NCBI GenBank assembly: GCA_035504415.1
Contig: DATJRY010000011.1
Location: 496,001 to 560,000, forward strand
Length of the DNA stretch: 64,000 nt
From: Candidatus Sulfotelmatobacter sp.
GTDB taxonomy: Bacteria > Vulcanimicrobiota > Vulcanimicrobiia > Vulcanimicrobiales > Vulcanimicrobiaceae
Direction: 5' to 3'
Shown here: positions 1 to 64,000 of the stretch, one piece after another
Layout: every line of letters begins with the position of its first letter
Position numbering within the stretch: position 1 is the stretch's first letter
Translations under genes and position numbers: made by a program
The notes under the pieces: model-generated
What the model saw: the letters and a program-made list of their open reading frames with translations, nothing else
Told to the model about the DNA's origin: nothing
Database searches by the model: none

Positions 1-1338
<1,338 letters not shown>

Positions 1339-1350
1339 CGCGAAACGCGG

Positions 1351-1716
1351 TCAGGCCGCCGTCAGCGCCTCGACGAAGGCGAAGCGCGGTTCGCGGACGC
1401 CGCCGAAAAAGGCGACCATGTCGTCGACCATCCGCGCGCAGCCGTCCCGCGTCATCGGATAGATCGCGGCCCCGCGCGCCAGGTAGGCGGGCGCGGCGAG
1501 CGTGCCGGAGACGGCCTCGGGGGCCGGCTCGCCGACGAAGGTGGCGCTCACCGACCCGGCGTCGTGCTGGGCGATGATCGCGGACTGCCCCGCATACGTC
1601 CACTGGACGACGTCGCCTTCGCGGCGCAGGCTCAAGCCGTGCGCGAAGGTCGTCAGGGGGGCGAAAACGTCAGCGAAGAGGCCAGCGGCCTCAAGAGCAG
1701 CCATCTCCCGCAGCAT
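1351..1716 (-). CDS. Hypothetical protein, 121 aa
   Basis: I do not recognise this small soluble protein. It has no signal peptide or membrane segment, is rich in Ala, Val and Phe, and contains GDVVQWTYAGQSAIIAQHD and PMTRDGCARMVDDM. The pattern resembles small alpha+beta proteins in which strands surround a C-terminal helix, but no catalytic motif stands out. I chose ATG at 1716. A GTG at 1740 would add eight residues (PPAPVPA), and neither start has a clear ribosome-binding site. It converges on ettA with a 12-base gap. Reading frame and GC pattern look coding, but the function is unknown. Confidence 0.6.
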   Translation of the reverse strand: MLREMAALEAAGLFADVFAPLTTFAHGLSLRREGDVVQWTYAGQSAIIAQHDAGSVSATFVGEPAPEAVSGTLAAPAYLARGAAIYPMTRDGCARMVDDMVAFFGGVREPRFAFVEALTAA

Positions 1717-1772
1717 AGCGGGGACCGGCGCGGGCGGCACCGGCCACGCGGCCGACGTACCGCCCCGAGCGT

Positions 1773-2033
1773 TTACCGGTCGGCGAGTAGCCGCCGAGCG
1801 ATCGTCTCGCTCGCGTCGGCCGGCGCCACGGCCGCGAACGGGATCGCGACCTTGTCACCGTTGTCGAACGACAGCGTCGCCGTCGTCTCGTCGTCGGCCA
1901 GGGCGGCCACGACGGTGGAACGACCCTTCACCCACATGGCCGAGTCCCACGAGATCTCCTCGGTCTTCACCGCGGAGCCGAGCCGACCGCGCACCTGGGC
2001 GTCGACCGAGTCGATCCATTGATCGAATGTCAC
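1773..2033 (-). CDS. Hypothetical protein, 86 aa
   Basis: Small unrecognised protein beginning VTFDQWIDSVDAQVRGRLGS and ending with two helices after a strand-rich middle (STVVAALADDETTATLSF, GDKVAIPFAAV). The start is fixed by AGGAG (complement of 2040-2044) six bases ahead of GTG at 2033; the longer frame to 2099 has no ribosome-binding site. There is no signal peptide or membrane segment. The middle reads like a small beta-barrel of SH3 type, which is inference only. It stands alone between two minus-strand genes. Confidence 0.6.
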   Translation of the reverse strand: MTFDQWIDSVDAQVRGRLGSAVKTEEISWDSAMWVKGRSTVVAALADDETTATLSFDNGDKVAIPFAAVAPADASETIARRLLADR

Positions 2034-2182
2034 ATCTATCTCCTGGCGGATTATCCGATTGTCCAACCGCCGCTGCGAGCATACCGCGCGGTCCCGCACG
2101 ATTGCAAGGGTTTTTTCGGTGAAGAGTTGGCCGAAGGGCCCGCCCGGCGGATGCCGGACGGGTCCCAGGCCTCCCGAAGCGC

Positions 2183-4387
2183 TCAGCGTGGTGGGTGCTG
2201 CTGGCGCTGCGGGGCGGGGGCGGCTCGCGGAGCCGCCGGGCGGGCCGCCGGCATCGCCGGGCGGGCCGGCGCCGCATAGTGCGGGGCGGCGGCGCGCGCC
2301 GGAGCCGCGTAGTGCGGGGCGGCCGCACGGGCCGGAGCCGCGTAGTGCGGGGCGGCCGCGCGGGCCGGAGCCGCCGCACGGGGCGCGGCGTAGGTCCGCG
2401 CGTAGGTGCGGGCCGGGGCAGTGCGACCGGTGGCCGCGTGGCTCACGCTCACCGGACGAGCGGCGGCACGGGCTGCCGGACGAGCCGCCGTGCGGGTTGC
2501 CGGACGAGCCGCCGTGCGCACGCCGGTCCCGCGATGCGCGGCGACCGGACGGGTCGCACCGCGGTTCACCGTGGCCCGGTTCGCCGGGGCATGGTTGGCG
2601 ATCGCGCGGTTGGCGGTCGCACGGTTGGCGGTCGCCGGACGAGCGGCCCGGCCGGCCGCGACGTGCGTGCCGCGGTTGGTGTTGAAACGACTCCAGGCGG
2701 GGTTCGCCGCGCGGTTGGGGGCGGCGCGATTCGCCGTCACCGGTGCGCGATGCGCCGTGCCGCGGTTCGCGGCGCCGCGGTTCGCCGTGGCACGCGCAGC
2801 CGTCGGACGCGCGCCCGCCGCCGGACGAGCGGCCATCGGCCGGGCTCCGGTGGCGCGGTTGTTGGCGAGGTGGATCGTCCCCGCGCGGGCCGCCGCGGTG
2901 CGCGCCGCGACCGTGCGGGTGCGGAACGAGCTGGCGGCGACGGCGTGCGCCGGTGCGCGGCTGAAGCGCGCCGCCGCGGCGCGCTGCTGCGCGAACGGCG
3001 TGCGCGCCGTCGCGACGCGCGGGTCACCCGCATACGTGCCGCGCATCAGCGCCGGACGCGGATCGAGCGAGCGCGCGACCGAAGCGCGCGAGTAGCGCAG
3101 GTTCGCGGCGGTCGGGACGAACGGCGTGCGGCCTTGGAAGACGTGCGCGCGCCCGTACATCGACGGACCCACGCGCATCGCGCGGCCGAACCGTCCGCCG
3201 TAGAAGTTCCGGCCGCTCACGTACGAACCGTACGCGTAGTTCTGGTACGCGTTGTACGAGTTCACGTAGGTGATGCTGCTGTAGCCACCCGGGCCCCACC
3301 ACGGATAGTAGGGTTCGTACGGCGCCAGCGGCACCCAGCCGATGTCCAGGCCGAGGTCGAAGTTGGGGTCGCCGAAGTCGAGCGAGACGCCGACGCCGCC
3401 GCCGAACCCGACGAACGCGACCAGCGCGGGCTGCCAGGTCGGATAGTCCGGACCCGGACGCGGCGGATACCACGCCCAGCCCCACGGGCTGCGATACCAC
3501 GAACCATAGTGGTAGGGCGCCCAACCCCACGGATCGGACGACACCCAGGTCCAGCCGTAGCCGTCTTCCCACACCCACTGGCCGTCCTGATACGGCGCCC
3601 AGTCCGACGGCTCGTCGGCCGGCACCCACACTTCGCCGTAGGTCGGATCGTCGTACCAGTGACCGTACGGCCCGAGATCGTCGACGCCGACGATGTCCTG
3701 ATCGACGTACGCATCCGACGCGGCGACGCCCGGCGACTCTTCGTAGCGATCGCGATCGTTGTCGAAGGTGTCGAACGCGTCGTACGCCGGCGCGCCCGCG
3801 GTCTGCACCGACGGATCGCCGGCCGGACCATGCGCGAGCAGGGTCTGCCCGGCCGCGATCGTGCGCGTGCCGCCCGGCGTGACCACGTCGGCGGAGCCGT
3901 CGCGCGGCGTCACGTGCGTCACGCCGTGCGAATCGACGTTGACGCGCACGCTGCTCGCGCCGTGCGGGCGAATCGAAACCGACGGCGTGTCGATCTGATC
4001 CGCCGCGTTGCTGCCCGGCAGCGCGCGCATGTCGACCGTCCCTTGCGCCAGCTGCACTTCGTGATCGTTCGGGCTGACGTTGACCATGCGCATCTGCACG
4101 TCACCGCCGAGCCGCATGTCGGAACCGTGGTCGAAGGCGATCTCACCACGCCCGGCGTTGCCCGTCGTCACGTAGTCGCCCGCCTCGACGGGAGCGTTGA
4201 CGACCGCATTCGTCGGCGAGCTGCTGTCGGCGCGCTGCACGGCGACGCCGCCTTGCGCGTACGAGATACGGGCCACGCCCGGGCCGGCGTCTTGCGCCTG
4301 CGCCGCGAGCGGTGTGCCCAGCGGGAGGAGGAGCGCGAGCGCCGCGCTCAGCGGCACCAGCGGTCTCCAGTATGATGGCGTTTCCAT
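2183..4387 (-). CDS. Secreted FecR-domain / DUF6600 (YXWY-repeat) protein with Ala-rich repetitive tail
   Basis: Exported protein of 734 residues. The start is ATG at 4387 with GAGG five bases upstream; the longer frame adds 37 residues ahead of an obvious signal peptide (PLSAALALLLPLG...AAQA). Residues about 35-190 form a FecR-like beta domain (ARISYAQGGVAVQRAD, GRGEIAFDHGSDMRLG). Residues about 220-360 carry the aromatic repeats of DUF6600 proteins: GPYGHWYDDPTYGEVWVP, GQWVWEDGYGWTWVS, YGSWYRSPWGWAWYPP. The last 270 residues are low-complexity Ala/Arg/Pro with many NRA and ARPA units and three exact 11-residue repeats. FecR is a sensor domain in iron uptake, but no sigma factor or receptor lies nearby, so a cell-surface or envelope-stress role is inference. 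Confidence 0.75.
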   Translation of the reverse strand: METPSYWRPLVPLSAALALLLPLGTPLAAQAQDAGPGVARISYAQGGVAVQRADSSSPTNAVVNAPVEAGDYVTTGNAGRGEIAFDHGSDMRLGGDVQMRMVNVSPNDHEVQLAQGTVDMRALPGSNAADQIDTPSVSIRPHGASSVRVNVDSHGVTHVTPRDGSADVVTPGGTRTIAAGQTLLAHGPAGDPSVQTAGAPAYDAFDTFDNDRDRYEESPGVAASDAYVDQDIVGVDDLGPYGHWYDDPTYGEVWVPADEPSDWAPYQDGQWVWEDGYGWTWVSSDPWGWAPYHYGSWYRSPWGWAWYPPRPGPDYPTWQPALVAFVGFGGGVGVSLDFGDPNFDLGLDIGWVPLAPYEPYYPWWGPGGYSSITYVNSYNAYQNYAYGSYVSGRNFYGGRFGRAMRVGPSMYGRAHVFQGRTPFVPTAANLRYSRASVARSLDPRPALMRGTYAGDPRVATARTPFAQQRAAAARFSRAPAHAVAASSFRTRTVAARTAAARAGTIHLANNRATGARPMAARPAAGARPTAARATANRGAANRGTAHRAPVTANRAAPNRAANPAWSRFNTNRGTHVAAGRAARPATANRATANRAIANHAPANRATVNRGATRPVAAHRGTGVRTAARPATRTAARPAARAAARPVSVSHAATGRTAPARTYARTYAAPRAAAPARAAAPHYAAPARAAAPHYAAPARAAAPHYAAPARPAMPAARPAAPRAAPAPQRQQHPPR
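2274..2372 (-). repeat. Three tandem 33-bp units inside the FecR/DUF6600 gene
   Basis: Units at 2274-2306, 2307-2339 and 2340-2372 each encode PARAAAPHYAA on the minus strand, differing by a few bases. They are in frame and without spacers, so this is an expanding coding repeat and not a CRISPR. A degenerate fourth unit (PARPAMPAARP) follows toward the C-terminus. Confidence 0.85.
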
Positions 4388-4616
4388 ATCGGCCTCGTGA
4401 AAATATGATGACGGCGCAGAGCGCCTTCGGGTATGGTGCCCAAACGGCTCGTCCACCATGCCTAGCGGCGTCCCAGCTACTTCTAATCGCGGCCTCATCG
4501 CGGAGTATGTTGCCGCGTCGTTGCCGTGCCGATGGTCCCTCTACGAACGCCACCCACGGGCACTGCCCGCGGGCCTTTCGTAGTTGCACAGCAGCTTGCC
4601 GCACTGAGGGGTCACC

Positions 4617-5153
4617 ATGGTCAAGCTCCGTCTCGCCGTTCTCGGCCTCGCGTTAGCGTTGCCGGGACTTCCTGCACTCGCCGACGAGTTCTCCGGCCCG
4701 ACTGCCGGCCGACTCGCTCCGGCCGACGAGTATTTCGGTCGAATGAAGATGAGCGTGCTCGGGATCGCCAACACGATCCGCGACGCGGGCAAGCGCCTGG
4801 AAGAAGGCAGCTCGCCGAACGACATGCTGCGCGGCCCGCTCTACTTCGCCGTCGACGCGATCCGGGATTGGGAGCACAAGTATCCGTCCGATCACTGGAT
4901 TCCGCGCGATCTGATGGCGCTGGAAACGGTGTACTTGCGAGCGGGCTCGCAGGAGTCGTACGCGATGGCGCGCCGCACCGCCCACTGGATCGCCGCCGAC
5001 TATCCCGGCTCGCCCGAGGCGCATCGCGCGCTGGCGGCGGTCGGCGAGGAGCGGCCGTCGTACGGCGTCGCTCGCCGCCCCACGTACGCAGCCGACCGGC
5101 CGTCGTACGCGCAGGACGCCGACGACAGTGACGACGACGGCGGTGAGCGCTAA
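4617..5153 (+). CDS. Secreted hypothetical protein, 178 aa
   Basis: Starts at ATG 4617 with GAGGGG seven bases upstream. Residues 1-22 are a clear signal peptide (KLRLAVLGLALALPGLPALA then DEF). The mature part is helical (MKMSVLGIANTIRDAGKRLE, RGPLYFAVDAIRDWEHKYP, SYAMARRTAHWIAADYPGS), reminiscent of TPR-like helix pairs. It ends in an acidic, Ser/Tyr-rich tail (DADDSDDDGGER). I do not recognise the family. It overlaps the convergent monooxygenase gene by 4 bases. An extracytoplasmic location is supported; the function is unknown. Confidence 0.7.
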   Translation: MVKLRLAVLGLALALPGLPALADEFSGPTAGRLAPADEYFGRMKMSVLGIANTIRDAGKRLEEGSSPNDMLRGPLYFAVDAIRDWEHKYPSDHWIPRDLMALETVYLRAGSQESYAMARRTAHWIAADYPGSPEAHRALAAVGEERPSYGVARRPTYAADRPSYAQDADDSDDDGGER

Positions 5154-6148
5154 GCGCCGACCAGCGTGAACGCCTGCGCCAGCAAGGCGTAGGACCGCGC
5201 GCGCTCGGCGTACGACGGGGCGATGGTCACGATCATCGCTTCGTCGGCACCGTGCGCCGCGACGATCTCCTCGATACGCGCACGGACCCCCGGCGGCGAC
5301 CCGAGCGCGAGGCGGCGGCGATTCCATCGCACCTCCTCGCGCTCGTCCTCGCTGAACGGATAGGCCTGTGCTTCCTCGCGCGTGGGGACCGGCAAGTCGA
5401 GCCCGCGCCGAATGCGCAGCCGCCACAGATCGGTCGTGCGCGCCGCCGCTTCCGCTTCGTCGGCGGTCGGCGCGGCGAGCGCCGCGATCGCGATAAGCAG
5501 CCGCGGCTCGGGCCAACGTGCCGACGGTTTGAAGTGCCGGCGATACATGCGCGTCACCGCTTCCGCGTCGCCGGCGATGAAGTGCGCGTACGCGTACGGG
5601 ATGCCCAGCTCGGCCGCCAGCGCCGCGCCGTAATCCGACGAGCCCAACATCCAGACCTCGGGCGAGCTCGTGCCGGTCGGCTGCGCGCGCAGCATGGCGA
5701 AGTCGTGCTCGTCGGGCAAGTTGCCCTCCAGGAAGCCCATCACGTCGAGCACCTGACGCGGGAACATGCGCACGTCGTGGGTCGCCAGCGCGCCGTTGAC
5801 GCGGCGCGAGCCGCCGGGCGCCCGTCCGATGCCCAGATCGATCCGCCCCGGCGCGAGCGCTTCGAGCATGCGGAACTGCTCGGCGACTTTGAGCGCCGCG
5901 TAGTGCGGGAGCAGCACCCCGCCGCTGCCGATGCGCATGCGCGTCGTCTCCGCCGTCAGGCGGCCCAGCAGCACTTCCGGCGCCGCGTCGGCGAGCCCGC
6001 GCGTCGCGTGGTGCTCAGCCAGCCAGTACCGATGGTAGCCGAGCGACTCGGCGTCGCGCGCCAGCGCGATCGTCGCGTCGACGGCCTCGCGTGCGGCGGC
6101 CGCGCCGACGATCGGCGACTGGTCGAGGATTCCCAGCGGCACGCTCAT
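5150..6148 (-). CDS. LLM-class (luciferase-like) flavin-dependent monooxygenase
   Basis: 332-residue TIM-barrel flavoprotein of the bacterial luciferase superfamily that uses FMNH2 or F420H2 and O2. The opening LGILDQSPIVGAAAAREAVD, YHRYWLAEHHATRGLA and the PGRIDLGIGRAPGG stretch are typical of the alkanal-monooxygenase-like group (MsnO8-type). Its ATG at 6148 overlaps the hydrolase stop as ATGA, so it is the last gene of the boxD-ligase-hydrolase operon. This position suggests a role linked to aromatic-acid catabolism, but the substrate cannot be read from the sequence. It ends convergently with a 4-base overlap. Confidence 0.85.
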   Translation of the reverse strand: MSVPLGILDQSPIVGAAAAREAVDATIALARDAESLGYHRYWLAEHHATRGLADAAPEVLLGRLTAETTRMRIGSGGVLLPHYAALKVAEQFRMLEALAPGRIDLGIGRAPGGSRRVNGALATHDVRMFPRQVLDVMGFLEGNLPDEHDFAMLRAQPTGTSSPEVWMLGSSDYGAALAAELGIPYAYAHFIAGDAEAVTRMYRRHFKPSARWPEPRLLIAIAALAAPTADEAEAAARTTDLWRLRIRRGLDLPVPTREEAQAYPFSEDEREEVRWNRRRLALGSPPGVRARIEEIVAAHGADEAMIVTIAPSYAERARSYALLAQAFTLVGA

Positions 6149-6933
6149 TCGCGTTTCATCGATTCTTCATCCGCGCCGAGGACGCTCGTGTCGACGAACG
6201 TGGCGACGCGGGTCAGGACCTTCTCCGCCGCGTCGCGATGGGGGCTGTGCCCGGCGCCGGGAATCACCAACGCTTGCGTGAGGGGAACGCGGGCCGCGAT
6301 GCTCTCGACCTGGGCCAGCGTCCCATACTCGTCGGCCTCGCCTTGCACGATCAGCACCGGGCAGGTGATGCGCGCGGCGTCGGCCTCGATGTTCCAACCG
6401 CGAAAGCGCGGGTCGAGCCACGCGTCGTTCCAGCCGCGGAACGCGTCCTCGACGTGCGTGTGGTAACGGCTCAGCCGTGCGCGCAGGTCACCCCGCTCCC
6501 ACGCCGCGCGCGCCGCCGCGATGCTGCGCAGGCTGATCTCCTCGACGAAGACGTGCGGTGCTTCGAGCACCAAGCCGCTGACCCGGTCGGGAAACGCCCC
6601 CGCGTAGACGATCGCGATCGAGGCGCCGTCGCTGTGGCCGAACAGGATCGGCCGCTCGACCGCGAGCGCGTCGAGCAGGCTCGGCAGCACCTCGGTGGCC
6701 TCGCGCTGCATGTAGTCCGGCTCGCGCGGACCGGCCAGCGGATCGGACGCGCCGTAGCCGCGACGCGAGTAGGCGACGACGGCGCAGCGCGTGCGCGCCG
6801 CCAGCTGCTGCGGGAAGTCGCGCCACAGCGCGACCGAGCCGAGCCCTTCGTGCAGCAGCACGATCGTCGGACGCGCGGGATCGCCGGGCAGCCGCAGCGT
6901 CTCGAGCCGCGCGTCGCCGACGACGACCCTCAC
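6145..6933 (-). CDS. Alpha/beta hydrolase of the box operon
   Basis: 262 residues. GTG at 6933 overlaps the ligase stop as GTGA, which decides the start. It has an alpha/beta-hydrolase fold: oxyanion region LLHEGLGSVALWRDFP, nucleophile elbow GHSDGAS (Ser about residue 100), lid, acid in VLIVQGEADEYG and the catalytic His in PGAGHSPHRDAAEKV. The fold is shared by lactonases, esterases and CoA-thioesterases. Some box clusters also carry a hydrolase thought to act on a lactone or thioester intermediate, so such a role here is inference. It is translationally coupled to its neighbours on both sides. Confidence 0.85.
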   Translation of the reverse strand: MRVVVGDARLETLRLPGDPARPTIVLLHEGLGSVALWRDFPQQLAARTRCAVVAYSRRGYGASDPLAGPREPDYMQREATEVLPSLLDALAVERPILFGHSDGASIAIVYAGAFPDRVSGLVLEAPHVFVEEISLRSIAAARAAWERGDLRARLSRYHTHVEDAFRGWNDAWLDPRFRGWNIEADAARITCPVLIVQGEADEYGTLAQVESIAARVPLTQALVIPGAGHSPHRDAAEKVLTRVATFVDTSVLGADEESMKRE

Positions 6934-8519
6934 GCCTGTTCGCGCGCGCGAAGCACGTGCCGCTGGATCTTTCCGGTCGCCGTCTTGGGCAGCTCGTCGA
7001 CGAACGCGATCCAGCGCGGATACTTGTACGGCGCCAACCGGTCCTTGACGTGCAGCTTGAGCGCCTCGATCAGCGCGGCGTCGCCGACCGCGCCCGGCTT
7101 GAGCACGACGAACGCCTTCGGTTTGACCAGGTCCTGTTCGTCGGCGACGCCGATCACCGCCGCCTCGAGCACCTGCTCGTGCGCGATCAGCGCCGATTCG
7201 ACCTCCGCCGGCGAGACCCAGATGCCGCCGACCTTGAGCATGTCGTCGACCCGCCCGCAGTAGACGTAGCAGCCGTCCTCGTCCTGTCGGTACTTGTCGC
7301 CGGTTCGCGTCCACTCGCCGGCGAACGTGCGGCGCGACTTCTCGCGATTGTTCCAATAGTACGCGGCCGCGGTGGGACCGCAGATCTCCAGCTCGCCGAG
7401 CTCGCCGGGCGCGACGTCCTGTCCGTTCTCGTCGACGATGCGCGCGCGATAACCCGGAACCGTGATGCCGGTCGTGCCGTACTTCACCGCGCCGGGGCGG
7501 TTGGAGATGAAGATGTGCAGCATCTCGGTCGAACCGATCCCGTCGACGATGTCGACGCCGAAGCGCGCCGTCCAGCTGCGCCCGATCTCTTCGGGCAGCG
7601 GCTCGCCGGCCGAGGTGCAGACGCGCAGCGCCAGCTCCTCGCGCAGCGGCAGATCCGGGTGGACCAGCAGCGAGCCGAACAGGGTCGGCACGCCGCAGAA
7701 GATCGTCGGCTGTCCGCGCCGCAACACGCCGCTGACGGCGTCGGGCGTCGGTCGTCCCGAGAACAGCACCGCGGTCGCGCCGACCGAGAGCGGAAACGTC
7801 AGCGCGTTGCCCAGACCGTAGGCGAAGAACAGCTTGGCCGCGGAGTACACGACGTCGTCCTCGCGCATGCCGAGCACGCCTTGCGCGAACAGCTGCGCGG
7901 TCCCCATCAAGCTCGTCTGCACGTGTACGGTGCCTTTCGGCTTGCCGGTCGAGCCCGACGAGTAGAGCCAGAAGCACGCGTCGTCGGCGCGCGTCGGCGC
8001 CGCCGCGCTCAGCGGTTCGGCGAGATCGACGATCGCGCTCAAGCGCGGCAGCGTCGCGTCGTCGGCGTGCGCGGCGGGATCGGAGAGCACGATCGTGCCG
8101 TGCCAGTTCGCCTGGTGCGCCGCGTCCATGAACGGCGCGAGCAGCTCGGCCGACACGATCGCCGCCTTGGCGCGGCTGTCGGCCAGGATGTAGGCGTAGT
8201 CGTCGGCCTTGAACAGCGTGTTGACCGGGATCGGCACGATGCCGGCCCGGATCGCGCCCAGGAACGCGGTGGGGAAGTCGATCGTGTCGAGCAGGCAGAG
8301 CACGACGCGCTGTTCGATCTCCAGGCCCAGCCCGAGCAGCGCGCCGGCGCAGCGCTCGACGCGCGCCGCCAGCGCACCGTACGTGATCGACGCGTACTCG
8401 TCGACGAAGGCCACCTTGTCAAGGCGTCCGGCGTGATGGCCGAGCAGGTCGGCGGCGGCGTTGTACGTCGGCGGCGCGAGCGCCGCGGGAGCGGGAACCG
8501 GCGACTCCGGTGCGATCAT
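6930..8519 (-). CDS. bclA: Benzoate-CoA ligase
   Basis: 529-residue adenylate-forming enzyme that converts benzoate, ATP and CoA to benzoyl-CoA in the cytoplasm. The AMP-binding P-loop is YSSGSTGKPKGTVH, followed by A5-type GSTEMLHIFISNRPG, the hinge GRVDDMLKVGGIWVSP and C-terminal lysine motif LPKTATGKIQRHVLR. LFFAYGLGNALTFPL and the GSTEMLH stretch are characteristic of benzoate-CoA ligases. ATG 8519 is preceded by GGAGG at a 6-base spacing. It lies 22 bases after boxD and overlaps the hydrolase by 4 bases. The box context makes benzoate the most likely substrate, though hydroxy- or halobenzoates remain possible. Confidence 0.92.
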   Translation of the reverse strand: MIAPESPVPAPAALAPPTYNAAADLLGHHAGRLDKVAFVDEYASITYGALAARVERCAGALLGLGLEIEQRVVLCLLDTIDFPTAFLGAIRAGIVPIPVNTLFKADDYAYILADSRAKAAIVSAELLAPFMDAAHQANWHGTIVLSDPAAHADDATLPRLSAIVDLAEPLSAAAPTRADDACFWLYSSGSTGKPKGTVHVQTSLMGTAQLFAQGVLGMREDDVVYSAAKLFFAYGLGNALTFPLSVGATAVLFSGRPTPDAVSGVLRRGQPTIFCGVPTLFGSLLVHPDLPLREELALRVCTSAGEPLPEEIGRSWTARFGVDIVDGIGSTEMLHIFISNRPGAVKYGTTGITVPGYRARIVDENGQDVAPGELGELEICGPTAAAYYWNNREKSRRTFAGEWTRTGDKYRQDEDGCYVYCGRVDDMLKVGGIWVSPAEVESALIAHEQVLEAAVIGVADEQDLVKPKAFVVLKPGAVGDAALIEALKLHVKDRLAPYKYPRWIAFVDELPKTATGKIQRHVLRAREQA

Positions 8520-8541
8520 GACGGACCTCCGCGCGGTGCGG

Positions 8542-10110
8542 TCAGAGCGTGTACGGGTTGACGGCCTGCGCCGCCAGCTGCTCGAGGACCGGCAGCGGGC
8601 CTTGCACCGCGGTGCGCTGGTGGTAGAACCACAGCCCGCGCAACCCGCCCAGCTCTTCGCCGCCGCCGGCACGACCGGGACCGCCGTGCTGACAGGAGGG
8701 CATCACGATGCCGTGGCCGGTCTGCGCGTCGCCGATCGCGGTGTCGACCAGCAGCACGCGCCCGTGCGAGGCCCCGATCGCGAGCGCCGACTGCGCGAGG
8801 AACGCGGCGTCGTCGCTGAAGACCGAGACGACCAGCGAGCCACCGCCGCGCCGCGCCAGCGCGTACGCCTCGTCGGGCGTCGTGTAGGTGAGCACGCTGG
8901 CGACCGGCGCGAAGACCTCGAGATCGTGCACGATCGCCGCGTCGCCGCCGGCGACGATCAGCGTCGGCGCGACGAACGCTTCGCCGGCCGGGACGTTCGG
9001 GTGCGTGTACGCGATCGACGCGCCCGGTGCGGCGGCCAGCTGCGCGATCCCCTCGCGCGCGCGCCGCGCTTCGCCGGCGGAGACGAGCGGGCCGAGCGTG
9101 ACGCCGTCGGTCGCGGGATCGCCGACGACCACCGCGTCGAGTGCGCGCGCCAACGCGCGCAGCACCGCGTCGCGCCGCGCCGCCGGCACGATCGCGCGGC
9201 GGATCGCGGTGCACTTCTGGCCGGCCTTGGTGCTCATCTCGCGCACGATCTCGCGCACGTACAGCTCGAACACCGGCGTCCCTTCGCGCGCGTCGGGGCC
9301 GAGCAGCGTCGCGTTGAGGCTATCGGCTTCGACGTTGACGCGCACGCCCGCGCCGCGCACCTGCGGGTGCGAGCGAATGCGCTCGCCGGTCTCGGCCGAA
9401 CCCGTGAACGCGATCGCGTCGCCGAACCGCACGTGATCGAGCAGATCGCCGACGCTGCCGACCAGCAGCGAGAGCGCGCCGTTCGGCAGCACGCCCGCGT
9501 CGATCACCGCGCGCACCATCTCGACCGACAGCCAGGCCGTCGCCGTCGCCGGCTTCGCCACCACCGGAATGCCGCTGAGCAGCGCGACGGCGGCCTTCTC
9601 CCACAAGCCCCACGAGGGGAAGTTGTAGGCGTTGATGTGGATGGCGGCGCCGTCGATCGGCACGCCTAGGTGCAGCGCTTGGAAGTTCGGGTCGCGCGCC
9701 AGCCGCGCCGGCGCGCCGTCGCTGAGCACCTTCGCCTCGCCCAGCGACGCGCCGAGCTTCGCGTAGTACTTCAGCGTGCCGATGCCGCCGTCGACGTCGA
9801 TGCCCGCGTCGGCCTTGGTGTTGCCCGAGTTGCGGCGCGCGATCGCGTACCAGTCGTCGCGACGGGCCTGCAGCGCGTCCGCGACGGCGCCCAGCAGCGC
9901 GGCGCGCTGCGCGTAGGTCAGCGCGCCCAGCGCCGGCCGTCCGACGTCCCGGGCGTAGCGCAGCGCCGCACCGAGGTCGAGCCCGCTCGACGACGCGAGC
10001 GCGACGACCTCACCGGTGACCGGGTCGACCAGCTCCGCTCCCGCGTCCGAACCGCGCACCCACCGACCGGCGAGATAGCTCTCGAGAACGACGGGCTCGG
10101 TGGCGACCAT
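8542..10110 (-). CDS. boxD: 3,4-Dehydroadipyl-CoA semialdehyde dehydrogenase (BoxD)
   Basis: 522-residue aldehyde dehydrogenase that oxidises the semialdehyde formed by BoxC to 3,4-dehydroadipyl-CoA with NADP+. The general base lies in NVEADSLNATLLG and the nucleophile Cys in KAGQKCTAIRR, the version found in BoxD and the PaaZ aldehyde domain. Also present are FTGSAETG (cofactor binding) and SCQHGGPGRAGGGEELGG near the end. The start is ATG 10110 with AAGAAGG six bases upstream. The frame stays open to 10200, but that extension runs into a transposon end and is rejected. It is the first gene of the four-gene minus-strand box operon. Confidence 0.9.
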   Translation of the reverse strand: MVATEPVVLESYLAGRWVRGSDAGAELVDPVTGEVVALASSSGLDLGAALRYARDVGRPALGALTYAQRAALLGAVADALQARRDDWYAIARRNSGNTKADAGIDVDGGIGTLKYYAKLGASLGEAKVLSDGAPARLARDPNFQALHLGVPIDGAAIHINAYNFPSWGLWEKAAVALLSGIPVVAKPATATAWLSVEMVRAVIDAGVLPNGALSLLVGSVGDLLDHVRFGDAIAFTGSAETGERIRSHPQVRGAGVRVNVEADSLNATLLGPDAREGTPVFELYVREIVREMSTKAGQKCTAIRRAIVPAARRDAVLRALARALDAVVVGDPATDGVTLGPLVSAGEARRAREGIAQLAAAPGASIAYTHPNVPAGEAFVAPTLIVAGGDAAIVHDLEVFAPVASVLTYTTPDEAYALARRGGGSLVVSVFSDDAAFLAQSALAIGASHGRVLLVDTAIGDAQTGHGIVMPSCQHGGPGRAGGGEELGGLRGLWFYHQRTAVQGPLPVLEQLAAQAVNPYTL

Positions 10111-10170
10111 GGGCAACCTTCTTTCGGTGCGAGGGCGGTCCGATGCGCTGGACGGCGCACCGCACGAAGC

Positions 10171-10200
10171 ATTATACCGGCTATTATATACTTGACGCAA
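10171..10200 (-). promoter_or_regulatory. Hybrid promoter of the boxD operon, -35 inside the transposon end
   Basis: Read leftward: TTGCGT (complement of 10195-10200) lies in the transposon's terminal repeat, then an 18-base spacer, then TATAAT (complement of 10171-10176) in the flanking target duplication. Only a degenerate BoxR half site (TGCT) remains on this side. The elements are seen; activity is inferred. Confidence 0.5.
10179..10200. repeat. Left terminal inverted repeat of the transposon
   Basis: 22 bp beginning GGCTATTATATACTTGACG. Twenty-one bases match the inverted copy at 13514-13535. The inward-facing TTGACG doubles as the -35 of the transposase promoter, and the outward-facing TTGCGT doubles as a -35 for boxD. 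Confidence 0.85.
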
Positions 10201-10220
10201 ACAGCCAAAGCCGTTAGAAT
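10192..10220 (+). promoter_or_regulatory. Transposase promoter (leaderless transcript)
   Basis: TTGACG (10192-10197), a 17-base spacer and TAGAAT (10215-10220). The transposase ATG is at 10227, seven bases after the -10, so transcription would start at or next to the start codon. This agrees with the absence of a ribosome-binding site. Confidence 0.65.
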
Positions 10221-10226
10221 GGGGAC

Positions 10227-11165
10227 ATGGGACTGCCGGTTCCGTCCACCCTCCTAGAAGCCGTTCGCGCCTTTGCCGATCCGCAGGTCGCGCACGACTT
10301 TTTTGTCGCGATCCGGTGGCCCAATGGGATGGCCTGCCCGCGGCCGGGCTGCGGATCGGCCGACGTAGCTCCGATCAAGGGGCGCAACGCCTGGCGGTGC
10401 CGCGAGTGCGACCGACAGTTTACCGCCAAGGTCGGAACGATCTTTGAAGACTCTCCGATTGGCTTCGACAAGTGGCTCCCGGCCATGTGGCTGCTCTCAG
10501 CGGATCGCAACGGCGTCTCTTCTTGCGAGGTTGCTCGGTCCCTCGGCGTCACGCAGAAGACCGCGTGGTTCATGTTGCACCGTCTTCGCCTCGCCATGCA
10601 GACCGAGACGTTCGAGAGGCTGACCGGCGAAGTCGAGGCCGACGAGACGTACGTCGGCGGCAAAACGCGGCGCGGCGTTCCGAAGGCCGTTCGCATCGGC
10701 AAAGCCGGTAAGAAGGCGAAGCAGGACGCGAAGACCGTCGTCATGGGAAGGCGCGAGCGCGGAGGTCGCGTCCGCGCGATGGCGGTCAAAGACAACCGCA
10801 GGACGACGCTACTGCCTATGCTGTTTCCGCACCTCGAACGCGGTGCGGTGCTCTACACCGATGCGCTGAAGTCCTACGCCGACGCGCGGGAAGCGTACGT
10901 CCACCAAGTCATCGACCACAGCGTGGCGTACGTCGAAGGTCGCGTTCACACGAACAACATCGAAAACTTCTGGAGCGTGCTGAAGCGCACGCTCGGCGGC
11001 ACTTCGTCGCGCCTCGGCCGTTCCACCTCGACGCGTACCTTTGACGAGCAAGTCTTCAGGTTTAAATGAGGCGAGAATACCGACGGCCCGCGTTTTACCA
11101 AGGCGCTCAAAGGTGTGGACAGGCGCCGCCTCACATGGAAGGTTCTGATTTCAAGAAATGCGTGA
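10227..11165 (+). pseudogene. IS1595-family transposase, decayed at the C-terminus
   Basis: The open frame runs 10227-11069 (280 aa), but homology continues in the same frame to the stop at 11163-11165. The N-terminus has a zinc ribbon (ACPRPGCGS, WRCRECDRQFTAK). The catalytic core shows GEVEADETYVGG, LYTDALKSY and RVHTNNIENFWSVLKR, matching DDE/N residues of the family. Damage: a 1-base loss near 11001 and a 1-base gain near 11038 scramble the conserved PFHLDAYLDEQ segment between them. Then TGA at 11067-11069 interrupts FRF(N)..ENTDGPRFTKAL, after which GVDRRRLTWKVL continues normally. The core residues survive, so the stop-shortened product might retain partial function, but I call it a pseudogene. 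Confidence 0.8.
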
Positions 11166-11208
11166 CTGAGACGTCGTGCGCGATTGTGTGCCGACCGGGT
11201 TCGGCAGG

Positions 11209-11565
11209 CTAGGGGTCGTCGTCGGTAAATGGCATTTCTAGCTGTTCTGCTTCGTGTTCGAGGTATTCGTCGGGTGGAACAGCCTCGATGGCTAGCAAGT
11301 GCCCTTTACCGTCGCCCTCGAATCGAAGGAATGTGCGCGTCGGCGGGATCACGTGCCCGTCTATGACCCGCGATTCAAGGCGAACGACGAGGACGTTCGT
11401 GTCCGGTATAACCGGGATTCTCACCTGCTGGCGCTCGGCCCGCTCAAGTAGCAATTCGATAGCGTGCAGGTGATCATCCATCACCCGCTGGTCAGGACAC
11501 AGCTTAGCGCAGTCTGCCTCGAATGTTTCTTCGAAGACTAGGCTGGGGAAGCGTTGCTGCTCCAC
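11209..11565 (-). CDS. Putative toxin partner of the Panacea-type antitoxin, 118 aa
   Basis: Unrecognised protein starting at GTG 11565 and overlapping the upstream Panacea-domain gene by 28 bases, an arrangement typical of toxin-antitoxin pairs. It has a helical first half (ADCAKLCPDQRVMDDHLHAI, LLLERAERQQVRIPVIPD) and a strand-rich second half (NVLVVRLESRVI, TRTFLRFEGDG, GHLLAIEAVPP), ending in an acidic tail. There is no signal peptide or membrane helix. Known Panacea antitoxins neutralise many unrelated small toxins, so the toxin call rests on gene order only. It is carried inside the transposon. Confidence 0.5.
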   Translation of the reverse strand: MEQQRFPSLVFEETFEADCAKLCPDQRVMDDHLHAIELLLERAERQQVRIPVIPDTNVLVVRLESRVIDGHVIPPTRTFLRFEGDGKGHLLAIEAVPPDEYLEHEAEQLEMPFTDDDP

Positions 11566-12116
11566 CCGCGCTCTTTTGCTAGTTCGATGCCACGCCGGAT
11601 ATCGCTAGGCTTGGCGACGTCGCCGTCGATGTCAAACAGCGCGGTATAGTACGGGATTTCCTCACCGTAATCCGCCAGACGCCAGCCGAGAAGCTTGTGT
11701 GTCATATCGCGCGTTTGGCCAGCCGACATGTCACGAAGCGCGTCGATGATCTGATCTACGAATTCGACTTCCTCAACTCGATAAAGCCCGTCAAGCTGCG
11801 CTTCGCGCTTCGGTACTAGGCGCTTCTGCGCGCGGAAGGGCAACCGCCGAATATCAATGGTCGCGGCCTCATCGCGAACAAGGGAGACCTGAGCCGGAAG
11901 CAGCGTGCGGGGCGCGGGCCCATGATCTAGCTTCGTGTACTCGGCCCCCGTGAGGGACTTTCCCGTGCGGAGGTACCACAGCGCGTCCGCATAGTACAGA
12001 ATCTTGTTTAGCTTGGTCGCGCCAAACGTCGGGTTATCGCGCTCTTTCGTCGCGATATGCAGCATCATCTCGCGCAGCTTCGCGTACTTGTGCGCTTTCG
12101 TCGGTTGCGTGGGCAT
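11538..12116 (-). CDS. Panacea-domain (DUF4065, SocA-like) antitoxin, 192 aa
   Basis: Contains the Panacea/DUF4065 pattern: TKLNKILYYADALWYLRTGK near residue 33, then GAEYTKLDHGPAPRTLLPA and GWRLADYGEEIPYYTAL. Members of the family include the phage-type GepA proteins and the SocA antitoxin, and act as antitoxins or proteolytic adaptors. ATG 12116 has a full AAAGGAGGTGA about nine bases upstream, far stronger than host-gene sites. The gene precedes and overlaps the 118-aa partner, so they form one operon. It probably helps the transposon to be retained, which is inference from context. Confidence 0.8.
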   Translation of the reverse strand: MPTQPTKAHKYAKLREMMLHIATKERDNPTFGATKLNKILYYADALWYLRTGKSLTGAEYTKLDHGPAPRTLLPAQVSLVRDEAATIDIRRLPFRAQKRLVPKREAQLDGLYRVEEVEFVDQIIDALRDMSAGQTRDMTHKLLGWRLADYGEEIPYYTALFDIDGDVAKPSDIRRGIELAKERGWSSNASPA

Positions 12117-12283
12117 TTTGAGTAGTCACCTCCTTTCGCTTGCTTAATCTCTAAGGCCAGCGAACGTCGCCTCGTGGTTCTTTAAGTCCTCCTAATTAGC
12201 TAAAGAACACGTGTGTATAACGTTGTCAAGCCCCCTTAAAGTTGCGAATCGTTCGCAAATAAGGCCTGTGGCGCCTGGATGTC
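12117..12283 (-). promoter_or_regulatory. Leader and promoter region of the Panacea operon
   Basis: On the minus strand TTGACA (complement of 12224-12229) is the best -35; the -10 some 17 bases on is weak. The palindrome ACACGTGT (12207-12214) overlaps this promoter and is a candidate operator. A second GGAGG (near 12190) has no start codon after it. A perfect 7-bp hairpin, TTGCGAA-TCG-TTCGCAA (12242-12258), lies between this operon and the 52-aa ORF. Confidence 0.35.
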
Positions 12284-12442
12284 TCAGACGGCTGGCTTCT
12301 TCGGCTTGGGGCCGCGCCTGACGCGAGGCTCTACCTTGCGGCGGGCTTCCAGGATGTCCACCTCGGGCTTCGTGACTCCCGCGATCGCCGAGACGAACCG
12401 CTCAAAAAGGCTTCGTGGCGGTTTCTCCGAGGGCTTATTCAT
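12284..12442 (-). CDS. Small basic protein, 52 aa, transposon passenger
   Basis: ATG 12442 is preceded by GGGGGAC and, further up, a TATTCT -10-like hexamer. The product starts MNKPSEKPPRSLFERFVSAI and ends with a strongly basic tail (RRKVEPRVRRGPKPKKPAV). The tail could bind nucleic acid. No family is recognised. The longer plus-strand frame over the same bases has no ribosome-binding site. Codon use is plausible, but the gene is short, so the call is tentative. Confidence 0.45.
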   Translation of the reverse strand: MNKPSEKPPRSLFERFVSAIAGVTKPEVDILEARRKVEPRVRRGPKPKKPAV

Positions 12443-12556
12443 CGTTGTCCCCCAGAATAGCACGGCCGGTACGCGAAGTTGTTGCCGAAATGTTTCCGGG
12501 CGCCTGGGCGTCTGGTTTCACATCGCGCCCGGCTTGAAGTAGCGACCAAGCGAGCC

Positions 12557-12589
12557 AACGGCGCCGCCGGGATTCCCGGCGGCGCCGTT
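12557..12589. repeat. Perfect 16-bp inverted repeat, GC-rich
   Basis: AACGGCGCCGCCGGGA, one central T, then its exact complement. It could form a very stable hairpin in RNA or a cruciform in DNA. No T-tract follows on either strand, so it is not a typical intrinsic terminator. Confidence 0.8.
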
Positions 12590-12613
12590 CTGCCGATGGC
12601 AGCGGGAATCCTC

Positions 12614-12640
12614 CCGGTAGTACCGGAATACTGCTATCAT
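12614..12640 (+). promoter_or_regulatory. Palindromic operator and -10 ahead of the RHH-like gene
   Basis: CCGGTA-G-TACCGG (12614-12626) is a perfect 13-base palindrome sitting just upstream of a TATCAT hexamer (12635-12640), 36 bases before the ATG. The position fits autoregulation by the RHH-like protein; this is inference. Confidence 0.4.
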
Positions 12641-12675
12641 GAAGCTGCTATGGACCCGGTTTTGAGAGCGCCGCC

Positions 12676-13164
12676 ATGTCTGCTGGCGCCGCTCTCCTCG
12701 CCCCCTCCGACCCTCGGGACGTGGACAGCGTCCTGCTTCGCGTCCCCGCGGGTCTTCGCCGACGGATCGTCGAGAAGGCTAAGGAACACGGCCTTAGCCA
12801 GAACGGCTTCATTACCGCGTCGATGCTTTACTCGGCAGTCGTCTTTGGTGAACTGCCAAGCGTCGGCGTACCAACGAACGCTGTTACACTCTTCAAAGAG
12901 ATGAGCCGAGCAGTCGCTGAGAATGACGCCGTCCTGCATACGATAGACGAGCGCGATTGGGTCGATGTGCGACCCATCATCGAGCTGTTTGCCGAGAGCA
13001 CCCTCGTCGCGGGTGTCAAAGCGCGTCGCGATCCCGGCTCGAACCGGATCGCGTTCACGTTTCATTTCACGAAGACCGGTGCGGCGGCATGGGAGGTCTT
13101 CGGGCCTATGTTCAAAGGGGCGGCCGACGCGCTCGACCGATTGCGCGCCTTCCCAGCGGCATAG
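12676..13164 (+). CDS. Ribbon-helix-helix-like protein, 162 aa, transposon passenger
   Basis: Starts at ATG 12676. Residues about 16-50 read as a strand plus two helices (DSVLLRVPAGLRRRIVEKAK then EHGLSQNGFITASMLYSAVV), the layout of Arc/MetJ-type DNA-binding domains. The remaining 110 residues are an unrecognised alpha+beta domain (WVDVRPIIELFAESTLVAGV, NRIAFTFHFTKTGAAAWEVF). No toxin partner lies next to it on the same strand. It may regulate its own promoter, which carries a palindrome, or transposon functions. Confidence 0.55.
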   Translation: MSAGAALLAPSDPRDVDSVLLRVPAGLRRRIVEKAKEHGLSQNGFITASMLYSAVVFGELPSVGVPTNAVTLFKEMSRAVAENDAVLHTIDERDWVDVRPIIELFAESTLVAGVKARRDPGSNRIAFTFHFTKTGAAAWEVFGPMFKGAADALDRLRAFPAA

Positions 13165-13218
13165 CGAAGAAGGAAAGCGCGCGACCGCTATCAAACCGTG
13201 AAATCCGGCGAGAAGTTG

Positions 13219-13290
13219 GTGGCGGTAGCTCAGTGGTAGAGCGAGGGCCCAGTAAGCCCGAGGCCGGGGGTTCGATTCCCCTCCGTCACC
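13219..13290 (+). tRNA. tRNA-like gene, predicted anticodon AGT (Thr), non-canonical
   Basis: Folds as a cloverleaf by hand. Acceptor GTGGCGG (13219-13225) pairs with CCGTCAC (13283-13289), with one G-T. The D-arm is GCTC/GAGC (13228-13242). The anticodon stem AGGGC/GCCCG has four pairs and an A-G mismatch at its base, with loop CCAGTAA (13249-13255). The variable loop is AGGCC and the T-arm GGGGG-TTCGATT-CCCCT. Oddities: the universally conserved T33 is C, AGT is a rare bacterial threonine anticodon, the discriminator is C, an eighth pair (G13218-C13290) extends the acceptor, and no CCA is encoded. It may be a decoy or degenerate tRNA and not a working one. Confidence 0.6.
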
Positions 13291-13397
13291 CCTCGCCGGC
13301 GATGTACCGATATCGCGCAGCGATATATGGCCGACCTCACTACCAAGTCTCAGCTCGCGCGACTATCCTAACCATTACTGGGCCCTCGCTCTACCAC
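13233..13397. repeat. 23-bp perfect inverted repeat: tRNA-like D/anticodon arm and its downstream complement
   Basis: Bases 13233-13255 (D-loop to the end of the anticodon loop) are exactly complementary to 13375-13397, 119 bases downstream. A read-through transcript could pair the anticodon arm with the distal copy and destroy the cloverleaf. The spacer holds the acceptor 3' half and a small hairpin, ATATCGC-GCA-GCGATAT (13310-13326). Confidence 0.85.
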
Positions 13398-13406
13398 GGT
13401 AGACCG

Positions 13407-13450
13407 AAAGCAACAGGCGCCTCCACGATTGGAGGCGCCTGTTGCTTTTT
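13407..13450 (+). terminator. Strong intrinsic terminator after the tRNA-like unit
   Basis: A 19-bp perfect stem (13407-13425 with 13430-13448), loop CGAT, followed by a run of five T. It ends the transcript carrying the tRNA-like gene and its complementary arm, just inside the right transposon end. Confidence 0.9.
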
Positions 13451-13513
13451 CCAGCGGATACTAAAGACCGGAAGGCCGCCCTGTCACCACGCCAGCGTAC
13501 CGCCCGACATCTA

Positions 13514-13535
13514 TTGCGTCAAGTATATAATAGCG
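13514..13535. repeat. Right terminal inverted repeat of the transposon
   Basis: Begins TTGCGTCAAGTATATAATAG. It is the inverted copy of 10179-10200 with one mismatch at the outer end, and is followed by ATTATACT, which nearly repeats the left flank. Confidence 0.85.
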
Positions 13536-13543
13536 ATTATACT
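13514..13543 (+). promoter_or_regulatory. Hybrid promoter of boxR, -35 inside the transposon end
   Basis: TTGCGT (13514-13519) in the terminal repeat, an 18-base spacer, then TATACT (13538-13543) in the flank. The -10 runs directly into TGCATGC, keeping one TGCA half site of the presumed BoxR operator. Confidence 0.5.
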
Positions 13544-13565
13544 GCATGCGAGAGCGATCGCAAGC

Positions 13566-14429
13566 GTGATAGTGCATTCCGACGATGAGGGCGCGTTCCT
13601 CGCCCGCCTCGGCGAGCGGGTGCGGGAGCTGCGTGCCCGGCGCGGGATGACGCGGAAGATCCTGGCCAAAGATTCCGGGGTCTCGGAACGCTACCTGGCC
13701 CAGCTCGAAACCGGCCAGGGCAACGCCTCGCTCCTTACGGTACGCCAAGTGGCGCGCGCGCTCGACGTCCCCGTCGAGGCACTGCTTGGCGACGACGGCG
13801 ACCCGCCCGAGCTGCGCGCCGCGATCGCCGTGCTGCGCGGGCTGCGGCCGGACCACCGCGGCGAGGCGCGCGAGCTGCTCGAGCGCACCTTCGCCAAGGT
13901 CGACCCGGCGTCGCGCGACGGCCGCATCGCGCTCATCGGCCTGCGCGGCGCCGGCAAGACGACGCTCGGCACGGCGCTGGCAGCGCAGCTCGGCGTGCCG
14001 TTCATCGAGCTCGACCGTGAGATCGAGCGCACCGCCGGCGTGCCGCTCTCGACGATCTTCGACCTCTACGGCCAGGCCGGGTTCCGGCGCCTCGAGCGCA
14101 CGTGCCTGGATCGCGTGCTGGCGGAGCACCCCCGGTTCGTCCTAGCGACCGGCGGAAGTCTGGTCTCCGAGCCGGCGACGTTCGAGCACCTGTTGGCGAC
14201 GTGCCGCACGATCTGGCTGCACGCCTCGCCGGCGGAGCACATGGAGCGCGTCGTGGCGCAGGGCGACATGCGCCCGATGGCCGGCAATCGCGAGTCGATG
14301 GCCGACCTGCAGCGCATCCTCGCCGGCCGCGAAGCGCTCTACCGCCGCGCCGACGCCGACGTCGACACCAGCCACCGCCCGATCGAAGAGAGCCTATCGG
14401 ACTTGATCGCCACAGGCACGACGCAGTGA
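13566..14429 (+). CDS. boxR: BoxR: XRE-family regulator fused to a shikimate-kinase-like benzoyl-CoA sensor domain
   Basis: 287 residues. Residues about 8-75 form an HTH_XRE domain (VRELRARRGMTRKILAKDSG, SERYLAQLETGQGNASLLTV). From about residue 118 comes a shikimate-kinase-like domain with P-loop IGLRGAGKTTLG, FIELDREIERTAGV and LATGGSLVSEPATFEHLL. In Azoarcus-type BoxR/BzdR this domain binds benzoyl-CoA, which releases the repressor. The start may be GTG 13566 or GTG 13572; neither has a good ribosome-binding site. It faces the boxD operon across the transposon, and a block of unrelated genes separates it from boxC. Confidence 0.9.
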   Translation: MIVHSDDEGAFLARLGERVRELRARRGMTRKILAKDSGVSERYLAQLETGQGNASLLTVRQVARALDVPVEALLGDDGDPPELRAAIAVLRGLRPDHRGEARELLERTFAKVDPASRDGRIALIGLRGAGKTTLGTALAAQLGVPFIELDREIERTAGVPLSTIFDLYGQAGFRRLERTCLDRVLAEHPRFVLATGGSLVSEPATFEHLLATCRTIWLHASPAEHMERVVAQGDMRPMAGNRESMADLQRILAGREALYRRADADVDTSHRPIEESLSDLIATGTTQ

Positions 14430-14473
14430 AAACTGCGGGATGAAGTCGGTTTGACGAGGAACCACGAGCTCTA

Positions 14474-14707
14474 ATGGAGCGGTCGTACGCGGTCGTGCTT
14501 GAACCGGAGGCGGAAGGAGGCTATTCCGTTCACATTCCTGCGTTTCGCGGTGCGCATACTCAGGGCGAGACTGTGGACGAATGCCTCGCGAATGCTCGCG
14601 ATGTTATCGAAGCGTATGTCGACGTGCTTACAGAACGCGGCGAACCGATTCCGCCGTCCGACGTGGCAGCCACAATTGCCGTCAACGTACCTTCATCTGC
14701 TGCCTGA
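14474..14707 (+). CDS. hicB: HicB-like antitoxin, 77 aa
   Basis: Contains the partial RNase H-fold of HicB: SYAVVLEPEAEGGYSVHIPA, GETVDECLANARDVIEAYVD, then ERGEPIPPSD. The family neutralises HicA, an mRNA interferase. ATG 14474 lies 44 bases after boxR on the same strand, so it may be co-transcribed with boxR. Short HicB forms lack a DNA-binding tail, as here. Its probable partner hicA lies next to it but on the opposite strand, converging, which is unusual. Confidence 0.82.
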   Translation: MERSYAVVLEPEAEGGYSVHIPAFRGAHTQGETVDECLANARDVIEAYVDVLTERGEPIPPSDVAATIAVNVPSSAA

Positions 14708-14722
14708 CTAAGGGAACTGTTC

Positions 14723-14953
14723 TTATAAAAGTTCGCGCAATTGTTCAACAGTGAGGCCGCTATCCTCTAACAGCGCGGCAAGCGTACCACGTTTTATCGT
14801 AACTCCCTTGTGCACATGAACCGATACCATGCGGCCGCCCTCGGGATGCCGCATGATATGTGCGCTGCCGCGAACGCGCACAATGAGAAATCCCGCACGT
14901 TTCAAGGCGCGCACGAAACGCTGCCCGTCCAGGGCCGGAAGCTTTTCACTCAT
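14723..14953 (-). CDS. hicA: HicA-like mRNA interferase toxin, 76 aa
   Basis: Double-stranded-RNA-binding-like fold of HicA/YcfA: ALDGQRFVRALKRAGFLIVR, GSAHIMRHPEGGRMVSVHVH, KGVTIKRGTLAALLEDSGL. In HicA the key His sits in the GSxH segment; the pattern here is GSAH. It converges on hicB with a 15-base gap. Upstream on the same strand, 54 bases away, ends the unknown 153-aa gene, so the three minus-strand genes may form one operon with hicA last. Confidence 0.82.
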   Translation of the reverse strand: MSEKLPALDGQRFVRALKRAGFLIVRVRGSAHIMRHPEGGRMVSVHVHKGVTIKRGTLAALLEDSGLTVEQLRELL

Positions 14954-15007
14954 CGGACAGCCATCGATAGTTCCGCATTAGTATCTCGTAGAAGATTCAC
15001 GACTCCA

Positions 15008-15469
15008 TCACCGACCTCGCAAGCGCCGAATGACGAATTGCACCGATTCGTGAACGGCGCGTGACGAGAGGTGCCCAAGGATCTTTGGCTCGTGAGGATC
15101 TGGCGCTCCACTATATGCGAAGTGCACAACTCCAGCCGAATTGGCTATCGAGACCGTTCGTCCATTCGCGGCAAGAAGCAGAGGCTCGCGTAAAGGATGC
15201 TCGACGTAGAGATTTTCTATCGCGGCGCGCACGCGTGAAGTCACTCTGTCGGCGAAATCATCGAAGCTGATCGGGGCGACCGGCGATAGGTCAACGCCGA
15301 GTTCGAACAGCTTGGCCGCGACGGCCGCCGCAGACGCATCGGGTAAGTCTGAGCGTAGGAAGACCCACTCTTCTGGTGCCGGACTTCCAGGCAAAGACTG
15401 CGCTGGCCAGAGACGCACGGGGAACGGATCGCTTTCTTCTTCGTGACCGTTCGTGCGGTTCAGTAGCAT
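15008..15469 (-). CDS. Hypothetical protein, 153 aa, coupled to an RHH-like gene
   Basis: The chosen ATG at 15469 overlaps the stop of the upstream gene as TAATG, a classical coupling signal; a longer frame from 15568 would overlap that gene by 100 bases. The product has no recognised domain. It contains EEWVFLRSDLPDASAAAVAA, SFDDFADRVTSRVRAAIENL and a strand-rich end (RTVSIANSAGVVHFAYSGAP). The small RHH-like protein upstream and hicA downstream suggest a toxin-antitoxin-like or defence-type accessory unit, but this is inference. Confidence 0.55.
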   Translation of the reverse strand: MLLNRTNGHEEESDPFPVRLWPAQSLPGSPAPEEWVFLRSDLPDASAAAVAAKLFELGVDLSPVAPISFDDFADRVTSRVRAAIENLYVEHPLREPLLLAANGRTVSIANSAGVVHFAYSGAPDPHEPKILGHLSSRAVHESVQFVIRRLRGR

Positions 15470-15762
15470 TACGAGAATGAAGCCGCCGTATTGCCGCGGT
15501 GCGTGAGGATTGCTAATCGAATCCTCTCGGCCCATCTCTTCTCCGAGGAGATACCAAAAAGCCGCCATCCATCCAGCACGAGATGCAGCCCTGCGCGCGA
15601 GGCGATGCCGCTGAATGAGACCTGCTGCTCATGTTCGGGAAGTGCAAGAAGCCGTTGGAGAGCCAGCTCCGTAATCGATGAAACGGTCGCGCCGTCAATC
15701 CGCCTAGCATGCTGCCCGAGCCGGTGCGCGAGTGGATCTGCTATGCTGACGGAGATCTTCAC
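15469..15762 (-). CDS. Ribbon-helix-helix-like small protein, 97 aa
   Basis: Begins VKISVSIADPLAHRLGQHAR at GTG 15762, then TVSSITELALQRLLALPEHE: a strand followed by two helices, as in RHH antitoxins and regulators. The C-terminal half (SFSGIASRAGLHLVLDGWRL) is unrecognised. Its stop overlaps the next start as TAATG, so both proteins are likely made together. The longer frame to 15810 lacks a ribosome-binding site. It is part of the accessory block between boxR and boxC. Confidence 0.5.
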   Translation of the reverse strand: MKISVSIADPLAHRLGQHARRIDGATVSSITELALQRLLALPEHEQQVSFSGIASRAGLHLVLDGWRLFGISSEKRWAERIRLAILTHRGNTAASFS

Positions 15763-15873
15763 ACTGACGGCTTTGCATAATGCTACTCGATGATCTACCG
15801 GTAGGAACACAAGGAACTCACGCTTGCTTGCCTAGCGAACACGGCCCTCAAAGCACATGTGCATGCGAGGCGG

Positions 15874-16353
15874 CTATCGACCAACCCCCGGCTGAAACTC
15901 GCCGTCAAGGGGTCGCGCTTTTGCGCCCATCGAGCTGGCGTCGACCCAGTCGCCGCTCCCGATCAGCGTCATGCCCTCGATCGTTCGTGTGTACAGGTAC
16001 ACCCACGCGCGGACTGGCGACCCGGCCACCGGGTGGACAACAATACGGCAACGTTCGTACATCGAGCGGGCCGCATCGCTCGGATGGCAGTCCTCGTAGA
16101 CGTCGAGTTGCCTCAAGACTTCCTTCGCCTTTGCCCCGCTCTCGGAAATCTCGAACAGTTCACCGACTACTCGATCCGTGCTGTTCGCCGACGGCACTAG
16201 GCCCGGGTAGGCGTCGGGCCCGTCGTGGACGAGATACAGCCGGCCGGGGATGAGACAGGGGCCGCGGCTTTGCAGCCGGGCCAGCACGGCGGGGCTGACG
16301 CCGTTGGACTGGCCGGTCCGCAGGGTGCCGTAGGCGGCAAGGTACACGGGCAC
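15874..16353 (-). CDS. Gamma-glutamylcyclotransferase-like (GGCT/AIG2 family) protein
   Basis: 159 residues starting at GTG 16353. The family signature VYLAAYGTLRTGQSN sits at the N-terminus, where YGTLR binds the substrate. GRLYLVHDGPDAYPGLVPS, VVGELFEISESG and the acidic residue region LDVYEDCHP follow the usual order, then VYLYTRT. The family covers glutathione or gamma-glutamyl-amine cyclotransferases and proteins of unknown activity. It is divergent from boxC with a 122-base gap that holds the boxC promoter. It has no link to benzoate catabolism and is probably part of the accessory block. Confidence 0.8.
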   Translation of the reverse strand: MPVYLAAYGTLRTGQSNGVSPAVLARLQSRGPCLIPGRLYLVHDGPDAYPGLVPSANSTDRVVGELFEISESGAKAKEVLRQLDVYEDCHPSDAARSMYERCRIVVHPVAGSPVRAWVYLYTRTIEGMTLIGSGDWVDASSMGAKARPLDGEFQPGVGR

Positions 16354-16400
16354 GCTGGCCCGTTCGCCGGCTGTGGCCGCCCGGCAGCTATCGACGACCC

Positions 16401-16445
16401 TGCAGCATACTACTTGCGTCGGTGGTTACCATGCAGTATACTGCA
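16401..16445 (+). promoter_or_regulatory. boxCB promoter with a perfect TGCA-N6-TGCA BoxR operator
   Basis: TTGCGT (16414-16419), a 17-base spacer, TATACT (16437-16442). The palindrome TGCAGTATACTGCA (16432-16445) covers the -10. TGCA-N6-TGCA is, from memory, the operator pattern described for BzdR/BoxR. An additional TGCA half site lies at 16401-16404. Binding there would block RNA polymerase. Confidence 0.75.
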
Positions 16446-16475
16446 GGACACACCCGATCGACCGAGAGGATCGCC

Positions 16476-18146
16476 ATGGTTACCCTGGCAGTGCCGGCCG
16501 ACGCCGGACCCGTCGACTTCGAGACCTCGCCGCAGAGCTATCGGCACTGGAAGCTCTCCGTCGACGGCAGGGTGGCGACGCTGGCGCTCGACGTCGACGA
16601 AGACGCCGGGCTGCGGCCGGGCTACAAGCTCAAGCTGAACTCGTACGACCTCGGCGTGGACGTCGAGCTGCGCGACGCGCTCGATCGGATTCGCTTCGAG
16701 CACCCCGCGGTCGCGACCGTCGTGCTGACCAGCGCCAAGGACCGCAGCTTCTGCGCCGGCGCGAACATCTACATGCTGGGCACGTCCTCGCACGCCTGGA
16801 AAGTGAACTTCTGCAAGTTCACCAACGAGACGCGCAACGGCATGGAGGACTCCAGCCGGTACGACGGGCTCTCGTTCGTCGCGGCGGTCAACGGCGCGTG
16901 CGCGGGCGGTGGCTACGAGATCGCGCTGGCGTGCGACGAGATCCTGATGATCGACGACCGCTCGACGACGGTCAGCTTGCCGGAGGTGCCGCTGCTGGGC
17001 GTGCTGCCCGGCACCGGCGGCTTGACGCGCCTGACCGACAAACGCAAGGTGCGCCGCGACCTGGCCGACGTGTTCTGCACCAACGCCGACGGCGTGCGCG
17101 CGCAGCGCGCGCTGGAGTGGAACCTGGTCGACGCGATCGCGAGCCCGTCGGACTTCGCCGCGCTGGTCGCGCAGCGCGCGCACGCCCGCGCCGCGGCGTC
17201 GCCGCGGCCGAGCGACGCGCGCGGCATCACGCTGCACCCGTTGCGCAAGCTGGTCGACGGGAACGGCCTGCGCTACCGTCACGTCGAGGTCGCGTTCGAC
17301 CGCGCCGCACGCACGGCGACGCTGCTGCTGCGCGCGCCGCAGGACCCGCTGCCGGTCGACGTCGCGGGGATCGAAGCGGCCGGCGACACCTGGTGGCCGC
17401 TGGCGCTGGCACGCGAGCTGGACGACGCGCTGCTGTGGCTGCGCACCAACGAGCTGGAACTGGGTCTGCTGGTGCTGCGCACCGAGGGCGACCTCGACGC
17501 CGTGCTCGCGGCCGGCCACCAGCTCGAGGCGTTCGGCGAGCACTGGCTGGTGCGCGAGACGATCGGGCTCTTGCGGCGCACCCTGGCGCGCTTGGACGTC
17601 AGCTCGCGCAGCCTGTACGCGCTGATCGACGCGGGCTCGTGTTTCGGCGGCCTCTTCTTCGAGCTGGCGCTGGCGGCGGACCGCGCGTACATGCTCGACG
17701 CGGCCGACGGCGAGGGGCCGGTCATCGTGCTCGACGCGTGCAACGAGGGAATGTTCCCGATGGTCAACGATCGCTCGCGCCTGCAGACCCGCTTTCTGGG
17801 CGCGCCCGAGAAGCCCAACGAGCTGCTGAGCGCGCGCGGCTTCGTCTACACCGCGAGCGACGCGCTCGACGCCGGCCTGGTGACGTTCGCGCCCGACGAG
17901 CTGGACTGGCCCGACGAGATTCGCCTCGCGATCGAAGAGCGCGCGGCGCTCTCGCCCGACGCGCTCACGGGGATGGAAGCCTCGCTGCGCTTCGGCGGCG
18001 AGGAGACGCTGGACACCAAGATCTTCGGCCGGCTCTCGGCCTGGCAGAACTGGGTCTTCATCCGGCCCAACGCGACCGGCGAGCAGGGCGCGCTCACGCT
18101 CTTCGGCACCGGCACCAAACCGCACTTTGACCGGAACCGCGTGTGA
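16476..18146 (+). CDS. boxC: Benzoyl-CoA-dihydrodiol lyase (BoxC)
   Basis: 556-residue crotonase-superfamily enzyme that opens the ring of 2,3-epoxybenzoyl-CoA to 3,4-dehydroadipyl-CoA semialdehyde and formate. The length matches known BoxC, which is about twice a single crotonase. The crotonase core is visible as VVLTSAKDRSFCAGANIYML and AVNGACAGGGYEIALACDEI, then LGVLPGTGGLTRLTDKRKV. A second half carries SLYALIDAGSCFGGLFFELA. The start is ATG 16476 with GAGAGG upstream; the longer frame would overlap the operator. The stop overlaps boxB (TGATG). Confidence 0.95.
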   Translation: MVTLAVPADAGPVDFETSPQSYRHWKLSVDGRVATLALDVDEDAGLRPGYKLKLNSYDLGVDVELRDALDRIRFEHPAVATVVLTSAKDRSFCAGANIYMLGTSSHAWKVNFCKFTNETRNGMEDSSRYDGLSFVAAVNGACAGGGYEIALACDEILMIDDRSTTVSLPEVPLLGVLPGTGGLTRLTDKRKVRRDLADVFCTNADGVRAQRALEWNLVDAIASPSDFAALVAQRAHARAAASPRPSDARGITLHPLRKLVDGNGLRYRHVEVAFDRAARTATLLLRAPQDPLPVDVAGIEAAGDTWWPLALARELDDALLWLRTNELELGLLVLRTEGDLDAVLAAGHQLEAFGEHWLVRETIGLLRRTLARLDVSSRSLYALIDAGSCFGGLFFELALAADRAYMLDAADGEGPVIVLDACNEGMFPMVNDRSRLQTRFLGAPEKPNELLSARGFVYTASDALDAGLVTFAPDELDWPDEIRLAIEERAALSPDALTGMEASLRFGGEETLDTKIFGRLSAWQNWVFIRPNATGEQGALTLFGTGTKPHFDRNRV

Positions 18147-19573
18147 TGACGAACATCGACTATCAAGACCGCATCCCCAACAACGTCGACCTGGGCGCGA
18201 ATCGCACGCTGCAGCGCGCGCTCGAACAGTGGCAGCCGGCCTTCCTCCGGTGGTGGAACGAGCTCGGTCCGACCGACTTCCAGGCCTCCGACGTCTACCT
18301 GCGCACCGCGATCTCGGTCGACACGAAGGGCTGGGCGCACTACGACTACGTGCGCATGCCCGACTACCGCTGGGGCATCTTCTTGGCCGAGCCCGACGCG
18401 AATCGCACCATCGGCTTCGGCGACGACATGGGCAAGCCGGTCTGGCAGCAGGTCCCCGGCGAACACCGCTCGACGCTGCGCCGCCTGATCGTCACCCAAG
18501 GCGACACGGAGCCGGCGTCGGTCGAGCAGCAGCGGCAGCTCGGGCACTCCGCGCCCTCGCTCTACGACCTGCGCAACCTGTTCCAGGTCAACGTCGAGGA
18601 AGGCCGTCACCTGTGGGCGATGGTCTACCTGCTGCACGCGTACTTCGGGCGCGACGGCCGCGAGGAGGCGGAAGCGCTGCTGCAGCGCCACTCCGGCGCG
18701 GCCGACAACCCGCGCATCCTCTCGACCTTCAACGAGCCGATCAGCGACTGGCTCTCGTTCTTCATGTTCACTTTCTTCACCGACCGTGACGGGAAGTTCC
18801 AGCTCAAGTCGTTCGCCGAATCGTCGTTCGACCCGCTGGCGCGCACCTGCCGCTTCATGCTGACCGAAGAAGCGCACCACATGTTCGTCGGCGACACCGG
18901 CATCTCGCGTGTCACCCGCCGCACGCTCGAAGTGATGGACGAGCTGGGCACCGACGATCCCCTCGCCATCCGCAACGCCGGCGCGATCGATCTGCCGACC
19001 ATCCAGCGCTACTTGAACTTCTGGTTCTCCTCGTCGCTCGATCTGTTCGGCGCCGACACCAGCTCGAACGCGGCGGCCTACTTCGCCAACGGCCTCAAAG
19101 GCCGTCCCGACGAGAAGAGGTACGTCGATCACGTCGAGCGCGAGACGATCTACGACCTCGAGGTCCCCGACGGCAAGGGCGGCGCGCGGATCGAGCGCAT
19201 CCCCCTGCGCAACGCGATGAACGAGTTCGTACGCGTCTCGTACGTCGAGGACTGCGAGAAGGGGCTCGCGCGCTGGAACCGCTTGATCGACGCCGCCGGT
19301 CACGGGTTCCGCTTCCGGCTGCCCAGCGTGCGCTTTCGGCGCACCGTCGGCAGCTGGGCCAACGTCCCGACCGATCCCGACGGCACGCCGATCGCGCAGT
19401 CGGCGTACGACGCACAGCTCGCGAGCTGGCTGCCCGGCGCCGCGGATCGCGCCTTCATCACGAGCTTGATGCACGGCGTCTTCGAGCCCGGCAAGATGGC
19501 CGGTTGGATCGCGCCACCCGAGAAGGGCATCAAAGACCGCCCCGTCGACTACGAGTACGTGCGACTGGCCTGA
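18146..19573 (+). CDS. boxB: Benzoyl-CoA 2,3-epoxidase, di-iron component (BoxB)
   Basis: 475-residue class I di-iron epoxidase that turns benzoyl-CoA, O2 and reductant into 2,3-epoxybenzoyl-CoA. Carboxylate/His ligands are visible at about residues 150-153 in VNVEEGRHLWAM and 240-243 in LTEEAHHMFVGDTG, matching the known BoxB pattern. ATG 18146 overlaps the boxC stop, so the two are coupled. The reductase BoxA, which normally supplies electrons from NADPH, is not encoded in the window; another reductase elsewhere must serve. Confidence 0.95.
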   Translation: MTNIDYQDRIPNNVDLGANRTLQRALEQWQPAFLRWWNELGPTDFQASDVYLRTAISVDTKGWAHYDYVRMPDYRWGIFLAEPDANRTIGFGDDMGKPVWQQVPGEHRSTLRRLIVTQGDTEPASVEQQRQLGHSAPSLYDLRNLFQVNVEEGRHLWAMVYLLHAYFGRDGREEAEALLQRHSGAADNPRILSTFNEPISDWLSFFMFTFFTDRDGKFQLKSFAESSFDPLARTCRFMLTEEAHHMFVGDTGISRVTRRTLEVMDELGTDDPLAIRNAGAIDLPTIQRYLNFWFSSSLDLFGADTSSNAAAYFANGLKGRPDEKRYVDHVERETIYDLEVPDGKGGARIERIPLRNAMNEFVRVSYVEDCEKGLARWNRLIDAAGHGFRFRLPSVRFRRTVGSWANVPTDPDGTPIAQSAYDAQLASWLPGAADRAFITSLMHGVFEPGKMAGWIAPPEKGIKDRPVDYEYVRLA

Positions 19574-19601
19574 CGCCGCCGGCCTGCCCGCACCGAGCGG
19601 A

Positions 19602-20465
19602 GTGATCGGCGCGCGCACAGCGAAGGGCGGGGGCGTGGCGCTCGATCCTTCGCTCCTGCTGTTCGTGCCCGGCGACCGACCGGACCGGTACGTCAAAGCG
19701 CTCGACGCGGTCGGCGCCAGCGGGGGGATCCTCGACCTCGAGGATGCCGTCGCGCCGGACCGCAAGGCGTTCGCGCGCGATCAGGTCCACGCGTTCCTCG
19801 ACGCGCACGAGGACGTACGCCGCGTCGCGGTGCGCATCAATCCGCCCGACGGTGCCGACGGGCGCGGCGACCTCGCGATGCTCGCGTCGGCGCGCCGCCC
19901 GGCCGCGGTCGTGGTGCCGAAGGTCGCCGATCCGGGCGATCTCGCGCACGTGACGGCGGCGATCGGCGAGGTGCCGCAGATCGCGCTGATCGAGACCGCC
20001 GAAGGGATCGTGCACTGCGAGCGCATCGCGGCCGCGCCGAACGTCCTGGCGTTGGCCTTCGGTCCTTACGATCTCTCCGCCGCGCTGGGCAGCGAGCCCG
20101 ACTTCGACGTCATGCTGCCGCATCGCGCCCGGCTGCTGGTCGCGGCGCGTGCCGCCGGGCGCTGGGCGATCGACGGCCCCTCGCGCGAGTACGGCGATCC
20201 CGAGATTCCACGCCGCGACGCGGCCGCGGCGCGGCGCATGGGCTACGACGGCAAGCTGCTCATCCACCCCGCGCAGCTAGGACCGGTGCGCGCCGCGTTC
20301 GCGCCCAGCGACGACGAGATCGCGTACGCGCTGCGGATCGTCGACGCCGCCGCGCGCAGCTCGCCGGCCGTGCTCGACGGGACGATGATCGACGCGCCGA
20401 TCATCACCTCCGCCGAGCGCGTGCTGCGCCGCGCCGGCGTCAGTCCTTCGCCGGCGTCGTCGTGA
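19602..20465 (+). CDS. HpcH/HpaI-CitE family lyase (CoA-ester or citramalyl/malyl-CoA lyase type)
   Basis: About 287 residues; GTG 19602 or GTG 19635 (276 aa) are both possible, the second closer to the usual family start DPSLLLFVPGDRPDR. It has a TIM barrel with Mg-binding residues in GGILDLEDAVAPDRK and ALIETAEGIVH, an RINPP segment and the C-terminal KLLIHPAQLGPVRAAF typical of CitE-like lyases. Such enzymes cleave malyl-, citramalyl- or citryl-CoA esters. It lies 28 bases after boxB and may share its operon. A class III CoA-transferase and a MaoC hydratase nearby suggest a C4/C5-dicarboxylate CoA-ester pathway. Confidence 0.85.
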   Translation: MIGARTAKGGGVALDPSLLLFVPGDRPDRYVKALDAVGASGGILDLEDAVAPDRKAFARDQVHAFLDAHEDVRRVAVRINPPDGADGRGDLAMLASARRPAAVVVPKVADPGDLAHVTAAIGEVPQIALIETAEGIVHCERIAAAPNVLALAFGPYDLSAALGSEPDFDVMLPHRARLLVAARAAGRWAIDGPSREYGDPEIPRRDAAAARRMGYDGKLLIHPAQLGPVRAAFAPSDDEIAYALRIVDAAARSSPAVLDGTMIDAPIITSAERVLRRAGVSPSPASS

Positions 20466-21846
20466 AGTAGAGCTGCACCTTGACCCCGGAGGTGCCGCTC
20501 CCGGCCGTCGTGTACGGGTTGGAGGCGGTCCACGGGCCGCCGTTGACGTCGCCGCTGCACGACGCGTTCTTCGTCTGGCAGGTGAAGTTCAGCGTCTTCT
20601 TGCCGCCCTGGATCGGAACCTGATCGTTGTTGGTCGTCCCGAACTCGTTCCAGAGCGTATAGCTGAACGGAATCTGGCTCGTGCTGGTGGGGACGAGCAT
20701 GAGCTGCAGCCACGGCACGCTGGTGCGCGGCAGGTGGTACTGCGAAGCGTCACGGTACCAGTGCTTGAGGCCGGCGTTATTCGAGCTGAGCGTCCCGAAG
20801 TACGAGTCGGTCCCGGTGAAGGCCGAGTTCGCGTAGACGCTCAGCGTGCGCATCGCGAAGACGGTGCCGGTGGTGGGATACTGGGCGATGCTCGGCATCG
20901 GCGCGGTCGTCGTCGTGTAGAGGTTCCGGCTGAGCGTCGCGTAGACGGCGCGGGTCTTGAACGTCTTGACGTAGACCGAGTCGTGCGAGCCCGTCCATTT
21001 GGCGACGAAGGCCGCGAACGCGGCCGCGTACCCGCTGCGGTTGCCGTTCCAATGACCGTCCAGGTTGGCTTTGTTGACGGGATTCTGGATCCACTCGGAG
21101 ACGTAGATCGACGCCTCTTGGTCGTACGCGAGGTCCTTGGCGTCGGACGAGCTCGGTGCGTACGCCTTCACTTTGTTCAAGAAGCCGCTCGACACCCAGC
21201 TCATGACGTTGCGCGCCCACTCGTACGAGCCGGCCCAGGCGTAGACGTACGCGTTCGCATAGTTGGGGCGCACCACCGAGTCGTGATTGAGACCCCAGGT
21301 GTAGCCGCCGTGCGGAACGTGCGTGCCCTGCGGGATGTTCAGGCAGTTGGCGTACCAGCCCGTGTACAGGTTGGTGGGCGGCGTCTTGTCCTCGAACCAC
21401 GTCTTGGTCTTGTAGTAACCGCCGACGCCGTGCGCCTCCACCCAGTCGGAGTGGCTGTAGAAGTCCTGGACGACGTGGAGCGACATTCCCATGACGGCGA
21501 GGAACTCGACGACGTCGTTGTCCTGCTCCGCCTTCTGCGCGGCCGCTTTGGTGTTGGCCGCCAAGTTCGCCCAGTAGCTCGCGATGGCGGCGTTGCTGAA
21601 GACGTCGTCGAAATGCAGCTTCTCGAGCTGGCACTGCGGGCCGGAGCCGATCGTCGGCGTCGACGTATAGTAATCGGTCAACCAGTTCTCGACCTGGGTC
21701 GCGTCGGCGGCGGCGCCGCTGAAGCCCAGGGTGCGCATCACGTCTTCCGTGAGGCTGGCGTGCGGGCCGGTGTCGAACGCCGACGCCCTCCCGCACACGA
21801 TAAGCGCGAACGCGAACATCAGCGTCACGGCGAACGCTCGTCTCAT
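20440..21846 (-). CDS. Secreted zinc-dependent phospholipase C / HET-C-like protein
   Basis: 468 residues from ATG 21846. A signal peptide (RRAFAVTLMFAFALIVCGRA then SAF) directs export. The mature start FDTGPHASLTEDVM and later LHFDDVF and MGMSLHVVQDFYSHSDWVEA give the His/Asp pattern of zinc-dependent phospholipase C and HET-C-like proteins. The C-terminal 150 residues contain three Cys (two close together in FTCQTKNASCSG) and a beta-rich region (VKVQLYFTTTPAKD), perhaps a lipid- or surface-binding domain. It overlaps the CitE-like gene convergently by 26 bases. Substrate unknown. Confidence 0.75.
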   Translation of the reverse strand: MRRAFAVTLMFAFALIVCGRASAFDTGPHASLTEDVMRTLGFSGAAADATQVENWLTDYYTSTPTIGSGPQCQLEKLHFDDVFSNAAIASYWANLAANTKAAAQKAEQDNDVVEFLAVMGMSLHVVQDFYSHSDWVEAHGVGGYYKTKTWFEDKTPPTNLYTGWYANCLNIPQGTHVPHGGYTWGLNHDSVVRPNYANAYVYAWAGSYEWARNVMSWVSSGFLNKVKAYAPSSSDAKDLAYDQEASIYVSEWIQNPVNKANLDGHWNGNRSGYAAAFAAFVAKWTGSHDSVYVKTFKTRAVYATLSRNLYTTTTAPMPSIAQYPTTGTVFAMRTLSVYANSAFTGTDSYFGTLSSNNAGLKHWYRDASQYHLPRTSVPWLQLMLVPTSTSQIPFSYTLWNEFGTTNNDQVPIQGGKKTLNFTCQTKNASCSGDVNGGPWTASNPYTTAGSGTSGVKVQLYFTTTPAKD

Positions 21847-21915
21847 AAACCGAACCACACCTTTCGGAAAAGAGGAACGACGCGGCACTTGGCCGCGCGC
21901 AGATGGTTTCCCCGC

Positions 21916-23568
21916 TCAGCGGCCGGCGAGCACCGCCCGTGCGTGCGCGCCGCCGCCGTACCGGCGGCTGACGTTCAGTTCTTCGCTCAGGCTCCAGACC
22001 AGGTACAGCCCGCGGCCGCGCTCGGCCAGCACGTCGGTCGGGAGGTGCGTGATGAGCGCGAAGCCCGGCCCGCGGTCGAGCACGTGCAAGACCGGCTCGG
22101 TGCCCAGATCGCAGACGACCTCGACCGGCCCCGGTGCGTGGCGCGTGACGTTGGAGACCAGCTCGCCGAAGATGAGCTCGGCGGCGTACGCCGCCGACGC
22201 GTCGAAGCCGCGGGCGACCAACAGCGCGACGAACTCGTGGCGCGCGGCGCGTGCGGCGCGCGCGTCCTCGCTCGCGAACGACCACACCGCGCGCCGCTCG
22301 GCCGGGAACGGGACGACGGTGAGGGCCAGGATCGCGACGTCGTCGCTGGTGCGCTCCGCCAGCACCGCGCGCTGGATCGCGCGCGCGGGATCGGCCGCGT
22401 GCAACGGCACCGCGGCGAGCGCAGCACGCAGCTGCCGTTCGCCCTCGACGACGTCGCGTGACACCTCGGTCGCACCGTCGGTGTAGAAGAGGACCAGGTC
22501 GCCCGGTCCGAGCCGAATGCTCGCGGCCGCGCCGGCCGCGCGGGCGCGCAAGCCGAGCGGGAGATCGGAACCCTCCAGCGCCTCGATCTCGCCGCCGGCA
22601 CGGCGCAGCAGCGGCGGCGGATGACCGGCCAAGGCGTACGACAACTCCTGCTCGACGGGATCGTAGACGCCGACGACCGCGGTCACGACGCGGTCGGGAT
22701 GCTCGTTCTTGAGAGCGCGGTCGGCCGCGTCGAGGATGGTCATCGGATCGGCGTGCACCAGCGCGATCGTGCGGACGGCCTGACGCATGGCCGACATCAG
22801 CACCGCCGCCTCCAGGCCGCTGCCCGCGACGTCGCCGACCGACACGACGAGCCGGCCGTCGCGCAGCGGGATCGCGTCGTACCAGTCGCCGCCGACCAGG
22901 CTCTCGTTGGAGCCCGGCACGTAGACGGCGTCGAGCGCGAGCCCGACCAGCGCCGGCAACGACGCCGGTAGCGCTGCCTGCTGGAAGGCGGTCGCGATCT
23001 GCCGTTCGCGCGCGAACAGGCGCGCGTTGTCGAGCGCGACCGAGGCGCGCGCGGCGAGCAACTCGGCGGCGCGCCGCTCGGCGTCGGTCGCCTCGCCCTG
23101 CGGCGAGTTGACCAGCTGCAGCACGCCGATCGTCTGGCCGCCGGAGTGCAGCGGCACGGAGATCACCGAGCGGATCCCCGCGTCGAGCATCAGCTGCAGC
23201 TGCTCCTCGCTTTGCGCGACCGCCGCCAGCATCTCGGCCGTCACCCGCGGGACGACCCGCGATTGACCGGTGCGCATGACGGCCACGATGCCGTCGCTGG
23301 CGCGCGTCGCCGGATACCTGCGCACGACGTCCCAGGTACGTTCGACGAGCGCCGGATCGTGATGCACGATCACGCGCGCGCCGAGCGAACCATCCGGCTG
23401 GGGCAAGAAGATGCCGGCCCACTCCGCCAAGTAGGGCACGGCCGCGCGTGCGATCGCTTCGAAGGTGCGGTCGACGTCGAGCGAAGACGCGAGCAGGTCG
23501 CCGGCGTCGAGCAAGAACTGCAAGATCCGTTCGGCGGCTAGGCGTCCCTCCTCGCCCGCCTCGCTCAC
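21916..23568 (-). CDS. GAF - SpoIIE/PP2C phosphatase - anti-sigma-type ATPase protein
   Basis: 550 residues from GTG 23568, overlapping the CoA-transferase stop as GTGA. Residues about 15-190 form a GAF sensor domain (SVISVPLHSGGQTIGVLQLV). Residues about 215-405 form a PP2C-type SpoIIE phosphatase: GGDWYDAIPLRDGRLVVSVG with metal-binding Asp, GDVAGSGLEAAVLMSAMRQA, YALAGHPPPLL, LGPGDLVLFYTDGATEV. Residues about 420-550 form an HATPase/RsbW-like domain (ELIFGELVSNVTRHAP, VLDRGPGFAL). This layout suits a partner-switching regulator of anti-sigma antagonists. The input signal is unknown. Confidence 0.85.
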   Translation of the reverse strand: MSEAGEEGRLAAERILQFLLDAGDLLASSLDVDRTFEAIARAAVPYLAEWAGIFLPQPDGSLGARVIVHHDPALVERTWDVVRRYPATRASDGIVAVMRTGQSRVVPRVTAEMLAAVAQSEEQLQLMLDAGIRSVISVPLHSGGQTIGVLQLVNSPQGEATDAERRAAELLAARASVALDNARLFARERQIATAFQQAALPASLPALVGLALDAVYVPGSNESLVGGDWYDAIPLRDGRLVVSVGDVAGSGLEAAVLMSAMRQAVRTIALVHADPMTILDAADRALKNEHPDRVVTAVVGVYDPVEQELSYALAGHPPPLLRRAGGEIEALEGSDLPLGLRARAAGAAASIRLGPGDLVLFYTDGATEVSRDVVEGERQLRAALAAVPLHAADPARAIQRAVLAERTSDDVAILALTVVPFPAERRAVWSFASEDARAARAARHEFVALLVARGFDASAAYAAELIFGELVSNVTRHAPGPVEVVCDLGTEPVLHVLDRGPGFALITHLPTDVLAERGRGLYLVWSLSEELNVSRRYGGGAHARAVLAGR

Positions 23569-24782
23569 GAGACCGCCGCGGGGTCGCCCAGCGCGCCGCT
23601 CGCGTGCAGTGCGGCGATCCGCTCGTCGTCGTAGCCGAGCAACTCGCGCGCGATCGCGTCGGTATGCTCGCCCAGCTGCGGCGCGCGACGATGCTCCGCG
23701 AGCGGTTCGCCGACGCGTACCGGGCTGGCGATCCAGCGCGCGTTCCCGAAGCGCGGGTGGTCCGTCGTCGCGATCAGCCCGCGCGCGCCGGTCTGCGGAT
23801 CGGCCAGCGCCTCGTCGACCTCGTTGACGCGTCCGCACGGGACGCCGGCGGCGGTCAGCAGCTCGAGCCACGTCGCACTCGAGCGGGTGACGAAGATCTC
23901 GGCGAGCGTCCGTTCCACCAAGGCGCGGTTCGCGCGACGCGCGGCGAAGTCGGCGAAGCGCGGATCCGCGCGCACGGCGTCGAGCGCGAGCGCGTCGACC
24001 AGGCGGCGCCAGAACTTCTCCTTCGCGCAGACGACGACGATCCAACCGTCGGCGGTGCGGAAATTTTGGAAGGGAACGATCGAGGGGTGCGCCGAGTTCG
24101 CCAGTCGCTCGGGGCGGTAGGCACCGCCGGGCGCGAGCGTCCAGGCCGCGACGTAGGTCAGCATGCTCATCGCGGTGTCGAACAGCGAGGTGTCGCAATC
24201 GCAGCCGACGCCGTCGCGCCGCGCCGCGTGCACGCCGGCCAGCAGCGCCAACGCCGCCACCAGGCCACCGCTGTAGTCGACGACCGAGAGGCCCGACTTG
24301 GTCGGCGGGCCGTCCGGCGCGCCGGTCAGCGACTGCCAACCGGCCATCCCTTGCAGCACGTAGTCGTAGGCCGGCTCGGCGCGGCGCGGTCCGGTCATCC
24401 CGAATCCCGACAGCGAGACGCAGACGATGCGCGGGTTGTGGGGCGCGAGATCGGCGTAGCGCAGACCGAGCTGCTCGGGCATGTCGCCGCGCAGGTTCGA
24501 GAACACCGCGTCGGCGTGCCGCACCAGATCGTGGAAGACCGCGCGGCCGCCGGGGTCCGTGAGGTCGAGCGCGACGCTGCGCTTGTCGTGGTTGAAGGTC
24601 TCGAAGAACAGGCTGTCGTGGCCGCCCTGATACGGCGGCACGCTGCGGCCGACGTCGCCGCCCGAGCGCACGTCCTCGATCTTGATGACGTCGGCGCCGA
24701 GCTCGGCCAGATGCACCGTCCCGAACGGGCCGGCACCGAATTGTTCGACCGCGATCACGCGGACGTCTGCGAGCGGTTGCAC
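23565..24782 (-). CDS. Class III CoA-transferase (CaiB/BaiF family)
   Basis: 405 residues from GTG 24782, 11 bases after the GGDEF-EAL stop. Family signature: VRVIAVEQFGAGPFGTVHLA, LGADVIKIEDVRSGGDVGRS, KRSVALDLTDPGGRAVFHDL with the Asp region of the active site, LSGFGMTGPRRAEPAYDYVL, and GWQSLTGAPDGPPTKSGLSV. It moves CoA between carboxylic acids in the cytoplasm. Substrate specificity is not readable. Proximity of MaoC and CitE-like genes recalls the mesaconyl-CoA/citramalyl-CoA and itaconate modules. It is coupled to the downstream GAF-SpoIIE gene. Confidence 0.88.
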   Translation of the reverse strand: MQPLADVRVIAVEQFGAGPFGTVHLAELGADVIKIEDVRSGGDVGRSVPPYQGGHDSLFFETFNHDKRSVALDLTDPGGRAVFHDLVRHADAVFSNLRGDMPEQLGLRYADLAPHNPRIVCVSLSGFGMTGPRRAEPAYDYVLQGMAGWQSLTGAPDGPPTKSGLSVVDYSGGLVAALALLAGVHAARRDGVGCDCDTSLFDTAMSMLTYVAAWTLAPGGAYRPERLANSAHPSIVPFQNFRTADGWIVVVCAKEKFWRRLVDALALDAVRADPRFADFAARRANRALVERTLAEIFVTRSSATWLELLTAAGVPCGRVNEVDEALADPQTGARGLIATTDHPRFGNARWIASPVRVGEPLAEHRRAPQLGEHTDAIARELLGYDDERIAALHASGALGDPAAVS

Positions 24783-24793
24783 GCGCCGCGCGT

Positions 24794-26599
24794 TCAGCAG
24801 GCGGTGACCGCGTCCTGCGGAGGCCGACCCTCGAGCAGACGCGTGAAGTCCTCGTTCGAGCACGGGCGGCCGAACAAGAAGCCTTGTCCCCACCGGCAGC
24901 CGGCGCGCAGCAGCGCGCGCTGCTGCGCCCGCGACTCGACACCCTGCGCGAGCAGCTCGTAACCGAAACGGTCGGCGATCCCGACCATCGCGTCGACGAC
25001 CGCGACGTCGTGCGCGTCCTCGGGCAAGCCGGCGACGACGGCCGCGTCGATCTTCAGCATGTCGACGCGCACGCGCTTGAGCCGCGCCAGCGAGGAGGCG
25101 CCGATCCCGAAGTCGTGCAGCGCGATGGCGAGGCCCGCTTGGCGCAGCGTCGCGAGCGCGCGCGTGGTGGCCGCGGCGTCGCGCAGCGCCACGGTCTGGG
25201 TGATCTCGACGCCGACCCCTTCGAGCGCGCCGTCGAACGCCAGCACCTGGGCCAGAAAGTTGGGGTCGGTCAGCTCGAACGCCGACAAGTTGAACCAGGC
25301 GCGGAAGCCGGGCTGCGCGGCGCGCCAGACGCCGGTCGCCTCGACCGTCTGCTCCATCACCCATAGGCCGATGCGGTGCATCAAGCCGAGATCTTGCGCG
25401 ACCGGCAGGAAGTCAGCCGGCATCAGCAGGCCGCGGCGCGGATGGTGCCAGCGCACCAGCGCCTCGGCGCCGACGATCGTCCCGGTGGCGAGGTCGACGT
25501 GCGGCTGGAAATGGAGCACCAGCTCGTCGCGCAAGAGCGCGTCGAGCAGATCGGCGTGCATCCGCTGCGCCTCGGCGAAACGGTCGAGCAGGCTGCGCTC
25601 GAAGAACCGCCAACGCGCTCGGCCCTCTTCTTTCGCCTCGTAGCAGGCCGCGTCGGCGCGCGCGAACAGCTCGTCGAACGAACGACCGTCGCGCGGCGCC
25701 AGCGCGATCCCGGCGCTGGCCGTGAGCTTCACTTGCCGGCCGTCGTCGTGTCCGTCGATCGCGAACGGCGTCGCGAAGACGTCGAGGTACGCGCGCACGC
25801 GCTGCTCGGCGTCGGCCGCGTCGGCGACGTCGCGCAGGACGATGCCGAACGAGTCGCCGCCCAGCCGCGCGAGCAGATCCGGACCGCCGACGCGCGAGAG
25901 CGCCGCGGCGACCTCCACCAAGATCGTGTCGCCGGCCGCGAAGCCGAGGGTGTCGTTGACGCGGTGCAGGCCGTCGACGTCGAGCACGACGACCGCGTGC
26001 GGATTCCCCGACGCCAGCGCCGCACCCGCCAACGCGCGCAGCGTCTCGCGCGTGCCGATCCCGGTCAGCGCGTCGCGCCCGGCCGCCGGCGGCAGCGCGC
26101 CGGCGCGGCTCCATTGGAGGCGCCCCGTGCACAGCGAGGCCAGCACCTCGACGAAGGCGCGATCGTCGTCGTCGAACCGGTGCACGCGCTCGGCGGCGAA
26201 GACGAGCGCGTAGTCGACGCGGCCGATGCGAAAGCGGGTCCCGATCAGCGCGCGAACCGGCGTGTCGCGCTTGGAACGGGGCAACGGATCGTAGCCTTCG
26301 CGATGGATGTCGGCCCACGCGCCGGTCCGCTCCCCGCGCATCAGCCCGACCAGGATCGAGTCCTCGAGCCGCGTGCGCAGACCGGGCGCCGGCGCGCCGC
26401 GCACGCCTTCGGCCCAGCAAGCCAAATCGAAGACGATCTCCTCGTCCTCGAGGTGGACGAGAAAGCCCGAGCACGGAACGCTCTGCGTGATCCGGCGCGT
26501 CCCCTCGGCGAGGATGCGCTGCACGTACACGTCGTCGGCCAAGCTGGCGGCGCCCGTCAGCGCCGTCACGGCCAGCAAGCGGTCCTGGTGTTCGTTCAT
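24794..26599 (-). CDS. GAF-GGDEF-EAL protein 1, both catalytic domains degenerate
   Basis: 601 residues, soluble. An N-terminal GAF-like domain (residues about 20-170) precedes a GGDEF domain with the signature changed to ARLGGDSFG and no RxxD I-site. The EAL domain keeps GAEALVRW, but the metal-binding DDFGTG is ALHDFGIG and the catalytic Glu of AEGVET is Gln (LAQGVESRAQ). It is therefore likely inactive as cyclase and phosphodiesterase and may act as a c-di-GMP or GTP sensor. It is preceded by a 33-codon ORF overlapping as ATGA. Confidence 0.85.
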   Translation of the reverse strand: MNEHQDRLLAVTALTGAASLADDVYVQRILAEGTRRITQSVPCSGFLVHLEDEEIVFDLACWAEGVRGAPAPGLRTRLEDSILVGLMRGERTGAWADIHREGYDPLPRSKRDTPVRALIGTRFRIGRVDYALVFAAERVHRFDDDDRAFVEVLASLCTGRLQWSRAGALPPAAGRDALTGIGTRETLRALAGAALASGNPHAVVVLDVDGLHRVNDTLGFAAGDTILVEVAAALSRVGGPDLLARLGGDSFGIVLRDVADAADAEQRVRAYLDVFATPFAIDGHDDGRQVKLTASAGIALAPRDGRSFDELFARADAACYEAKEEGRARWRFFERSLLDRFAEAQRMHADLLDALLRDELVLHFQPHVDLATGTIVGAEALVRWHHPRRGLLMPADFLPVAQDLGLMHRIGLWVMEQTVEATGVWRAAQPGFRAWFNLSAFELTDPNFLAQVLAFDGALEGVGVEITQTVALRDAAATTRALATLRQAGLAIALHDFGIGASSLARLKRVRVDMLKIDAAVVAGLPEDAHDVAVVDAMVGIADRFGYELLAQGVESRAQQRALLRAGCRWGQGFLFGRPCSNEDFTRLLEGRPPQDAVTAC

Positions 26600-26697
26600 C
26601 GCCGAGCCCGCGTCGGTACGGCGGGATCAGGGCGTGTGACGGCGACGCGCACGAGAGCTGCCGCCGTCGACACGCGCCCCCGCATCGCTGTCGTCAT
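26596..26697 (-). CDS. 33-aa leader ORF coupled to GGDEF-EAL 1
   Basis: ATG 26697 has GGAGG five bases upstream, the best ribosome-binding site in the neighbourhood. The stop TGA overlaps the GGDEF-EAL ATG as ATGA. The peptide (MTTAMRGRVSTAAALVRVAV then TRPDPAVPTRARR) is basic and has no family. Its role may be to deliver ribosomes to the next gene, which lacks its own good site. Confidence 0.5.
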   Translation of the reverse strand: MTTAMRGRVSTAAALVRVAVTRPDPAVPTRARR

Positions 26698-26810
26698 ATC
26701 GTCCTCCATCTTCCCTATCGGCCGCGAACGATGAAACCGCAGCGCCGAAATGGGGGCCCGCTCGCGCGGGGGAGCGAGCGAAACCGGACGTTCTTCGTGG
26801 GACGGCCGGG

Positions 26811-27299
26811 CTAGACGCCGAGCTGGTCGCGCGGGTCGCGCCCACGCTTGTAGACCATGAAGGTGCGCTCGTACGAGATCACCATCTGCTCGCGCTGATT
26901 CGCACCGACGGTACGGGCGGTGACGAGTCCGACGTCGGGTCGCGACTCCGACTCGCGTTTGGCGAGGATCTCGCTGTGCGCGTAGATCGTGTCGCCGATG
27001 TAGACCGGGCTCGGAAGCTTGATGTCGTTCCAGCCCAGGTTCGCCATCACGTGCTCGCTCAGATCCGACACCGAAAGCCCGACCGCGAGCGAAAGCGTGT
27101 AACACGAGTTGACGAGGATCTTGCCGAACGGCGTCTTCGAGGCGAGGTTCTCGTCGAAATGGATCGGGTTCGTGTTCATCGTCAGCATCGTGAAGAGCGT
27201 GTTGTCCGTCTCCGTCACGGTGCGGCCGAGGCGATGACGGTAGACGTCACCGACCTCGAAGTCCTCGTAGTAGCGTCCGCGCCAGCCTTCTTTGATCAC
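26811..27299 (-). CDS. MaoC-family hydratase/dehydratase
   Basis: 162-residue hot-dog-fold enzyme from GTG 27299. The catalytic hydratase-2 motif is visible as NTNPIHFDENLASKTPFGKI (Asp/His pair), followed by LSVSDLSEH and SPVYIGDTIYAHSEIL. Single-domain MaoC proteins hydrate enoyl-CoA, mesaconyl-CoA or itaconyl-CoA esters. The sequence resembles those that occur next to CitE-like lyases and class III CoA-transferases, both present here within 8 kb. The start lacks a good ribosome-binding site but no better start exists. Confidence 0.88.
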   Translation of the reverse strand: MIKEGWRGRYYEDFEVGDVYRHRLGRTVTETDNTLFTMLTMNTNPIHFDENLASKTPFGKILVNSCYTLSLAVGLSVSDLSEHVMANLGWNDIKLPSPVYIGDTIYAHSEILAKRESESRPDVGLVTARTVGANQREQMVISYERTFMVYKRGRDPRDQLGV

Positions 27300-27346
27300 C
27301 CGGCGGCGTTCGGCGACGCGAGGACGGTTTCTTCGTAGCGTGCGGC

Positions 27347-27463
27347 TCAGAGGCCGGGGACGCGCGGGCCCCAGCCGCTGAAGCCGGCGGTGCCCGGGAG
27401 GGTGGGGCGAACGGTCCGCACCAGGCGGGTTTCGTTCGGGTTGGCGTTGGTCGCGGTTCTCAT
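27347..27463 (-). CDS. Candidate 38-aa peptide after GGDEF-EAL 2
   Basis: ATG 27463 is three bases after the GGDEF-EAL 2 stop, with an AGGGC just ahead. The peptide begins MRTATNANPNETRLVRTVRP and ends TLPGTAGFSGWGPRVPGL. The Gly/Pro/aromatic tail resembles the core of some modified or secreted peptides, but no modifying enzyme is next to it. It may be translated by reinitiation. The evidence is the frame, position and composition only. Confidence 0.35.
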   Translation of the reverse strand: MRTATNANPNETRLVRTVRPTLPGTAGFSGWGPRVPGL

Positions 27464-27466
27464 GCC

Positions 27467-30115
27467 CTACATACGGCTCGCCCAGCGCAGAGTTTCGTGC
27501 CGCTGCGCCAGCCACGCGTCCATCGCCGCGAACGGCATGGCGCGCGCGAAGTGATAGCCCTGCGCGTAGCCGCAGCCCGCCTGCGCCAGCCAGCGCGCTT
27601 GGTCCGCCGTCTCGACTCCTTCGGCGACGGCGCGAAACCCGAAGCGGCGGCCGATGCTCAGCACGCCCTCGACGATCGCTTCGTCGCGCACGTCGCCGGG
27701 CACGCCGGCGACGAACGAGCGATCGAGCTTCACGACGTCGATCGGCAGCCGTTGCAGATGCCCGAGCGACGACCGCGCGGCACCGAAGTCGTCGAGCGCG
27801 ACCTCGAGCCCCGCCCCGCGCAGCACCGTCGCGCCGTGCGCGGCGGCGTCGACGTCCTGCATCGCGACCGCTTCGGCGATCTCGACGCCCAGACCGCGGA
27901 CGTGCTGCCGTTCCAACCTCGCGGCCAGCGCGTCGGCGCCGCGCAGCTCGGACGCCGAGACGTTGAACCAGACGCGAAAGCCGGGCAACGCGTCGCGCCA
28001 ACCGCTGGTGGCGCGCACGACCTCGTCGACGATCCACGTTCCGATCGGCGCCATCAGCGCGTGCGCGTCGGCGAACGGAACGAACGCGGCCGGCTCGAGC
28101 AAGCCGCGCTGCGGGTGCTGCCAGCGCAGCAGCGCTTCGACGCCCGCGACGCGCGGTTCGCGCAGACCGACGATGGGCTGGTAGTGCAGCACGAACTCGC
28201 CGCGCTGCAGTGCCGCCGCCAGCTCGACGCGCAGGTGCCCGCCGTCGCGCGACGCGTGCGGCCGGGCCGCGTCGAAGACGGCCCACGGTACCGCTCGCAC
28301 ACGCGCGTCGTCGAGCGCGGCGTAGGCGCAAGCCAGCAGGTCGTCGACGCTCGTGCCGTGCTGGGGGGCCAGCGCGACGCCCATGCGCCCGCGCAAGCGC
28401 ACCTCGCGCACGCCGCGCAGCGTCCCGGTCGTGAACGGCCGATCGAAGCCGCGCAGACATGGCCGCAGCCGCCGCTCGGCCTCCGCCGCGTCGCCGATGC
28501 CCGGGACGAGGATCGCGAAGTCGTCGGCCGACAAGCGCGCCACGACGTCGTCCGGGCGGCACGCGGCCAACATCGCGCCGACCTCGACCAGCAGGGCGTC
28601 CGCCGTCTGCTGCCCGAGCTGCTCGTTGAGCGCGCGAAAGCCGTCGACGTCGACGAGCGCCAGCGCGCACGGCTCGCCGGCCTTGAGCAACGCCGTGCCG
28701 CGCGCGCGAAACGCCACCCGGTTGAGCAGTCCGGTCAGCGCGTCGTGCTCGGTCTGATGGCGCAACCGGTCTGACTGCGTGCGTTGGTGGAGGCGCGTCG
28801 CACACAGCGAGGCCAGCGTCTCGACGTACGCGCGGTCGAGCGCGCGCAGCGGCGTCTGCAGCGGCGAGGTCGATGCCAGCGCTAAGACGTAGCTGGTCGG
28901 TCCGACCCAGAAGACGGTGCCGATGAAGGCGCGCACGCCGTGCAGCCGCGCGCCGCGCGTCGCCGCCGTGGCGGGATCGTCACGCACGTCGCTCCATGCT
29001 TGCGTCGGCTCGCCGCGCAGCAGGTGTCCGACCAGCATCTCCCGGGCCGGATAGCGCGAGCCCGGATCGAGCACCAGCGGATCGCTCAGCGCGCCGTACG
29101 AGACGTCGACGACGAAGTCGGTCCCGTCTAGGTGCATGATCGAGCCGACGAACGGTGTGCCCGCCTGCAGCACGCTGCCCGCGGCGCCGAGCAGCGCGCA
29201 CAAGTAGCCCTCGTCGTCGAGCACGGTGTTGGCCGCCAGCCGCCACAGCGTCTCGAGCCGCTGGGCGTGGCGGCGGCCGGCGCTGGTGGCGCGCTCGACG
29301 GCCTGTTCGGCCCGTGCCGCGCGATCTTCCCAGCGCAGCAGATCGCGCACGGCGCCCCCGAAGACGAGCAGCGCGGCGATGAGGTAGAAGGCGTGGCCGA
29401 CGTACCACGTGAGCTGGTAGGGGCGCCACGAGAGCTCGTTGACGGTCGCGTCGAGCAAGACGGCCAGCACCGCCAGCCGCAGCGCGGCCGCGAAGCCGTG
29501 CATCCGGCCGCGAAAGGCCAGCGCGGCGAAGAGCGCTGCCAATGCCAGCGTGACGACGAACGACGGTCCGAAGGGCGGACCCGGGAGCGGCATGCCGCCG
29601 GCCAGGCGTGCCTGCACGGTCAGCATGCCCGCCTGCACCAGCAGCGAGGCCACCGTCAGGCCGGCGGCCAGCACGTACGCTTCGGCCAGGCCGCCGTCCC
29701 GGTCGCGTAGGCCGAGCGCGAGGTAGACCGTGACCGACACGGCGACCAGGACCGACCAGGCCGGGTACAGCAGCGAGATCGTGCGCACCCCGCCCGGGAT
29801 CAAGGCCTCGCCGTGAGGCCCGAGCGGAAACGCGAACGTTATCGCCAGCGAGAGCAGCGCCAAGCCGACGAACGAGCTGGCCAAGAACGCGCCCGAGCGC
29901 CGCGGCCGACCGCGGAGCTGAACGAAGAGCAGCACCGCGATCCCGCCTTCGACGAGCGCACCGCTGAACATCAGCGCCGGAACGAACGCGGCCGCGTCGG
30001 GGAATTGCAAGCGTCCGAACGGCAGCGTGACGAGGGACAGCGCGAGGAGCCCGGCGCCGATGCGCACGTCCCACCTCGACGCCAGCGCGCGGGTCGTTCG
30101 GAAGAAAGCGCTCAT
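27467..30115 (-). CDS. Membrane GAF-GGDEF-EAL protein 2, GGDEF degenerate
   Basis: 882 residues from ATG 30115; the start was chosen because it gives the same spacing to the first membrane helix as in paralogue 3, and 15 more residues are possible (30160). About eight membrane helices (residues 15-275) precede a GAF-like region (290-450), a GGDEF domain with ARLSADDFA in place of GGDEF but an RPDD I-site five residues earlier, and an EAL domain with VEALLRW, LDDFGAARSS, KLDRSFV and AEGVET all kept. It probably degrades or senses c-di-GMP under control of the GGDEF domain. Confidence 0.85.
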   Translation of the reverse strand: MSAFFRTTRALASRWDVRIGAGLLALSLVTLPFGRLQFPDAAAFVPALMFSGALVEGGIAVLLFVQLRGRPRRSGAFLASSFVGLALLSLAITFAFPLGPHGEALIPGGVRTISLLYPAWSVLVAVSVTVYLALGLRDRDGGLAEAYVLAAGLTVASLLVQAGMLTVQARLAGGMPLPGPPFGPSFVVTLALAALFAALAFRGRMHGFAAALRLAVLAVLLDATVNELSWRPYQLTWYVGHAFYLIAALLVFGGAVRDLLRWEDRAARAEQAVERATSAGRRHAQRLETLWRLAANTVLDDEGYLCALLGAAGSVLQAGTPFVGSIMHLDGTDFVVDVSYGALSDPLVLDPGSRYPAREMLVGHLLRGEPTQAWSDVRDDPATAATRGARLHGVRAFIGTVFWVGPTSYVLALASTSPLQTPLRALDRAYVETLASLCATRLHQRTQSDRLRHQTEHDALTGLLNRVAFRARGTALLKAGEPCALALVDVDGFRALNEQLGQQTADALLVEVGAMLAACRPDDVVARLSADDFAILVPGIGDAAEAERRLRPCLRGFDRPFTTGTLRGVREVRLRGRMGVALAPQHGTSVDDLLACAYAALDDARVRAVPWAVFDAARPHASRDGGHLRVELAAALQRGEFVLHYQPIVGLREPRVAGVEALLRWQHPQRGLLEPAAFVPFADAHALMAPIGTWIVDEVVRATSGWRDALPGFRVWFNVSASELRGADALAARLERQHVRGLGVEIAEAVAMQDVDAAAHGATVLRGAGLEVALDDFGAARSSLGHLQRLPIDVVKLDRSFVAGVPGDVRDEAIVEGVLSIGRRFGFRAVAEGVETADQARWLAQAGCGYAQGYHFARAMPFAAMDAWLAQRHETLRWASRM

Positions 30116-30229
30116 CGATATCGTTCGTAGCGTTCCCGTAATCGCGCCGAATGCTCCCATCGAACGCCCGGCCGCGCGCGATCGTGACCGAGGCTACGCC
30201 TCTATGCCGCGGCGCGGCACACTCGGGGC

Positions 30230-32854
30230 CTAGCCCTCGGCGGCGGTCGCCAACCCCGCGTTGCGCCGTACCGGGCTGGCCGCCTCGCGCCGGCGCGTGC
30301 TGCGCAGCCAGGCGTCGAACGCCTCGGCCGTCATCGGCCGTGCCAAACGGAAGCCTTGTCCGTAGCGGCAGCCGGCCGCGAGGAGCGAGCGTACCTGCGC
30401 TTCCGTCTCGACGCCTTCGGCCAGCACTTCGAAACCGAAGCGCTCGGCGATCTCGATCACGGCGCCGACGATCGCCGCGTCGTGGACGTCGTCCGGCAAG
30501 CCGTCGACGAACGCGCGATCGATCTTGACGAGATCGACCGTCAGCCGTTTGAGCTGCGCCAGCGAGGAGTAGCCGGTGCCGAAATCGTCGAGCGCGATCG
30601 CCAAGCCGGCGGCGCGCAGCCCGGTGATGGTGCGCAAGGTGAGGTCGACGTCGCGCATCGCGACGGTCTCGGTGATCTCGACGCCGACGCCGCGCAGGTC
30701 GCCCGCCAACTCGGTCAGGCGCCGCAGCAGTCCGGGATCGCCCAGCTCGATCGCCGAGAGGTTGAACCAGGTCCGGAAACCGGGATCGGCGGCGCGCCAG
30801 CGGCTCGAGAGGCGCACGGTTTCGCGCATCACCCACGCGCCGATCGCGCCCAGCATTCCGTACTCTTCCGCGTACGGCAAGAACTCGTCGGGCGGCAACA
30901 GGCCGTGCACCGGATGGCGCCAGCGGATCAGCGACTCGGCGCCCACGACCCTGCCGGTCTCCAAATCGAGGTGCGGCTGGAAGTGCAGCACGAACTCGTC
31001 GCGCACGAGCGCTTCGGCCAGCTCGTTCTGCATGCGCTGCGCGACCAGCAGCTCCTCGCCGGCGGAGCGGTCGAAGAAGTGCCAGCGCCCGCGGCCGGCG
31101 ACTTTCGCATCGGAGACGGCGGCGTCGGCGTGGGCCAACAGCTGCTCGAAGGTGGTCGCGTCGTCGGGGGCGATCGCGACCCCGATGCTGACGCTCACGT
31201 GCACGCGCTCGTCGTACTCGGCGATCTCCAGCGGCGTGAGAAACAGCTCCGCGCAGCGCGCGACCCGCGTCTCGACCTCGTCGCGGTCGCCCACGTCGAG
31301 CAGCAGCACCCCGAAGCTGTCGCTGCCCAGCCGCGCGACGATGGTATTGGCGGCGTTCGCGCGCAGCAGCGCCGCGGTCCGGGTGAGCACCGCGTCGCCG
31401 AACGGGTGGCCGTAGGTGTCGTTGAGGGCGCGAAAGTGATCGAGGTCGACCACGGCCAGCGCGACCCGGCGCGCCTCGCGCAAGGCCTGCACGCCGTACG
31501 CGCGCAGCGCGGCGCGGTTGAGCGCGCCGGTCAGCGCGTCGTGTTCGACGTGATACGCGAGCCGGTCGACTTGCGCGCGCTGCAACAGGCGGGCCGCGCA
31601 CAGCGAGGCCAGCGTCTCGACGTACGCGCGATCGAACGCGTCGAAGCGCGCCTGCGGCGCCAAGCCCTGAAAGCTGATGCAGTACAGCGTCTCGCCGACG
31701 CGAAAGGGGGTGCCGATGTAGCAGCGCAGCGGGCTCTCGAGCGTGCAGCGCCGATCGGAGAAGCGCGGATCGGTGTGCAGATCGCTGGCCGACGCGGTGC
31801 GCCCCTCGCGCACCAGCACGCCGCCCAGACTGCCGTCGAGCGGATAGCGGGTGCCGGCGCGCTGCGCCGGATAGCCGGGGACGCCGCAGTTCAGATCGAT
31901 GACCAGATCGGCGCCTTCGAGGTGGACGATGCGGCCGGCGAAGCGCAGCCCGTCGCCGAACGCCTGCGCCCCCTCGTCGAGCAAGGCGGCCAAGTACGCG
32001 TCGTCGTCCAGCGACGAGGCGCCCAGGCGCCAGATGGCGTCGAGCCGGCGGGCGTGGCGTTCGGCGCGCCGCGACTCGTCGGACAAGCGCTGCTCGAGCT
32101 CGCGAGCCCGGCCGCGCCAGTACAGCACGTCCCGGATGAAGATCATCGCGACCGTGCAGCCGCCGCCGATGGCCAGCAGCTCGGCGACCGGCATCGCGCC
32201 GCCGCGGCGCGCCGCTACGTGCAACCCGAGCAGCAACGCCAGCGCCAACAGCGCCAGCGCCAGCGCGGCGTCGAGCAGATCGAGCCGGCTGCGCGCCAGC
32301 ACGACGAACGCGGCTACGATCGCGGCACCGATCAGCACGAAGGCGAAGCCCTGTTGGCCGAATTGACCCAGATCGACGCCCGGGCGCCCGTGCAGCGGCG
32401 CGAACACGAGCGTCACCAGCACCCCGCCGGCCAAACCGATCGCGAGCGCGCGCACGAAGTAGCGACGCGCGGTGACCGCCGGCATCACGTCGTCGCGTGC
32501 GCGCACGCGCGCATAGAGGAGCGCGGCGATGATGAAGCCGACGTGCTGACCGAAATCCAGCCAGGTGCCCGTCCCCGGATCGGCCCGCACGCCGGTCACG
32601 ATGATCGGCAGCGTGACGCCCAGCGCGGCCGCGGCCAGCACCGCCGGCGCGCGGAGCGGGGCGCGCCGGTACAACGTCCACAACAACCCGACCAAGCCCA
32701 GTTGCAGCACCGCGACCGCGAAATCGACGCTGCGCAGCCCCGCCGGACGGTAGCCGACGAGCGGCATGGCGAGGCCGGCAGCCGCGAGAATGGCCGCCGC
32801 CCCGGAACGGAGCGGGTCGAAACGATGCGCCGAGGGCGCTGACGCCAGCGTCAC
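30230..32854 (-). CDS. Membrane GAF-GGDEF-EAL protein 3, GGDEF degenerate
   Basis: 874 residues from GTG 32854 with AAGGTAGG just upstream. It has the same architecture as its neighbour: about eight membrane helices, GAF (FVGRI-like GLRFAGRIVHLEGADLVIDL), GGDEF with ARLGSDSFG and no I-site, and EAL with GAESLIRW, LDDFGTGYSSL, KIDRAFV and LAEGVETEAQ. The EAL active site looks complete, so it is likely a phosphodiesterase with a non-catalytic GGDEF domain. Tandem duplication with gene 2 is probable. It is divergent from the helicase gene. Confidence 0.87.
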   Translation of the reverse strand: MTLASAPSAHRFDPLRSGAAAILAAAGLAMPLVGYRPAGLRSVDFAVAVLQLGLVGLLWTLYRRAPLRAPAVLAAAALGVTLPIIVTGVRADPGTGTWLDFGQHVGFIIAALLYARVRARDDVMPAVTARRYFVRALAIGLAGGVLVTLVFAPLHGRPGVDLGQFGQQGFAFVLIGAAIVAAFVVLARSRLDLLDAALALALLALALLLGLHVAARRGGAMPVAELLAIGGGCTVAMIFIRDVLYWRGRARELEQRLSDESRRAERHARRLDAIWRLGASSLDDDAYLAALLDEGAQAFGDGLRFAGRIVHLEGADLVIDLNCGVPGYPAQRAGTRYPLDGSLGGVLVREGRTASASDLHTDPRFSDRRCTLESPLRCYIGTPFRVGETLYCISFQGLAPQARFDAFDRAYVETLASLCAARLLQRAQVDRLAYHVEHDALTGALNRAALRAYGVQALREARRVALAVVDLDHFRALNDTYGHPFGDAVLTRTAALLRANAANTIVARLGSDSFGVLLLDVGDRDEVETRVARCAELFLTPLEIAEYDERVHVSVSIGVAIAPDDATTFEQLLAHADAAVSDAKVAGRGRWHFFDRSAGEELLVAQRMQNELAEALVRDEFVLHFQPHLDLETGRVVGAESLIRWRHPVHGLLPPDEFLPYAEEYGMLGAIGAWVMRETVRLSSRWRAADPGFRTWFNLSAIELGDPGLLRRLTELAGDLRGVGVEITETVAMRDVDLTLRTITGLRAAGLAIALDDFGTGYSSLAQLKRLTVDLVKIDRAFVDGLPDDVHDAAIVGAVIEIAERFGFEVLAEGVETEAQVRSLLAAGCRYGQGFRLARPMTAEAFDAWLRSTRRREAASPVRRNAGLATAAEG

Positions 32855-33048
32855 CCTACCTTGGGTAGTCGGCTGGAACGCCACGCTCCTTAGCCTGGCC
32901 GGAGAGCTGCGGTGCCGCAACTCCAGGAGTCCGCGCTGCGGTCTGTGAAGAAGAGAACCAACATCCGGCTCTTGCAGACGCGCGGCGTCTCGAACCGGAC
33001 CTCTCGCCCCGTCGAGGAGCGACGGAGCGTTTCCCTCCATAAGGCGCA

Positions 33049-34968
33049 ATGGAACTACACGACGCGTCGCCGGCCGTTTCTGCACGGCCCCGGCGCCGCA
33101 CGGCGCACGAAAACGCCCAGCCGATCGCGGCACCACGGGCGCCACATCTGCGTCCGTATCAAGTCGAAGCGCAACAAGCGATTCTCGAGCACCGCGCGCG
33201 CGGCGTTCGCAGTCAACTCGTCTCGCTGGCCACCGGCCTGGGCAAGACGGTCATCATCGCGACGCTTCCCAAACTGCTCTCGCTGCGACCGGGTGACGTG
33301 ACGCTGGTCGTCGCGCATCGCGACGAGCTGATCGAGCAGATCGTCGACAAGATGCGCGTCGAGAACCCCGACGCGCTGATCGGCGTCGAGAAGGCCGAGC
33401 GGCGCGCATCCGAAGAGTGCTCGATCGTCGTCGCAACGGTGCAGACGCTGGCGGAGAAACGGCTCGACGAGTTCGTGGCGCGCTTCAAGCGCCGCATCGC
33501 GCTGTTCGTCATCGACGAGGCCCACCACGCGGCGGCGCCCTCGTACCGCGCGATCGTCGACGCGGTCCTCGGCCAGCGGCCCGAAGCGATGGTCATGGGG
33601 TTCACCGCGACCCCCAACCGCGGCGACGGGGTCCGGCTGGTCGACGTCTTCGAGAAGATCGTCTACACGATGGACGCCCGCAAGGCGATCGACGCGGGCT
33701 ACCTGGTCCCGGTCAAATCCTACGCGGTCGCGACCACCACCAACCTCGACGACGTCGCCTCACGGGGCGGCGATTTCGTGATCGGTCAGCTGGCGGCGGC
33801 GGTCAACACCGTCGACCGCAACAAGCGGATCGTGATGTCCTACAAACAGCACACGCCGGGGCTCAAGGCGCTGGTCTTCACCGCCTCGGTCGAGCACGCG
33901 CGCGACGTCGCCGAGGAGTTCGTCGAGTACGGCGTGCGCGCCGAGTGGGCCTCGGGCGAGACCCCGCGCGACGAGCGAGAGCGGATCGTGCGCGAGTTCC
34001 GCGGCGACGGCATCGACGTGCTGGTCAACTGCGGCCTCTACCTCGAGGGCTTCGACGTCCCGTCGGTCCAGGTGATCCTCAACGCGCGACCGACCAAGTC
34101 GACCACCCTCTACACGCAGATCACCGGGCGCGCGCTGCGCCCGGTCGACGAGATCGCCCACGGTCTCTCGAAGACCAGCTCGGCCCTCGAGCGCCGCGAG
34201 CTGATCGAGAAGTCGGTCAAGCCCGCCGCGGTCGTCATCGATCTGGTCGACCAGGCGCAGCGCCACCAGCTGGTCACCGTTCCTTCCTTGTATGGCCTGC
34301 CGCCGCACATCGACGCGCAAGGCCGCATGACCGCGCAGGTGGCCGACAAGTTCGAGGAGCTGCTGCGCCGCGATCCCAAGCGCGCCGCCAAGGTCCGTTC
34401 GGCGGAAGAGATCGAGACCGCGCTGGTCGAGATCGACGCCTTCGCCGCGCCGCGCGAGATCAAGCCGACCTGGCAGGCCATCGACCCGATCGAACACTGG
34501 CGCCTCGAGCTGCCGCCCACCCGCATCGCGCTCGACCGGCGCGGCCGCGCGATCCCCGACTTCGCGACCAAATGGGATCAGTGGGTGACCGAAGCGCGGC
34601 GCATCGCGCCGCACGAGGACGCCGAGCGGTTCGCCGCGCGGATGCTGACCGTCGACCCCAAGAGCGTGCGCTGGGAGAAGCGCCGCATCGACGTCAAGCG
34701 CGACGGCGAGAAGTACGTCACGCTGTTCTCGACCGAAGATCTGCCCGAGCGGGTGATCGAGGTCAGCTCCTCGCTCCCCGGCGCGCTCGGCAGCGCGTAT
34801 CAGCGCGTCGACGAGATGCTCTCGGGCTACACCGCGATCCCGGTCAAGGGCGCCGCGCCGGTCCCCGCGCGCGCCGGCACGGCGCCGGCCGAGAAGCCCA
34901 CGAACGGCAACGGCGCCGGTGGCGGACGCCGCCGGCGCGGTCGACGCAGCCGCTCGCGCAACGGCTGA
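33049..34968 (+). CDS. Superfamily 2 DEAD/DEAH-box helicase
   Basis: 639 residues. Motifs in order: Q-like RPYQVEAQQAIL, Walker A ATGLGKT, DEAH box VIDEAHH, FTATPNRGD (motif III), TASVEHARDVAEEF (IV), NCGLYLEGFDVPSV (V), QITGRALRPV (VI). The C-terminal 130 residues are unrecognised and end in a basic GGGRRRRGRRSRSRNG tail that could bind nucleic acid. This is the SSL2/RAD25-type fold of DNA repair or restriction helicases; the exact role is unknown. The peptide-binding protein follows after 5 bases. Confidence 0.88.
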   Translation: MELHDASPAVSARPRRRTAHENAQPIAAPRAPHLRPYQVEAQQAILEHRARGVRSQLVSLATGLGKTVIIATLPKLLSLRPGDVTLVVAHRDELIEQIVDKMRVENPDALIGVEKAERRASEECSIVVATVQTLAEKRLDEFVARFKRRIALFVIDEAHHAAAPSYRAIVDAVLGQRPEAMVMGFTATPNRGDGVRLVDVFEKIVYTMDARKAIDAGYLVPVKSYAVATTTNLDDVASRGGDFVIGQLAAAVNTVDRNKRIVMSYKQHTPGLKALVFTASVEHARDVAEEFVEYGVRAEWASGETPRDERERIVREFRGDGIDVLVNCGLYLEGFDVPSVQVILNARPTKSTTLYTQITGRALRPVDEIAHGLSKTSSALERRELIEKSVKPAAVVIDLVDQAQRHQLVTVPSLYGLPPHIDAQGRMTAQVADKFEELLRRDPKRAAKVRSAEEIETALVEIDAFAAPREIKPTWQAIDPIEHWRLELPPTRIALDRRGRAIPDFATKWDQWVTEARRIAPHEDAERFAARMLTVDPKSVRWEKRRIDVKRDGEKYVTLFSTEDLPERVIEVSSSLPGALGSAYQRVDEMLSGYTAIPVKGAAPVPARAGTAPAEKPTNGNGAGGGRRRRGRRSRSRNG

Positions 34969-34973
34969 ACGCG

Positions 34974-36584
34974 GTGCGCCGCGCGCTGGCCGCCATCGCC
35001 GCGATCGTGCTGATCGCGGCGAACCCGTCCGCCGCGGCGACGCGGCATCCGTGGACGGAACCCGGCCACCTGCGCATCGGCGTCGAACGCACGCTCGACA
35101 ACCTCGATCCGCTGCTCTCGGGCCAAGCCGGCGTCACCGACGTCGCGCAGTTCCTCTTCAGCGGGCTGATCCGCTACGACGACCGCGGCGAAGCGATCCC
35201 CGACGGCGCGACGGTGGTGCCGACCCGCGCGAACGGCGGCATCAGCCCCGACGGGAAGACGATCACCTATCACCTGCGGCCGAACCTGCGCTTCTCCGAC
35301 GGCGTCCCGGTGACGGCCGACGACGTCGTGTTCACTTGGCAGCAGGACATGAACCCGCGCAACAACGTGCCGTTCCACTTTCCCTACGATCAAGCGAAGA
35401 GCGTCGTCGCGCGCGACGCGCACACCGTCGTCGTCCACCTCTTCGCACCCTCGGCGCCGTTCGTCGCCGGCTTCTTCCGCTGCGGCACGCAGGGCGTGAT
35501 CCTGCCGAAGCATCTGCTCGCGGGCCACGACCTCAACCAGGACCCGTTCAGCCTGCACCCCGTCGGCAGCGGTCCCTTCATGGTCGCCGCCTACACGCCC
35601 AACGTCGTGCTCGAGATGGTCCCCAACCCGTACTGGTACGGCGGCAAGACGGGCCTGCAACGCGTCACCTACCGCATCATCACCAGCGAGAATACGCTGC
35701 TGATCGCGCTGCGCACCCACGACCTGGACTTCTACTGGGGCGCGCCCGAGCAGCAGCTCGCGCAGCTGCGGGCGACGCCCGACGTGCGTGTGGTCGCGCA
35801 CGCGTTCGACTCGTACGAGATGCTGGTCTTCGGCGCTCGCCGCCAACCGTTCTCCGATCCGGTGCTGCGGCACGCCGTCGCACGCGCCATCGATTGGAAG
35901 GCGATCGCACGCACCGTGTACCTCGACGTCGACCTCCCGGATTGGGGCGACATCTTCCCGCGCTCTTGGGCCTACACGCCGCAGCCCGATCCCAACGCCT
36001 ACGATCCGGCCGCCGCCCGCGCGCTGCTCGATCGCGCCGGCTGGAAGACCGGTCCCGATGGCGTCCGCGTGCGCGACGGCCGGCGCTTGACCGCCGAGAT
36101 CACGACGGTGGCGGGCGTGATCCCGCGCGAGAACGCCGAAGTGCTCATCCAGCAGCAGCTGCGCGCGGTCGGGATCGAGCTGACGGTGCGCAACGCGCCG
36201 GCCAACCTGTTGTTCGCGCCGATCGGCGCCGGCGGCCTGTTCGCCGGCGGAAAGTTCGACTTGGGAATCTTCGCCTGGACGCCGTTTCCCGATCCCGACG
36301 ACACGCAGACCGCCGGCCCCGACTCGCTGCCGCCGCACGGCGGTAACTATTCGGGCGTCGTCGACGCGGAGCTCGGCCGGCTGCAGCGCGCCGCCGACGC
36401 GACCTACGATCGCGCGCGGCGGCGCGCGCTCTACGCGCAGGTCGAACGCCGCCTCGGCGCGGCGCTCCCGTACCACACGCTCGTCTGGCGTGCGAACGTC
36501 GACGCATGGAACGACGACCTGAGCGGCGTACGTCCGGCCCCAGCCCTGAGCGACTTCTGGAACGTAGGAACCTGGACACTGTGA
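34974..36584 (+). CDS. Peptide ABC transporter substrate-binding protein (SBP family 5)
   Basis: 536 residues from GTG 34974. The signal peptide (ALAAIAAIVLIAANPSAAA) sends it outside the membrane. Family 5 pattern: LDNLDPLLSGQAGVTDVAQF, TITYHLRPNLRFSDGVPVTA, DDVVFTWQQ, VGSGPFMVAAY, RHAVARAIDWKAIARTVYL, and a C-terminal ALPYHTLVWRANVDAW. It captures peptides or similar solutes. No permease or ATPase genes adjoin it. It overlaps the DUF885 gene as GTGA, which suggests uptake coupled to peptide breakdown. Confidence 0.9.
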   Translation: MRRALAAIAAIVLIAANPSAAATRHPWTEPGHLRIGVERTLDNLDPLLSGQAGVTDVAQFLFSGLIRYDDRGEAIPDGATVVPTRANGGISPDGKTITYHLRPNLRFSDGVPVTADDVVFTWQQDMNPRNNVPFHFPYDQAKSVVARDAHTVVVHLFAPSAPFVAGFFRCGTQGVILPKHLLAGHDLNQDPFSLHPVGSGPFMVAAYTPNVVLEMVPNPYWYGGKTGLQRVTYRIITSENTLLIALRTHDLDFYWGAPEQQLAQLRATPDVRVVAHAFDSYEMLVFGARRQPFSDPVLRHAVARAIDWKAIARTVYLDVDLPDWGDIFPRSWAYTPQPDPNAYDPAAARALLDRAGWKTGPDGVRVRDGRRLTAEITTVAGVIPRENAEVLIQQQLRAVGIELTVRNAPANLLFAPIGAGGLFAGGKFDLGIFAWTPFPDPDDTQTAGPDSLPPHGGNYSGVVDAELGRLQRAADATYDRARRRALYAQVERRLGAALPYHTLVWRANVDAWNDDLSGVRPAPALSDFWNVGTWTL

Positions 36585-38281
36585 AACCCGCATGGATCCG
36601 TCGCAGCGACGAGCTCGCCCAAGCCGTCGTCGCCCTCTATACGCGCGCGTCGCCGGAGGCCAGCTCGCAGATGGGGCTGCCGCAGGCCGACGCCTTCACC
36701 GCCGACCTCGACACGGGCTGGCGCGCGCGTCTGGACGCCGACGTCGCGCACGCGAGCGCCGTCATGGCGGCCGCGCGGAGCAGCGAAACCGACCCGCGCG
36801 TCCTCGAGGACGTGACCATCCTCGAGCGGGCGATCGAGACGGTGCGCAGCGCGGTCGCCGTCGCCGATGCCCAGCTGCTCGAAGTGATCGACGTCGTGCG
36901 CACGGAGTTCGGCGGCCTGCGCGTCCTGCTCGACGAGCAGAACCCGCCCGAGCGCAAAGCGCTGGCGCTGGCGCGGCTGCGCCGTTACGCCGGCTTCGAG
37001 CCCGGCGTCCCCGCCTTCGCGCAAGCGGCCGAACGCGAGACGCGTACCCGGCTGGCGCGCACCGATCTGGTCGGACCGTACGTCGTCGAGGTGCAGACCA
37101 CGCTGGCGCTCGGCCCGGTGCTGCTCGACGGCATCGGCGAGATGCTGCGCGACTCGGCGCTGACCGGTTGGGAGGAGCCGTACGCGGCGTTGCGCACGCA
37201 GGCCGAGGCGTACCTGCGCTTCGTCGCCGCCGAGCTGTTGCCGCGTGCGCGCCACGATCACCGGCTCCCGCCCGACGTCTACGCGACCGCCCTCGTCCGC
37301 GTCGGCGTCGACATCGCGCCAGCCGAGCTGGCGACGCGCGCGCACGCCGCGTTCGACGCGCTGCAGGCGGAGATGCAAGCGCTCGCGCCGGCGGTCGCCG
37401 CCGCGCACGGCATCACCGCCACCGACTACCGCGACGTCATCCGGGCGCTCAAGCGCGAGCAGATCCACGGCGACGCCGAAGCGATCGTGGACTTCTATCG
37501 CCGCCGGCTCGAGGAGATCGAAGCCGTGGTACGGCGCGAACGCTTGGTGACGCTGCCCGACCGGCCCGCGCGCATCCGCATCGCCAGCCTCGCCGAGAGC
37601 GCCGAGATGCCGGCCGCGCACATGAACCCCGCGCCGCTGATCGGCAACACCGGACAGGTCGGCGAGTTCGTGCTTCCGCTCGACGTCCCGCCGGCACCCG
37701 GCAGCAACGGCACCGAACGCAGCGACGACTTCACCCACGACGCGGTGACCTGGACGCTGACCGCGCACGAAGCGCGGCCCGGGCACGAAGTGCAGTTCGA
37801 CCGCATGCTGGACGGCCAGCTCTCGCTGGCGCGCGCGGCGTTCGCCTTCAACTCGGTCAACGTCGAGGGCTGGGCGCTCTACGCCGAGCAGATCGTGCTG
37901 CCGTACATGCCGCCCGCCGGCCAGCTGTGCTCGCTGCAGATGCGGCTCCACCGCGCGGCGCGCGCGTTCCTCGACCCCGAGCTGCAGAGCGGCGCCATCA
38001 CGCCGGCCGACGCGCAGGCCTTCCTCGAGCGCGAGATCGTCTACTCACCGACCTTCGCCCGCAGCGAGGTCGAGCGGTACACCTTCCGCGCACCGGGTCA
38101 GGCGACGTCGTACTTCTACGGGTACACGACCTTCGTCGCGTTGCGCGCCGAGGTCGAAGCGCTGCTCGGCGCGCGCTTCGACGCCTGCGCGTTCCACGAT
38201 TTCATCCTCGACCAGGGACTGTTGCCGCCGGCGACGCTGCGTGAAGCGGTGCTGCGGCGCTTCGCCGCTCAAGAGAGGTAG
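36581..38281 (+). CDS. DUF885 family metallopeptidase-like protein
   Basis: 566 residues, starting at GTG 36581. The family's zinc motif is clear: LTAHEARPGHEVQFDRMLDG (HExxxGH), with the third ligand likely in FNSVNVEGWALYAEQI. The C-terminus GQATSYFYGYTTFVALRAEV is also diagnostic. There is no obvious signal peptide, so a cytoplasmic location is likely. DUF885 proteins are thought to be peptidases, but few are characterised. It is coupled to the peptide-binding protein upstream and overlaps the convergent diguanylate cyclase gene by 13 bases. Confidence 0.85.
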   Translation: MKPAWIRRSDELAQAVVALYTRASPEASSQMGLPQADAFTADLDTGWRARLDADVAHASAVMAAARSSETDPRVLEDVTILERAIETVRSAVAVADAQLLEVIDVVRTEFGGLRVLLDEQNPPERKALALARLRRYAGFEPGVPAFAQAAERETRTRLARTDLVGPYVVEVQTTLALGPVLLDGIGEMLRDSALTGWEEPYAALRTQAEAYLRFVAAELLPRARHDHRLPPDVYATALVRVGVDIAPAELATRAHAAFDALQAEMQALAPAVAAAHGITATDYRDVIRALKREQIHGDAEAIVDFYRRRLEEIEAVVRRERLVTLPDRPARIRIASLAESAEMPAAHMNPAPLIGNTGQVGEFVLPLDVPPAPGSNGTERSDDFTHDAVTWTLTAHEARPGHEVQFDRMLDGQLSLARAAFAFNSVNVEGWALYAEQIVLPYMPPAGQLCSLQMRLHRAARAFLDPELQSGAITPADAQAFLEREIVYSPTFARSEVERYTFRAPGQATSYFYGYTTFVALRAEVEALLGARFDACAFHDFILDQGLLPPATLREAVLRRFAAQER

Positions 38282-39513
38282 GCGCGCGAGCCGAAACGCG
38301 CGAGCGCGATACGGTCGCGGCCGTCGCGCTTGGCCGCGTACAGGGCCCGGTCGGCGGCCGCGAGCAGCGACATCGGCCGCGCCTGCAGCCGCGGCACCAG
38401 GCTCGCGACGCCGCCGCTGATCGTCACCACGCCCAGCGGGCTGGCGGGATGGCCCATCCCCAAGGTGCGGACAGCGGCGCGGATGCCGTCGACGACGCGG
38501 GCCGCGTCCTCGCGGTTGGCGCCGGGGAGCAGCACGACGAACTCTTCGCCGCCGTAGCGCGCGACGAAATCCTCCGGCCGCCGCAGCGACTTCGCGATGG
38601 TGTGCGCGACCCGGACCAGCACGCGGTCGCCTTGCGGGTGACCGCAGCTGTCGTTGTAGGCCTTGAACCAGTCGACGTCGAGGATCGCCAACGCCAGCGG
38701 CGTGCGCGCACGCGCGGCGCGGCGCCACTCTTGCTCGAAGCGCTGCTCGAAGGCACGGCGGTTCGCGATGCCGGTCAGACCGTCGTGCAGCGCCGCCGCG
38801 GCGTAGGCGTCCCGTTCGCCTTGCAGGCTGGCGGCACGGTCGGCCAAACCGCGGATGCGATACGCCAGCGCGACCGACAAGAAGATCGCTTCCCACGCCA
38901 CGCCCGCGCCGGCAGCCAGATCGGTCAGCGGCGTGCGCGGGATGGCACCGTACGCGCCGGAGAGCGCGACCGCGAAGCCGGCCACGACGCCGGCGAACGC
39001 GATGCTCGACCAGCGTGCCAGCGGGTTCCCCTTTTGCCACGCCGTGACGCCGGCGACGAACACGGCCAGCAAAAACGCCGTCGTCGCGAGCGGATCGAGC
39101 GCGTCGAACAGGCCCGCCCGCCGCAGGCCGTCCGGCGTCACCAGATACGCGAGCTTCACCACCACGACGCCCCCGTACATGACGCGCAGCAGCCACCACA
39201 GCCGCGGCGCGATGCGCGGCAGCTCGAGCAGCGTGCGCGCGAAGACGGTCACCAGCGCGAGGTAGACGACGAAGGTCAGCGTCCCGAGCGCGTCGCGGGC
39301 GCCGGGCGCGAGCACGGCGAGGGGCGACTGCACCAGGTCGTAGAGCGCGAACGCCAGCATCGCGGCGGCGTACCAGCCCGCCACGCGGTCGCGCAGCACG
39401 ACCGCCAGGATCGCGTTGAGCGATCCGAGCGCGACGATCATGCCGACGATGAACACGAACGCGACGGCGAGCGGCGCGACGAGCGGGTGAGCGGCGGTCA
39501 CCACGGTCCCCAC
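38269..39513 (-). CDS. Membrane diguanylate cyclase (GGEEF, I-site present)
   Basis: 414 residues from GTG 39513; inner GTG starts are possible. Seven membrane helices (residues about 10-225) resemble the 7TM sensor region of 7TMR-DISM proteins. A coiled linker leads to a GGDEF domain with DGLTGIANRRAFEQRF, DVDWFKAYNDSCGHPQGDRV and an intact ARYGGEEFVVLL. RPED lies five residues before GGEEF, so feedback inhibition by c-di-GMP is expected. It is the only clearly active cyclase in the window, beside three GGDEF-EAL proteins with altered GGDEF motifs. Confidence 0.92.
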   Translation of the reverse strand: MGTVVTAAHPLVAPLAVAFVFIVGMIVALGSLNAILAVVLRDRVAGWYAAAMLAFALYDLVQSPLAVLAPGARDALGTLTFVVYLALVTVFARTLLELPRIAPRLWWLLRVMYGGVVVVKLAYLVTPDGLRRAGLFDALDPLATTAFLLAVFVAGVTAWQKGNPLARWSSIAFAGVVAGFAVALSGAYGAIPRTPLTDLAAGAGVAWEAIFLSVALAYRIRGLADRAASLQGERDAYAAAALHDGLTGIANRRAFEQRFEQEWRRAARARTPLALAILDVDWFKAYNDSCGHPQGDRVLVRVAHTIAKSLRRPEDFVARYGGEEFVVLLPGANREDAARVVDGIRAAVRTLGMGHPASPLGVVTISGGVASLVPRLQARPMSLLAAADRALYAAKRDGRDRIALARFGSRAYLS

Positions 39514-39561
39514 GCGACACCGTTCGGCGAGCGCCGACGCCGCCCCCGTACCGCGCCGCGG

Positions 39562-39753
39562 CTAGGCGTGCTGCGGCGCCGTCTCGTCGTCGTCGAGCCG
39601 TGCACCGAGCACCGCCAGCGTCCAGCCGACGCGCAGCACGAGCGTTCCGAACGCGCGCCGCAGCGAGACGCTTCGCGCCTGCTTGAGCTCGCGCATGACG
39701 CGGCGCTGCCGCTCGTCGACGAGTGCGGACAAGACCAAAGGGTCCGTAAACAC
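39562..39753 (-). CDS. Small protein, 63 aa, start site controlled by a hairpin
   Basis: GTG 39753 has GGAGG seven bases upstream, but that GGAGG lies in the 3' arm of a 10-bp hairpin. The product starts VFTDPLVLSALVDERQRRVM, has a basic helix and one possible membrane helix (FGTLVLRVGWTLAVLGARL), and ends DDDETAPQHA. The family is not recognised. A frame extending to 39843 passes through the hairpin but starts at a TTG without a ribosome-binding site. Leader arrangement and composition make a regulated small membrane protein likely. Confidence 0.5.
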   Translation of the reverse strand: MFTDPLVLSALVDERQRRVMRELKQARSVSLRRAFGTLVLRVGWTLAVLGARLDDDETAPQHA

Positions 39754-39757
39754 GAAA

Positions 39758-39782
39758 AAACCTCCGTCGGGTACGGAGGTTT
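39758..39782 (-). terminator. Terminator-like hairpin that also covers a ribosome-binding site
   Basis: On the minus strand AAACCTCCGT, loop ACCCG, then ACGGAGGTTT with more T: a 10-bp stem plus T6. It works on paper as an intrinsic terminator for the SDR or leader transcript, and at the same time sequesters the GGAGG of the 63-aa ORF. Confidence 0.7.
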
Positions 39783-39814
39783 GCCAAGGAACGTCGGAAC
39801 GGACACCGTTCAGA

Positions 39815-39901
39815 TCATTCCGAGCGAACCTCCACGCAAACAATGGAACGACGCACGCCGCTGCCGAGCGATCGCGGAACGTCGAGCTGGAATCGGATCA
39901 T
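39815..39901 (-). CDS. Candidate 28-aa leader peptide
   Basis: ATG 39901 is preceded by AAAGGAGGAGA, one of the strongest ribosome-binding sites in the window. The peptide is MIRFQLDVPRSLGSGVRRSI followed by VCVEVRSE. It ends 32 bases before the hairpin. Its last codons (Val-Glu-Val) contain GGAGGTT (39827-39833), which can pair with the 5' arm of the hairpin, so translation of this peptide could decide which structure forms. Confidence 0.5.
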   Translation of the reverse strand: MIRFQLDVPRSLGSGVRRSIVCVEVRSE

Positions 39902-39955
39902 TGCGTCTCCTCCTTTCTGTTCGCGGCGCGCACCATCGCGCGCCGGCGGACTCGT

Positions 39956-39985
39956 ACTGTACCATGCGCGCGACGCAGGCGTCAA
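39956..39985 (-). promoter_or_regulatory. Promoter of the leader peptide unit
   Basis: TTGACG (complement of 39980-39985), an 18-base spacer and TACAGT (complement of 39956-39961) on the minus strand, about 55 bases ahead of the leader ATG and just after the SDR stop codon. Confidence 0.45.
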
Positions 39986-40001
39986 CCGCGCGTGGCCGCT
40001 T

Positions 40002-40799
40002 TTAGTGCGCCGACCAGCCGCCGTCGATCGCGATCGGCGCACCCGTGATCGAGATCGCGAAATCGCTGCACAGGAACGCGCACAGCGCGCCGACTTCGGC
40101 CGGGGCGATGAAGCGCTTCGAGGGCATCGCCTCGAGGAACGCGCGCTCGAGCGCCTCGTCCTCGCTGATCCCGCCGCCGTAGGAGCGCACGAGGTCGGCC
40201 GCCTGTCCGCGTACGAGATCGGTCATCACCGCGCCGGGGCAGATCGCGTTGGCGGTGATGTTGACCGGCGCGCCCTCGACCGCCGTCGCGCGGGTGAACC
40301 CGACCACGCCGTGCTTGGCCGCGATGTACGCGGCCTTGAACGGGCTGGCGATCAGGCCGTGCACGCTGGCGAGGTTGACGATTCGCCCGCCGCCGCGCGC
40401 GACCAAGTGCGGCCACGCCGCCTTGGTCGCGTAAAAGACGCTATCGAGATCGATGGTCCGCACGTTCTGCCAGCGGTCGACCGGAAAGTCCGCGATCGAC
40501 GAGATGAACTGCACCCCGGCGTTGTTCACCAGATGATCGAGGCCGCCGAAATCGGCCGCCGCGGCGTCGACGGTCGCGCGCACCGCGTCGGGGTCGCGCA
40601 CGTCGCACGCGTACGCGCGCGTCGTCGTGCCGGTCGCCGCGGCGATCGCGTGCGCGGTTTCCTGCGCCGCCGCCGCGTCGAGGTCGACGAGCGCGACCCG
40701 CGCGCCCGCCTGCGCGAGGGCCTCCGCGCAAGCGCGCCCAATCCCGCGTGCTGCACCCGTAACAAAGCTAACCCGGTCCTGTAGATCGATCCCAAGCAC
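40002..40799 (-). CDS. Short-chain dehydrogenase, 3-hydroxybutyrate dehydrogenase type
   Basis: 265 residues from GTG 40799. Cofactor motif VTGAARGIGRACAEAL, NNAG motif LVNNAGVQF, catalytic Ser-Tyr-Lys in VNLASVHGL and AAYIAAKHGVVGF. The C-terminal PSKRFIAPAEVGALCAFL and ISITGAPIAIDGGWSAH match D-3-hydroxybutyrate dehydrogenases, which interconvert acetoacetate and 3-hydroxybutyrate with NAD+. The family assignment is firm and the substrate probable. Its start codon is only 34 bases from that of the divergent ABC ATPase. Confidence 0.83.
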   Translation of the reverse strand: MLGIDLQDRVSFVTGAARGIGRACAEALAQAGARVALVDLDAAAAQETAHAIAAATGTTTRAYACDVRDPDAVRATVDAAAADFGGLDHLVNNAGVQFISSIADFPVDRWQNVRTIDLDSVFYATKAAWPHLVARGGGRIVNLASVHGLIASPFKAAYIAAKHGVVGFTRATAVEGAPVNITANAICPGAVMTDLVRGQAADLVRSYGGGISEDEALERAFLEAMPSKRFIAPAEVGALCAFLCSDFAISITGAPIAIDGGWSAH

Positions 40800-40833
40800 G
40801 GTCCTCGTCCTCCGAAGCAAGGAGAATCGCCCC

Positions 40834-41742
40834 GTGGGTAGCCTGGTCCTTTCCGGCGTCGCGCGATCCTTCGGTTCGGTGGCCGCAGTCCGCGACGTCT
40901 CCTTCACCGTCCCGAGCGGGATCACGTTCGGCCTGCTCGGTCCCAACGGCGCCGGCAAGACGACGACGATGCGGATGATCCTCGGCATCCTCATCCCCGA
41001 CCGCGGCACGGTGAGCTGGGACGGCCGGGCCGTCGACTTGCGCGTGCGCCGGCAGTTCGGCTACCTCCCCGAGGAGCGCGGACTGTACGCCAAGCTCAAG
41101 GTGCGCGACCAGATCGCGTACTTCGGGCGGCTGCACGGCGTGATGCCGCCCTACGACGCGCGGCGCGCCGAGGCGTGGATCGAGCGGCTGGGACTCCAAG
41201 CGTACGCGGACCGGCCGTGCGGCGAGCTCTCGAAAGGCAACCAGCAGAAGGTCCAAGTCGCCTGCGCCGCGCTGCATCAGCCGTCCTTGCTCGTCCTGGA
41301 CGAGCCCTTCTCCGGGCTCGATCCCGTCAACGCCGACATGCTGCTGGCGACGCTGCGCGAGCTGCAGCGCGAAGGCACCTCGCTGATCCTCTCCTCGCAC
41401 CAGATGTGGCAGATCGAGGACCTGTGCGAGCAGTTCTGCATCATCGCGGAGGGGACGGTACGAGCCGCCGGGACGCTGACCGAGCTGCGCGCGGGCTGGC
41501 CGACGCGCGTCGTGGAGGTCGAACCGGCGACGACCCCGTTGCGCGCGATCCTCGACGCGACGCCCGGCGCGCGCGCGATCGCCGGACCGAACGCCGGGAC
41601 GCTGACGTACGAGGTTCCGGCCGACCTCGACACCGCGGCGCTGCTGCGGGATTTGGTCGGCGCCGGCGCCATCACGCGGTTCGCGCGCCTCGAGCCGCGG
41701 CTCCAGGACGTCTACCTGCGCGCGATCGGAGCCGCGGCATGA
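40834..41742 (+). CDS. ABC transporter ATPase (NatA-like)
   Basis: 302 residues from GTG 40834 with AAGGAGAA upstream. Walker A GPNGAGKTTTMRMIL, Q-loop GYLPEERGLYAKLKV, signature LSKGNQQKVQVACAAL, Walker B LLVLDEPFSGLDPVNADML, H-loop SSHQMWQIEDL. The LSKGNQQK signature and the C-terminal DUF4162-like region (RVVEVEPATTPLRAIL) point to the NatA-type exporter group. Its stop overlaps the permease start as ATGA, so both form one transporter. Confidence 0.9.
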   Translation: MGSLVLSGVARSFGSVAAVRDVSFTVPSGITFGLLGPNGAGKTTTMRMILGILIPDRGTVSWDGRAVDLRVRRQFGYLPEERGLYAKLKVRDQIAYFGRLHGVMPPYDARRAEAWIERLGLQAYADRPCGELSKGNQQKVQVACAALHQPSLLVLDEPFSGLDPVNADMLLATLRELQREGTSLILSSHQMWQIEDLCEQFCIIAEGTVRAAGTLTELRAGWPTRVVEVEPATTPLRAILDATPGARAIAGPNAGTLTYEVPADLDTAALLRDLVGAGAITRFARLEPRLQDVYLRAIGAAA

Positions 41743-42956
41743 GCACGCTGGCGGTGATCTTCAACGCGGAGTTCGTGCGCCGCATCCGCTCGCGGCCCTA
41801 CCTGATCGGGACCGCGATCGGCGCGCTCGGCGTCGCCCTCATCGCGGTGATCCCCTCGTTCATGGTCCACGCCGTCAGCAGCTCGACGCGCAACCTCGTG
41901 CTGGTCGGTCCGCCGGCCCTCACGACGCCGGCCGGGGCGGCGCTGCGTCCCGACTTCAGCGTCGTCGCGGTCCTCCCACGGCTCGACGCGACGCCGACCC
42001 TCGCCTTTCTCGACGCGCACCGCCACGCCAGCGCGGTGGCGACGCTCTCGCGCACCGGTAGCCGCCTCCACGCGCTCGTCTACGCCCGCGACCCCTCGCT
42101 CTTCCCCTCGTCCTTCGCGCGCGATCTCGGTCCGCTGCAAATCGCGCTCGCGACCGGTGCGCCGCTCGAGAGCGTTCGCTCTCGCTTGACCGTGCCGATC
42201 GACGTGCGCGACGTCGCCGGACGCTTCGAGAACGCCGGCGAGGCCGATGCCGCGAAAGCCGTGGCGTACCTGTTCGTGCTCTTGCTCTATCTGGCGATCT
42301 TGCTCAACGCGCAGGCGATCTCGACCTCGGTCACCGAGGAGAAGACGAATCGCATCGCCGAGCTGCTCGTCGCCGCGGTCGATCCGGTGCAGCTGCTGAC
42401 GGCCAAGATCCTGGCCGCCACGGCGACCGGCTTCGTGCAGCTCGGCGTGTGGACGGCGATCGGCTTTCTCGCGGGCAGCAAGCTCACCGAGGGCTTCACG
42501 AACGGCGACGTCGGCGCGAACGCGGGCCCGCTGGCGATCAGCAGCAGCGAGATCCTCTTGTTCGTCGCGTTCTTCCTGGTCGGCTTCGCGCAGTACAGCG
42601 TCCTCTTCGCCGGGGGCGCGTCGCTGGTGAGCCGCACCGAAGACGTCGGCAGCATCACCGGTCCGCTCATGCTGCCGGTGGTCGGCGCGTTCGTGCTCGC
42701 GCAGCTGGGGATCCAGTTCCCCAACGGCCCGCTCATGTCGAGCGCGTCGTTCGTTCCGCTGCTCGCGCCGTTCGTGATGTTCACGCGCATCGCGGTGACG
42801 CCGGTCCCGGCCTGGCAGATCGCGCTCTCGCTGGCGATCAACGTCGCGGCCGCGATCCTGTTCGCGCTGATCGCGGGACGCGTCTACCGGGTCGGCATGC
42901 TGCTCTACGGCCGGCCGCCGTCGCTGCGCCAGATCGTCGCGGCCATGCGGGCCTGA
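41739..42956 (+). CDS. ABC-2 type permease (NatB-like)
   Basis: 405 residues, ATG 41739. One membrane helix near the N-terminus (YLIGTAIGALGVALIAVIPS), an extracellular domain of about 150 residues, then five or six helices. QAISTSVTEEKTNRIAELLV at about residue 190 is the hallmark of ABC-2/NatB permeases. It works with the upstream ATPase; related systems export sodium, drugs or lipids, and the substrate here is unknown. The next gene, an MFS transporter, starts 4 bases later. Confidence 0.87.
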   Translation: MSTLAVIFNAEFVRRIRSRPYLIGTAIGALGVALIAVIPSFMVHAVSSSTRNLVLVGPPALTTPAGAALRPDFSVVAVLPRLDATPTLAFLDAHRHASAVATLSRTGSRLHALVYARDPSLFPSSFARDLGPLQIALATGAPLESVRSRLTVPIDVRDVAGRFENAGEADAAKAVAYLFVLLLYLAILLNAQAISTSVTEEKTNRIAELLVAAVDPVQLLTAKILAATATGFVQLGVWTAIGFLAGSKLTEGFTNGDVGANAGPLAISSSEILLFVAFFLVGFAQYSVLFAGGASLVSRTEDVGSITGPLMLPVVGAFVLAQLGIQFPNGPLMSSASFVPLLAPFVMFTRIAVTPVPAWQIALSLAINVAAAILFALIAGRVYRVGMLLYGRPPSLRQIVAAMRA

Positions 42957-42960
42957 GGGC

Positions 42961-44124
42961 GTGCCGCGCGCGCTGCTGCCGATCCTGGCGATCACCTTCG
43001 TCGACATCCTCGGCTTCACGCTGCTGATCCCGCTGCTGCCGTTCTATGCGACCACGCTCGGCGCGTCGCCGGTGGTGGTCGGCGCGATCTACGCGACGGT
43101 GGCCGTCTGCTCGCTGCTCTCCTCGCCGCTGTGGGGACGGCTGAGCGACCGCATCGGGCGGCGCGGCGTGCTGCTGGCCGCCCAAGTCGCCGCGCTGATC
43201 GGCTTCGTGCTGCTGGCCTCCAGCAACACGTTGTGGATGATCTTCGTCGCGCGCGCGATCGAAGGGCTCGGCGGCGGGGGCCTGGGGATCACGCAGGCCT
43301 ACGTCACCGACGTCACCGCGCCCGAGCAGCGCGCGCGGGCGTTCGGCTTGGTCGGCGCGACCTTCGGGCTGGGCTTTCTGATCGGACCGGCGACGGCCGG
43401 GCTGCTGGTCCGCTTCGGCTACCACGTCCCGTTCGCGGCCGCCGCCGGCCTCGAGCTGATCACGGTCATGCTCACGCTCACGCTGCTGCCCGAGTCACGC
43501 GGCGCGGTCACCACGCTGCCGCCGCTGCGCGAGGTCAAACGCTCGCTCACGACCGCACCGCTGGGCCGGCTCGTGCTCACGCAGTTCGCGTTCTCGATCG
43601 GCTTCACGTCGTGGATCGGCGGCTTCGCCCTGTTCGCGCAGCGCGTGCTCGGGTTCGGGCCCGAGCGCACCTCGCAGGTCTACATCCTCTTCGCCGTGGT
43701 CGGCATCGTCGTGCAGGTCGCGCTGATCGGCCGGCTCGTCGCGTGGCTGGGTGAAGGCCGCGTCGCGCTGGCCGGTTTCGCGTGCGCGATCCTCGCCTAC
43801 GCGACGGTCGCCTTCATCGACCGGGCGGCGTTCTTCTACCCGTTCATCGTGCTGTGGTCGATCTCGGGCTCGCTGATTCGGCCGACGCTGGGATCGCTGA
43901 TCGCCGACGCGGCGCCCGGCGATCAGCGCGGGACGATCCTGAGCATCAACGACAGCCTCAACAACGTCGCGTTCATCGTCGGACCGCTCATCGCGACGCG
44001 CGTCTTGATGGCCGCGCCGCATTTGACCGGCATCGTGCCGGCCTTCTTCTCGGCGGTCGCGCTGGCGCTCGGACTCGGGCTGCTGATGCGCGCGCCGCGC
44101 GCCGAAGGACGGCTGGCGACGTGA
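42961..44124 (+). CDS. MFS transporter, TetA/multidrug-type (DHA1)
   Basis: 387 residues from GTG 42961. Twelve membrane helices. Motif A between helices 2 and 3 is WGRLSDRIGRRGVLLAA. The helix-1 start LPILAITFVDILGFTLLIPL and the GPATAGLL stretch in helix 5 are typical of the TetA-like DHA1 proton antiporters. It follows the ABC exporter and overlaps the phosphoesterase start, so the three to four genes are probably one operon. Substrate unknown. Confidence 0.88.
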   Translation: MPRALLPILAITFVDILGFTLLIPLLPFYATTLGASPVVVGAIYATVAVCSLLSSPLWGRLSDRIGRRGVLLAAQVAALIGFVLLASSNTLWMIFVARAIEGLGGGGLGITQAYVTDVTAPEQRARAFGLVGATFGLGFLIGPATAGLLVRFGYHVPFAAAAGLELITVMLTLTLLPESRGAVTTLPPLREVKRSLTTAPLGRLVLTQFAFSIGFTSWIGGFALFAQRVLGFGPERTSQVYILFAVVGIVVQVALIGRLVAWLGEGRVALAGFACAILAYATVAFIDRAAFFYPFIVLWSISGSLIRPTLGSLIADAAPGDQRGTILSINDSLNNVAFIVGPLIATRVLMAAPHLTGIVPAFFSAVALALGLGLLMRAPRAEGRLAT

Positions 44125-44744
44125 GGCTGGTCGCGGTCTCCGACACGCACGGCCATCTGCCGGCGCACGCGGTCCCCGACGGCGACGTCCTCATCCACGC
44201 CGGCGATCTGACGCGCATGGGGACGCTCGAGCAGATCGCCGCCGCGGGCGCGTGGCTGCGCAGCTTACCGCACCGCGACAAGATCGTCATCGCCGGCAAC
44301 CACGACTTCGCCTTCGAACGCGAACCGGCGGCGGCGCTGGCGGCGTTCGGCGAGGGCTTCACCTACCTGCTCGACGCGGGCGTGACGATCGCGGGCGTTC
44401 GGTTCTGGGGCTCGCCGTGGCAGCCGCAGTTCTTCGACTGGGCCTTCAACCTCGATCGCGGCGCGCCGCTGGCGGAGAAGTGGGCGCTGGTCCCCGGCGA
44501 TACCGACGTGCTGATCACGCACGGGCCGCCGCAGGGCATCCTCGATCGCACCGCCGGCGGCGACGCGGCCGGCTGCGCGGATTTGCTCGCGCGCGTCGCC
44601 GCCGTGCGCCCGCGCGCGCACGTCTTCGGGCACATCCACGAAGCCGCCGGCGTCGTCGAACGCGACGGCACGACGTTCGTCAACGCCTCGATCTGCGATC
44701 TGCGCTACCGGCCGGTGAACCCGCCGCGCGTGCTCGACCTCTGA
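44121..44744 (+). CDS. Calcineurin-like metallophosphoesterase
   Basis: 207 residues from GTG 44121, overlapping the MFS stop. Metal-binding motifs in order: VSDTHGHLP, LIHAGDLT, IVIAGNHDF, LITHGPP, VFGHIHEAAG. The short length and WGSPWQPQFFDWAFNLDRG stretch match the MPPED1/2-like phosphodiesterases found in bacteria and animals. Cytoplasmic; substrate not known. It converges on the LOR/SDH gene with a 7-base gap. Confidence 0.9.
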   Translation: MRLVAVSDTHGHLPAHAVPDGDVLIHAGDLTRMGTLEQIAAAGAWLRSLPHRDKIVIAGNHDFAFEREPAAALAAFGEGFTYLLDAGVTIAGVRFWGSPWQPQFFDWAFNLDRGAPLAEKWALVPGDTDVLITHGPPQGILDRTAGGDAAGCADLLARVAAVRPRAHVFGHIHEAAGVVERDGTTFVNASICDLRYRPVNPPRVLDL

Positions 44745-44751
44745 GCCGCGT

Positions 44752-46017
44752 TCAGCGGGTCGCGATCGCTTCCGCTTCCGCCACCCGCAGCGCCAGGCTC
44801 AGCTCGCGCAAGAACGAGGACGCGTCCATGACGATCCCCAGCGTCTGGTGCGAGCCGCGATCGGTCAGCTTGGTGACCGACGAGGGGTTGATGTCGACGC
44901 AGACCGTCTTGCACGAGGCCGGCAACAGGTTGCCGACCGCGATCGAATGCAGCAGCGTGCAGACCAACAGCGCCATCCCGAACTCGGGGACGTGGCGGCG
45001 CATCGCGCGCTGACACTCGATGACGTCGGTGATGACGTCCGGCAGCGGGCCGTCGTCGCGGATCGAACCGCACAGCACGACCGGAATGTGCTTGCGGTAG
45101 GCCTCGTACATCACGCCGCCGGTCAGCAGCCCCGCGTCGATCGCTTCCCGAATGCCGCCCAGCGCGCGGATGCGGTTGACCGTGCGCAAGTGGTGAACGT
45201 GGCCCTCTTCGGCGGGGAAGGCGTCTTCGAGCTTGACGCCCAGCGAGGTGCCGAAGAACTGCGACTCGATGTCGTGCACGGCCAGCGCGTTGCCCGCGTA
45301 GAGCGCGTTGACGTAGCCGTCGCGAATCAGCTCGGCCAGGTACGGTCCGGCGCCGGTGTGGATGATCGCGGGGCCGCCGACCAGCAGCACCCGCTTCCCG
45401 GCGCGCAGCACCGCCAGCAGCTCGCGCGCCAGCTCGCCGAGCAGCGCGTGGCGCGGCTTCTCGGAGGAGACGGCGCTGGCCATGAACTCGAACACGTCGC
45501 GCTTGCGCGCGCGAGGCGGGATCGCGATCTTCACGCCGGCGTGTCCGACCACGACCGCGTCGCCGCGCTTCACGTCGGACGGCGCCACCGTCACCGCGCC
45601 GCCGTCGTCGAGCACGATCGCGCAGTCCATCTCCGGGTTGGCGACCTCGAGCCACACGCCGCGCACCCGCACCTGGGTCGCGTAGTTCGTCGTCGCGTAG
45701 AAGTCGTCGGGCAGGACGCCGTCGGCCGGGGCCGGTTCCAGCGCCACGTCGCCCTCGTCGAGCACCTCGACGCCGGCGTCGCGCTGCAGCTTCTCGAGGA
45801 TCTCGTCGAGATGCTGCGGGTCTTCGGCTTCGATCCGCAGCCGCGCGTACGAGGGCTCGGTCTTGGTCTGTCCCGACTCGAACTCTTCGATGACGTACGC
45901 GGTCCGGTCGTCGTCGGTCAGGATGCCCAGGACGCGGTTGAAGATGCCGGAGTCGATGATGTGCCCGCGCAGCTCGATCCGGCGGACGACCGTTCCAGAC
46001 GGCGAAGCGGAGCTCAT
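44752..46017 (-). CDS. LOR/SDH-domain protein, TIGR00300 family (ornithine cyclodeaminase-like)
   Basis: 421 residues. The N-terminal 90 residues form the LOR/SDH conserved region (RRIELRGHIIDSGIFNRVLG, RLRIEAEDPQHLDEIL), as in the C-terminal part of cyanobacterial AgrE/ArgZ. The rest is a Rossmann-like domain with VLLVGGPAIIHTGAGPYLAE, GNALAVHDIESQFFGTSLGV and FGMALLVCTLLHSIAVGNLL. Members have been linked to ornithine-to-proline conversion, so arginine or ornithine catabolism is the best guess. ATG 46017 overlaps the start codon of the divergent rsmI, leaving no room for a 5' leader. Confidence 0.8.
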   Translation of the reverse strand: MSSASPSGTVVRRIELRGHIIDSGIFNRVLGILTDDDRTAYVIEEFESGQTKTEPSYARLRIEAEDPQHLDEILEKLQRDAGVEVLDEGDVALEPAPADGVLPDDFYATTNYATQVRVRGVWLEVANPEMDCAIVLDDGGAVTVAPSDVKRGDAVVVGHAGVKIAIPPRARKRDVFEFMASAVSSEKPRHALLGELARELLAVLRAGKRVLLVGGPAIIHTGAGPYLAELIRDGYVNALYAGNALAVHDIESQFFGTSLGVKLEDAFPAEEGHVHHLRTVNRIRALGGIREAIDAGLLTGGVMYEAYRKHIPVVLCGSIRDDGPLPDVITDVIECQRAMRRHVPEFGMALLVCTLLHSIAVGNLLPASCKTVCVDINPSSVTKLTDRGSHQTLGIVMDASSFLRELSLALRVAEAEAIATR

Positions 46018-46861
46018 GGGGCTCGTGTTCGTACCGACGCCGCTCGGCAACCTTCGCGACGTGACGCTGCGCGCGCTCGACGTCCTGCGCGACGCCCCGC
46101 TGGTGGTGGCCGAAGACTCGCGGGTCGCGCGGCGGCTGCTGACCGCGCTCGGCCTGGGCGCCAAGGACGTTTGGACCTACCAGGAGCACAACGCGCGCGC
46201 GGTCACGCCCGGCATCCTCGAGCGGGCCCGGACCGAGACGGTCGCGGTCGTCACCGACGCCGGAACGCCCGGGATCAGCGATCCCGGCTCGGCGCTGGTC
46301 GCCGCCGCCCGGGCGGCCGGCATCCCGGTCGAGGTGCTGCCGGGTCCGGCGGCCTTCGTCGTCGCCGCCGTGCTCTCGGGGTTCGACTTGCGCAGCTTTC
46401 GCTTTGCCGGGTTCCCCCCGCGCGCGAGCGGCGCCCGCCGAACGGCGTTTCGCGCGGCGCTCGGCGAGACGACGGTCTGGTACGAGGCGCCGCACCGCAT
46501 CCGCGCGGCGCTGGCCGACTTGGCGGCAGTCGCGCCCGAGCGGCGCGTGTTCCTGGTCCGCGAGCTGACCAAGCTCTACGAGCAGCAAGTGCTGGGCACG
46601 GCCGCCGAGATCGACGCGGCCCTGGCGGAGCCGGTGCGCGGTGAGATCGCGTTCGTCGTCGAGGGCGATCCCGCGTCGGACGCGAGCGACGCCGTATCGC
46701 CGGACGAGCTCGACGCCGCGATCGACGCGGGCCTGGCGGAAGGGCTGACGATCTCGGCGCTCGCGAAGCGGCTGGCCGACGCCGGCCACGGCGAACGGCG
46801 TCACCTCTACGCGCAGGCCAGTGCGCGCAAGGCGGAACGCGCCGGGTCAGACGTCGAGTAG
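46016..46861 (+). CDS. rsmI: 16S rRNA (cytidine(1402)-2'-O)-methyltransferase RsmI
   Basis: 281 residues, ATG 46016. It methylates the ribose of C1402 in the decoding centre using SAM. Family motifs: LVFVPTPLGNLRDVTLRALD, LVVAEDSRVARRLL, VTDAGTPGISDPGSALVAAA, VEVLPGPAAFVVAAVLSGF, and the C-terminal EIAFVVEG. GGAG lies three bases before the ATG, closer than usual, and the transcript may start very near the codon. It overlaps the convergent Uma2 gene by 15 bases. Confidence 0.95.
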   Translation: MGLVFVPTPLGNLRDVTLRALDVLRDAPLVVAEDSRVARRLLTALGLGAKDVWTYQEHNARAVTPGILERARTETVAVVTDAGTPGISDPGSALVAAARAAGIPVEVLPGPAAFVVAAVLSGFDLRSFRFAGFPPRASGARRTAFRAALGETTVWYEAPHRIRAALADLAAVAPERRVFLVRELTKLYEQQVLGTAAEIDAALAEPVRGEIAFVVEGDPASDASDAVSPDELDAAIDAGLAEGLTISALAKRLADAGHGERRHLYAQASARKAERAGSDVE

Positions 46862-47413
46862 CGCCACCACGTCGAGGACGAAGCCCGGCATCACGGGTCC
46901 GCAGTCGAGCTGCGAAATCGACCCCAGCTCTTGGTGGGCGCCGTCGACCCAGCGATCGACGGTCCGTTCGTAGGGGTCGACGAGGACGACCAGATGTGCG
47001 CCGTGGCGCGACCAGTTCGCGCACTTGCGCACCTGCGCGCCGTGCCGATCGCTCTTCGAGCGAATCTCGAAGACGGCGTCGGGCGTCCCGGCGAAATAGT
47101 TCTCGCGCTGGGCAGCGTCGAGGACGTTCCACCGCTCCGCGCGCACGAACGAACCGTCCGGAGCGAAGACCGATGAGTCAGGCAGACGATAGCCGGCGGT
47201 CGGACCGAAGACCTGACCGAGGCGGAACGCTTTGCTCCACACCATGAGCTGAAGGACCAGCTCGCTGTTCCGCAGGTCGGACCCGGCGCCGTTCGGGGTC
47301 ACCAGCAGGCTCCCGTCGGCCAAGCGCTCGACGGAATAACCGCCGTTGAGCTCGTGCAGCTGCATGAGCTCTTCGTCGGTCGGCGGGGTGATCGGACGGA
47401 AGACGACGGCCAT
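46847..47413 (-). CDS. Uma2 family endonuclease-fold protein
   Basis: 188 residues from ATG 47413; an upstream frame adds 15 residues without a ribosome-binding site. The PD-(D/E)XK pattern is visible: YRLPDSSVFAPDGSFVR (Asp), then GTPDAVFEIRSKSDR (Glu and Lys), followed by YERTVDRWVDGAHQEL. Uma2 proteins are common in cyanobacteria and other environmental phyla, often in many copies, with no proven role. It is a stand-alone gene, divergent from metG. Confidence 0.85.
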   Translation of the reverse strand: MAVVFRPITPPTDEELMQLHELNGGYSVERLADGSLLVTPNGAGSDLRNSELVLQLMVWSKAFRLGQVFGPTAGYRLPDSSVFAPDGSFVRAERWNVLDAAQRENYFAGTPDAVFEIRSKSDRHGAQVRKCANWSRHGAHLVVLVDPYERTVDRWVDGAHQELGSISQLDCGPVMPGFVLDVVALLDV

Positions 47414-47499
47414 CGGCGTGTCACGCGATTCTATCACGCCGCTCCGCTCGCTCGCCAAGGGCGGAGGCCGGGCGCAGCCGCGGTGCCGAAGGCTACCCG

Positions 47500-49023
47500 G
47501 TGTCCGAGCGCGGCTTCTACGTCACCACCCCCATCTATTACATCAGCGGAACGCCGCACATCGGGCACGCGTACACCTCGATCGCGGCCGACATCCTGGT
47601 GCGCACCGCGCGGGCGCACGGCCCGGCGCGCGCGCTGACCGGCACCGACGAGCACGGCCAGAAGGTCGCCGCCGCCGCCGAGGCGGCCGGGCAGACGCCG
47701 CACGAGTACGTCGACGCGCTCGTCCCGCGCTGGCGCCAGCTCTTGGCCGCCTACGAGACCAGCTTCGACGACTTCATCCGCACCACCGAGCCGCGACACG
47801 CGCACACGTGTCTGGCGCTGTTCGAGCGAATGCGCGCCAACGGCGACGTCTACGAGGGCGTCTACGAAGGCTGGTACTGCACCAACGACGAGACGTTCTG
47901 GCCCGAAGCCAAGCTCATCGACGGCCGCTGTCCGAATCCCGAGTGCCGCCGTCCGGTGCAGTGGCTCTCGGAGAAGAACTGGTTCTTCCGGCTCTCGGCG
48001 TACACCGAGCGTTTGCGCGCGCACTTCCTGGCCAATCCGAACTTCTTGCGGCCGCAGTCGCGCTACAACGAGATGATGGCGCTGCTCGACGAAGGGCTCG
48101 AGGATCTCTCGATCTCGCGCTCGTCGTTCGACTGGGGCATCCCGCTGCCCGGCGGCGGCGTGCTCTACGTCTGGTTCGACGCGCTGATCAACTACATCAG
48201 CGCGCTGGGCTGGCCCGAGGATCCCGACGGCCTGTTCGCCGCGTTCTGGCCCGGGCTGCACTTGATCGGCAAGGAGATCGCGCGCTTCCACACGCTGATC
48301 TGGCCGGCCATGCTGTGGTCGGCGGGACTCGAAGCGCCGGCACGCGTCTTCGCGCACGGCTGGATCCTGGTCGAAGGCGAGAAGATGTCGAAGTCGGTCG
48401 GCAACGTCATCGAGCCGTTCGCGCTGGTGCGCGAGTTCGGCGCCGACGCGGTGCGCTATTTCCTGTTCCGCGAAGCGCCGTTCGGCAGCGACTTCTCGAT
48501 CTCGCTCGAGAAGCTGCGCCAGCGCCACAACAGCGATCTGGGCAACGATCTGGGCAACCTGCTGCGCCGTTCGCTGGCGATGCTGGCACGCTACCGCGAC
48601 GGCCTGGTTCCCGAGCCGCCGGCCACCAGCGAGCTGGCCGAACGCTTCGCCGACGTGCCGGCGCTGGTGCGCGATCACGTCGCGGCGCTGCGCTTTCGCG
48701 AAGCGCTCGACGAGATCTGGAACCTGGTCGGCGCGCTCAACCGCGCGATCGACGAACGCAAGCCGTGGGAGCTCTACAAGCAGGAACGCGGCGTCGAGCT
48801 CGACGCGCTGCTCTACGAGCTGTGCGAGGGGCTGCGCTGGCTGGCGCTGCTGCTGTTCCCCTTCATGCCGGTCAAGACGAGCGAGATCTGGCGACAGCTC
48901 GGCCTGGACGGCACGCCCGAACGCACCTGGGCCGACGCGCTGCAATGGGGACTGCTCGCCCCCGGTACCCAGACGACCCCCGGCGACCCGCTCTTCCCGC
49001 GCCTCGAAGCGGCCGCGGTGTAA
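47500..49023 (+). CDS. metG: Methionyl-tRNA synthetase
   Basis: 507-residue class I synthetase that charges tRNA-Met. HIGH motif in SGTPHIGHAYTSIAADIL, knuckle region GWYCTNDETFWPEAKL and CPNPECRRPVQWL (two Cys kept), KMSKS motif as GEKMSKSVGNVIEPF, and the anticodon-binding domain (NSDLGNDLGNLLRRSLAML). The short form lacks the C-terminal EMAP-type tRNA-binding domain. Start GTG 47500; there is no strong ribosome-binding site. I see no T-box or SAM leader in the 86-base gap upstream. Confidence 0.96.
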   Translation: MSERGFYVTTPIYYISGTPHIGHAYTSIAADILVRTARAHGPARALTGTDEHGQKVAAAAEAAGQTPHEYVDALVPRWRQLLAAYETSFDDFIRTTEPRHAHTCLALFERMRANGDVYEGVYEGWYCTNDETFWPEAKLIDGRCPNPECRRPVQWLSEKNWFFRLSAYTERLRAHFLANPNFLRPQSRYNEMMALLDEGLEDLSISRSSFDWGIPLPGGGVLYVWFDALINYISALGWPEDPDGLFAAFWPGLHLIGKEIARFHTLIWPAMLWSAGLEAPARVFAHGWILVEGEKMSKSVGNVIEPFALVREFGADAVRYFLFREAPFGSDFSISLEKLRQRHNSDLGNDLGNLLRRSLAMLARYRDGLVPEPPATSELAERFADVPALVRDHVAALRFREALDEIWNLVGALNRAIDERKPWELYKQERGVELDALLYELCEGLRWLALLLFPFMPVKTSEIWRQLGLDGTPERTWADALQWGLLAPGTQTTPGDPLFPRLEAAAV

Positions 49024-49026
49024 CGG

Positions 49027-49992
49027 TCACGGCGGCTTGCCGTACTCGTCGATCGTGCCGTTGGCGCGCTCGCGCGCCAGCACCGCTTCGCAGCGCGCGC
49101 GATAGAACGCGCACACGACGCGCGAGAGCGGGAACGGGTCGGGCAGCACGTAGCCGGGCGGCGGTTCCTGCAAGTTGAACTGCACGGTGCGGCGGGTGAG
49201 GAGCGGATCGTTGCCGGCGGGGAAGCGCTGCGGCCACGGGACGTCGACCGTGTCGACATAGCCGTCGCTGAAGTGCCACGTGCAGTGCAGCCAGTGATAG
49301 TCGATCCCGTTGACCCGCTTGTAGTCGATGATGTCGTAGCACGGCGCGACGTCGCTGCTGACTTCACCCGGCGTCCCGGCCAGAATGGGGTTGTACTGCT
49401 TCATCGTCTCCGTGCCGCCCGGGGTCGCCGTCGGCGGCCCTTGCGCGACGTCGTGCTGCGCTTGCGCGATGGTCTGCGAGAACTTCGCGTCGAGCGCGGC
49501 GATCTGTTGCGGATCGAGGGCGCTCGAGGCGTGCTGCGGCGGGCCGTGCGGGCGCGAGAGCTCGACGTGATTCGCGACGACGGTGGGGGCCTTGGGGGCG
49601 TGGACGGGACGCGTCTTGGTGATGCCGGTCGGGCGCTTCACCACCGGATGGTGCGCGAAGCCCTTCGAGGGCAGGCGCTGCGCCACCGCGTGCGGCGCGA
49701 TCGACGGCAGCGCGACCTTGCTGGGGATCTTGACCGGCGTCGGCGTCGGCTTGGGGGTGGGCGTGACGACCGGGCGCGGCGTCGGGCTGGGGCTGGGCGT
49801 GGGCAGCGGCTTGAGGTGCTCGATCGTGATGCGCTGCGTCTCCGCGGCGACGTCGCGCTCGGCGCGCGGCTTGAGCGCGCTCCAGAACGTCGTCCAGACC
49901 GTCCCGCCCAGCACGTGGACGAGCAGCGAGACGACGATCGCCCAAAGAAGCAAGCGGCGGGCAGATTTGCCGCGCTCGGGGAAGAGCTGCAC
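49027..49992 (-). CDS. TonB-like single-pass membrane protein with Pro-rich linker
   Basis: 321 residues from GTG 49992. One membrane helix near the N-terminus (LLLWAIVVSLLVHVLGG) is followed by a long Pro/Lys/Thr linker (PLPTPSPSPTPRPVVTPTPK) and a C-terminal domain with four Cys and aromatic residues (VAPCYDIIDYKRVNGIDYHW). This is the layout of TonB/TolA-type energy transducers, although the C-terminal domain is not a clear TonB fold. No ExbB/ExbD lie nearby. It is divergent from tatD with 20 bases between start codons. Confidence 0.65.
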   Translation of the reverse strand: MQLFPERGKSARRLLLWAIVVSLLVHVLGGTVWTTFWSALKPRAERDVAAETQRITIEHLKPLPTPSPSPTPRPVVTPTPKPTPTPVKIPSKVALPSIAPHAVAQRLPSKGFAHHPVVKRPTGITKTRPVHAPKAPTVVANHVELSRPHGPPQHASSALDPQQIAALDAKFSQTIAQAQHDVAQGPPTATPGGTETMKQYNPILAGTPGEVSSDVAPCYDIIDYKRVNGIDYHWLHCTWHFSDGYVDTVDVPWPQRFPAGNDPLLTRRTVQFNLQEPPPGYVLPDPFPLSRVVCAFYRARCEAVLARERANGTIDEYGKPP

Positions 49993-50012
49993 GGAGGTAC
50001 TAACGTTCCGAC

Positions 50013-50789
50013 ATGATCGATACGCATGCGCACGTGCACGATCGCGCCTTCGACGAAGACCGCGACGCAATGCTTGCGCGGGCTCGCGACGCAGGCGTCG
50101 AGCAGATCGTAACGGTCGGATGCGACCTCGACGATAGCCGGCGTGCCTGCGTCATAGCTGAGTCCTTTCACCTTTTCTCCACCATCGGCATCCACCCGCA
50201 CGAGGCCAAGGACGCCCCCGCCGACCTGGACGGCGCGTTCGACGCGCTGCGCGCGCAGTACGGCGACCGGATCGTCGCGGTCGGCGAGACGGGCTTGGAC
50301 TACTACTACGACCACAGCCCGCGGCCGGTGCAGCAGGCGGTTCTGGCGGCCCAATTGCGCTACGCGCGCGAGCGCGCGCTGCCGCTCGTCTTCCATCAGC
50401 GCGACGCGCACGACGACTTCGTCGACGCCCTGCGCGCCGGTTACGATCCGGCCTCGCAGCGCGGCATCGTCCACTGCTTCACCGGGACCGCCGAGCAGGC
50501 GCGCCAGTTCACCGGCGAGTTCGGGCTGCTGCTGGGGATCGGGGGCGTGGTCACCTTCAAGACGGCCGGCGGGCTGCGGGAAGCGGTCGCCGCGGTCGGT
50601 CTCGAGCACCTCGTCCTCGAAACCGACTGCCCGTACCTGGCCCCCGTCCCCCGTCGCGGCCAGCGCAACGAGCCGGCGTACGTCGCCGACACGGCCCGCG
50701 TGGTGGCCGAAGTGCTCGGCGTCGCGGGCGCGACGGTGAGCGCGCGGACCGACGCCAACGCGCGCGGGGTCTTTGGTCCGCGCGTCTAA
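50013..50789 (+). CDS. tatD: TatD family metal-dependent hydrolase
   Basis: 258 residues, ATG 50013. Metal ligands in MIDTHAHVHD, GETGLDYYY, LVFHQRDAHDDF, IVHCFTG and LETDCPYLAPVP, the complete TatD set. The family includes 3'-5' DNA/RNA exonucleases and D-tyrosyl-tRNA-related deacylases; its name comes from the tat operon but it is not needed for protein export. It is followed after 6 bases by menG. Confidence 0.95.
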   Translation: MIDTHAHVHDRAFDEDRDAMLARARDAGVEQIVTVGCDLDDSRRACVIAESFHLFSTIGIHPHEAKDAPADLDGAFDALRAQYGDRIVAVGETGLDYYYDHSPRPVQQAVLAAQLRYARERALPLVFHQRDAHDDFVDALRAGYDPASQRGIVHCFTGTAEQARQFTGEFGLLLGIGGVVTFKTAGGLREAVAAVGLEHLVLETDCPYLAPVPRRGQRNEPAYVADTARVVAEVLGVAGATVSARTDANARGVFGPRV

Positions 50790-50795
50790 GGTGTT

Positions 50796-51497
50796 GTGGT
50801 GCAGCCCAAGGCCGCCTACGTGCGGGACATGTTCGCGACCATCGCGCCCCGCTACGACCGCGCGAACCGCGTCCTCACGGCGGGGGTCGACGAGGCCTGG
50901 CGCAAGCGCGCCGTCGCCGAGCTGGCGGCCCCGCACGGCGGCAGCGTGCTCGACTTGTGCTGTGGGACGGGCGACCTCGTCTTCCATCTGCTGCGTTCCG
51001 ACCCGTCGCTGCGGGTGACCGGGATCGACTTCACCGGCGCGATGCTCGACGGCGCGCGGCGGCGCGCGCGGAGCGCCGATCCACACGGCCGCGCGAGCTT
51101 CGTCGAAGGCGACGTGACCGCGCTGCCGTTCGCCGACGCCAGCTTCGACGGCGCGACGATGGGGCTCTCGCTGCGCAACGTCGTCGACATCGTCGGCGCG
51201 CTGCGCGAGGCGCGCCGCGTGTTGCGGCCGGGGACGCGCTTCGTCAACCTCGACGTCACCAAGCCGCGCCACCCGCTGGTGCGCCGGCTGTTCGGATTGT
51301 ACTTCTACGGCGTGGTGCCGCTGATCGGCGGCCTGGTCGGCGGTTCGCGCGCCGCCTATCGGTACTTGCCGAACTCGCTGACCAACTTTCCCGACGCCGA
51401 CGGTCTGGCCGAGCGCTTTCGCACCGCCGGTTTCCGCGACGTGCGCTACGTGCGGCTGGGCTTCGGCGCGATCGCGCTGCACGTGGGGACGGCCTGA
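50796..51497 (+). CDS. menG: Demethylmenaquinone methyltransferase (MenG/UbiE)
   Basis: 233 residues, GTG 50796 (GTG 50799 also possible). SAM-binding motif VLDLCCGTGDLVFHLL, motif GDVTALPFADASFDGATMGL and SLRNVVDIVGALREARRVLR are diagnostic of UbiE/MenG. FVNLDVTKPRHPLVRRLFGL and YRYLPNSLTNFPDADGLAER follow the family closely. It makes the last methylation of menaquinone. Adjacent prenyl-diphosphate synthase and the cytochrome bc genes support a menaquinone-based chain. Confidence 0.93.
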   Translation: MVQPKAAYVRDMFATIAPRYDRANRVLTAGVDEAWRKRAVAELAAPHGGSVLDLCCGTGDLVFHLLRSDPSLRVTGIDFTGAMLDGARRRARSADPHGRASFVEGDVTALPFADASFDGATMGLSLRNVVDIVGALREARRVLRPGTRFVNLDVTKPRHPLVRRLFGLYFYGVVPLIGGLVGGSRAAYRYLPNSLTNFPDADGLAERFRTAGFRDVRYVRLGFGAIALHVGTA

Positions 51498-51499
51498 CC

Positions 51500-52456
51500 G
51501 TGCTGGAACGCAAGCCGGTCGGGCGCGACCTCTACGCGCTGGTCGAAGAGTATTTCCGCTCCTCGTTCGAGACCGACAACGAGCTGATCACCGAAGCCGT
51601 GCGGCGCATGCTCGACGCCGGCGGGAAGCGGCTGCGACCGCGCTTCACGCTGCTGGCCGCCGAGGCGGTCGGCGCCCATGCCGAGCAGCACCTGCGGTTG
51701 GCCGCGTTCATGGAGCTGATCCACGTCGCGACGCTCATCCACGACGACGTCGTCGACGGCGCGAAGACGCGCCGCGGCGTCAACGCGACCGCGGTCGACT
51801 TCGGCAACCGCATCAGCGTGTTGGCCGGCGACTATCTGTTCGCGTGGATCTTCAAGAACGTCACCGCCGGGTACCCGGTGCCGATCCCGCACGTGCTCAG
51901 CGCCACGCTCGCCGACATCACCGACGGCGAGGTGCTGCAGCTGCGCGCGCTGGCCGACCTCGAGACGACGCAGGCCGGCTACGTCGAGATCGCCACCAAG
52001 AAGACGGCCTCGCTGTTCGCCGCCTCGGCCGAGTGCGGCGCGCTGGCGGCCGGCGGTTCGCCGTTCGCCGTGCGCGCGCTGCGCGAGTTCGGGACCGCCT
52101 ACGGGATCGCGTTCCAGATGCGCGACGACCTGCTCGACCTCACGGCGGACGAAGCAACGCTCGGCAAGCCGGTGGGCAACGACTTGCGCGAGCGGAAGAT
52201 GACCATACCCCTCGTGCTGGCCTTATCCACGGGGAACGAGGAATTCCGGGCCCTCGTCGAACGCTTCTTTGCCGGTGAGGGCGACGGACGCGACGACGTC
52301 GCGGCCGTGGTGGCCGGGATCGCCGCGCAGGGTGGCCTGGCCAAGACGGAAGCCGTTCTGGCCGGCTACGTCGAACGAGCGAAACAGTCGTTGGCGCCGC
52401 TCGGTACCGTACCGGCGCGCGCCGAGCTCGCCGCCCTCGCCGACGCGCTGCTCTAG
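51500..52456 (+). CDS. Long-chain polyprenyl diphosphate synthase
   Basis: 318 residues, GTG 51500, two bases after menG. First Asp-rich motif LIHDDVVDGAKTRRG, second QMRDDLLDLTADEATLGKPV, and GGKRLRPRFTLLAAEAV near the N-terminus, as in heptaprenyl/octaprenyl synthases. It builds the side chain of menaquinone from IPP and an allylic starter. Chain length cannot be read with certainty. The residues before the first DDxxD are HVATLI, without bulky blockers, which fits long products. Confidence 0.92.
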   Translation: MLERKPVGRDLYALVEEYFRSSFETDNELITEAVRRMLDAGGKRLRPRFTLLAAEAVGAHAEQHLRLAAFMELIHVATLIHDDVVDGAKTRRGVNATAVDFGNRISVLAGDYLFAWIFKNVTAGYPVPIPHVLSATLADITDGEVLQLRALADLETTQAGYVEIATKKTASLFAASAECGALAAGGSPFAVRALREFGTAYGIAFQMRDDLLDLTADEATLGKPVGNDLRERKMTIPLVLALSTGNEEFRALVERFFAGEGDGRDDVAAVVAGIAAQGGLAKTEAVLAGYVERAKQSLAPLGTVPARAELAALADALL

Positions 52457-52471
52457 AGAAAGACCTCTTCT

Positions 52472-52771
52472 ATGTTCTCACCGATGGAAATCGCCGCCGT
52501 GGTCGGCCTCGGCATCCTCATCTTCGGAGCCGAGCGCCTGCCCAAGCTCGCCCGCAGCGCCGGCCAAGCCAAGAAAGAGTTCATGGTCGGTCAGGCCGAG
52601 GCGGACGTCGCCGCCGAGCGGGCTCGTGAGGAAGCCCGTGCACGCGCGCAGGCCGAGGTCCGCGAGGCCGAGGCGTCGGCCGGGCCGAGCGGGGTCGGCC
52701 AGGGCGCGATCGTTCCCGACCCGATCACCGGCGCCCCCGGCCCCAGCGCCGTCGCACCGCCGCAGCACTAG
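52472..52771 (+). CDS. tatA: Twin-arginine translocase subunit TatA/TatB
   Basis: 99 residues, ATG 52472. N-terminal membrane helix MEIAAVVGLGILIFGAERLP and the amphipathic helix LARSAGQAKKEFMVGQAEAD give the TatA/E pattern (FG-hinge, then PKL). The Ala/Glu-rich helical tail ends in a disordered Pro/Gly region. Together with TatC it exports folded proteins, among them probably the Rieske protein. tatC starts 6 bases later. Confidence 0.92.
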   Translation: MFSPMEIAAVVGLGILIFGAERLPKLARSAGQAKKEFMVGQAEADVAAERAREEARARAQAEVREAEASAGPSGVGQGAIVPDPITGAPGPSAVAPPQH

Positions 52772-52777
52772 TCGCCC

Positions 52778-53563
52778 GTGCTCGCCGAGCGTACCCCGGC
52801 CGCCAACGGCGAGGCGGGCCGCCGCGAGGTCATCTGGGATCAGAAGGAGATGCCGTTCACGGAGCACCTGCGGGAGCTCCGCAACCGGCTCTTCGTCTGC
52901 ATCGTCACGATCGCCGCGCTGGCGGTCCTGCTGCTCTATCCCGCGCAGCAGGCGATCCCATATCTGACCAACCTCTACTTCCACGGCATCCGGCTGCACG
53001 CGTTCGGTCCGGCCGACGCGGTCTGGGCGATCTTCAAGTTCGCGCTCTACGGCGCGGTCGTGCTGGGTCTGCCGATCATCCTCTATCAGATCTGGATGTT
53101 CGTGGTGCCGGCGATCCACCCGCGCACGCGCCGCGCCGTCTACTCGTACGTGGTGCCTTCGTTCCTGTTGGCGCTGGTCGGCATCGCGTTCGCGCACCTG
53201 GTGGTGATCCCGCGCGTCGTCACCGGCTTGGAGTTCATCACCCGGAGCGTCGCCGAGCAGACCTACGGCATCGAGTCGACGATCAACCTGATCCTGCTGC
53301 TGTTCTTGGCCTTCGCGATCGTCTTCCAGACGCCGGTCGTCATGCTGCTCTTGGCGCGCATCGGCTTGGTCAACAGCGGCTTGCTCCGCCGCTACCGGAA
53401 GTACATCGGCTTCGGCATGCTGGTCGGCGCCGCCGTCTTGGCGCCCGACGGCAGCCCGGTCACCATGTTCCTGATCGCGGTCCCGACCTACGTGCTGTTC
53501 GAGTCGTCGATCTGGATCATCCGCGCGATGGAGGGGAAGTGGAAGGCCGAGCTGCCCGGCTGA
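52778..53563 (+). CDS. tatC: Twin-arginine translocase subunit TatC
   Basis: 261 residues, GTG 52778. Six membrane helices. The family start FTEHLRELRNRLFVCIVT, the EMPFTEHL consensus and conserved Glu/Arg residues, LPIILYQIWMFVVPAIHPRT and RRYRKYIGFGMLVGAAVLAP are seen. It is the receptor for RR signal peptides. It overlaps the resB frame by 25 bases, consistent with coupling. Confidence 0.95.
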   Translation: MLAERTPAANGEAGRREVIWDQKEMPFTEHLRELRNRLFVCIVTIAALAVLLLYPAQQAIPYLTNLYFHGIRLHAFGPADAVWAIFKFALYGAVVLGLPIILYQIWMFVVPAIHPRTRRAVYSYVVPSFLLALVGIAFAHLVVIPRVVTGLEFITRSVAEQTYGIESTINLILLLFLAFAIVFQTPVVMLLLARIGLVNSGLLRRYRKYIGFGMLVGAAVLAPDGSPVTMFLIAVPTYVLFESSIWIIRAMEGKWKAELPG

Positions 53564-54921
53564 GCTTCGCCGCGCCGGCGCGCGCGCTGCGGGCGAGCTG
53601 GGACGATCTGGTCACGCTGTTCGCGAACGTCGGCTTCGGCGTCACGCTGCTGGCGGTGTGGGCGCTGCTGACGACGATCGGCGTGATCGTCGACCAGGGC
53701 AAAGATCCGAGCTACTACGCCGGTGCCTACGGGCCGCCGCTCTCGCGGCTGATCCTGCGGCTCGATCTCCAGAACATCTACCACAGCCCGGCCTACATCG
53801 GCATCCTCGGGCTGATCCTGTGCTCGATGGCCGCGGCGACGTTCGTCAAGGTGATCCCGCGCCGCATCCCGCGCCTGCACCCGGTCCGCATCGAAGCGAT
53901 CCCGCTGCACGCGACCCTGCGCGTCGCCGGTGATCCCGAGCGCGTGCGCGAGCGCATCGCCGCGTTCTTCGCCGCGCGCGGCTGGCAGGTGCGCTCGCGC
54001 ACCTTCGCCGGCGAAGAGTGGACGTTCGCCGACAAGGTCAATTGGGCGCGGCGCGGCGTGCTGATCGCGCACATCGGCTTCGTGATCATCGCGATCGGCA
54101 CGACGATTTACTGGGCGAAAGGCTACAGCGGCCAGTTCACCGTGCTCAGCGGACAGACCGCGACCATACCGCAGAACGGCGCGACCGTCTCGCTCGAGCG
54201 CTTCGCCTATCGCATCGATCCGATCACCACCAAAGCCGGCGTCGTGTACCAGCCGATCGACTATGTCTCGAACGCGATCGTCACCGGCCGCGACGGCGTC
54301 GCGCACCACGCGGTGATCCGGGTCAACCATCCTTACGATCTCGACGGGACGCTGATCTATCAGGCGACCTACGGCTTCGGGATCGACTTCGCGCTCACCA
54401 AGGACGGCCGGCCCGTCCCCGGGCCCGACCACCCGCTGCTCGAGGGCGAAGGGTTTCCGATCGACGGGACCTCGCGCGCGATCCAGTACACGCGCTTCGT
54501 CGGCACGATCGACCGCACGACCGGGCAGCCCGGTCCCGACCCGCGGCCGAACGACCCCGGCGTGGTCATCCAGGCCTTCGACGGCGATCAGTCCGTCGGC
54601 AGCGCACTGGTCCCGCTCGGGCAACCGATCGACCTGGGCGCCGGCTACCGGCTCGAAGCGACCCGCTACGTGCTCTACTCGGGCTTCCAGTACCGCTACG
54701 ACCCGGGCATTCCGGTCGTCGGGCTGGGCGCGCTGATCCTCGTGCTCGGCCTGTGCATCGCGATCTACCTGTTGCCCGCCCGGCTGTTCGTGCAGGTCCG
54801 GCCGGCCGCCGACGGCGCCGAGGTCGGAATCGCCGCCACCACCGTCAAAGGCTACGAGGTCTTCGAAGATCGTTTCCGCGAGATCGTCGCGGACCTGCGG
54901 CGCAGCGAAGCCGCTACCTAG
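53539..54921 (+). CDS. resB: Cytochrome c biogenesis protein ResB/Ccs1
   Basis: 460 residues, GTG 53539. The ResB family forms, with CcsA, the system II heme export and ligation complex. Three N-terminal membrane helices (LFANVGFGVTLLAVWALLTT, IYHSPAYIGILGLILCSMAA, RGVLIAHIGFVIIAIGTTIY), a large extracytoplasmic domain (residues about 200-395) and a final helix (VVGLGALILVLGLCIAIYLL). LFANVGFGVTLL is typical. The start may be slightly later, because the annotated start overlaps tatC by 25 bases. The ccsA gene follows. Confidence 0.9.
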   Translation: MEGRAARLSFAAPARALRASWDDLVTLFANVGFGVTLLAVWALLTTIGVIVDQGKDPSYYAGAYGPPLSRLILRLDLQNIYHSPAYIGILGLILCSMAAATFVKVIPRRIPRLHPVRIEAIPLHATLRVAGDPERVRERIAAFFAARGWQVRSRTFAGEEWTFADKVNWARRGVLIAHIGFVIIAIGTTIYWAKGYSGQFTVLSGQTATIPQNGATVSLERFAYRIDPITTKAGVVYQPIDYVSNAIVTGRDGVAHHAVIRVNHPYDLDGTLIYQATYGFGIDFALTKDGRPVPGPDHPLLEGEGFPIDGTSRAIQYTRFVGTIDRTTGQPGPDPRPNDPGVVIQAFDGDQSVGSALVPLGQPIDLGAGYRLEATRYVLYSGFQYRYDPGIPVVGLGALILVLGLCIAIYLLPARLFVQVRPAADGAEVGIAATTVKGYEVFEDRFREIVADLRRSEAAT

Positions 54922-54929
54922 GAGAGCGC

Positions 54930-55919
54930 ATGGACCCCATCCGCGTACAGATCGACACGACCTTGCTGGTCATCGGCATCGCCGCCTACGTCACCGGCGC
55001 GATCGTGATGCTCGGGTTCTTCTTGCTGCGGCGGCCGATCTTGCGCGCGCTGGGACTGCCGCTGGCGATCGTCGGCTGCGCCGCGCAGTTCGCCGAGCTG
55101 GGCACGCGCTGGTGGATGACCGGCGTGTGGCCGCTGACCAACCTGTACGGCTCGCTCTCGCTGTTCAGCGCGTTCGCGGTGCTGATCTTCCTGGTCTTCG
55201 CCTACAAGTACGACCTGGCGATCGTGGGCGGCTTCCTCTTGCCGTGCGCGGCGATCGCGCTGGGCTACGCGACGATCTGGAACGAAGGCACGATGCCGGC
55301 CGTCCCGGCGCTGCAGTCGTACTGGATCAAGATCCACGTCCCGATCGTCGTCGCGTCGTACGCGACGTTCCTGTTCGGCTTCTGCGTCTCGGCGCTGTAC
55401 CTGCTCAAGGACTACGCGGAGAAGCACTTCCGCCGTCGCAGCACCGCGGTGCGCGGCCTCGCCGCGGCGGCCGGCGGCCCCGCGATCGACGTCAACCTCA
55501 AGACCGGCGACTACGCGAGCGGCGTCGGCGTGAAGCGTGAGGACACGCCGGCGATCGCGCAGGCGGCCGCCGCGGGCGATCCGTGGGCGGTGTGGCTGGC
55601 CGGGCTCCCCTCGCTGGCGCGGCTGGACGTCATGCAGTACCGCATCATCGGCATCGGCTTGCCGTTGCTCTCGATCGGCATCATCACCGGCGCCATGTGG
55701 GCCAAAGAGGCGTGGGGCGCGTATTGGCAGTGGGATCCCAAAGAGACGGCGGCGCTGGCGTCGTGGATCGTCTACGCGATCTACTTGCACTTGCACACGC
55801 GCCCGGAATGGAAGGGCACACGCACCGCGTGGATCAGCGTGCTCGGCTTCGCCTCCATCATGTTCTGCTATCTCGGCGTGAACATCTGGATCAGCGGGCT
55901 GCACTCCTACAAGGTGTGA
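54930..55919 (+). CDS. ccsA: Cytochrome c biogenesis protein CcsA/ResC
   Basis: 329 residues, ATG 54930 with AGGAG five bases upstream. Eight membrane helices. The heme-handling WWD-type motif is WAKEAWGAYWQWDPKETAAL near residue 255, with flanking His at HLHTRPEWKG. It works with ResB to ligate heme to apocytochromes, for which the fused cytochrome bc and the adjacent cytochrome c are local substrates. It overlaps the small convergent membrane gene by 13 bases. Confidence 0.95.
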   Translation: MDPIRVQIDTTLLVIGIAAYVTGAIVMLGFFLLRRPILRALGLPLAIVGCAAQFAELGTRWWMTGVWPLTNLYGSLSLFSAFAVLIFLVFAYKYDLAIVGGFLLPCAAIALGYATIWNEGTMPAVPALQSYWIKIHVPIVVASYATFLFGFCVSALYLLKDYAEKHFRRRSTAVRGLAAAAGGPAIDVNLKTGDYASGVGVKREDTPAIAQAAAAGDPWAVWLAGLPSLARLDVMQYRIIGIGLPLLSIGIITGAMWAKEAWGAYWQWDPKETAALASWIVYAIYLHLHTRPEWKGTRTAWISVLGFASIMFCYLGVNIWISGLHSYKV

Positions 55920-56134
55920 GTCTTCGGCCCGCGGTCGACCAGCAGATTCACCAGCCACAGCACGAAGGTCGCGCTCAATACCGCTGTCTCCACGTACCCC
56001 AGGTGCAAGCGTAGCGGCGTGAAGTCGTAGACGAGCGCCAACGCGACGTCGAGGATCGCGATCGCGCGCGTGATCGCCCACGTACGCGTGATGAAGATCA
56101 GGTAGCTGAAGATCAGCGCGAAGACGGTCTGCAT
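55907..56134 (-). CDS. Small membrane protein, 75 aa
   Basis: ATG 56134. Two or three membrane helices (MQTVFALIFSYLIFITRTWA, VETAVLSATFVLWLVNLLVD). It lies 3 bases after the cytochrome c gene and overlaps ccsA convergently by 13 bases. It may be an accessory subunit of a respiratory complex or a helper of cytochrome c assembly, from position only. Hydrophobic pattern and tight spacing make it a likely real gene. Confidence 0.6.
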   Translation of the reverse strand: MQTVFALIFSYLIFITRTWAITRAIAILDVALALVYDFTPLRLHLGYVETAVLSATFVLWLVNLLVDRGPKTHTL

Positions 56135-56137
56135 CGA

Positions 56138-56725
56138 CTAGTCGGCATGGTCCGAGGGCGGCCCTTCGCCTGGCGACCGTGAGGGAACGGGCGCGGGCGT
56201 CGGCGGCGCGACCGTGCTCGGGTTTTCCCAGACCGCCTTCGCGCGCGGCGGCAACGCCGGCAGGTTCTTGAGGAAGTACGCGATCTGCCAGATCGACTGC
56301 TGATCCATCGTCTGATCGAAGGCCGGCATCGCGGTGAAGCGGATGCCGTGATCGATCTTCCAGTACGTCTCGCCGACCGGATCGTCGTCGACCCCGTGCT
56401 TGGCGAACTGCGGCGCGTGGATCGCGAAGCCTTGTGCGATCGCGGTCGGCGTGCTGTGCGCGGTGCCATGGCAGACGGCGCAATTTTGCACGTACAGGGT
56501 CGCGCCTTTGACGAAGCCGGCCTCGTCCGGCGTCGCGATCGGATACGGCGGCTGCGGCACCTCGCGGCGCATCGTCGCCGCCAGCGATTTCTTGGCAGCC
56601 CAGCGCTCCATCATGCCCGGCTTGACGTCCTGGCGTGCCGGCACGACCCCGGTGAGGACCGCGGCCACGCCCGCCACCGCGACCAGGATCAGGGCGAGTA
56701 CGAACCCGCCGAAAAATGCACGCAT
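56138..56725 (-). CDS. Membrane-anchored monoheme cytochrome c
   Basis: 195 residues from ATG 56725. An N-terminal anchor (GGFVLALILVAVAGVAAVLT) is followed by a class I cytochrome domain with the heme site CAVCH near residue 80 and a probable axial Met in FTAMPAFDQTMDQQSIWQIA. It ends in a Pro-rich tail. It faces the periplasm and carries electrons, most likely to or from the bc complex. It is divergent from selO with 31 bases between start codons. Confidence 0.9.
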   Translation of the reverse strand: MRAFFGGFVLALILVAVAGVAAVLTGVVPARQDVKPGMMERWAAKKSLAATMRREVPQPPYPIATPDEAGFVKGATLYVQNCAVCHGTAHSTPTAIAQGFAIHAPQFAKHGVDDDPVGETYWKIDHGIRFTAMPAFDQTMDQQSIWQIAYFLKNLPALPPRAKAVWENPSTVAPPTPAPVPSRSPGEGPPSDHAD

Positions 56726-56756
56726 ACCGCTGGGTATTCCCCGTGTTTCAGGAACG

Positions 56757-58223
56757 ATGGCCATCGCACCGCCGCAGGGGAAGACGCTCGAGGAGCTCCG
56801 CTTCGACAACAGTTTCGCGGCGCTCGGCGACGCGTTTTCCGAACGCCGGACGCCGAGCGGGATTCCCGGCGCGCGACTCGTCGCCTTCAGCCAAGAGGCC
56901 GGTTCGCTGCTCGACCTGCGCCCCGGCGAAGAGCGCCGGCCCGAGTTCCTCGCGCTGGTGGCCGGCGACGCGCTCGTGCGCGGGATGGAACCGGTGGCGG
57001 CGCGCTACGGCGGTCACCAGTTCGGCGTGTGGGCCGGTCAGCTCGGTGACGGGCGCGCGATCTTGCTCGGCGAGACCACCGACGTGTCCGGCCGCCCGTG
57101 CGAGCTGCAGCTCAAGGGCGGCGGCCTGACGGCGTTCTCGCGCATGGGCGACGGCCGCGCCGTCATCCGCTCGACGGTGCGCGAGTTCCTCGCCAGCGAG
57201 GCGCTGCACCACCTGGGCGTGCCGACGACGCGCGCGCTGGCGATGGCCGCCGGTGACGAGCCGGTGCTGCGCGAGCGCGTCGAGCGCGCCGCGACGCTGA
57301 TCCGCCTCGCGCCCAGCTTCGTGCGCTTCGGCTCGTTCGAGATCTTCCACTACCGCGGACTGCCGGCCGAGGTGCGCACGCTGGCCGACTACGTCATCGC
57401 GCGCTTCTTTCCGGAAGCGGGCGCGGGCGAGGACCGTTACGCGCGCTTCTTCGCGACCGTCGTCGAACGCACGGCCCGCTTGATGGCCGAGTGGCAGGCG
57501 ATCGGCTTCGCGCACGGCGTCATGAACACCGACAACTTCTCGATCCTGGGGCTGACGCTCGACTACGGTCCGTACGGCTTCATGGAGACCTACGAGCCGA
57601 GCCTGATCTGCAACCACACCGACGAGAGCGGCCGCTACGCGTTCGACAAGCAGCCGACGATCGGGCTGTGGAACTGCTACGCGCTGGCGGAGTCGCTCTC
57701 GTCGCTGATCGCCGAGGCCGATCGGGCGGTCCCGCTGCAGCGCTACGCCGAGGTCTACCGCACCCACTTCCTGGCGCTGGTGCGCGCCAAGCTCGGTTTG
57801 CGCGAGCCGCGCGAAGACGACGCCGACCTCGCGCTTTCGCTGTTCGAGATGCTCGAGCAGCGCCGAATCGACTGGACGCGCTTCTGGCGCGCGCTCTCGC
57901 ACGACGACGCCGCCGCGCTGGCGCTGCTCGGCGAGGACGCGGCCTCCCGCGGCTGGTTCGCGCGTCTGGGCGAGCGCGTTGCCGCTCAAGGCGGCGACGA
58001 CGCGGAGCGCCGCACGGCGATGCGCGCGGTCAACCCGAAGTACGTGCTGCGCAACTGGATCGCGCAGCTCGCCATCGAGGCGGTCGAAGCCGGCGACGAC
58101 GCCGTCATCGCCGAGGTGCTGGCCGTGCTGCGCACGCCGTACGACGACCATCCCGAACACGAGGACTGGACGCAGCCCGCGCCGGCCAAGTACGCGGGCC
58201 TCGAGGTCAGCTGCTCGTCGTAG
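56757..58223 (+). CDS. selO: Protein adenylyltransferase SelO (YdiU)
   Basis: 488 residues, ATG 56757 after GGAACG. Pseudokinase fold that transfers AMP to Ser/Thr/Tyr of proteins. Kinase-like elements: ELQLKGGGLTAFSRMGDGRA, RSTVREFLASEALHHLGVPT, FAHGVMNTDNFSILGLTLDY and the DYGPYGFMETYEP loop. The C-terminus ends CSS as in bacterial SelO, where Cys replaces the Sec of animal forms. It is associated with oxidative stress, which fits the respiratory neighbourhood. It overlaps the convergent MFS gene by 17 bases. Confidence 0.95.
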   Translation: MAIAPPQGKTLEELRFDNSFAALGDAFSERRTPSGIPGARLVAFSQEAGSLLDLRPGEERRPEFLALVAGDALVRGMEPVAARYGGHQFGVWAGQLGDGRAILLGETTDVSGRPCELQLKGGGLTAFSRMGDGRAVIRSTVREFLASEALHHLGVPTTRALAMAAGDEPVLRERVERAATLIRLAPSFVRFGSFEIFHYRGLPAEVRTLADYVIARFFPEAGAGEDRYARFFATVVERTARLMAEWQAIGFAHGVMNTDNFSILGLTLDYGPYGFMETYEPSLICNHTDESGRYAFDKQPTIGLWNCYALAESLSSLIAEADRAVPLQRYAEVYRTHFLALVRAKLGLREPREDDADLALSLFEMLEQRRIDWTRFWRALSHDDAAALALLGEDAASRGWFARLGERVAAQGGDDAERRTAMRAVNPKYVLRNWIAQLAIEAVEAGDDAVIAEVLAVLRTPYDDHPEHEDWTQPAPAKYAGLEVSCSS

Positions 58224-59454
58224 CCCGGCGGCGGGCGCGCAGCGTCCCGGTCGGCATCGGCCACGGGCGCGTCGCCAAGCCGAACACGACCATGACGAGC
58301 GTGCCGATCCCGCCGACCAGAAAGGCCAGGTCGGTGCCGCCGCGCTCGGAGAGCCAGCCCACCAGCAGCGCACCGAACGGGCCGGTCGCGAGAAACACGT
58401 AGCTGTAGAGACCGCCGATGCGGCCCTGCAAGAACCCCGGCGTCGCGAGCTGGACCAGCGCGTTGGTGCTGGCGGTGTAGAGGGTGTAACAGACGCCGAC
58501 CACGACCAGCACGAGTGCGTCGCCCAGCGTGCTGCGCTCGAACGCGAGGCCGATCTGCGCCGCTCCGAAGCCGCATGCGGCCGCGAGCAGCACGCGCGGT
58601 GAGGCGCGCTCGCGCGACGCCACGATCAGCGCTCCGATGAAGGCGCCGGCGCCGAAGCTGGCGGCGATGAGGCCGTAGACCTGCGGGCCGCCGTGCAGTG
58701 TCTGCCGCGCGAGAACGGGGAGCAGCACGTTGAAGTTGATCGCGAACAGCGAGATCACCAGCAGCATCGCCAGCACGACGGTGATCGTCTTGGTCTTGCG
58801 CGCGTAGCGCAACCCGTCGGCGATCGAGCGCAGCAGCGGCGTGCGCCGCTGGATTCCCGGCGTCGGGTGGAACTCGTGCTCGCGCATCGCGCCCAGCGCG
58901 GCGATGACGGCCAGATAGCTGACGGCGTTGAGCGCGAAGCACCAGCCCGTTCCGACCGTCGCGATCAGCACGCCCGCGATGCCCGGGCCGACGATGCGGG
59001 TCGCGTTGTTGAGCCCCGAGTTGAGCGCGATGGCGTTGGCCAGCTCCCCGCGGCCGACCAGCTGCACCATCAGTGCTTGGCGGCTGGGGTTGTTGAAGAC
59101 CAGGACGACGCCGCGGATCACGGCGATCAGGTCGATCACCCAGACGCGGTCGACGTGCAGAAACACGATCAGCGCCAGCGCGGCGGCGCAGAGCGCCATC
59201 GCCCCCTGCGTCGCCATCATCAGGCGATGGCGCGAGACACGGTCGGCGAGCGCCCCGCCGAGCAGCCCGAGCACCGCGTAGGGTCCGTAGAAGCAGAAGC
59301 TGACGACGCCGACCGCGATCGCGGAGTGCGTGAGATCGAGGACCAGCCACGACTGCGCCGCCGTCTGCAGCCAGGTGCCGATCTGCGAGACGAGCTGCCC
59401 GGTGAAGTAGAGCCGGTAGTTGCGGTGGCGGCGGAGGCTGGCGAAGGTCTGCAC
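58207..59454 (-). CDS. MFS transporter, EntS/DHA3-like
   Basis: 415 residues from GTG 59454 with AAGGAG three bases upstream. Twelve membrane helices. The helix-1 sequence RHRNYRLYFTGQLVSQIGTW and the downstream WLVLDLTHSAIAVGVV, together with motif A LGGALADRVSRHRLMMAT, match the MFS_3/EntS group (enterobactin exporters and macrolide efflux). The substrate is unknown. Divergent from the RRM gene. Confidence 0.88.
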   Translation of the reverse strand: MQTFASLRRHRNYRLYFTGQLVSQIGTWLQTAAQSWLVLDLTHSAIAVGVVSFCFYGPYAVLGLLGGALADRVSRHRLMMATQGAMALCAAALALIVFLHVDRVWVIDLIAVIRGVVLVFNNPSRQALMVQLVGRGELANAIALNSGLNNATRIVGPGIAGVLIATVGTGWCFALNAVSYLAVIAALGAMREHEFHPTPGIQRRTPLLRSIADGLRYARKTKTITVVLAMLLVISLFAINFNVLLPVLARQTLHGGPQVYGLIAASFGAGAFIGALIVASRERASPRVLLAAACGFGAAQIGLAFERSTLGDALVLVVVGVCYTLYTASTNALVQLATPGFLQGRIGGLYSYVFLATGPFGALLVGWLSERGGTDLAFLVGGIGTLVMVVFGLATRPWPMPTGTLRARRRATTSS

Positions 59455-59515
59455 GGGCTCCTTATGTGGAGAAGGGGCGAGGACGCGCGGGCCCGCGCCG
59501 GGAAACGCGCGAGGC

Positions 59516-59845
59516 GTGGATCGTCCCCCCTCCGATCAGCCCCAGCCCGGCGAGTTACGACCGGGCGAGGTCCGCGTTTTGGTTCGCGGCATCGCTCGCG
59601 GCGTCTCGGTGACCGAGCTGGCCGAATTGTTCATGCCGTACGGTGGCGATCCGAACCGCATCGCCCTGCCGCGCGATCGGCGCACCCGCCGCCGCAAGGG
59701 CATCGCGTACGTCGTGTTCGCCAACGCGCGGCTGGCCGAAGCGGCGATCGCCGCGTTCACCAACACCGTGCTGCAGGACAAGACGATCACCCTCGAGCTG
59801 GCCGCGGACCGGCCGCCCAAGAAGCCGCGCGGCCGCGGCCGCTGA
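59516..59845 (+). CDS. RRM-domain RNA-binding protein
   Basis: 109 residues from GTG 59516. RNP2 as VRVLVRGIARG and RNP1 as RKGIAYVVFANARLAEAAIA, the complete RRM order with beta4 TITLELA, and a basic tail (RPPKKPRGRGR). Small single-RRM proteins of this type bind RNA in cyanobacteria and other phyla, often in cold response. The start is chosen to leave the MFS leader free; no strong ribosome-binding site is seen. It converges on the DUF2630 gene with a 3-base gap. Confidence 0.8.
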   Translation: MDRPPSDQPQPGELRPGEVRVLVRGIARGVSVTELAELFMPYGGDPNRIALPRDRRTRRRKGIAYVVFANARLAEAAIAAFTNTVLQDKTITLELAADRPPKKPRGRGR

Positions 59846-59848
59846 GCG

Positions 59849-60085
59849 CTACTGCCAGTATTTCTCGACCGTCTCGGCGCTGCGCTCGCGGCTCTGGTCG
59901 GGATTCTGACCGAACTCCTCGCGCGCGCGCCGCTGGCGCAACAGATCCCAGAGCCGGTCGAGCTGGACGTTGATGTCGCCCAGCCGCGTCCGGTCGTCAG
60001 CGGTGATCGCGCTGCCCTGCTCGAGCAGGGAGTGTTCCTCGGCGACGAGCTTCTCGATGTGCTCGTGCAGTTGCTGATCGTTCAC
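59849..60085 (-). CDS. DUF2630 family protein, 78 aa
   Basis: GTG 60085. The sequence [40 protein letters not shown] and the closing [11 protein letters not shown] follow the DUF2630 consensus throughout. The protein is almost wholly helical, probably a two-helix hairpin. The function is unknown; the family is most common in Actinobacteria and other high-GC phyla. It is divergent from the Rieske gene. Confidence 0.85.
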
Positions 60086-60266
60086 GCCGGGAGTGTTCCC
60101 GCAGCGGGGCACAGGACCTCGGCAGGAGCGGCCTCTCCGCTTGCCCGCTCGCAGGGGAGGCGTCGCGATTCCTACGAAGGTACGCGAGTTTTGGCGCGGT
60201 CCCGACTACACTTTGGTGGAGTCCAGCCGCTTGGACGCCCCGCCGTCCTGGTTCGATAGGAGAGAA

Positions 60267-60896
60267 ATGGCTCACGCAGAGGCGTACAAAGACCCGGGGA
60301 CGCCTGAGGAACAAACCCGGCGCACGTTCATGGCGAACGCCGTCGTCGCCCTGGGCGGCGTGATCGGCCTGAGCATCGCCGTCCCGCTGGTGTGGTCGCT
60401 GCTGCCGTCGGCCGAAGCGTCCGGCGACCAGTGGTCCGCACTGACGCCCGACGAGGCGGACCAGCTCAAGAAGGCAACCGCCAAGACGCCGGTGCGCGTG
60501 ACGTTCAACCTGCACGAGACGAACGGCTACTTCGGTGCCTCCGACTCCGAGGAGTTCGTCTGGGCGGTCGCCACGACCGACGATCAGCTCAAGGCCGAGC
60601 GGCCCGAGCTGTTCGGACCCGACGCGCCGAAGTATCCGGTCGTGAACATGGGGTTCGTGATCTTCAGCCCGATCTGCCCGCACCTGGGCTGCCGGTACCT
60701 GTGGAACACGCAGCAGAACAAGTTCCTCTGCCCCTGCCACGGCTCGCAGTACGACGAGCTCGGCAAGCACCTCGCCGGTCCGGCGCTGCGCGGTCTCGAT
60801 CCGCTCCCGTTGCGCGACTTCCAGGGCAAAGTCCAGGTGACGTGGATCGAGTATCAGACGAACACGCCCCAGATGATCATCCAAAAGATCGGATAG
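60267..60896 (+). CDS. Rieske iron-sulfur protein of the cytochrome bc complex
   Basis: 209 residues, ATG 60267 with AGGAGAG upstream. One membrane anchor ([20 protein letters not shown]), preceded by an Arg pair suited to the Tat route, then the [2Fe-2S] domain with CPHLGC and [24 protein letters not shown] closes the fold. It accepts electrons from quinol and passes them to cytochrome c. The fused cytochrome bc gene starts 13 bases later, forming the complex operon. Confidence 0.95.
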
Positions 60897-60909
60897 GGAC
60901 CGCACCACG

Positions 60910-62430
60910 ATGTTGAACTGGCTCGACTCGCGCACCGGACTCGTCACGCAGACGAAGGAATTCCTCACTGAGGACGTTCCGGGCGGCGCTTCGTATTGGT
61001 ACGCGTTCGGCTCCGCGACCGTGTTCGCGATGATCTTGCAGATCGCGACCGGCATTTTCTTGTGCTTCTACTACTCGCCGTCGACCGCGACCGCGTGGGA
61101 GTCGACGAAGTACCTGATCGAGAAAGTCCCCGCCGGCCACTTCGTGCTCTCGCTGCACTACTGGGGCGCGTCGGCCATGATCGCGTTCATGGCGATGCAC
61201 CTGCTGCAAGTGCTGCTGTGGGGCGCCTACAAGAAGCCGCGCGAGCTGCAGTGGATCGTCGGCGTGATCCTGTTCATCATCACGCTGGTGCTCGGCCTGA
61301 CCGGCTACCTGCTGCCGTGGGACCTCAACGCGCTGCTGGCCTCGAAGGTCGCGATCGACATCTCCGGCAACGCGCCGGTGCTCGGGCCGGCCGTGCAGCA
61401 GTTCTTGCAGGACGGCACCTCGATCGGCACGCTGACCATCAACCGCTTCTTCGGCATCCACGTCTGGCTGATGCCGGCGCTGCTGGTGCTGCTGGTCGCC
61501 TTGCACTTGGCGATCTTCCGCTGGAACGGCCCGGCCGGTCCGCCGATCGACGAGGCGCCCAAGCTCAAGCCCGGCCGCTTCTGGCCGGACCAGATGTTCA
61601 TGGACACGGTCCTCTCGTTCGTGATGTTCGTGATCATCGTCGCGCTGGCCGCGTTCGCGCCGGTCGGGCTCGACGACAAAGCCGATCCGAACAACGCGCA
61701 GTTCGTGCCGTATCCGGCCTGGTATTTCCTCGCGCTCTACGCGCTGCTCGACGCGGTCGGCAACTTGCCGCCGGCGATCGTGCAGTTCGCCTCGCTGATC
61801 GCGACGATCGTCGGCCCGACGCTGCTGATCGTCATCCTGATCGTCCTGCCGTTCATCGACCGCAACCCCTCGCGCCGGCTCACTCGCCGGCCGTGGGTCC
61901 TGGCCATCACCGCGCTGGTGATGATCGGCGCGATCGGCTTCTCGTACTTCGGCCAGTCGAACGTCGTCAACGGCCAGCTCGCGCACGGCATCATCGGCCC
62001 CAACGCGGCGGTCGCCGCCAACGGGCCGGCGCAGCTGCAGGTCGAGGGCGGCCCGCAAGGCACCGCCGGTGCCAGCGGCACCAGCGGCGGCTCGCCGACG
62101 TCGGCGACCGCCGGCGCGGGCGCGTCGGTGTACTCGGCGAATTGCAGTGGCTGCCACGGCGCGACCGGCCAGGGTACGCCGGGCGCGTTCCCGCCGCTGG
62201 CCAACAACCCGGTCGTGGTCGGCGATCCGACCAAGGTCATCGGGATCGTCTCCAACGGGCTGACCGGCAGCATCTCCGTCAACGGCGCGAGCTTCAACGG
62301 TCAGATGCCGGCCTGGAAGGGCAACCTCAAGCCCGACCAGATCGCCGCCGTCATCACCTACATCCGCAGCGCGTGGGGCAACAAGGCCTCCCCCGTCACC
62401 ACCGCCCAGGTCACCGCCGCGCAGAAGTAA
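60910..62430 (+). CDS. Cytochrome b fused to a C-terminal cytochrome c (quinol:cytochrome c reductase)
   Basis: 506 residues, ATG 60910. About eight membrane helices. Heme-b His pairs lie in LSLHYWGASAMIAFMAMH (13 residues between) and IHVWLMPALLVLLVALH (14 between), the latter as in b6f and Firmicutes forms. The Qo-site PEWY motif reads PAWY (VPYPAWYFLALYALL). After a Gly/Ser/Ala-rich linker (about residue 380-405) comes a class I cytochrome c with CSGCHGATGQGTPG and axial Met in FNGQMPAWKGNL. With the Rieske protein it forms a bc-type complex oxidising menaquinol. A terminator follows. Confidence 0.93.
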   Translation: MLNWLDSRTGLVTQTKEFLTEDVPGGASYWYAFGSATVFAMILQIATGIFLCFYYSPSTATAWESTKYLIEKVPAGHFVLSLHYWGASAMIAFMAMHLLQVLLWGAYKKPRELQWIVGVILFIITLVLGLTGYLLPWDLNALLASKVAIDISGNAPVLGPAVQQFLQDGTSIGTLTINRFFGIHVWLMPALLVLLVALHLAIFRWNGPAGPPIDEAPKLKPGRFWPDQMFMDTVLSFVMFVIIVALAAFAPVGLDDKADPNNAQFVPYPAWYFLALYALLDAVGNLPPAIVQFASLIATIVGPTLLIVILIVLPFIDRNPSRRLTRRPWVLAITALVMIGAIGFSYFGQSNVVNGQLAHGIIGPNAAVAANGPAQLQVEGGPQGTAGASGTSGGSPTSATAGAGASVYSANCSGCHGATGQGTPGAFPPLANNPVVVGDPTKVIGIVSNGLTGSISVNGASFNGQMPAWKGNLKPDQIAAVITYIRSAWGNKASPVTTAQVTAAQK

Positions 62431-62450
62431 GTGCGAACGCGAACGACCCG

Positions 62451-62484
62451 AAGGGCTCGCCGAATATCGGCGGGCCCTTTATTT
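62451..62484 (+). terminator. Intrinsic terminator after the cytochrome bc gene
   Basis: AAGGGCTCGCCG, loop of a few bases, then CGGCGGGCCCTTT with one bulge, followed by ATTTCT. It lies 20 bases after the stop codon. Confidence 0.75.
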
Positions 62485-62793
62485 CTGGTCGCGATCCTCC
62501 GGGTGCATGCAATCTGCCACCGCGATTCCCTCCGGCGGCGCACCAAAGCGCGTGAGCGCGGCATAGACCCGCCGCGCATTCTCGTCGTCGTTGGCAACCC
62601 AGACGTCAAGGTCGCCGGTAGCACGCGGCTCCGCGTGCACGGCGAGCGCGTGCGCTCCGATCAGGAGATACCAGTCCAGGTCTCCACTCGCTGCGCTCGG
62701 CGGGCCGCCGCGCTGTCTATCGACGTCGTTTTCGACGGGTGACTCGACGAGCCAGCCTACCCCTTCAGCTCGACCTTGTTGCCCGTCCGGCAC
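62479..62793 (-). pseudogene. Remnant of a nucleotidyltransferase-like (AbiEii/DUF6036-type) gene
   Basis: The frame contains YLLIGAHALAVHAEPRATGD then LDVWVANDDENARRVYAALT, the core of small nucleotidyltransferase proteins such as AbiEii-like or DUF6036 proteins (GGYAvxxHgxxRxTxDLDxxv pattern). Full members have about 150-200 residues, with 20-30 ahead of this motif and a long helical C-terminus. Here the C-terminus stops soon after and the N-terminal residues are not conserved. Probably a degraded gene. It overlaps the terminator of the bc operon. Confidence 0.55.
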
Positions 62794-62919
62794 CCCGGGT
62801 GGTCCCGCCCTGCGCGCCGAGCGCGCCGTTGAGCGTCACCAGGTCGATCAACGACCGCCCCGCGCGCATCTGCGTCAGTCTGATCTCGGGTTCCGCGCGT
62901 GGAACATCTCTCTCGCCTC

Positions 62920-64000
62920 TCAAGAGCAGCGTGGGCCGTCGACGTGCAGGAGCAGGGCGCGCGGCGGCGCGCCGAGCGGGCCGCGCGCGACGATCGCGGC
63001 GTCGCGGTGCAGTGCGTGAACGGCGTCGAGCAGACGCGGCGCGTCCTTCGGCAGGATGACGACCCACGCGGTGTCCGCCGAGCACACCGCGCGGTCGAAG
63101 GCCGGGATCCCGTCGGTGATGTCGAGTACCGGCGGCCGGGTGTAGAAGATCAGCCCGTTGCCGCCGCTCGCGCCGCGCGAGGCGACCAGGTCGCCCGGCC
63201 GCACGCCGGCGTCGATCGCCCGCGCCACCGGCGGGATCGGCTTGAGCCGTTCGGCCGCCGGTTCCGCGACGAACGCGATGAAGAGCACCAGCGCGCCGCT
63301 GGTGAGCGCCAGCACGTACGGCGACCAGGCCACGGTGGCGCGACGCGCGATCGTCACCACGGTCAACAGCGAGCCGAGCAGCATCGCCACGCCCAGGAAG
63401 ATCAGCTGCGGACCGACCGCCGCCAGATCGAACGTGAGCTCGTTGGTGCGCGCGAAGATCGCGATCGCGACCGCCATGCAGCCGACGAACACCGGGACGC
63501 TGGCTGCCGAGACGATCGCGGTGCGCCGTTCGGCGCCGGCGGCGACTCGCTCGAACCACAGCGCGACCAAGATCGCCAGCGCCGGCAACAGCAGCGCGAC
63601 GTAGTTGGGCAGCTTGGTGTTGGCGAAGCTGAAGAAGACGAACGGGACCACCGCCCACACCAGCGCCAGCCGGGCGAACGCGCCGTCGGCGCCGCGCGCT
63701 TCGTACCACGCCGCACGCACGGCCGCCGGCAAGAACGCGATCCACGGGAAGAAACCGAGGATCAGGACCGGGACGTAGTACCACACCGGCCCGCGCTGGT
63801 TCTCGATCACGCCGGTGTACCGGCCGATGGTGTAGTGGCCGATCAGCTCGACGATCGCGTGCGGGCCGACGCGCAGCCCGAGCAGCACGAACCACGGTAA
63901 CGTCACGATCAGGTACGCCAGCACGCCAAGCACGAGCACGCGCGGCGCGGGCGCGGCGAGCCGGCCCGCGCGCCACTCCCAGACCGCCCACGGTCCGATC
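62920..64000 (-). CDS. PMT/ArnT-like glycosyltransferase (GT39/83), 5'-truncated
   Basis: The frame stays open to the window end (WEWRAGRLAAPAPR upstream of the first internal start at 63939), so the N-terminal catalytic part lies outside. Visible: membrane helices (VLVLGVLAYLIVTLPWFVLL, VPVLILGFFPWIAFLPAAVR, PNYVALLLPALAILVALWF) and HYTIGRYTGVIENQRGPVWY, PFVFFSFANTKLPNYV, characteristic of 4-amino-4-deoxy-L-arabinose and dolichyl-phosphate mannosyltransferases. The C-terminal soluble part (LIFYTRPPVLDITDGIP) is periplasmic. It transfers sugars from a lipid carrier, perhaps to lipid A or protein. Confidence 0.88.
   Translation of the reverse strand, partial: IGPWAVWEWRAGRLAAPAPRVLVLGVLAYLIVTLPWFVLLGLRVGPHAIVELIGHYTIGRYTGVIENQRGPVWYYVPVLILGFFPWIAFLPAAVRAAWYEARGADGAFARLALVWAVVPFVFFSFANTKLPNYVALLLPALAILVALWFERVAAGAERRTAIVSAASVPVFVGCMAVAIAIFARTNELTFDLAAVGPQLIFLGVAMLLGSLLTVVTIARRATVAWSPYVLALTSGALVLFIAFVAEPAAERLKPIPPVARAIDAGVRPGDLVASRGASGGNGLIFYTRPPVLDITDGIPAFDRAVCSADTAWVVILPKDAPRLLDAVHALHRDAAIVARGPLGAPPRALLLHVDGPRCS

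Follow-up and report, generated by a model that had tools for sequence, protein, structure and literature searches.

A conserved leader ORF and candidate ribosome-mediated attenuator ahead of a small arginine-rich protein gene in Vulcanimicrobium-like Eremiobacterota

The trp and ilvB leaders sense their own amino acids. In the Corynebacterium ilvBNC leader (PMC11857589, PMC10272879) and in trp/phe-type attenuators, a leader ORF is combined with a competing antiterminator and intrinsic terminator, the progress of the ribosome decides between them, and the terminator is located ahead of the first gene. A different logic is known from Sinorhizobium meliloti, where an upstream ORF (uORF) attenuates the gene for a small arginine-rich protein (duf1127_1) and reports translation status or ribosome availability; loss of translation turns the gene on, and termination was proposed to be Rho-dependent via C-rich codons of the uORF (PMC12218461). 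The uORF of Escherichia coli toiL-topAI governs an RNA structure that shuts the downstream ribosome-binding site and is proposed to sense many translation stresses; translation is repressed first, and Rho then terminates transcription within the gene (PMC12121999). For Eremiobacterota, no attenuator turned up in the papers and RNA families searched, and the literature search found no paper tying this group to leader peptides.

The leader described here shares with ilvBNC and the trp/phe-type attenuators the ORF, the competing antiterminator and intrinsic terminator, a predicted decision by ribosome progress and the position of the terminator ahead of the first gene. It differs from them in lacking a cognate amino-acid run, in preceding a small protein of no known family rather than an amino-acid enzyme, and in a third segment that doubles as the Shine-Dalgarno sequence of its target; similarity to them in sequence is not expected. 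The nearest systems as regards logic are the DUF1127 uORF of S. meliloti and toiL, both of which differ in termination mechanism and target. Dependence on a uORF, a small Arg-rich target, a proposed response to translation status instead of one amino acid and a predicted on state without translation recall duf1127_1, whereas the intrinsic 10-bp hairpin with U6 and the three-segment switch do not; with toiL-topAI it has in common a uORF-controlled structure closing a downstream ribosome-binding site, but its terminator is intrinsic and lies before the start codon of an unrelated target. The original prediction could assign the arrangement to no described family; its plan proved to be that of a classical ribosome-mediated attenuator, while its place and target are new. 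The leader is real and conserved, and it is most likely a working attenuator, a switch of familiar type in a novel setting.

The window, i.e. the whole 64-kb stretch of DNA analysed, is part of one contig (C11) of a 4.17-Mb genome. The leader occupies positions 39985-39753 of its minus strand, and the locus comprises the following features:

39985-39956, minus strand: extended -10 promoter, TTGACG-N18-TACAGT with TG upstream (TG-n-TACAGT), from a consensus scan
39985-39980, minus strand: TTGACG of this promoter, read from the sequence; TACAGT ends at 39956
39905-39915, minus strand: ribosome-binding site of the leader, AAAGGAGGAGA, read from the sequence
39815-39901, minus strand: leader ORF, MIRFQLDVPRSLGSGVRRSIVCVEVRSE*, 28 codons plus TGA, from sequence and ORF reading
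39774-39836, minus strand: antiterminator rod formed by pairing of segments 1 and 2, with the leader stop codon inside (folding, shuffles, covariance model)
39827-39833, minus strand: segment 1, GGAGGTT, its first base 19 nt ahead of where the leader stop codon ends
39775-39781, minus strand: segment 2, AACCTCC, covarying with segment 1
39758-39782, minus strand: terminator and Shine-Dalgarno-hiding hairpin in which segments 2 and 3 pair over 10 bp, -14.1 kcal/mol (folding)
39761-39765, minus strand: segment 3, GGAGG, also the Shine-Dalgarno sequence of the small ORF (sequence)
39755-39760, minus strand: U6 tract of the intrinsic terminator, six T in the sequence
39562-39753, minus strand: small Arg-rich protein of 63 aa with GTG start at 39753, predicted to form a single long helix (ORF, profile, AlphaFold)
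38269-39513, minus strand: 7TMR-DISM plus GGDEF diguanylate cyclase (Pfam), 48 nt downstream of the small ORF

The promoter, the 28-aa leader ORF with its strong ribosome-binding site, the 10-bp hairpin with T6 and the GTG at 39753 are thus all present as predicted. On the minus strand, AAAGGAGGAG is followed by the ATG at 39901, 28 codons and the TGA ending at 39815, and GGAGGTTTTTT stands immediately ahead of the GTG of the small ORF. The GGAGG of the next start, which the terminator-like hairpin had been claimed to hide, is located within this hairpin. The leader promoter begins right past the stop codon of an SDR gene (end at 40002), and a scan of both strands of the surrounding 7.5 kb (36000-43500) yielded it as the sole promoter-like site, compared to 0.2 expected in shuffles. 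Terminator-like hairpins by themselves were not in excess in the region scanned (2 found versus 2.6 expected by chance), so that the case for the leader rests on comparison among relatives. An Rfam search of the whole window detected no cis-regulatory RNA at gathering score; the sole match was one tRNA gene (13219-13290).

Relatives were searched with a pattern describing the hairpin fused to a start codon, with segment 1 left out. Exactly one match per genome was obtained in 13 of 99 genomes of the family, compared to none with the reversed pattern, and a pattern with all three segments retrieved the identical 13 genomes among 117 genomes of the class (phylum Eremiobacterota). The carriers comprise 10 of the 11 members of the genus (window included), both members of genus g19 and one of a third genus, g53; named records with the element belong to Candidatus Eremiobacterota/WPS-2, and one carrier (G005) is the cultured Vulcanimicrobium alpinum WC8-2 from the same genus (genome: PMC9758169; AP025523), where the locus lies at ~220.5-221.4 kb. 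A DNA search of the whole region against relatives produced mostly chance matches, though its hairpin matches did reveal orthologous loci.

Loss of the leader ORF or of segment 1 in relatives had been named as a refutation; both are kept in all 13. GGAGG is found near the end of the leader ORF at every site hit by the hairpin pattern, even though segment 1 was absent from this pattern and the chance of GGAGG at that position is 1-9 % per sequence. The ORF spans 26-34 codons and is preceded by a Shine-Dalgarno-like site in each case (AAAGGAG-like in 11; GAGAGGAGG and AAAGGGG in the remaining two); a promoter region is present, with a TTGAC/TGnTA-type promoter visible in most relatives. The start of segment 1 lies 19 nt from the end of the leader stop in 11 genomes and 24 nt in two, in which a frame shift upstream of segment 1 displaces the stop, and the fixed distance holds across the three stop codons TGA, TAA and TAG. 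CCTCC follows segment 1 at 44-53 nt, and the fusion of GGAGG, U6 and start codon (GGAGGTTTTTT[TC](G/A)TG) is invariant (13/13). In g19 (L025/L026), the U tract is followed by a GTG and then a stop, forming a two-codon ORF (GTG-nnn-TGA); the small ORF there uses an ATG located 5 nt past this GTG, and the overlap of this ATG with the stop of the two-codon ORF (ATGA) suggests start-stop coupling.

A member of one and the same small-protein family always follows the leader, whether or not the SDR gene is present. The SDR gene adjoins the leader in eight of the 13 genomes, is ~500 nt off in G004 and 1.7 kb away in G002, and was not found near the leader in the other three. Since both the SDR gene and the downstream neighbours vary, the conserved unit as judged by comparison consists of leader and small ORF.

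Pairing of the GGAGGTT at the leader end with AACCTCC, as proposed, does form in the predicted nascent RNA; it goes beyond the 7 bp originally envisaged and is part of a rod of ~60 nt, within which the stop codon of the leader is contained. Per-sequence folding yielded a continuous rod from segment 1 to segment 2 in all 13 genomes, with minimum free energies of -25 to -32.5 kcal/mol and z-scores of -2.7 to -5.8 against dinucleotide shuffles. The rod of the window is the strongest (-32.5 kcal/mol, z -5.8, 0 of 300 shuffles), and z remained at -4.0 when GGAGG and CCTCC were fixed and the linker alone was shuffled. Per-sequence folding and a within-genus alignment replaced RNAalifold, which on 13 MAFFT-aligned sequences recovered the outer 7 pairs only, due to poor alignment between genera.

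Covariation of the segments, which had been suggested as a check, was found for the 1:2 pairing. The helix is kept with differing bases, namely CATCA:TGATG in most of the genus, GCG:CGC in G010, CACG:CGTG in G120 and GC:GC in the window, and the pair adjoining GGAGG:CCTCC is retained throughout (C-G in 8, T-A in 4, T-G in 1). The nine other genus members (window left out) can be aligned well. In their alignment, 92.9 % of cells are paired by the rod, a share that falls to 25-49 % if the structure is shifted by 1-3 columns, and three pairs are altered on both sides; as all examples derive from three genera of one family, independent changes are few. A covariance model (R1) built from the same nine sequences without the window had its best match in the 64 kb at the window's own element (25.7 bits), at the right place and on the right strand. 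From folding and covariance, antiterminator and intrinsic terminator are mutually exclusive, sharing segment 2.

Sequence comparison thus provides the evidence for the anatomy and its conservation, and for the covarying 1:2 rod; the ribosome-position switch is computed. In the simulation, a ribosome was set at each leader codon, the RNA was masked to 14 nt past the P site, and the remainder was folded at equilibrium. With the ribosome at least about five codons before the Glu codon of segment 1, the RNA preceding segment 3 is predicted to pair 1:2 (P near 1) in 13/13; with the ribosome one or two codons further on, stop codon included, 2:3 forms instead, likewise in 13/13. Without a ribosome, the nascent RNA is computed to form 1:2 in every case (P 0.99-1.00). 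The postulated alternative between 1:2 and 2:3 is accordingly reproduced by folding, with masking of segment 1 giving 2:3. The choice, however, does not fall on the last Val-Glu-Val codons as proposed: the computed decision is located ~4-5 codons before the ribosome would reach the Glu codon of segment 1, and a ribosome on the final Val-Glu-Val codons yields the off state only. For the window sequence, final equilibrium without a ribosome favours 2:3 (0.97), and read-through there would therefore need the rod to be formed first, by a kinetic head start; the order of transcription permits the rod to form ahead of 2:3.

Taken together, we consider it likely that the element attenuates transcription in a ribosome-mediated manner, backed up by a lock on translation, and that slow or absent translation of the leader relieves this attenuation. 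The modelled default is off with prompt leader translation and on otherwise. During prompt translation of the 26-34-codon leader, the ribosome at its end would cover segment 1 and leave segment 2 free for segment 3, so that the polymerase would stop at the U tract before the small ORF; in any read-through RNA, the Shine-Dalgarno sequence would be shut by the hairpin, and off would thus act twice. A leader ribosome halted at or before a conserved Arg (SR/RR) region, or the lack of a loaded ribosome, would allow the long 1:2 rod to form around the leader stop codon, the terminator would be barred and the small protein made, together with a co-encoded metallophosphoesterase in most relatives. We infer that the switch operates in vivo and that it responds to slowed translation in general rather than to one amino acid.

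As to this signal, the predicted absence of an amino-acid run holds for all 13 leaders. Given the high G+C content of these genomes, the leader codons are unusually rare ones (GC3 0.59, compared to 0.92 for the genes of the window), and CGA plus CGT account for 32 of 45 Arg codons as opposed to 9 % in window genes, an excess that may partly derive from the lower G+C content of the leaders. An Arg codon (SR, RR) is located at or just upstream of the computed switch point in 13/13, and in the two frame-shifted relatives SR/RR remains in frame upstream of the shift, while everything after it is altered. The leader is probably a sensor of general translation stress or of Arg-tRNA; the best fit is a sensor of general translation speed in which tRNA-Arg possibly counts more than other tRNAs. 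Candidate general signals are starvation, few charged Arg-tRNAs, ribosome-targeting drugs and ribosome shortage. Our tentative proposal, which may or may not hold, is a dedicated translation-status sensor of Vulcanimicrobium-like Eremiobacterota, in which the leader, largely made up of rare codons, would set the pace of the ribosome relative to that of RNA polymerase, and slower translation of whatever cause, not the lack of one amino acid, would switch on the small Arg-rich helical protein.

The placement of the Arg codon at the switch point, the retention of SR/RR in frame and the content of Arg (12 % of codons in the leaders and 8 % in the genes of the window, in the leaders mostly as rare CGA/CGT) are also what an Arg-specific attenuator would display, with CGT/CGA at ~-17 to -35 from segment 1 and CGA at codon 3 sensing charged tRNA-Arg. 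This reading is nevertheless unlikely, as there is no run of Arg codons, the target is neither an Arg enzyme nor a synthetase, and Ser, Cys, Met and Asn are enriched in the leaders as well. Somewhat more doubtful still is a drug-responsive leader, in which an antibiotic stalls the ribosome at a peptide motif and thereby turns the operon on. The wiring is the same as that of vmlR, tlrB and toiL/topAI (PMC9226507, PMC6851288, PMC12121999), and a general translation sensor would answer drugs too. No conserved arrest peptide was found, however: the leader C-termini lack conservation at the amino-acid level and are altered by the frame shift in two relatives, and an arrest motif was rejected on these grounds. 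Nor does the target match a resistance family or any Pfam/NCBIfam family, and what follows the leader is neither a resistance nor a translation-factor gene but the small protein and then, in 10/13, a metallophosphoesterase (PF12850).

Selection of the structure by a protein or metabolite, as in a riboswitch or protein-binding leader with an incidental ORF, would be in keeping with the rod being a long conserved structure. It is very improbable given that no Rfam family matched at curated thresholds, that the conserved unpaired core typical of riboswitches is absent, and that a strong ribosome-binding site is always followed by an ORF that varies little in size and ends inside the rod (13/13). 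Even though terminator-like sites are expected by chance in the region, the idea that the hairpin simply terminates a short leader mRNA or the SDR transcript, with an incidental likeness of segment 1, is hardly credible in view of the element's own promoter past the SDR stop, its persistence wherever the SDR gene is distant or not found nearby, the compensatory changes in the conserved rod, the fixed spacing of segment 1 to the stop and the GGAGG-U6-start fusion.

The target of the proposed attenuator belongs to a previously undescribed protein family. A profile (A2) detected clear relatives, among the family genomes, in the same 13 leader-bearing genomes only, with one more marginal match (E 9.5e-4). 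No family in Pfam or NCBIfam matched the small protein; in Pfam, none of 12 members reached the curated score, DUF1127 included. Members are 60-68 aa long, apart from the truncated G003 copy, and contain 8-13 Arg and at most 1 Lys. AlphaFold predicts one helix for the window protein (residues 5-55, mean pLDDT 81). The designation as membrane-like holds in part only: peak hydropathy varies from 0.3 to 2.4 among members, and membrane association is possible in most of them. Values of pN/pS are 0.27-0.77 when the window copy is left out of the genus comparison and rise to 0.77-0.96 when this copy is compared with the others. In G003 (L031/L044), the small ORF is cut to 27 aa with the leader intact, and the phosphoesterase was not found in this genome (74 % complete); the locus is possibly decaying or misassembled. 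This truncation and the pN/pS values of the window copy count against the proposed reading.

In most relatives, the metallophosphoesterase takes the place of the window's 7TMR-DISM/GGDEF gene, which is possibly co-transcribed with the small ORF in the window's genome only. The metallophosphoesterase was rejected as the conserved target: in other genera it stands alone with neither leader nor small ORF, and in the window's genome it is located elsewhere, on another contig (L051, G000:C5:128097-128597). No leader is found there, and the gene stands behind a transporter gene whose translation reads like an RND efflux pump.

Conservation of the leader in three genera points to the unnamed small-protein family as one made when translation fails, and the cultured carrier V. 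alpinum WC8-2 makes the leader testable. With S. meliloti DUF1127 as a second case, the locus suggests that coupling to translation status has arisen repeatedly for small Arg-rich proteins. Were the reading as a translation-status sensor true, the small protein would be a candidate stress or ribosome/membrane effector in a circuit analogous to that of S. meliloti DUF1127 and independently evolved.

A three-segment pattern was also encountered outside the phylum. It is strikingly common in Microgenomates/Patescibacteria (L091, L095, L104, L115, L117, L128, L129, L133, L137, L143 and others), where an aromatic-residue leader precedes DAHP synthase (L137), a branched-chain leader precedes acetolactate synthase (L128), and unknown small proteins are preceded by such leaders too; a literature search found no paper on three-segment leaders of these groups. 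The Microgenomates leaders (L137, L128) likewise combine a GGAGG copy near the leader end, CCTCC, and GGAGG-U6-7 before the next gene. Unlike the window leader, their frames contain aromatic or branched-chain residues matching the target, and they occur in low-G+C genomes of a distant phylum; the likeness is likely convergent. In Vibrio (L160, L188), the pattern coincides with the leader of a pheA-type gene (chorismate mutase/prephenate dehydratase-like), and these matches can serve as a positive control for the search.
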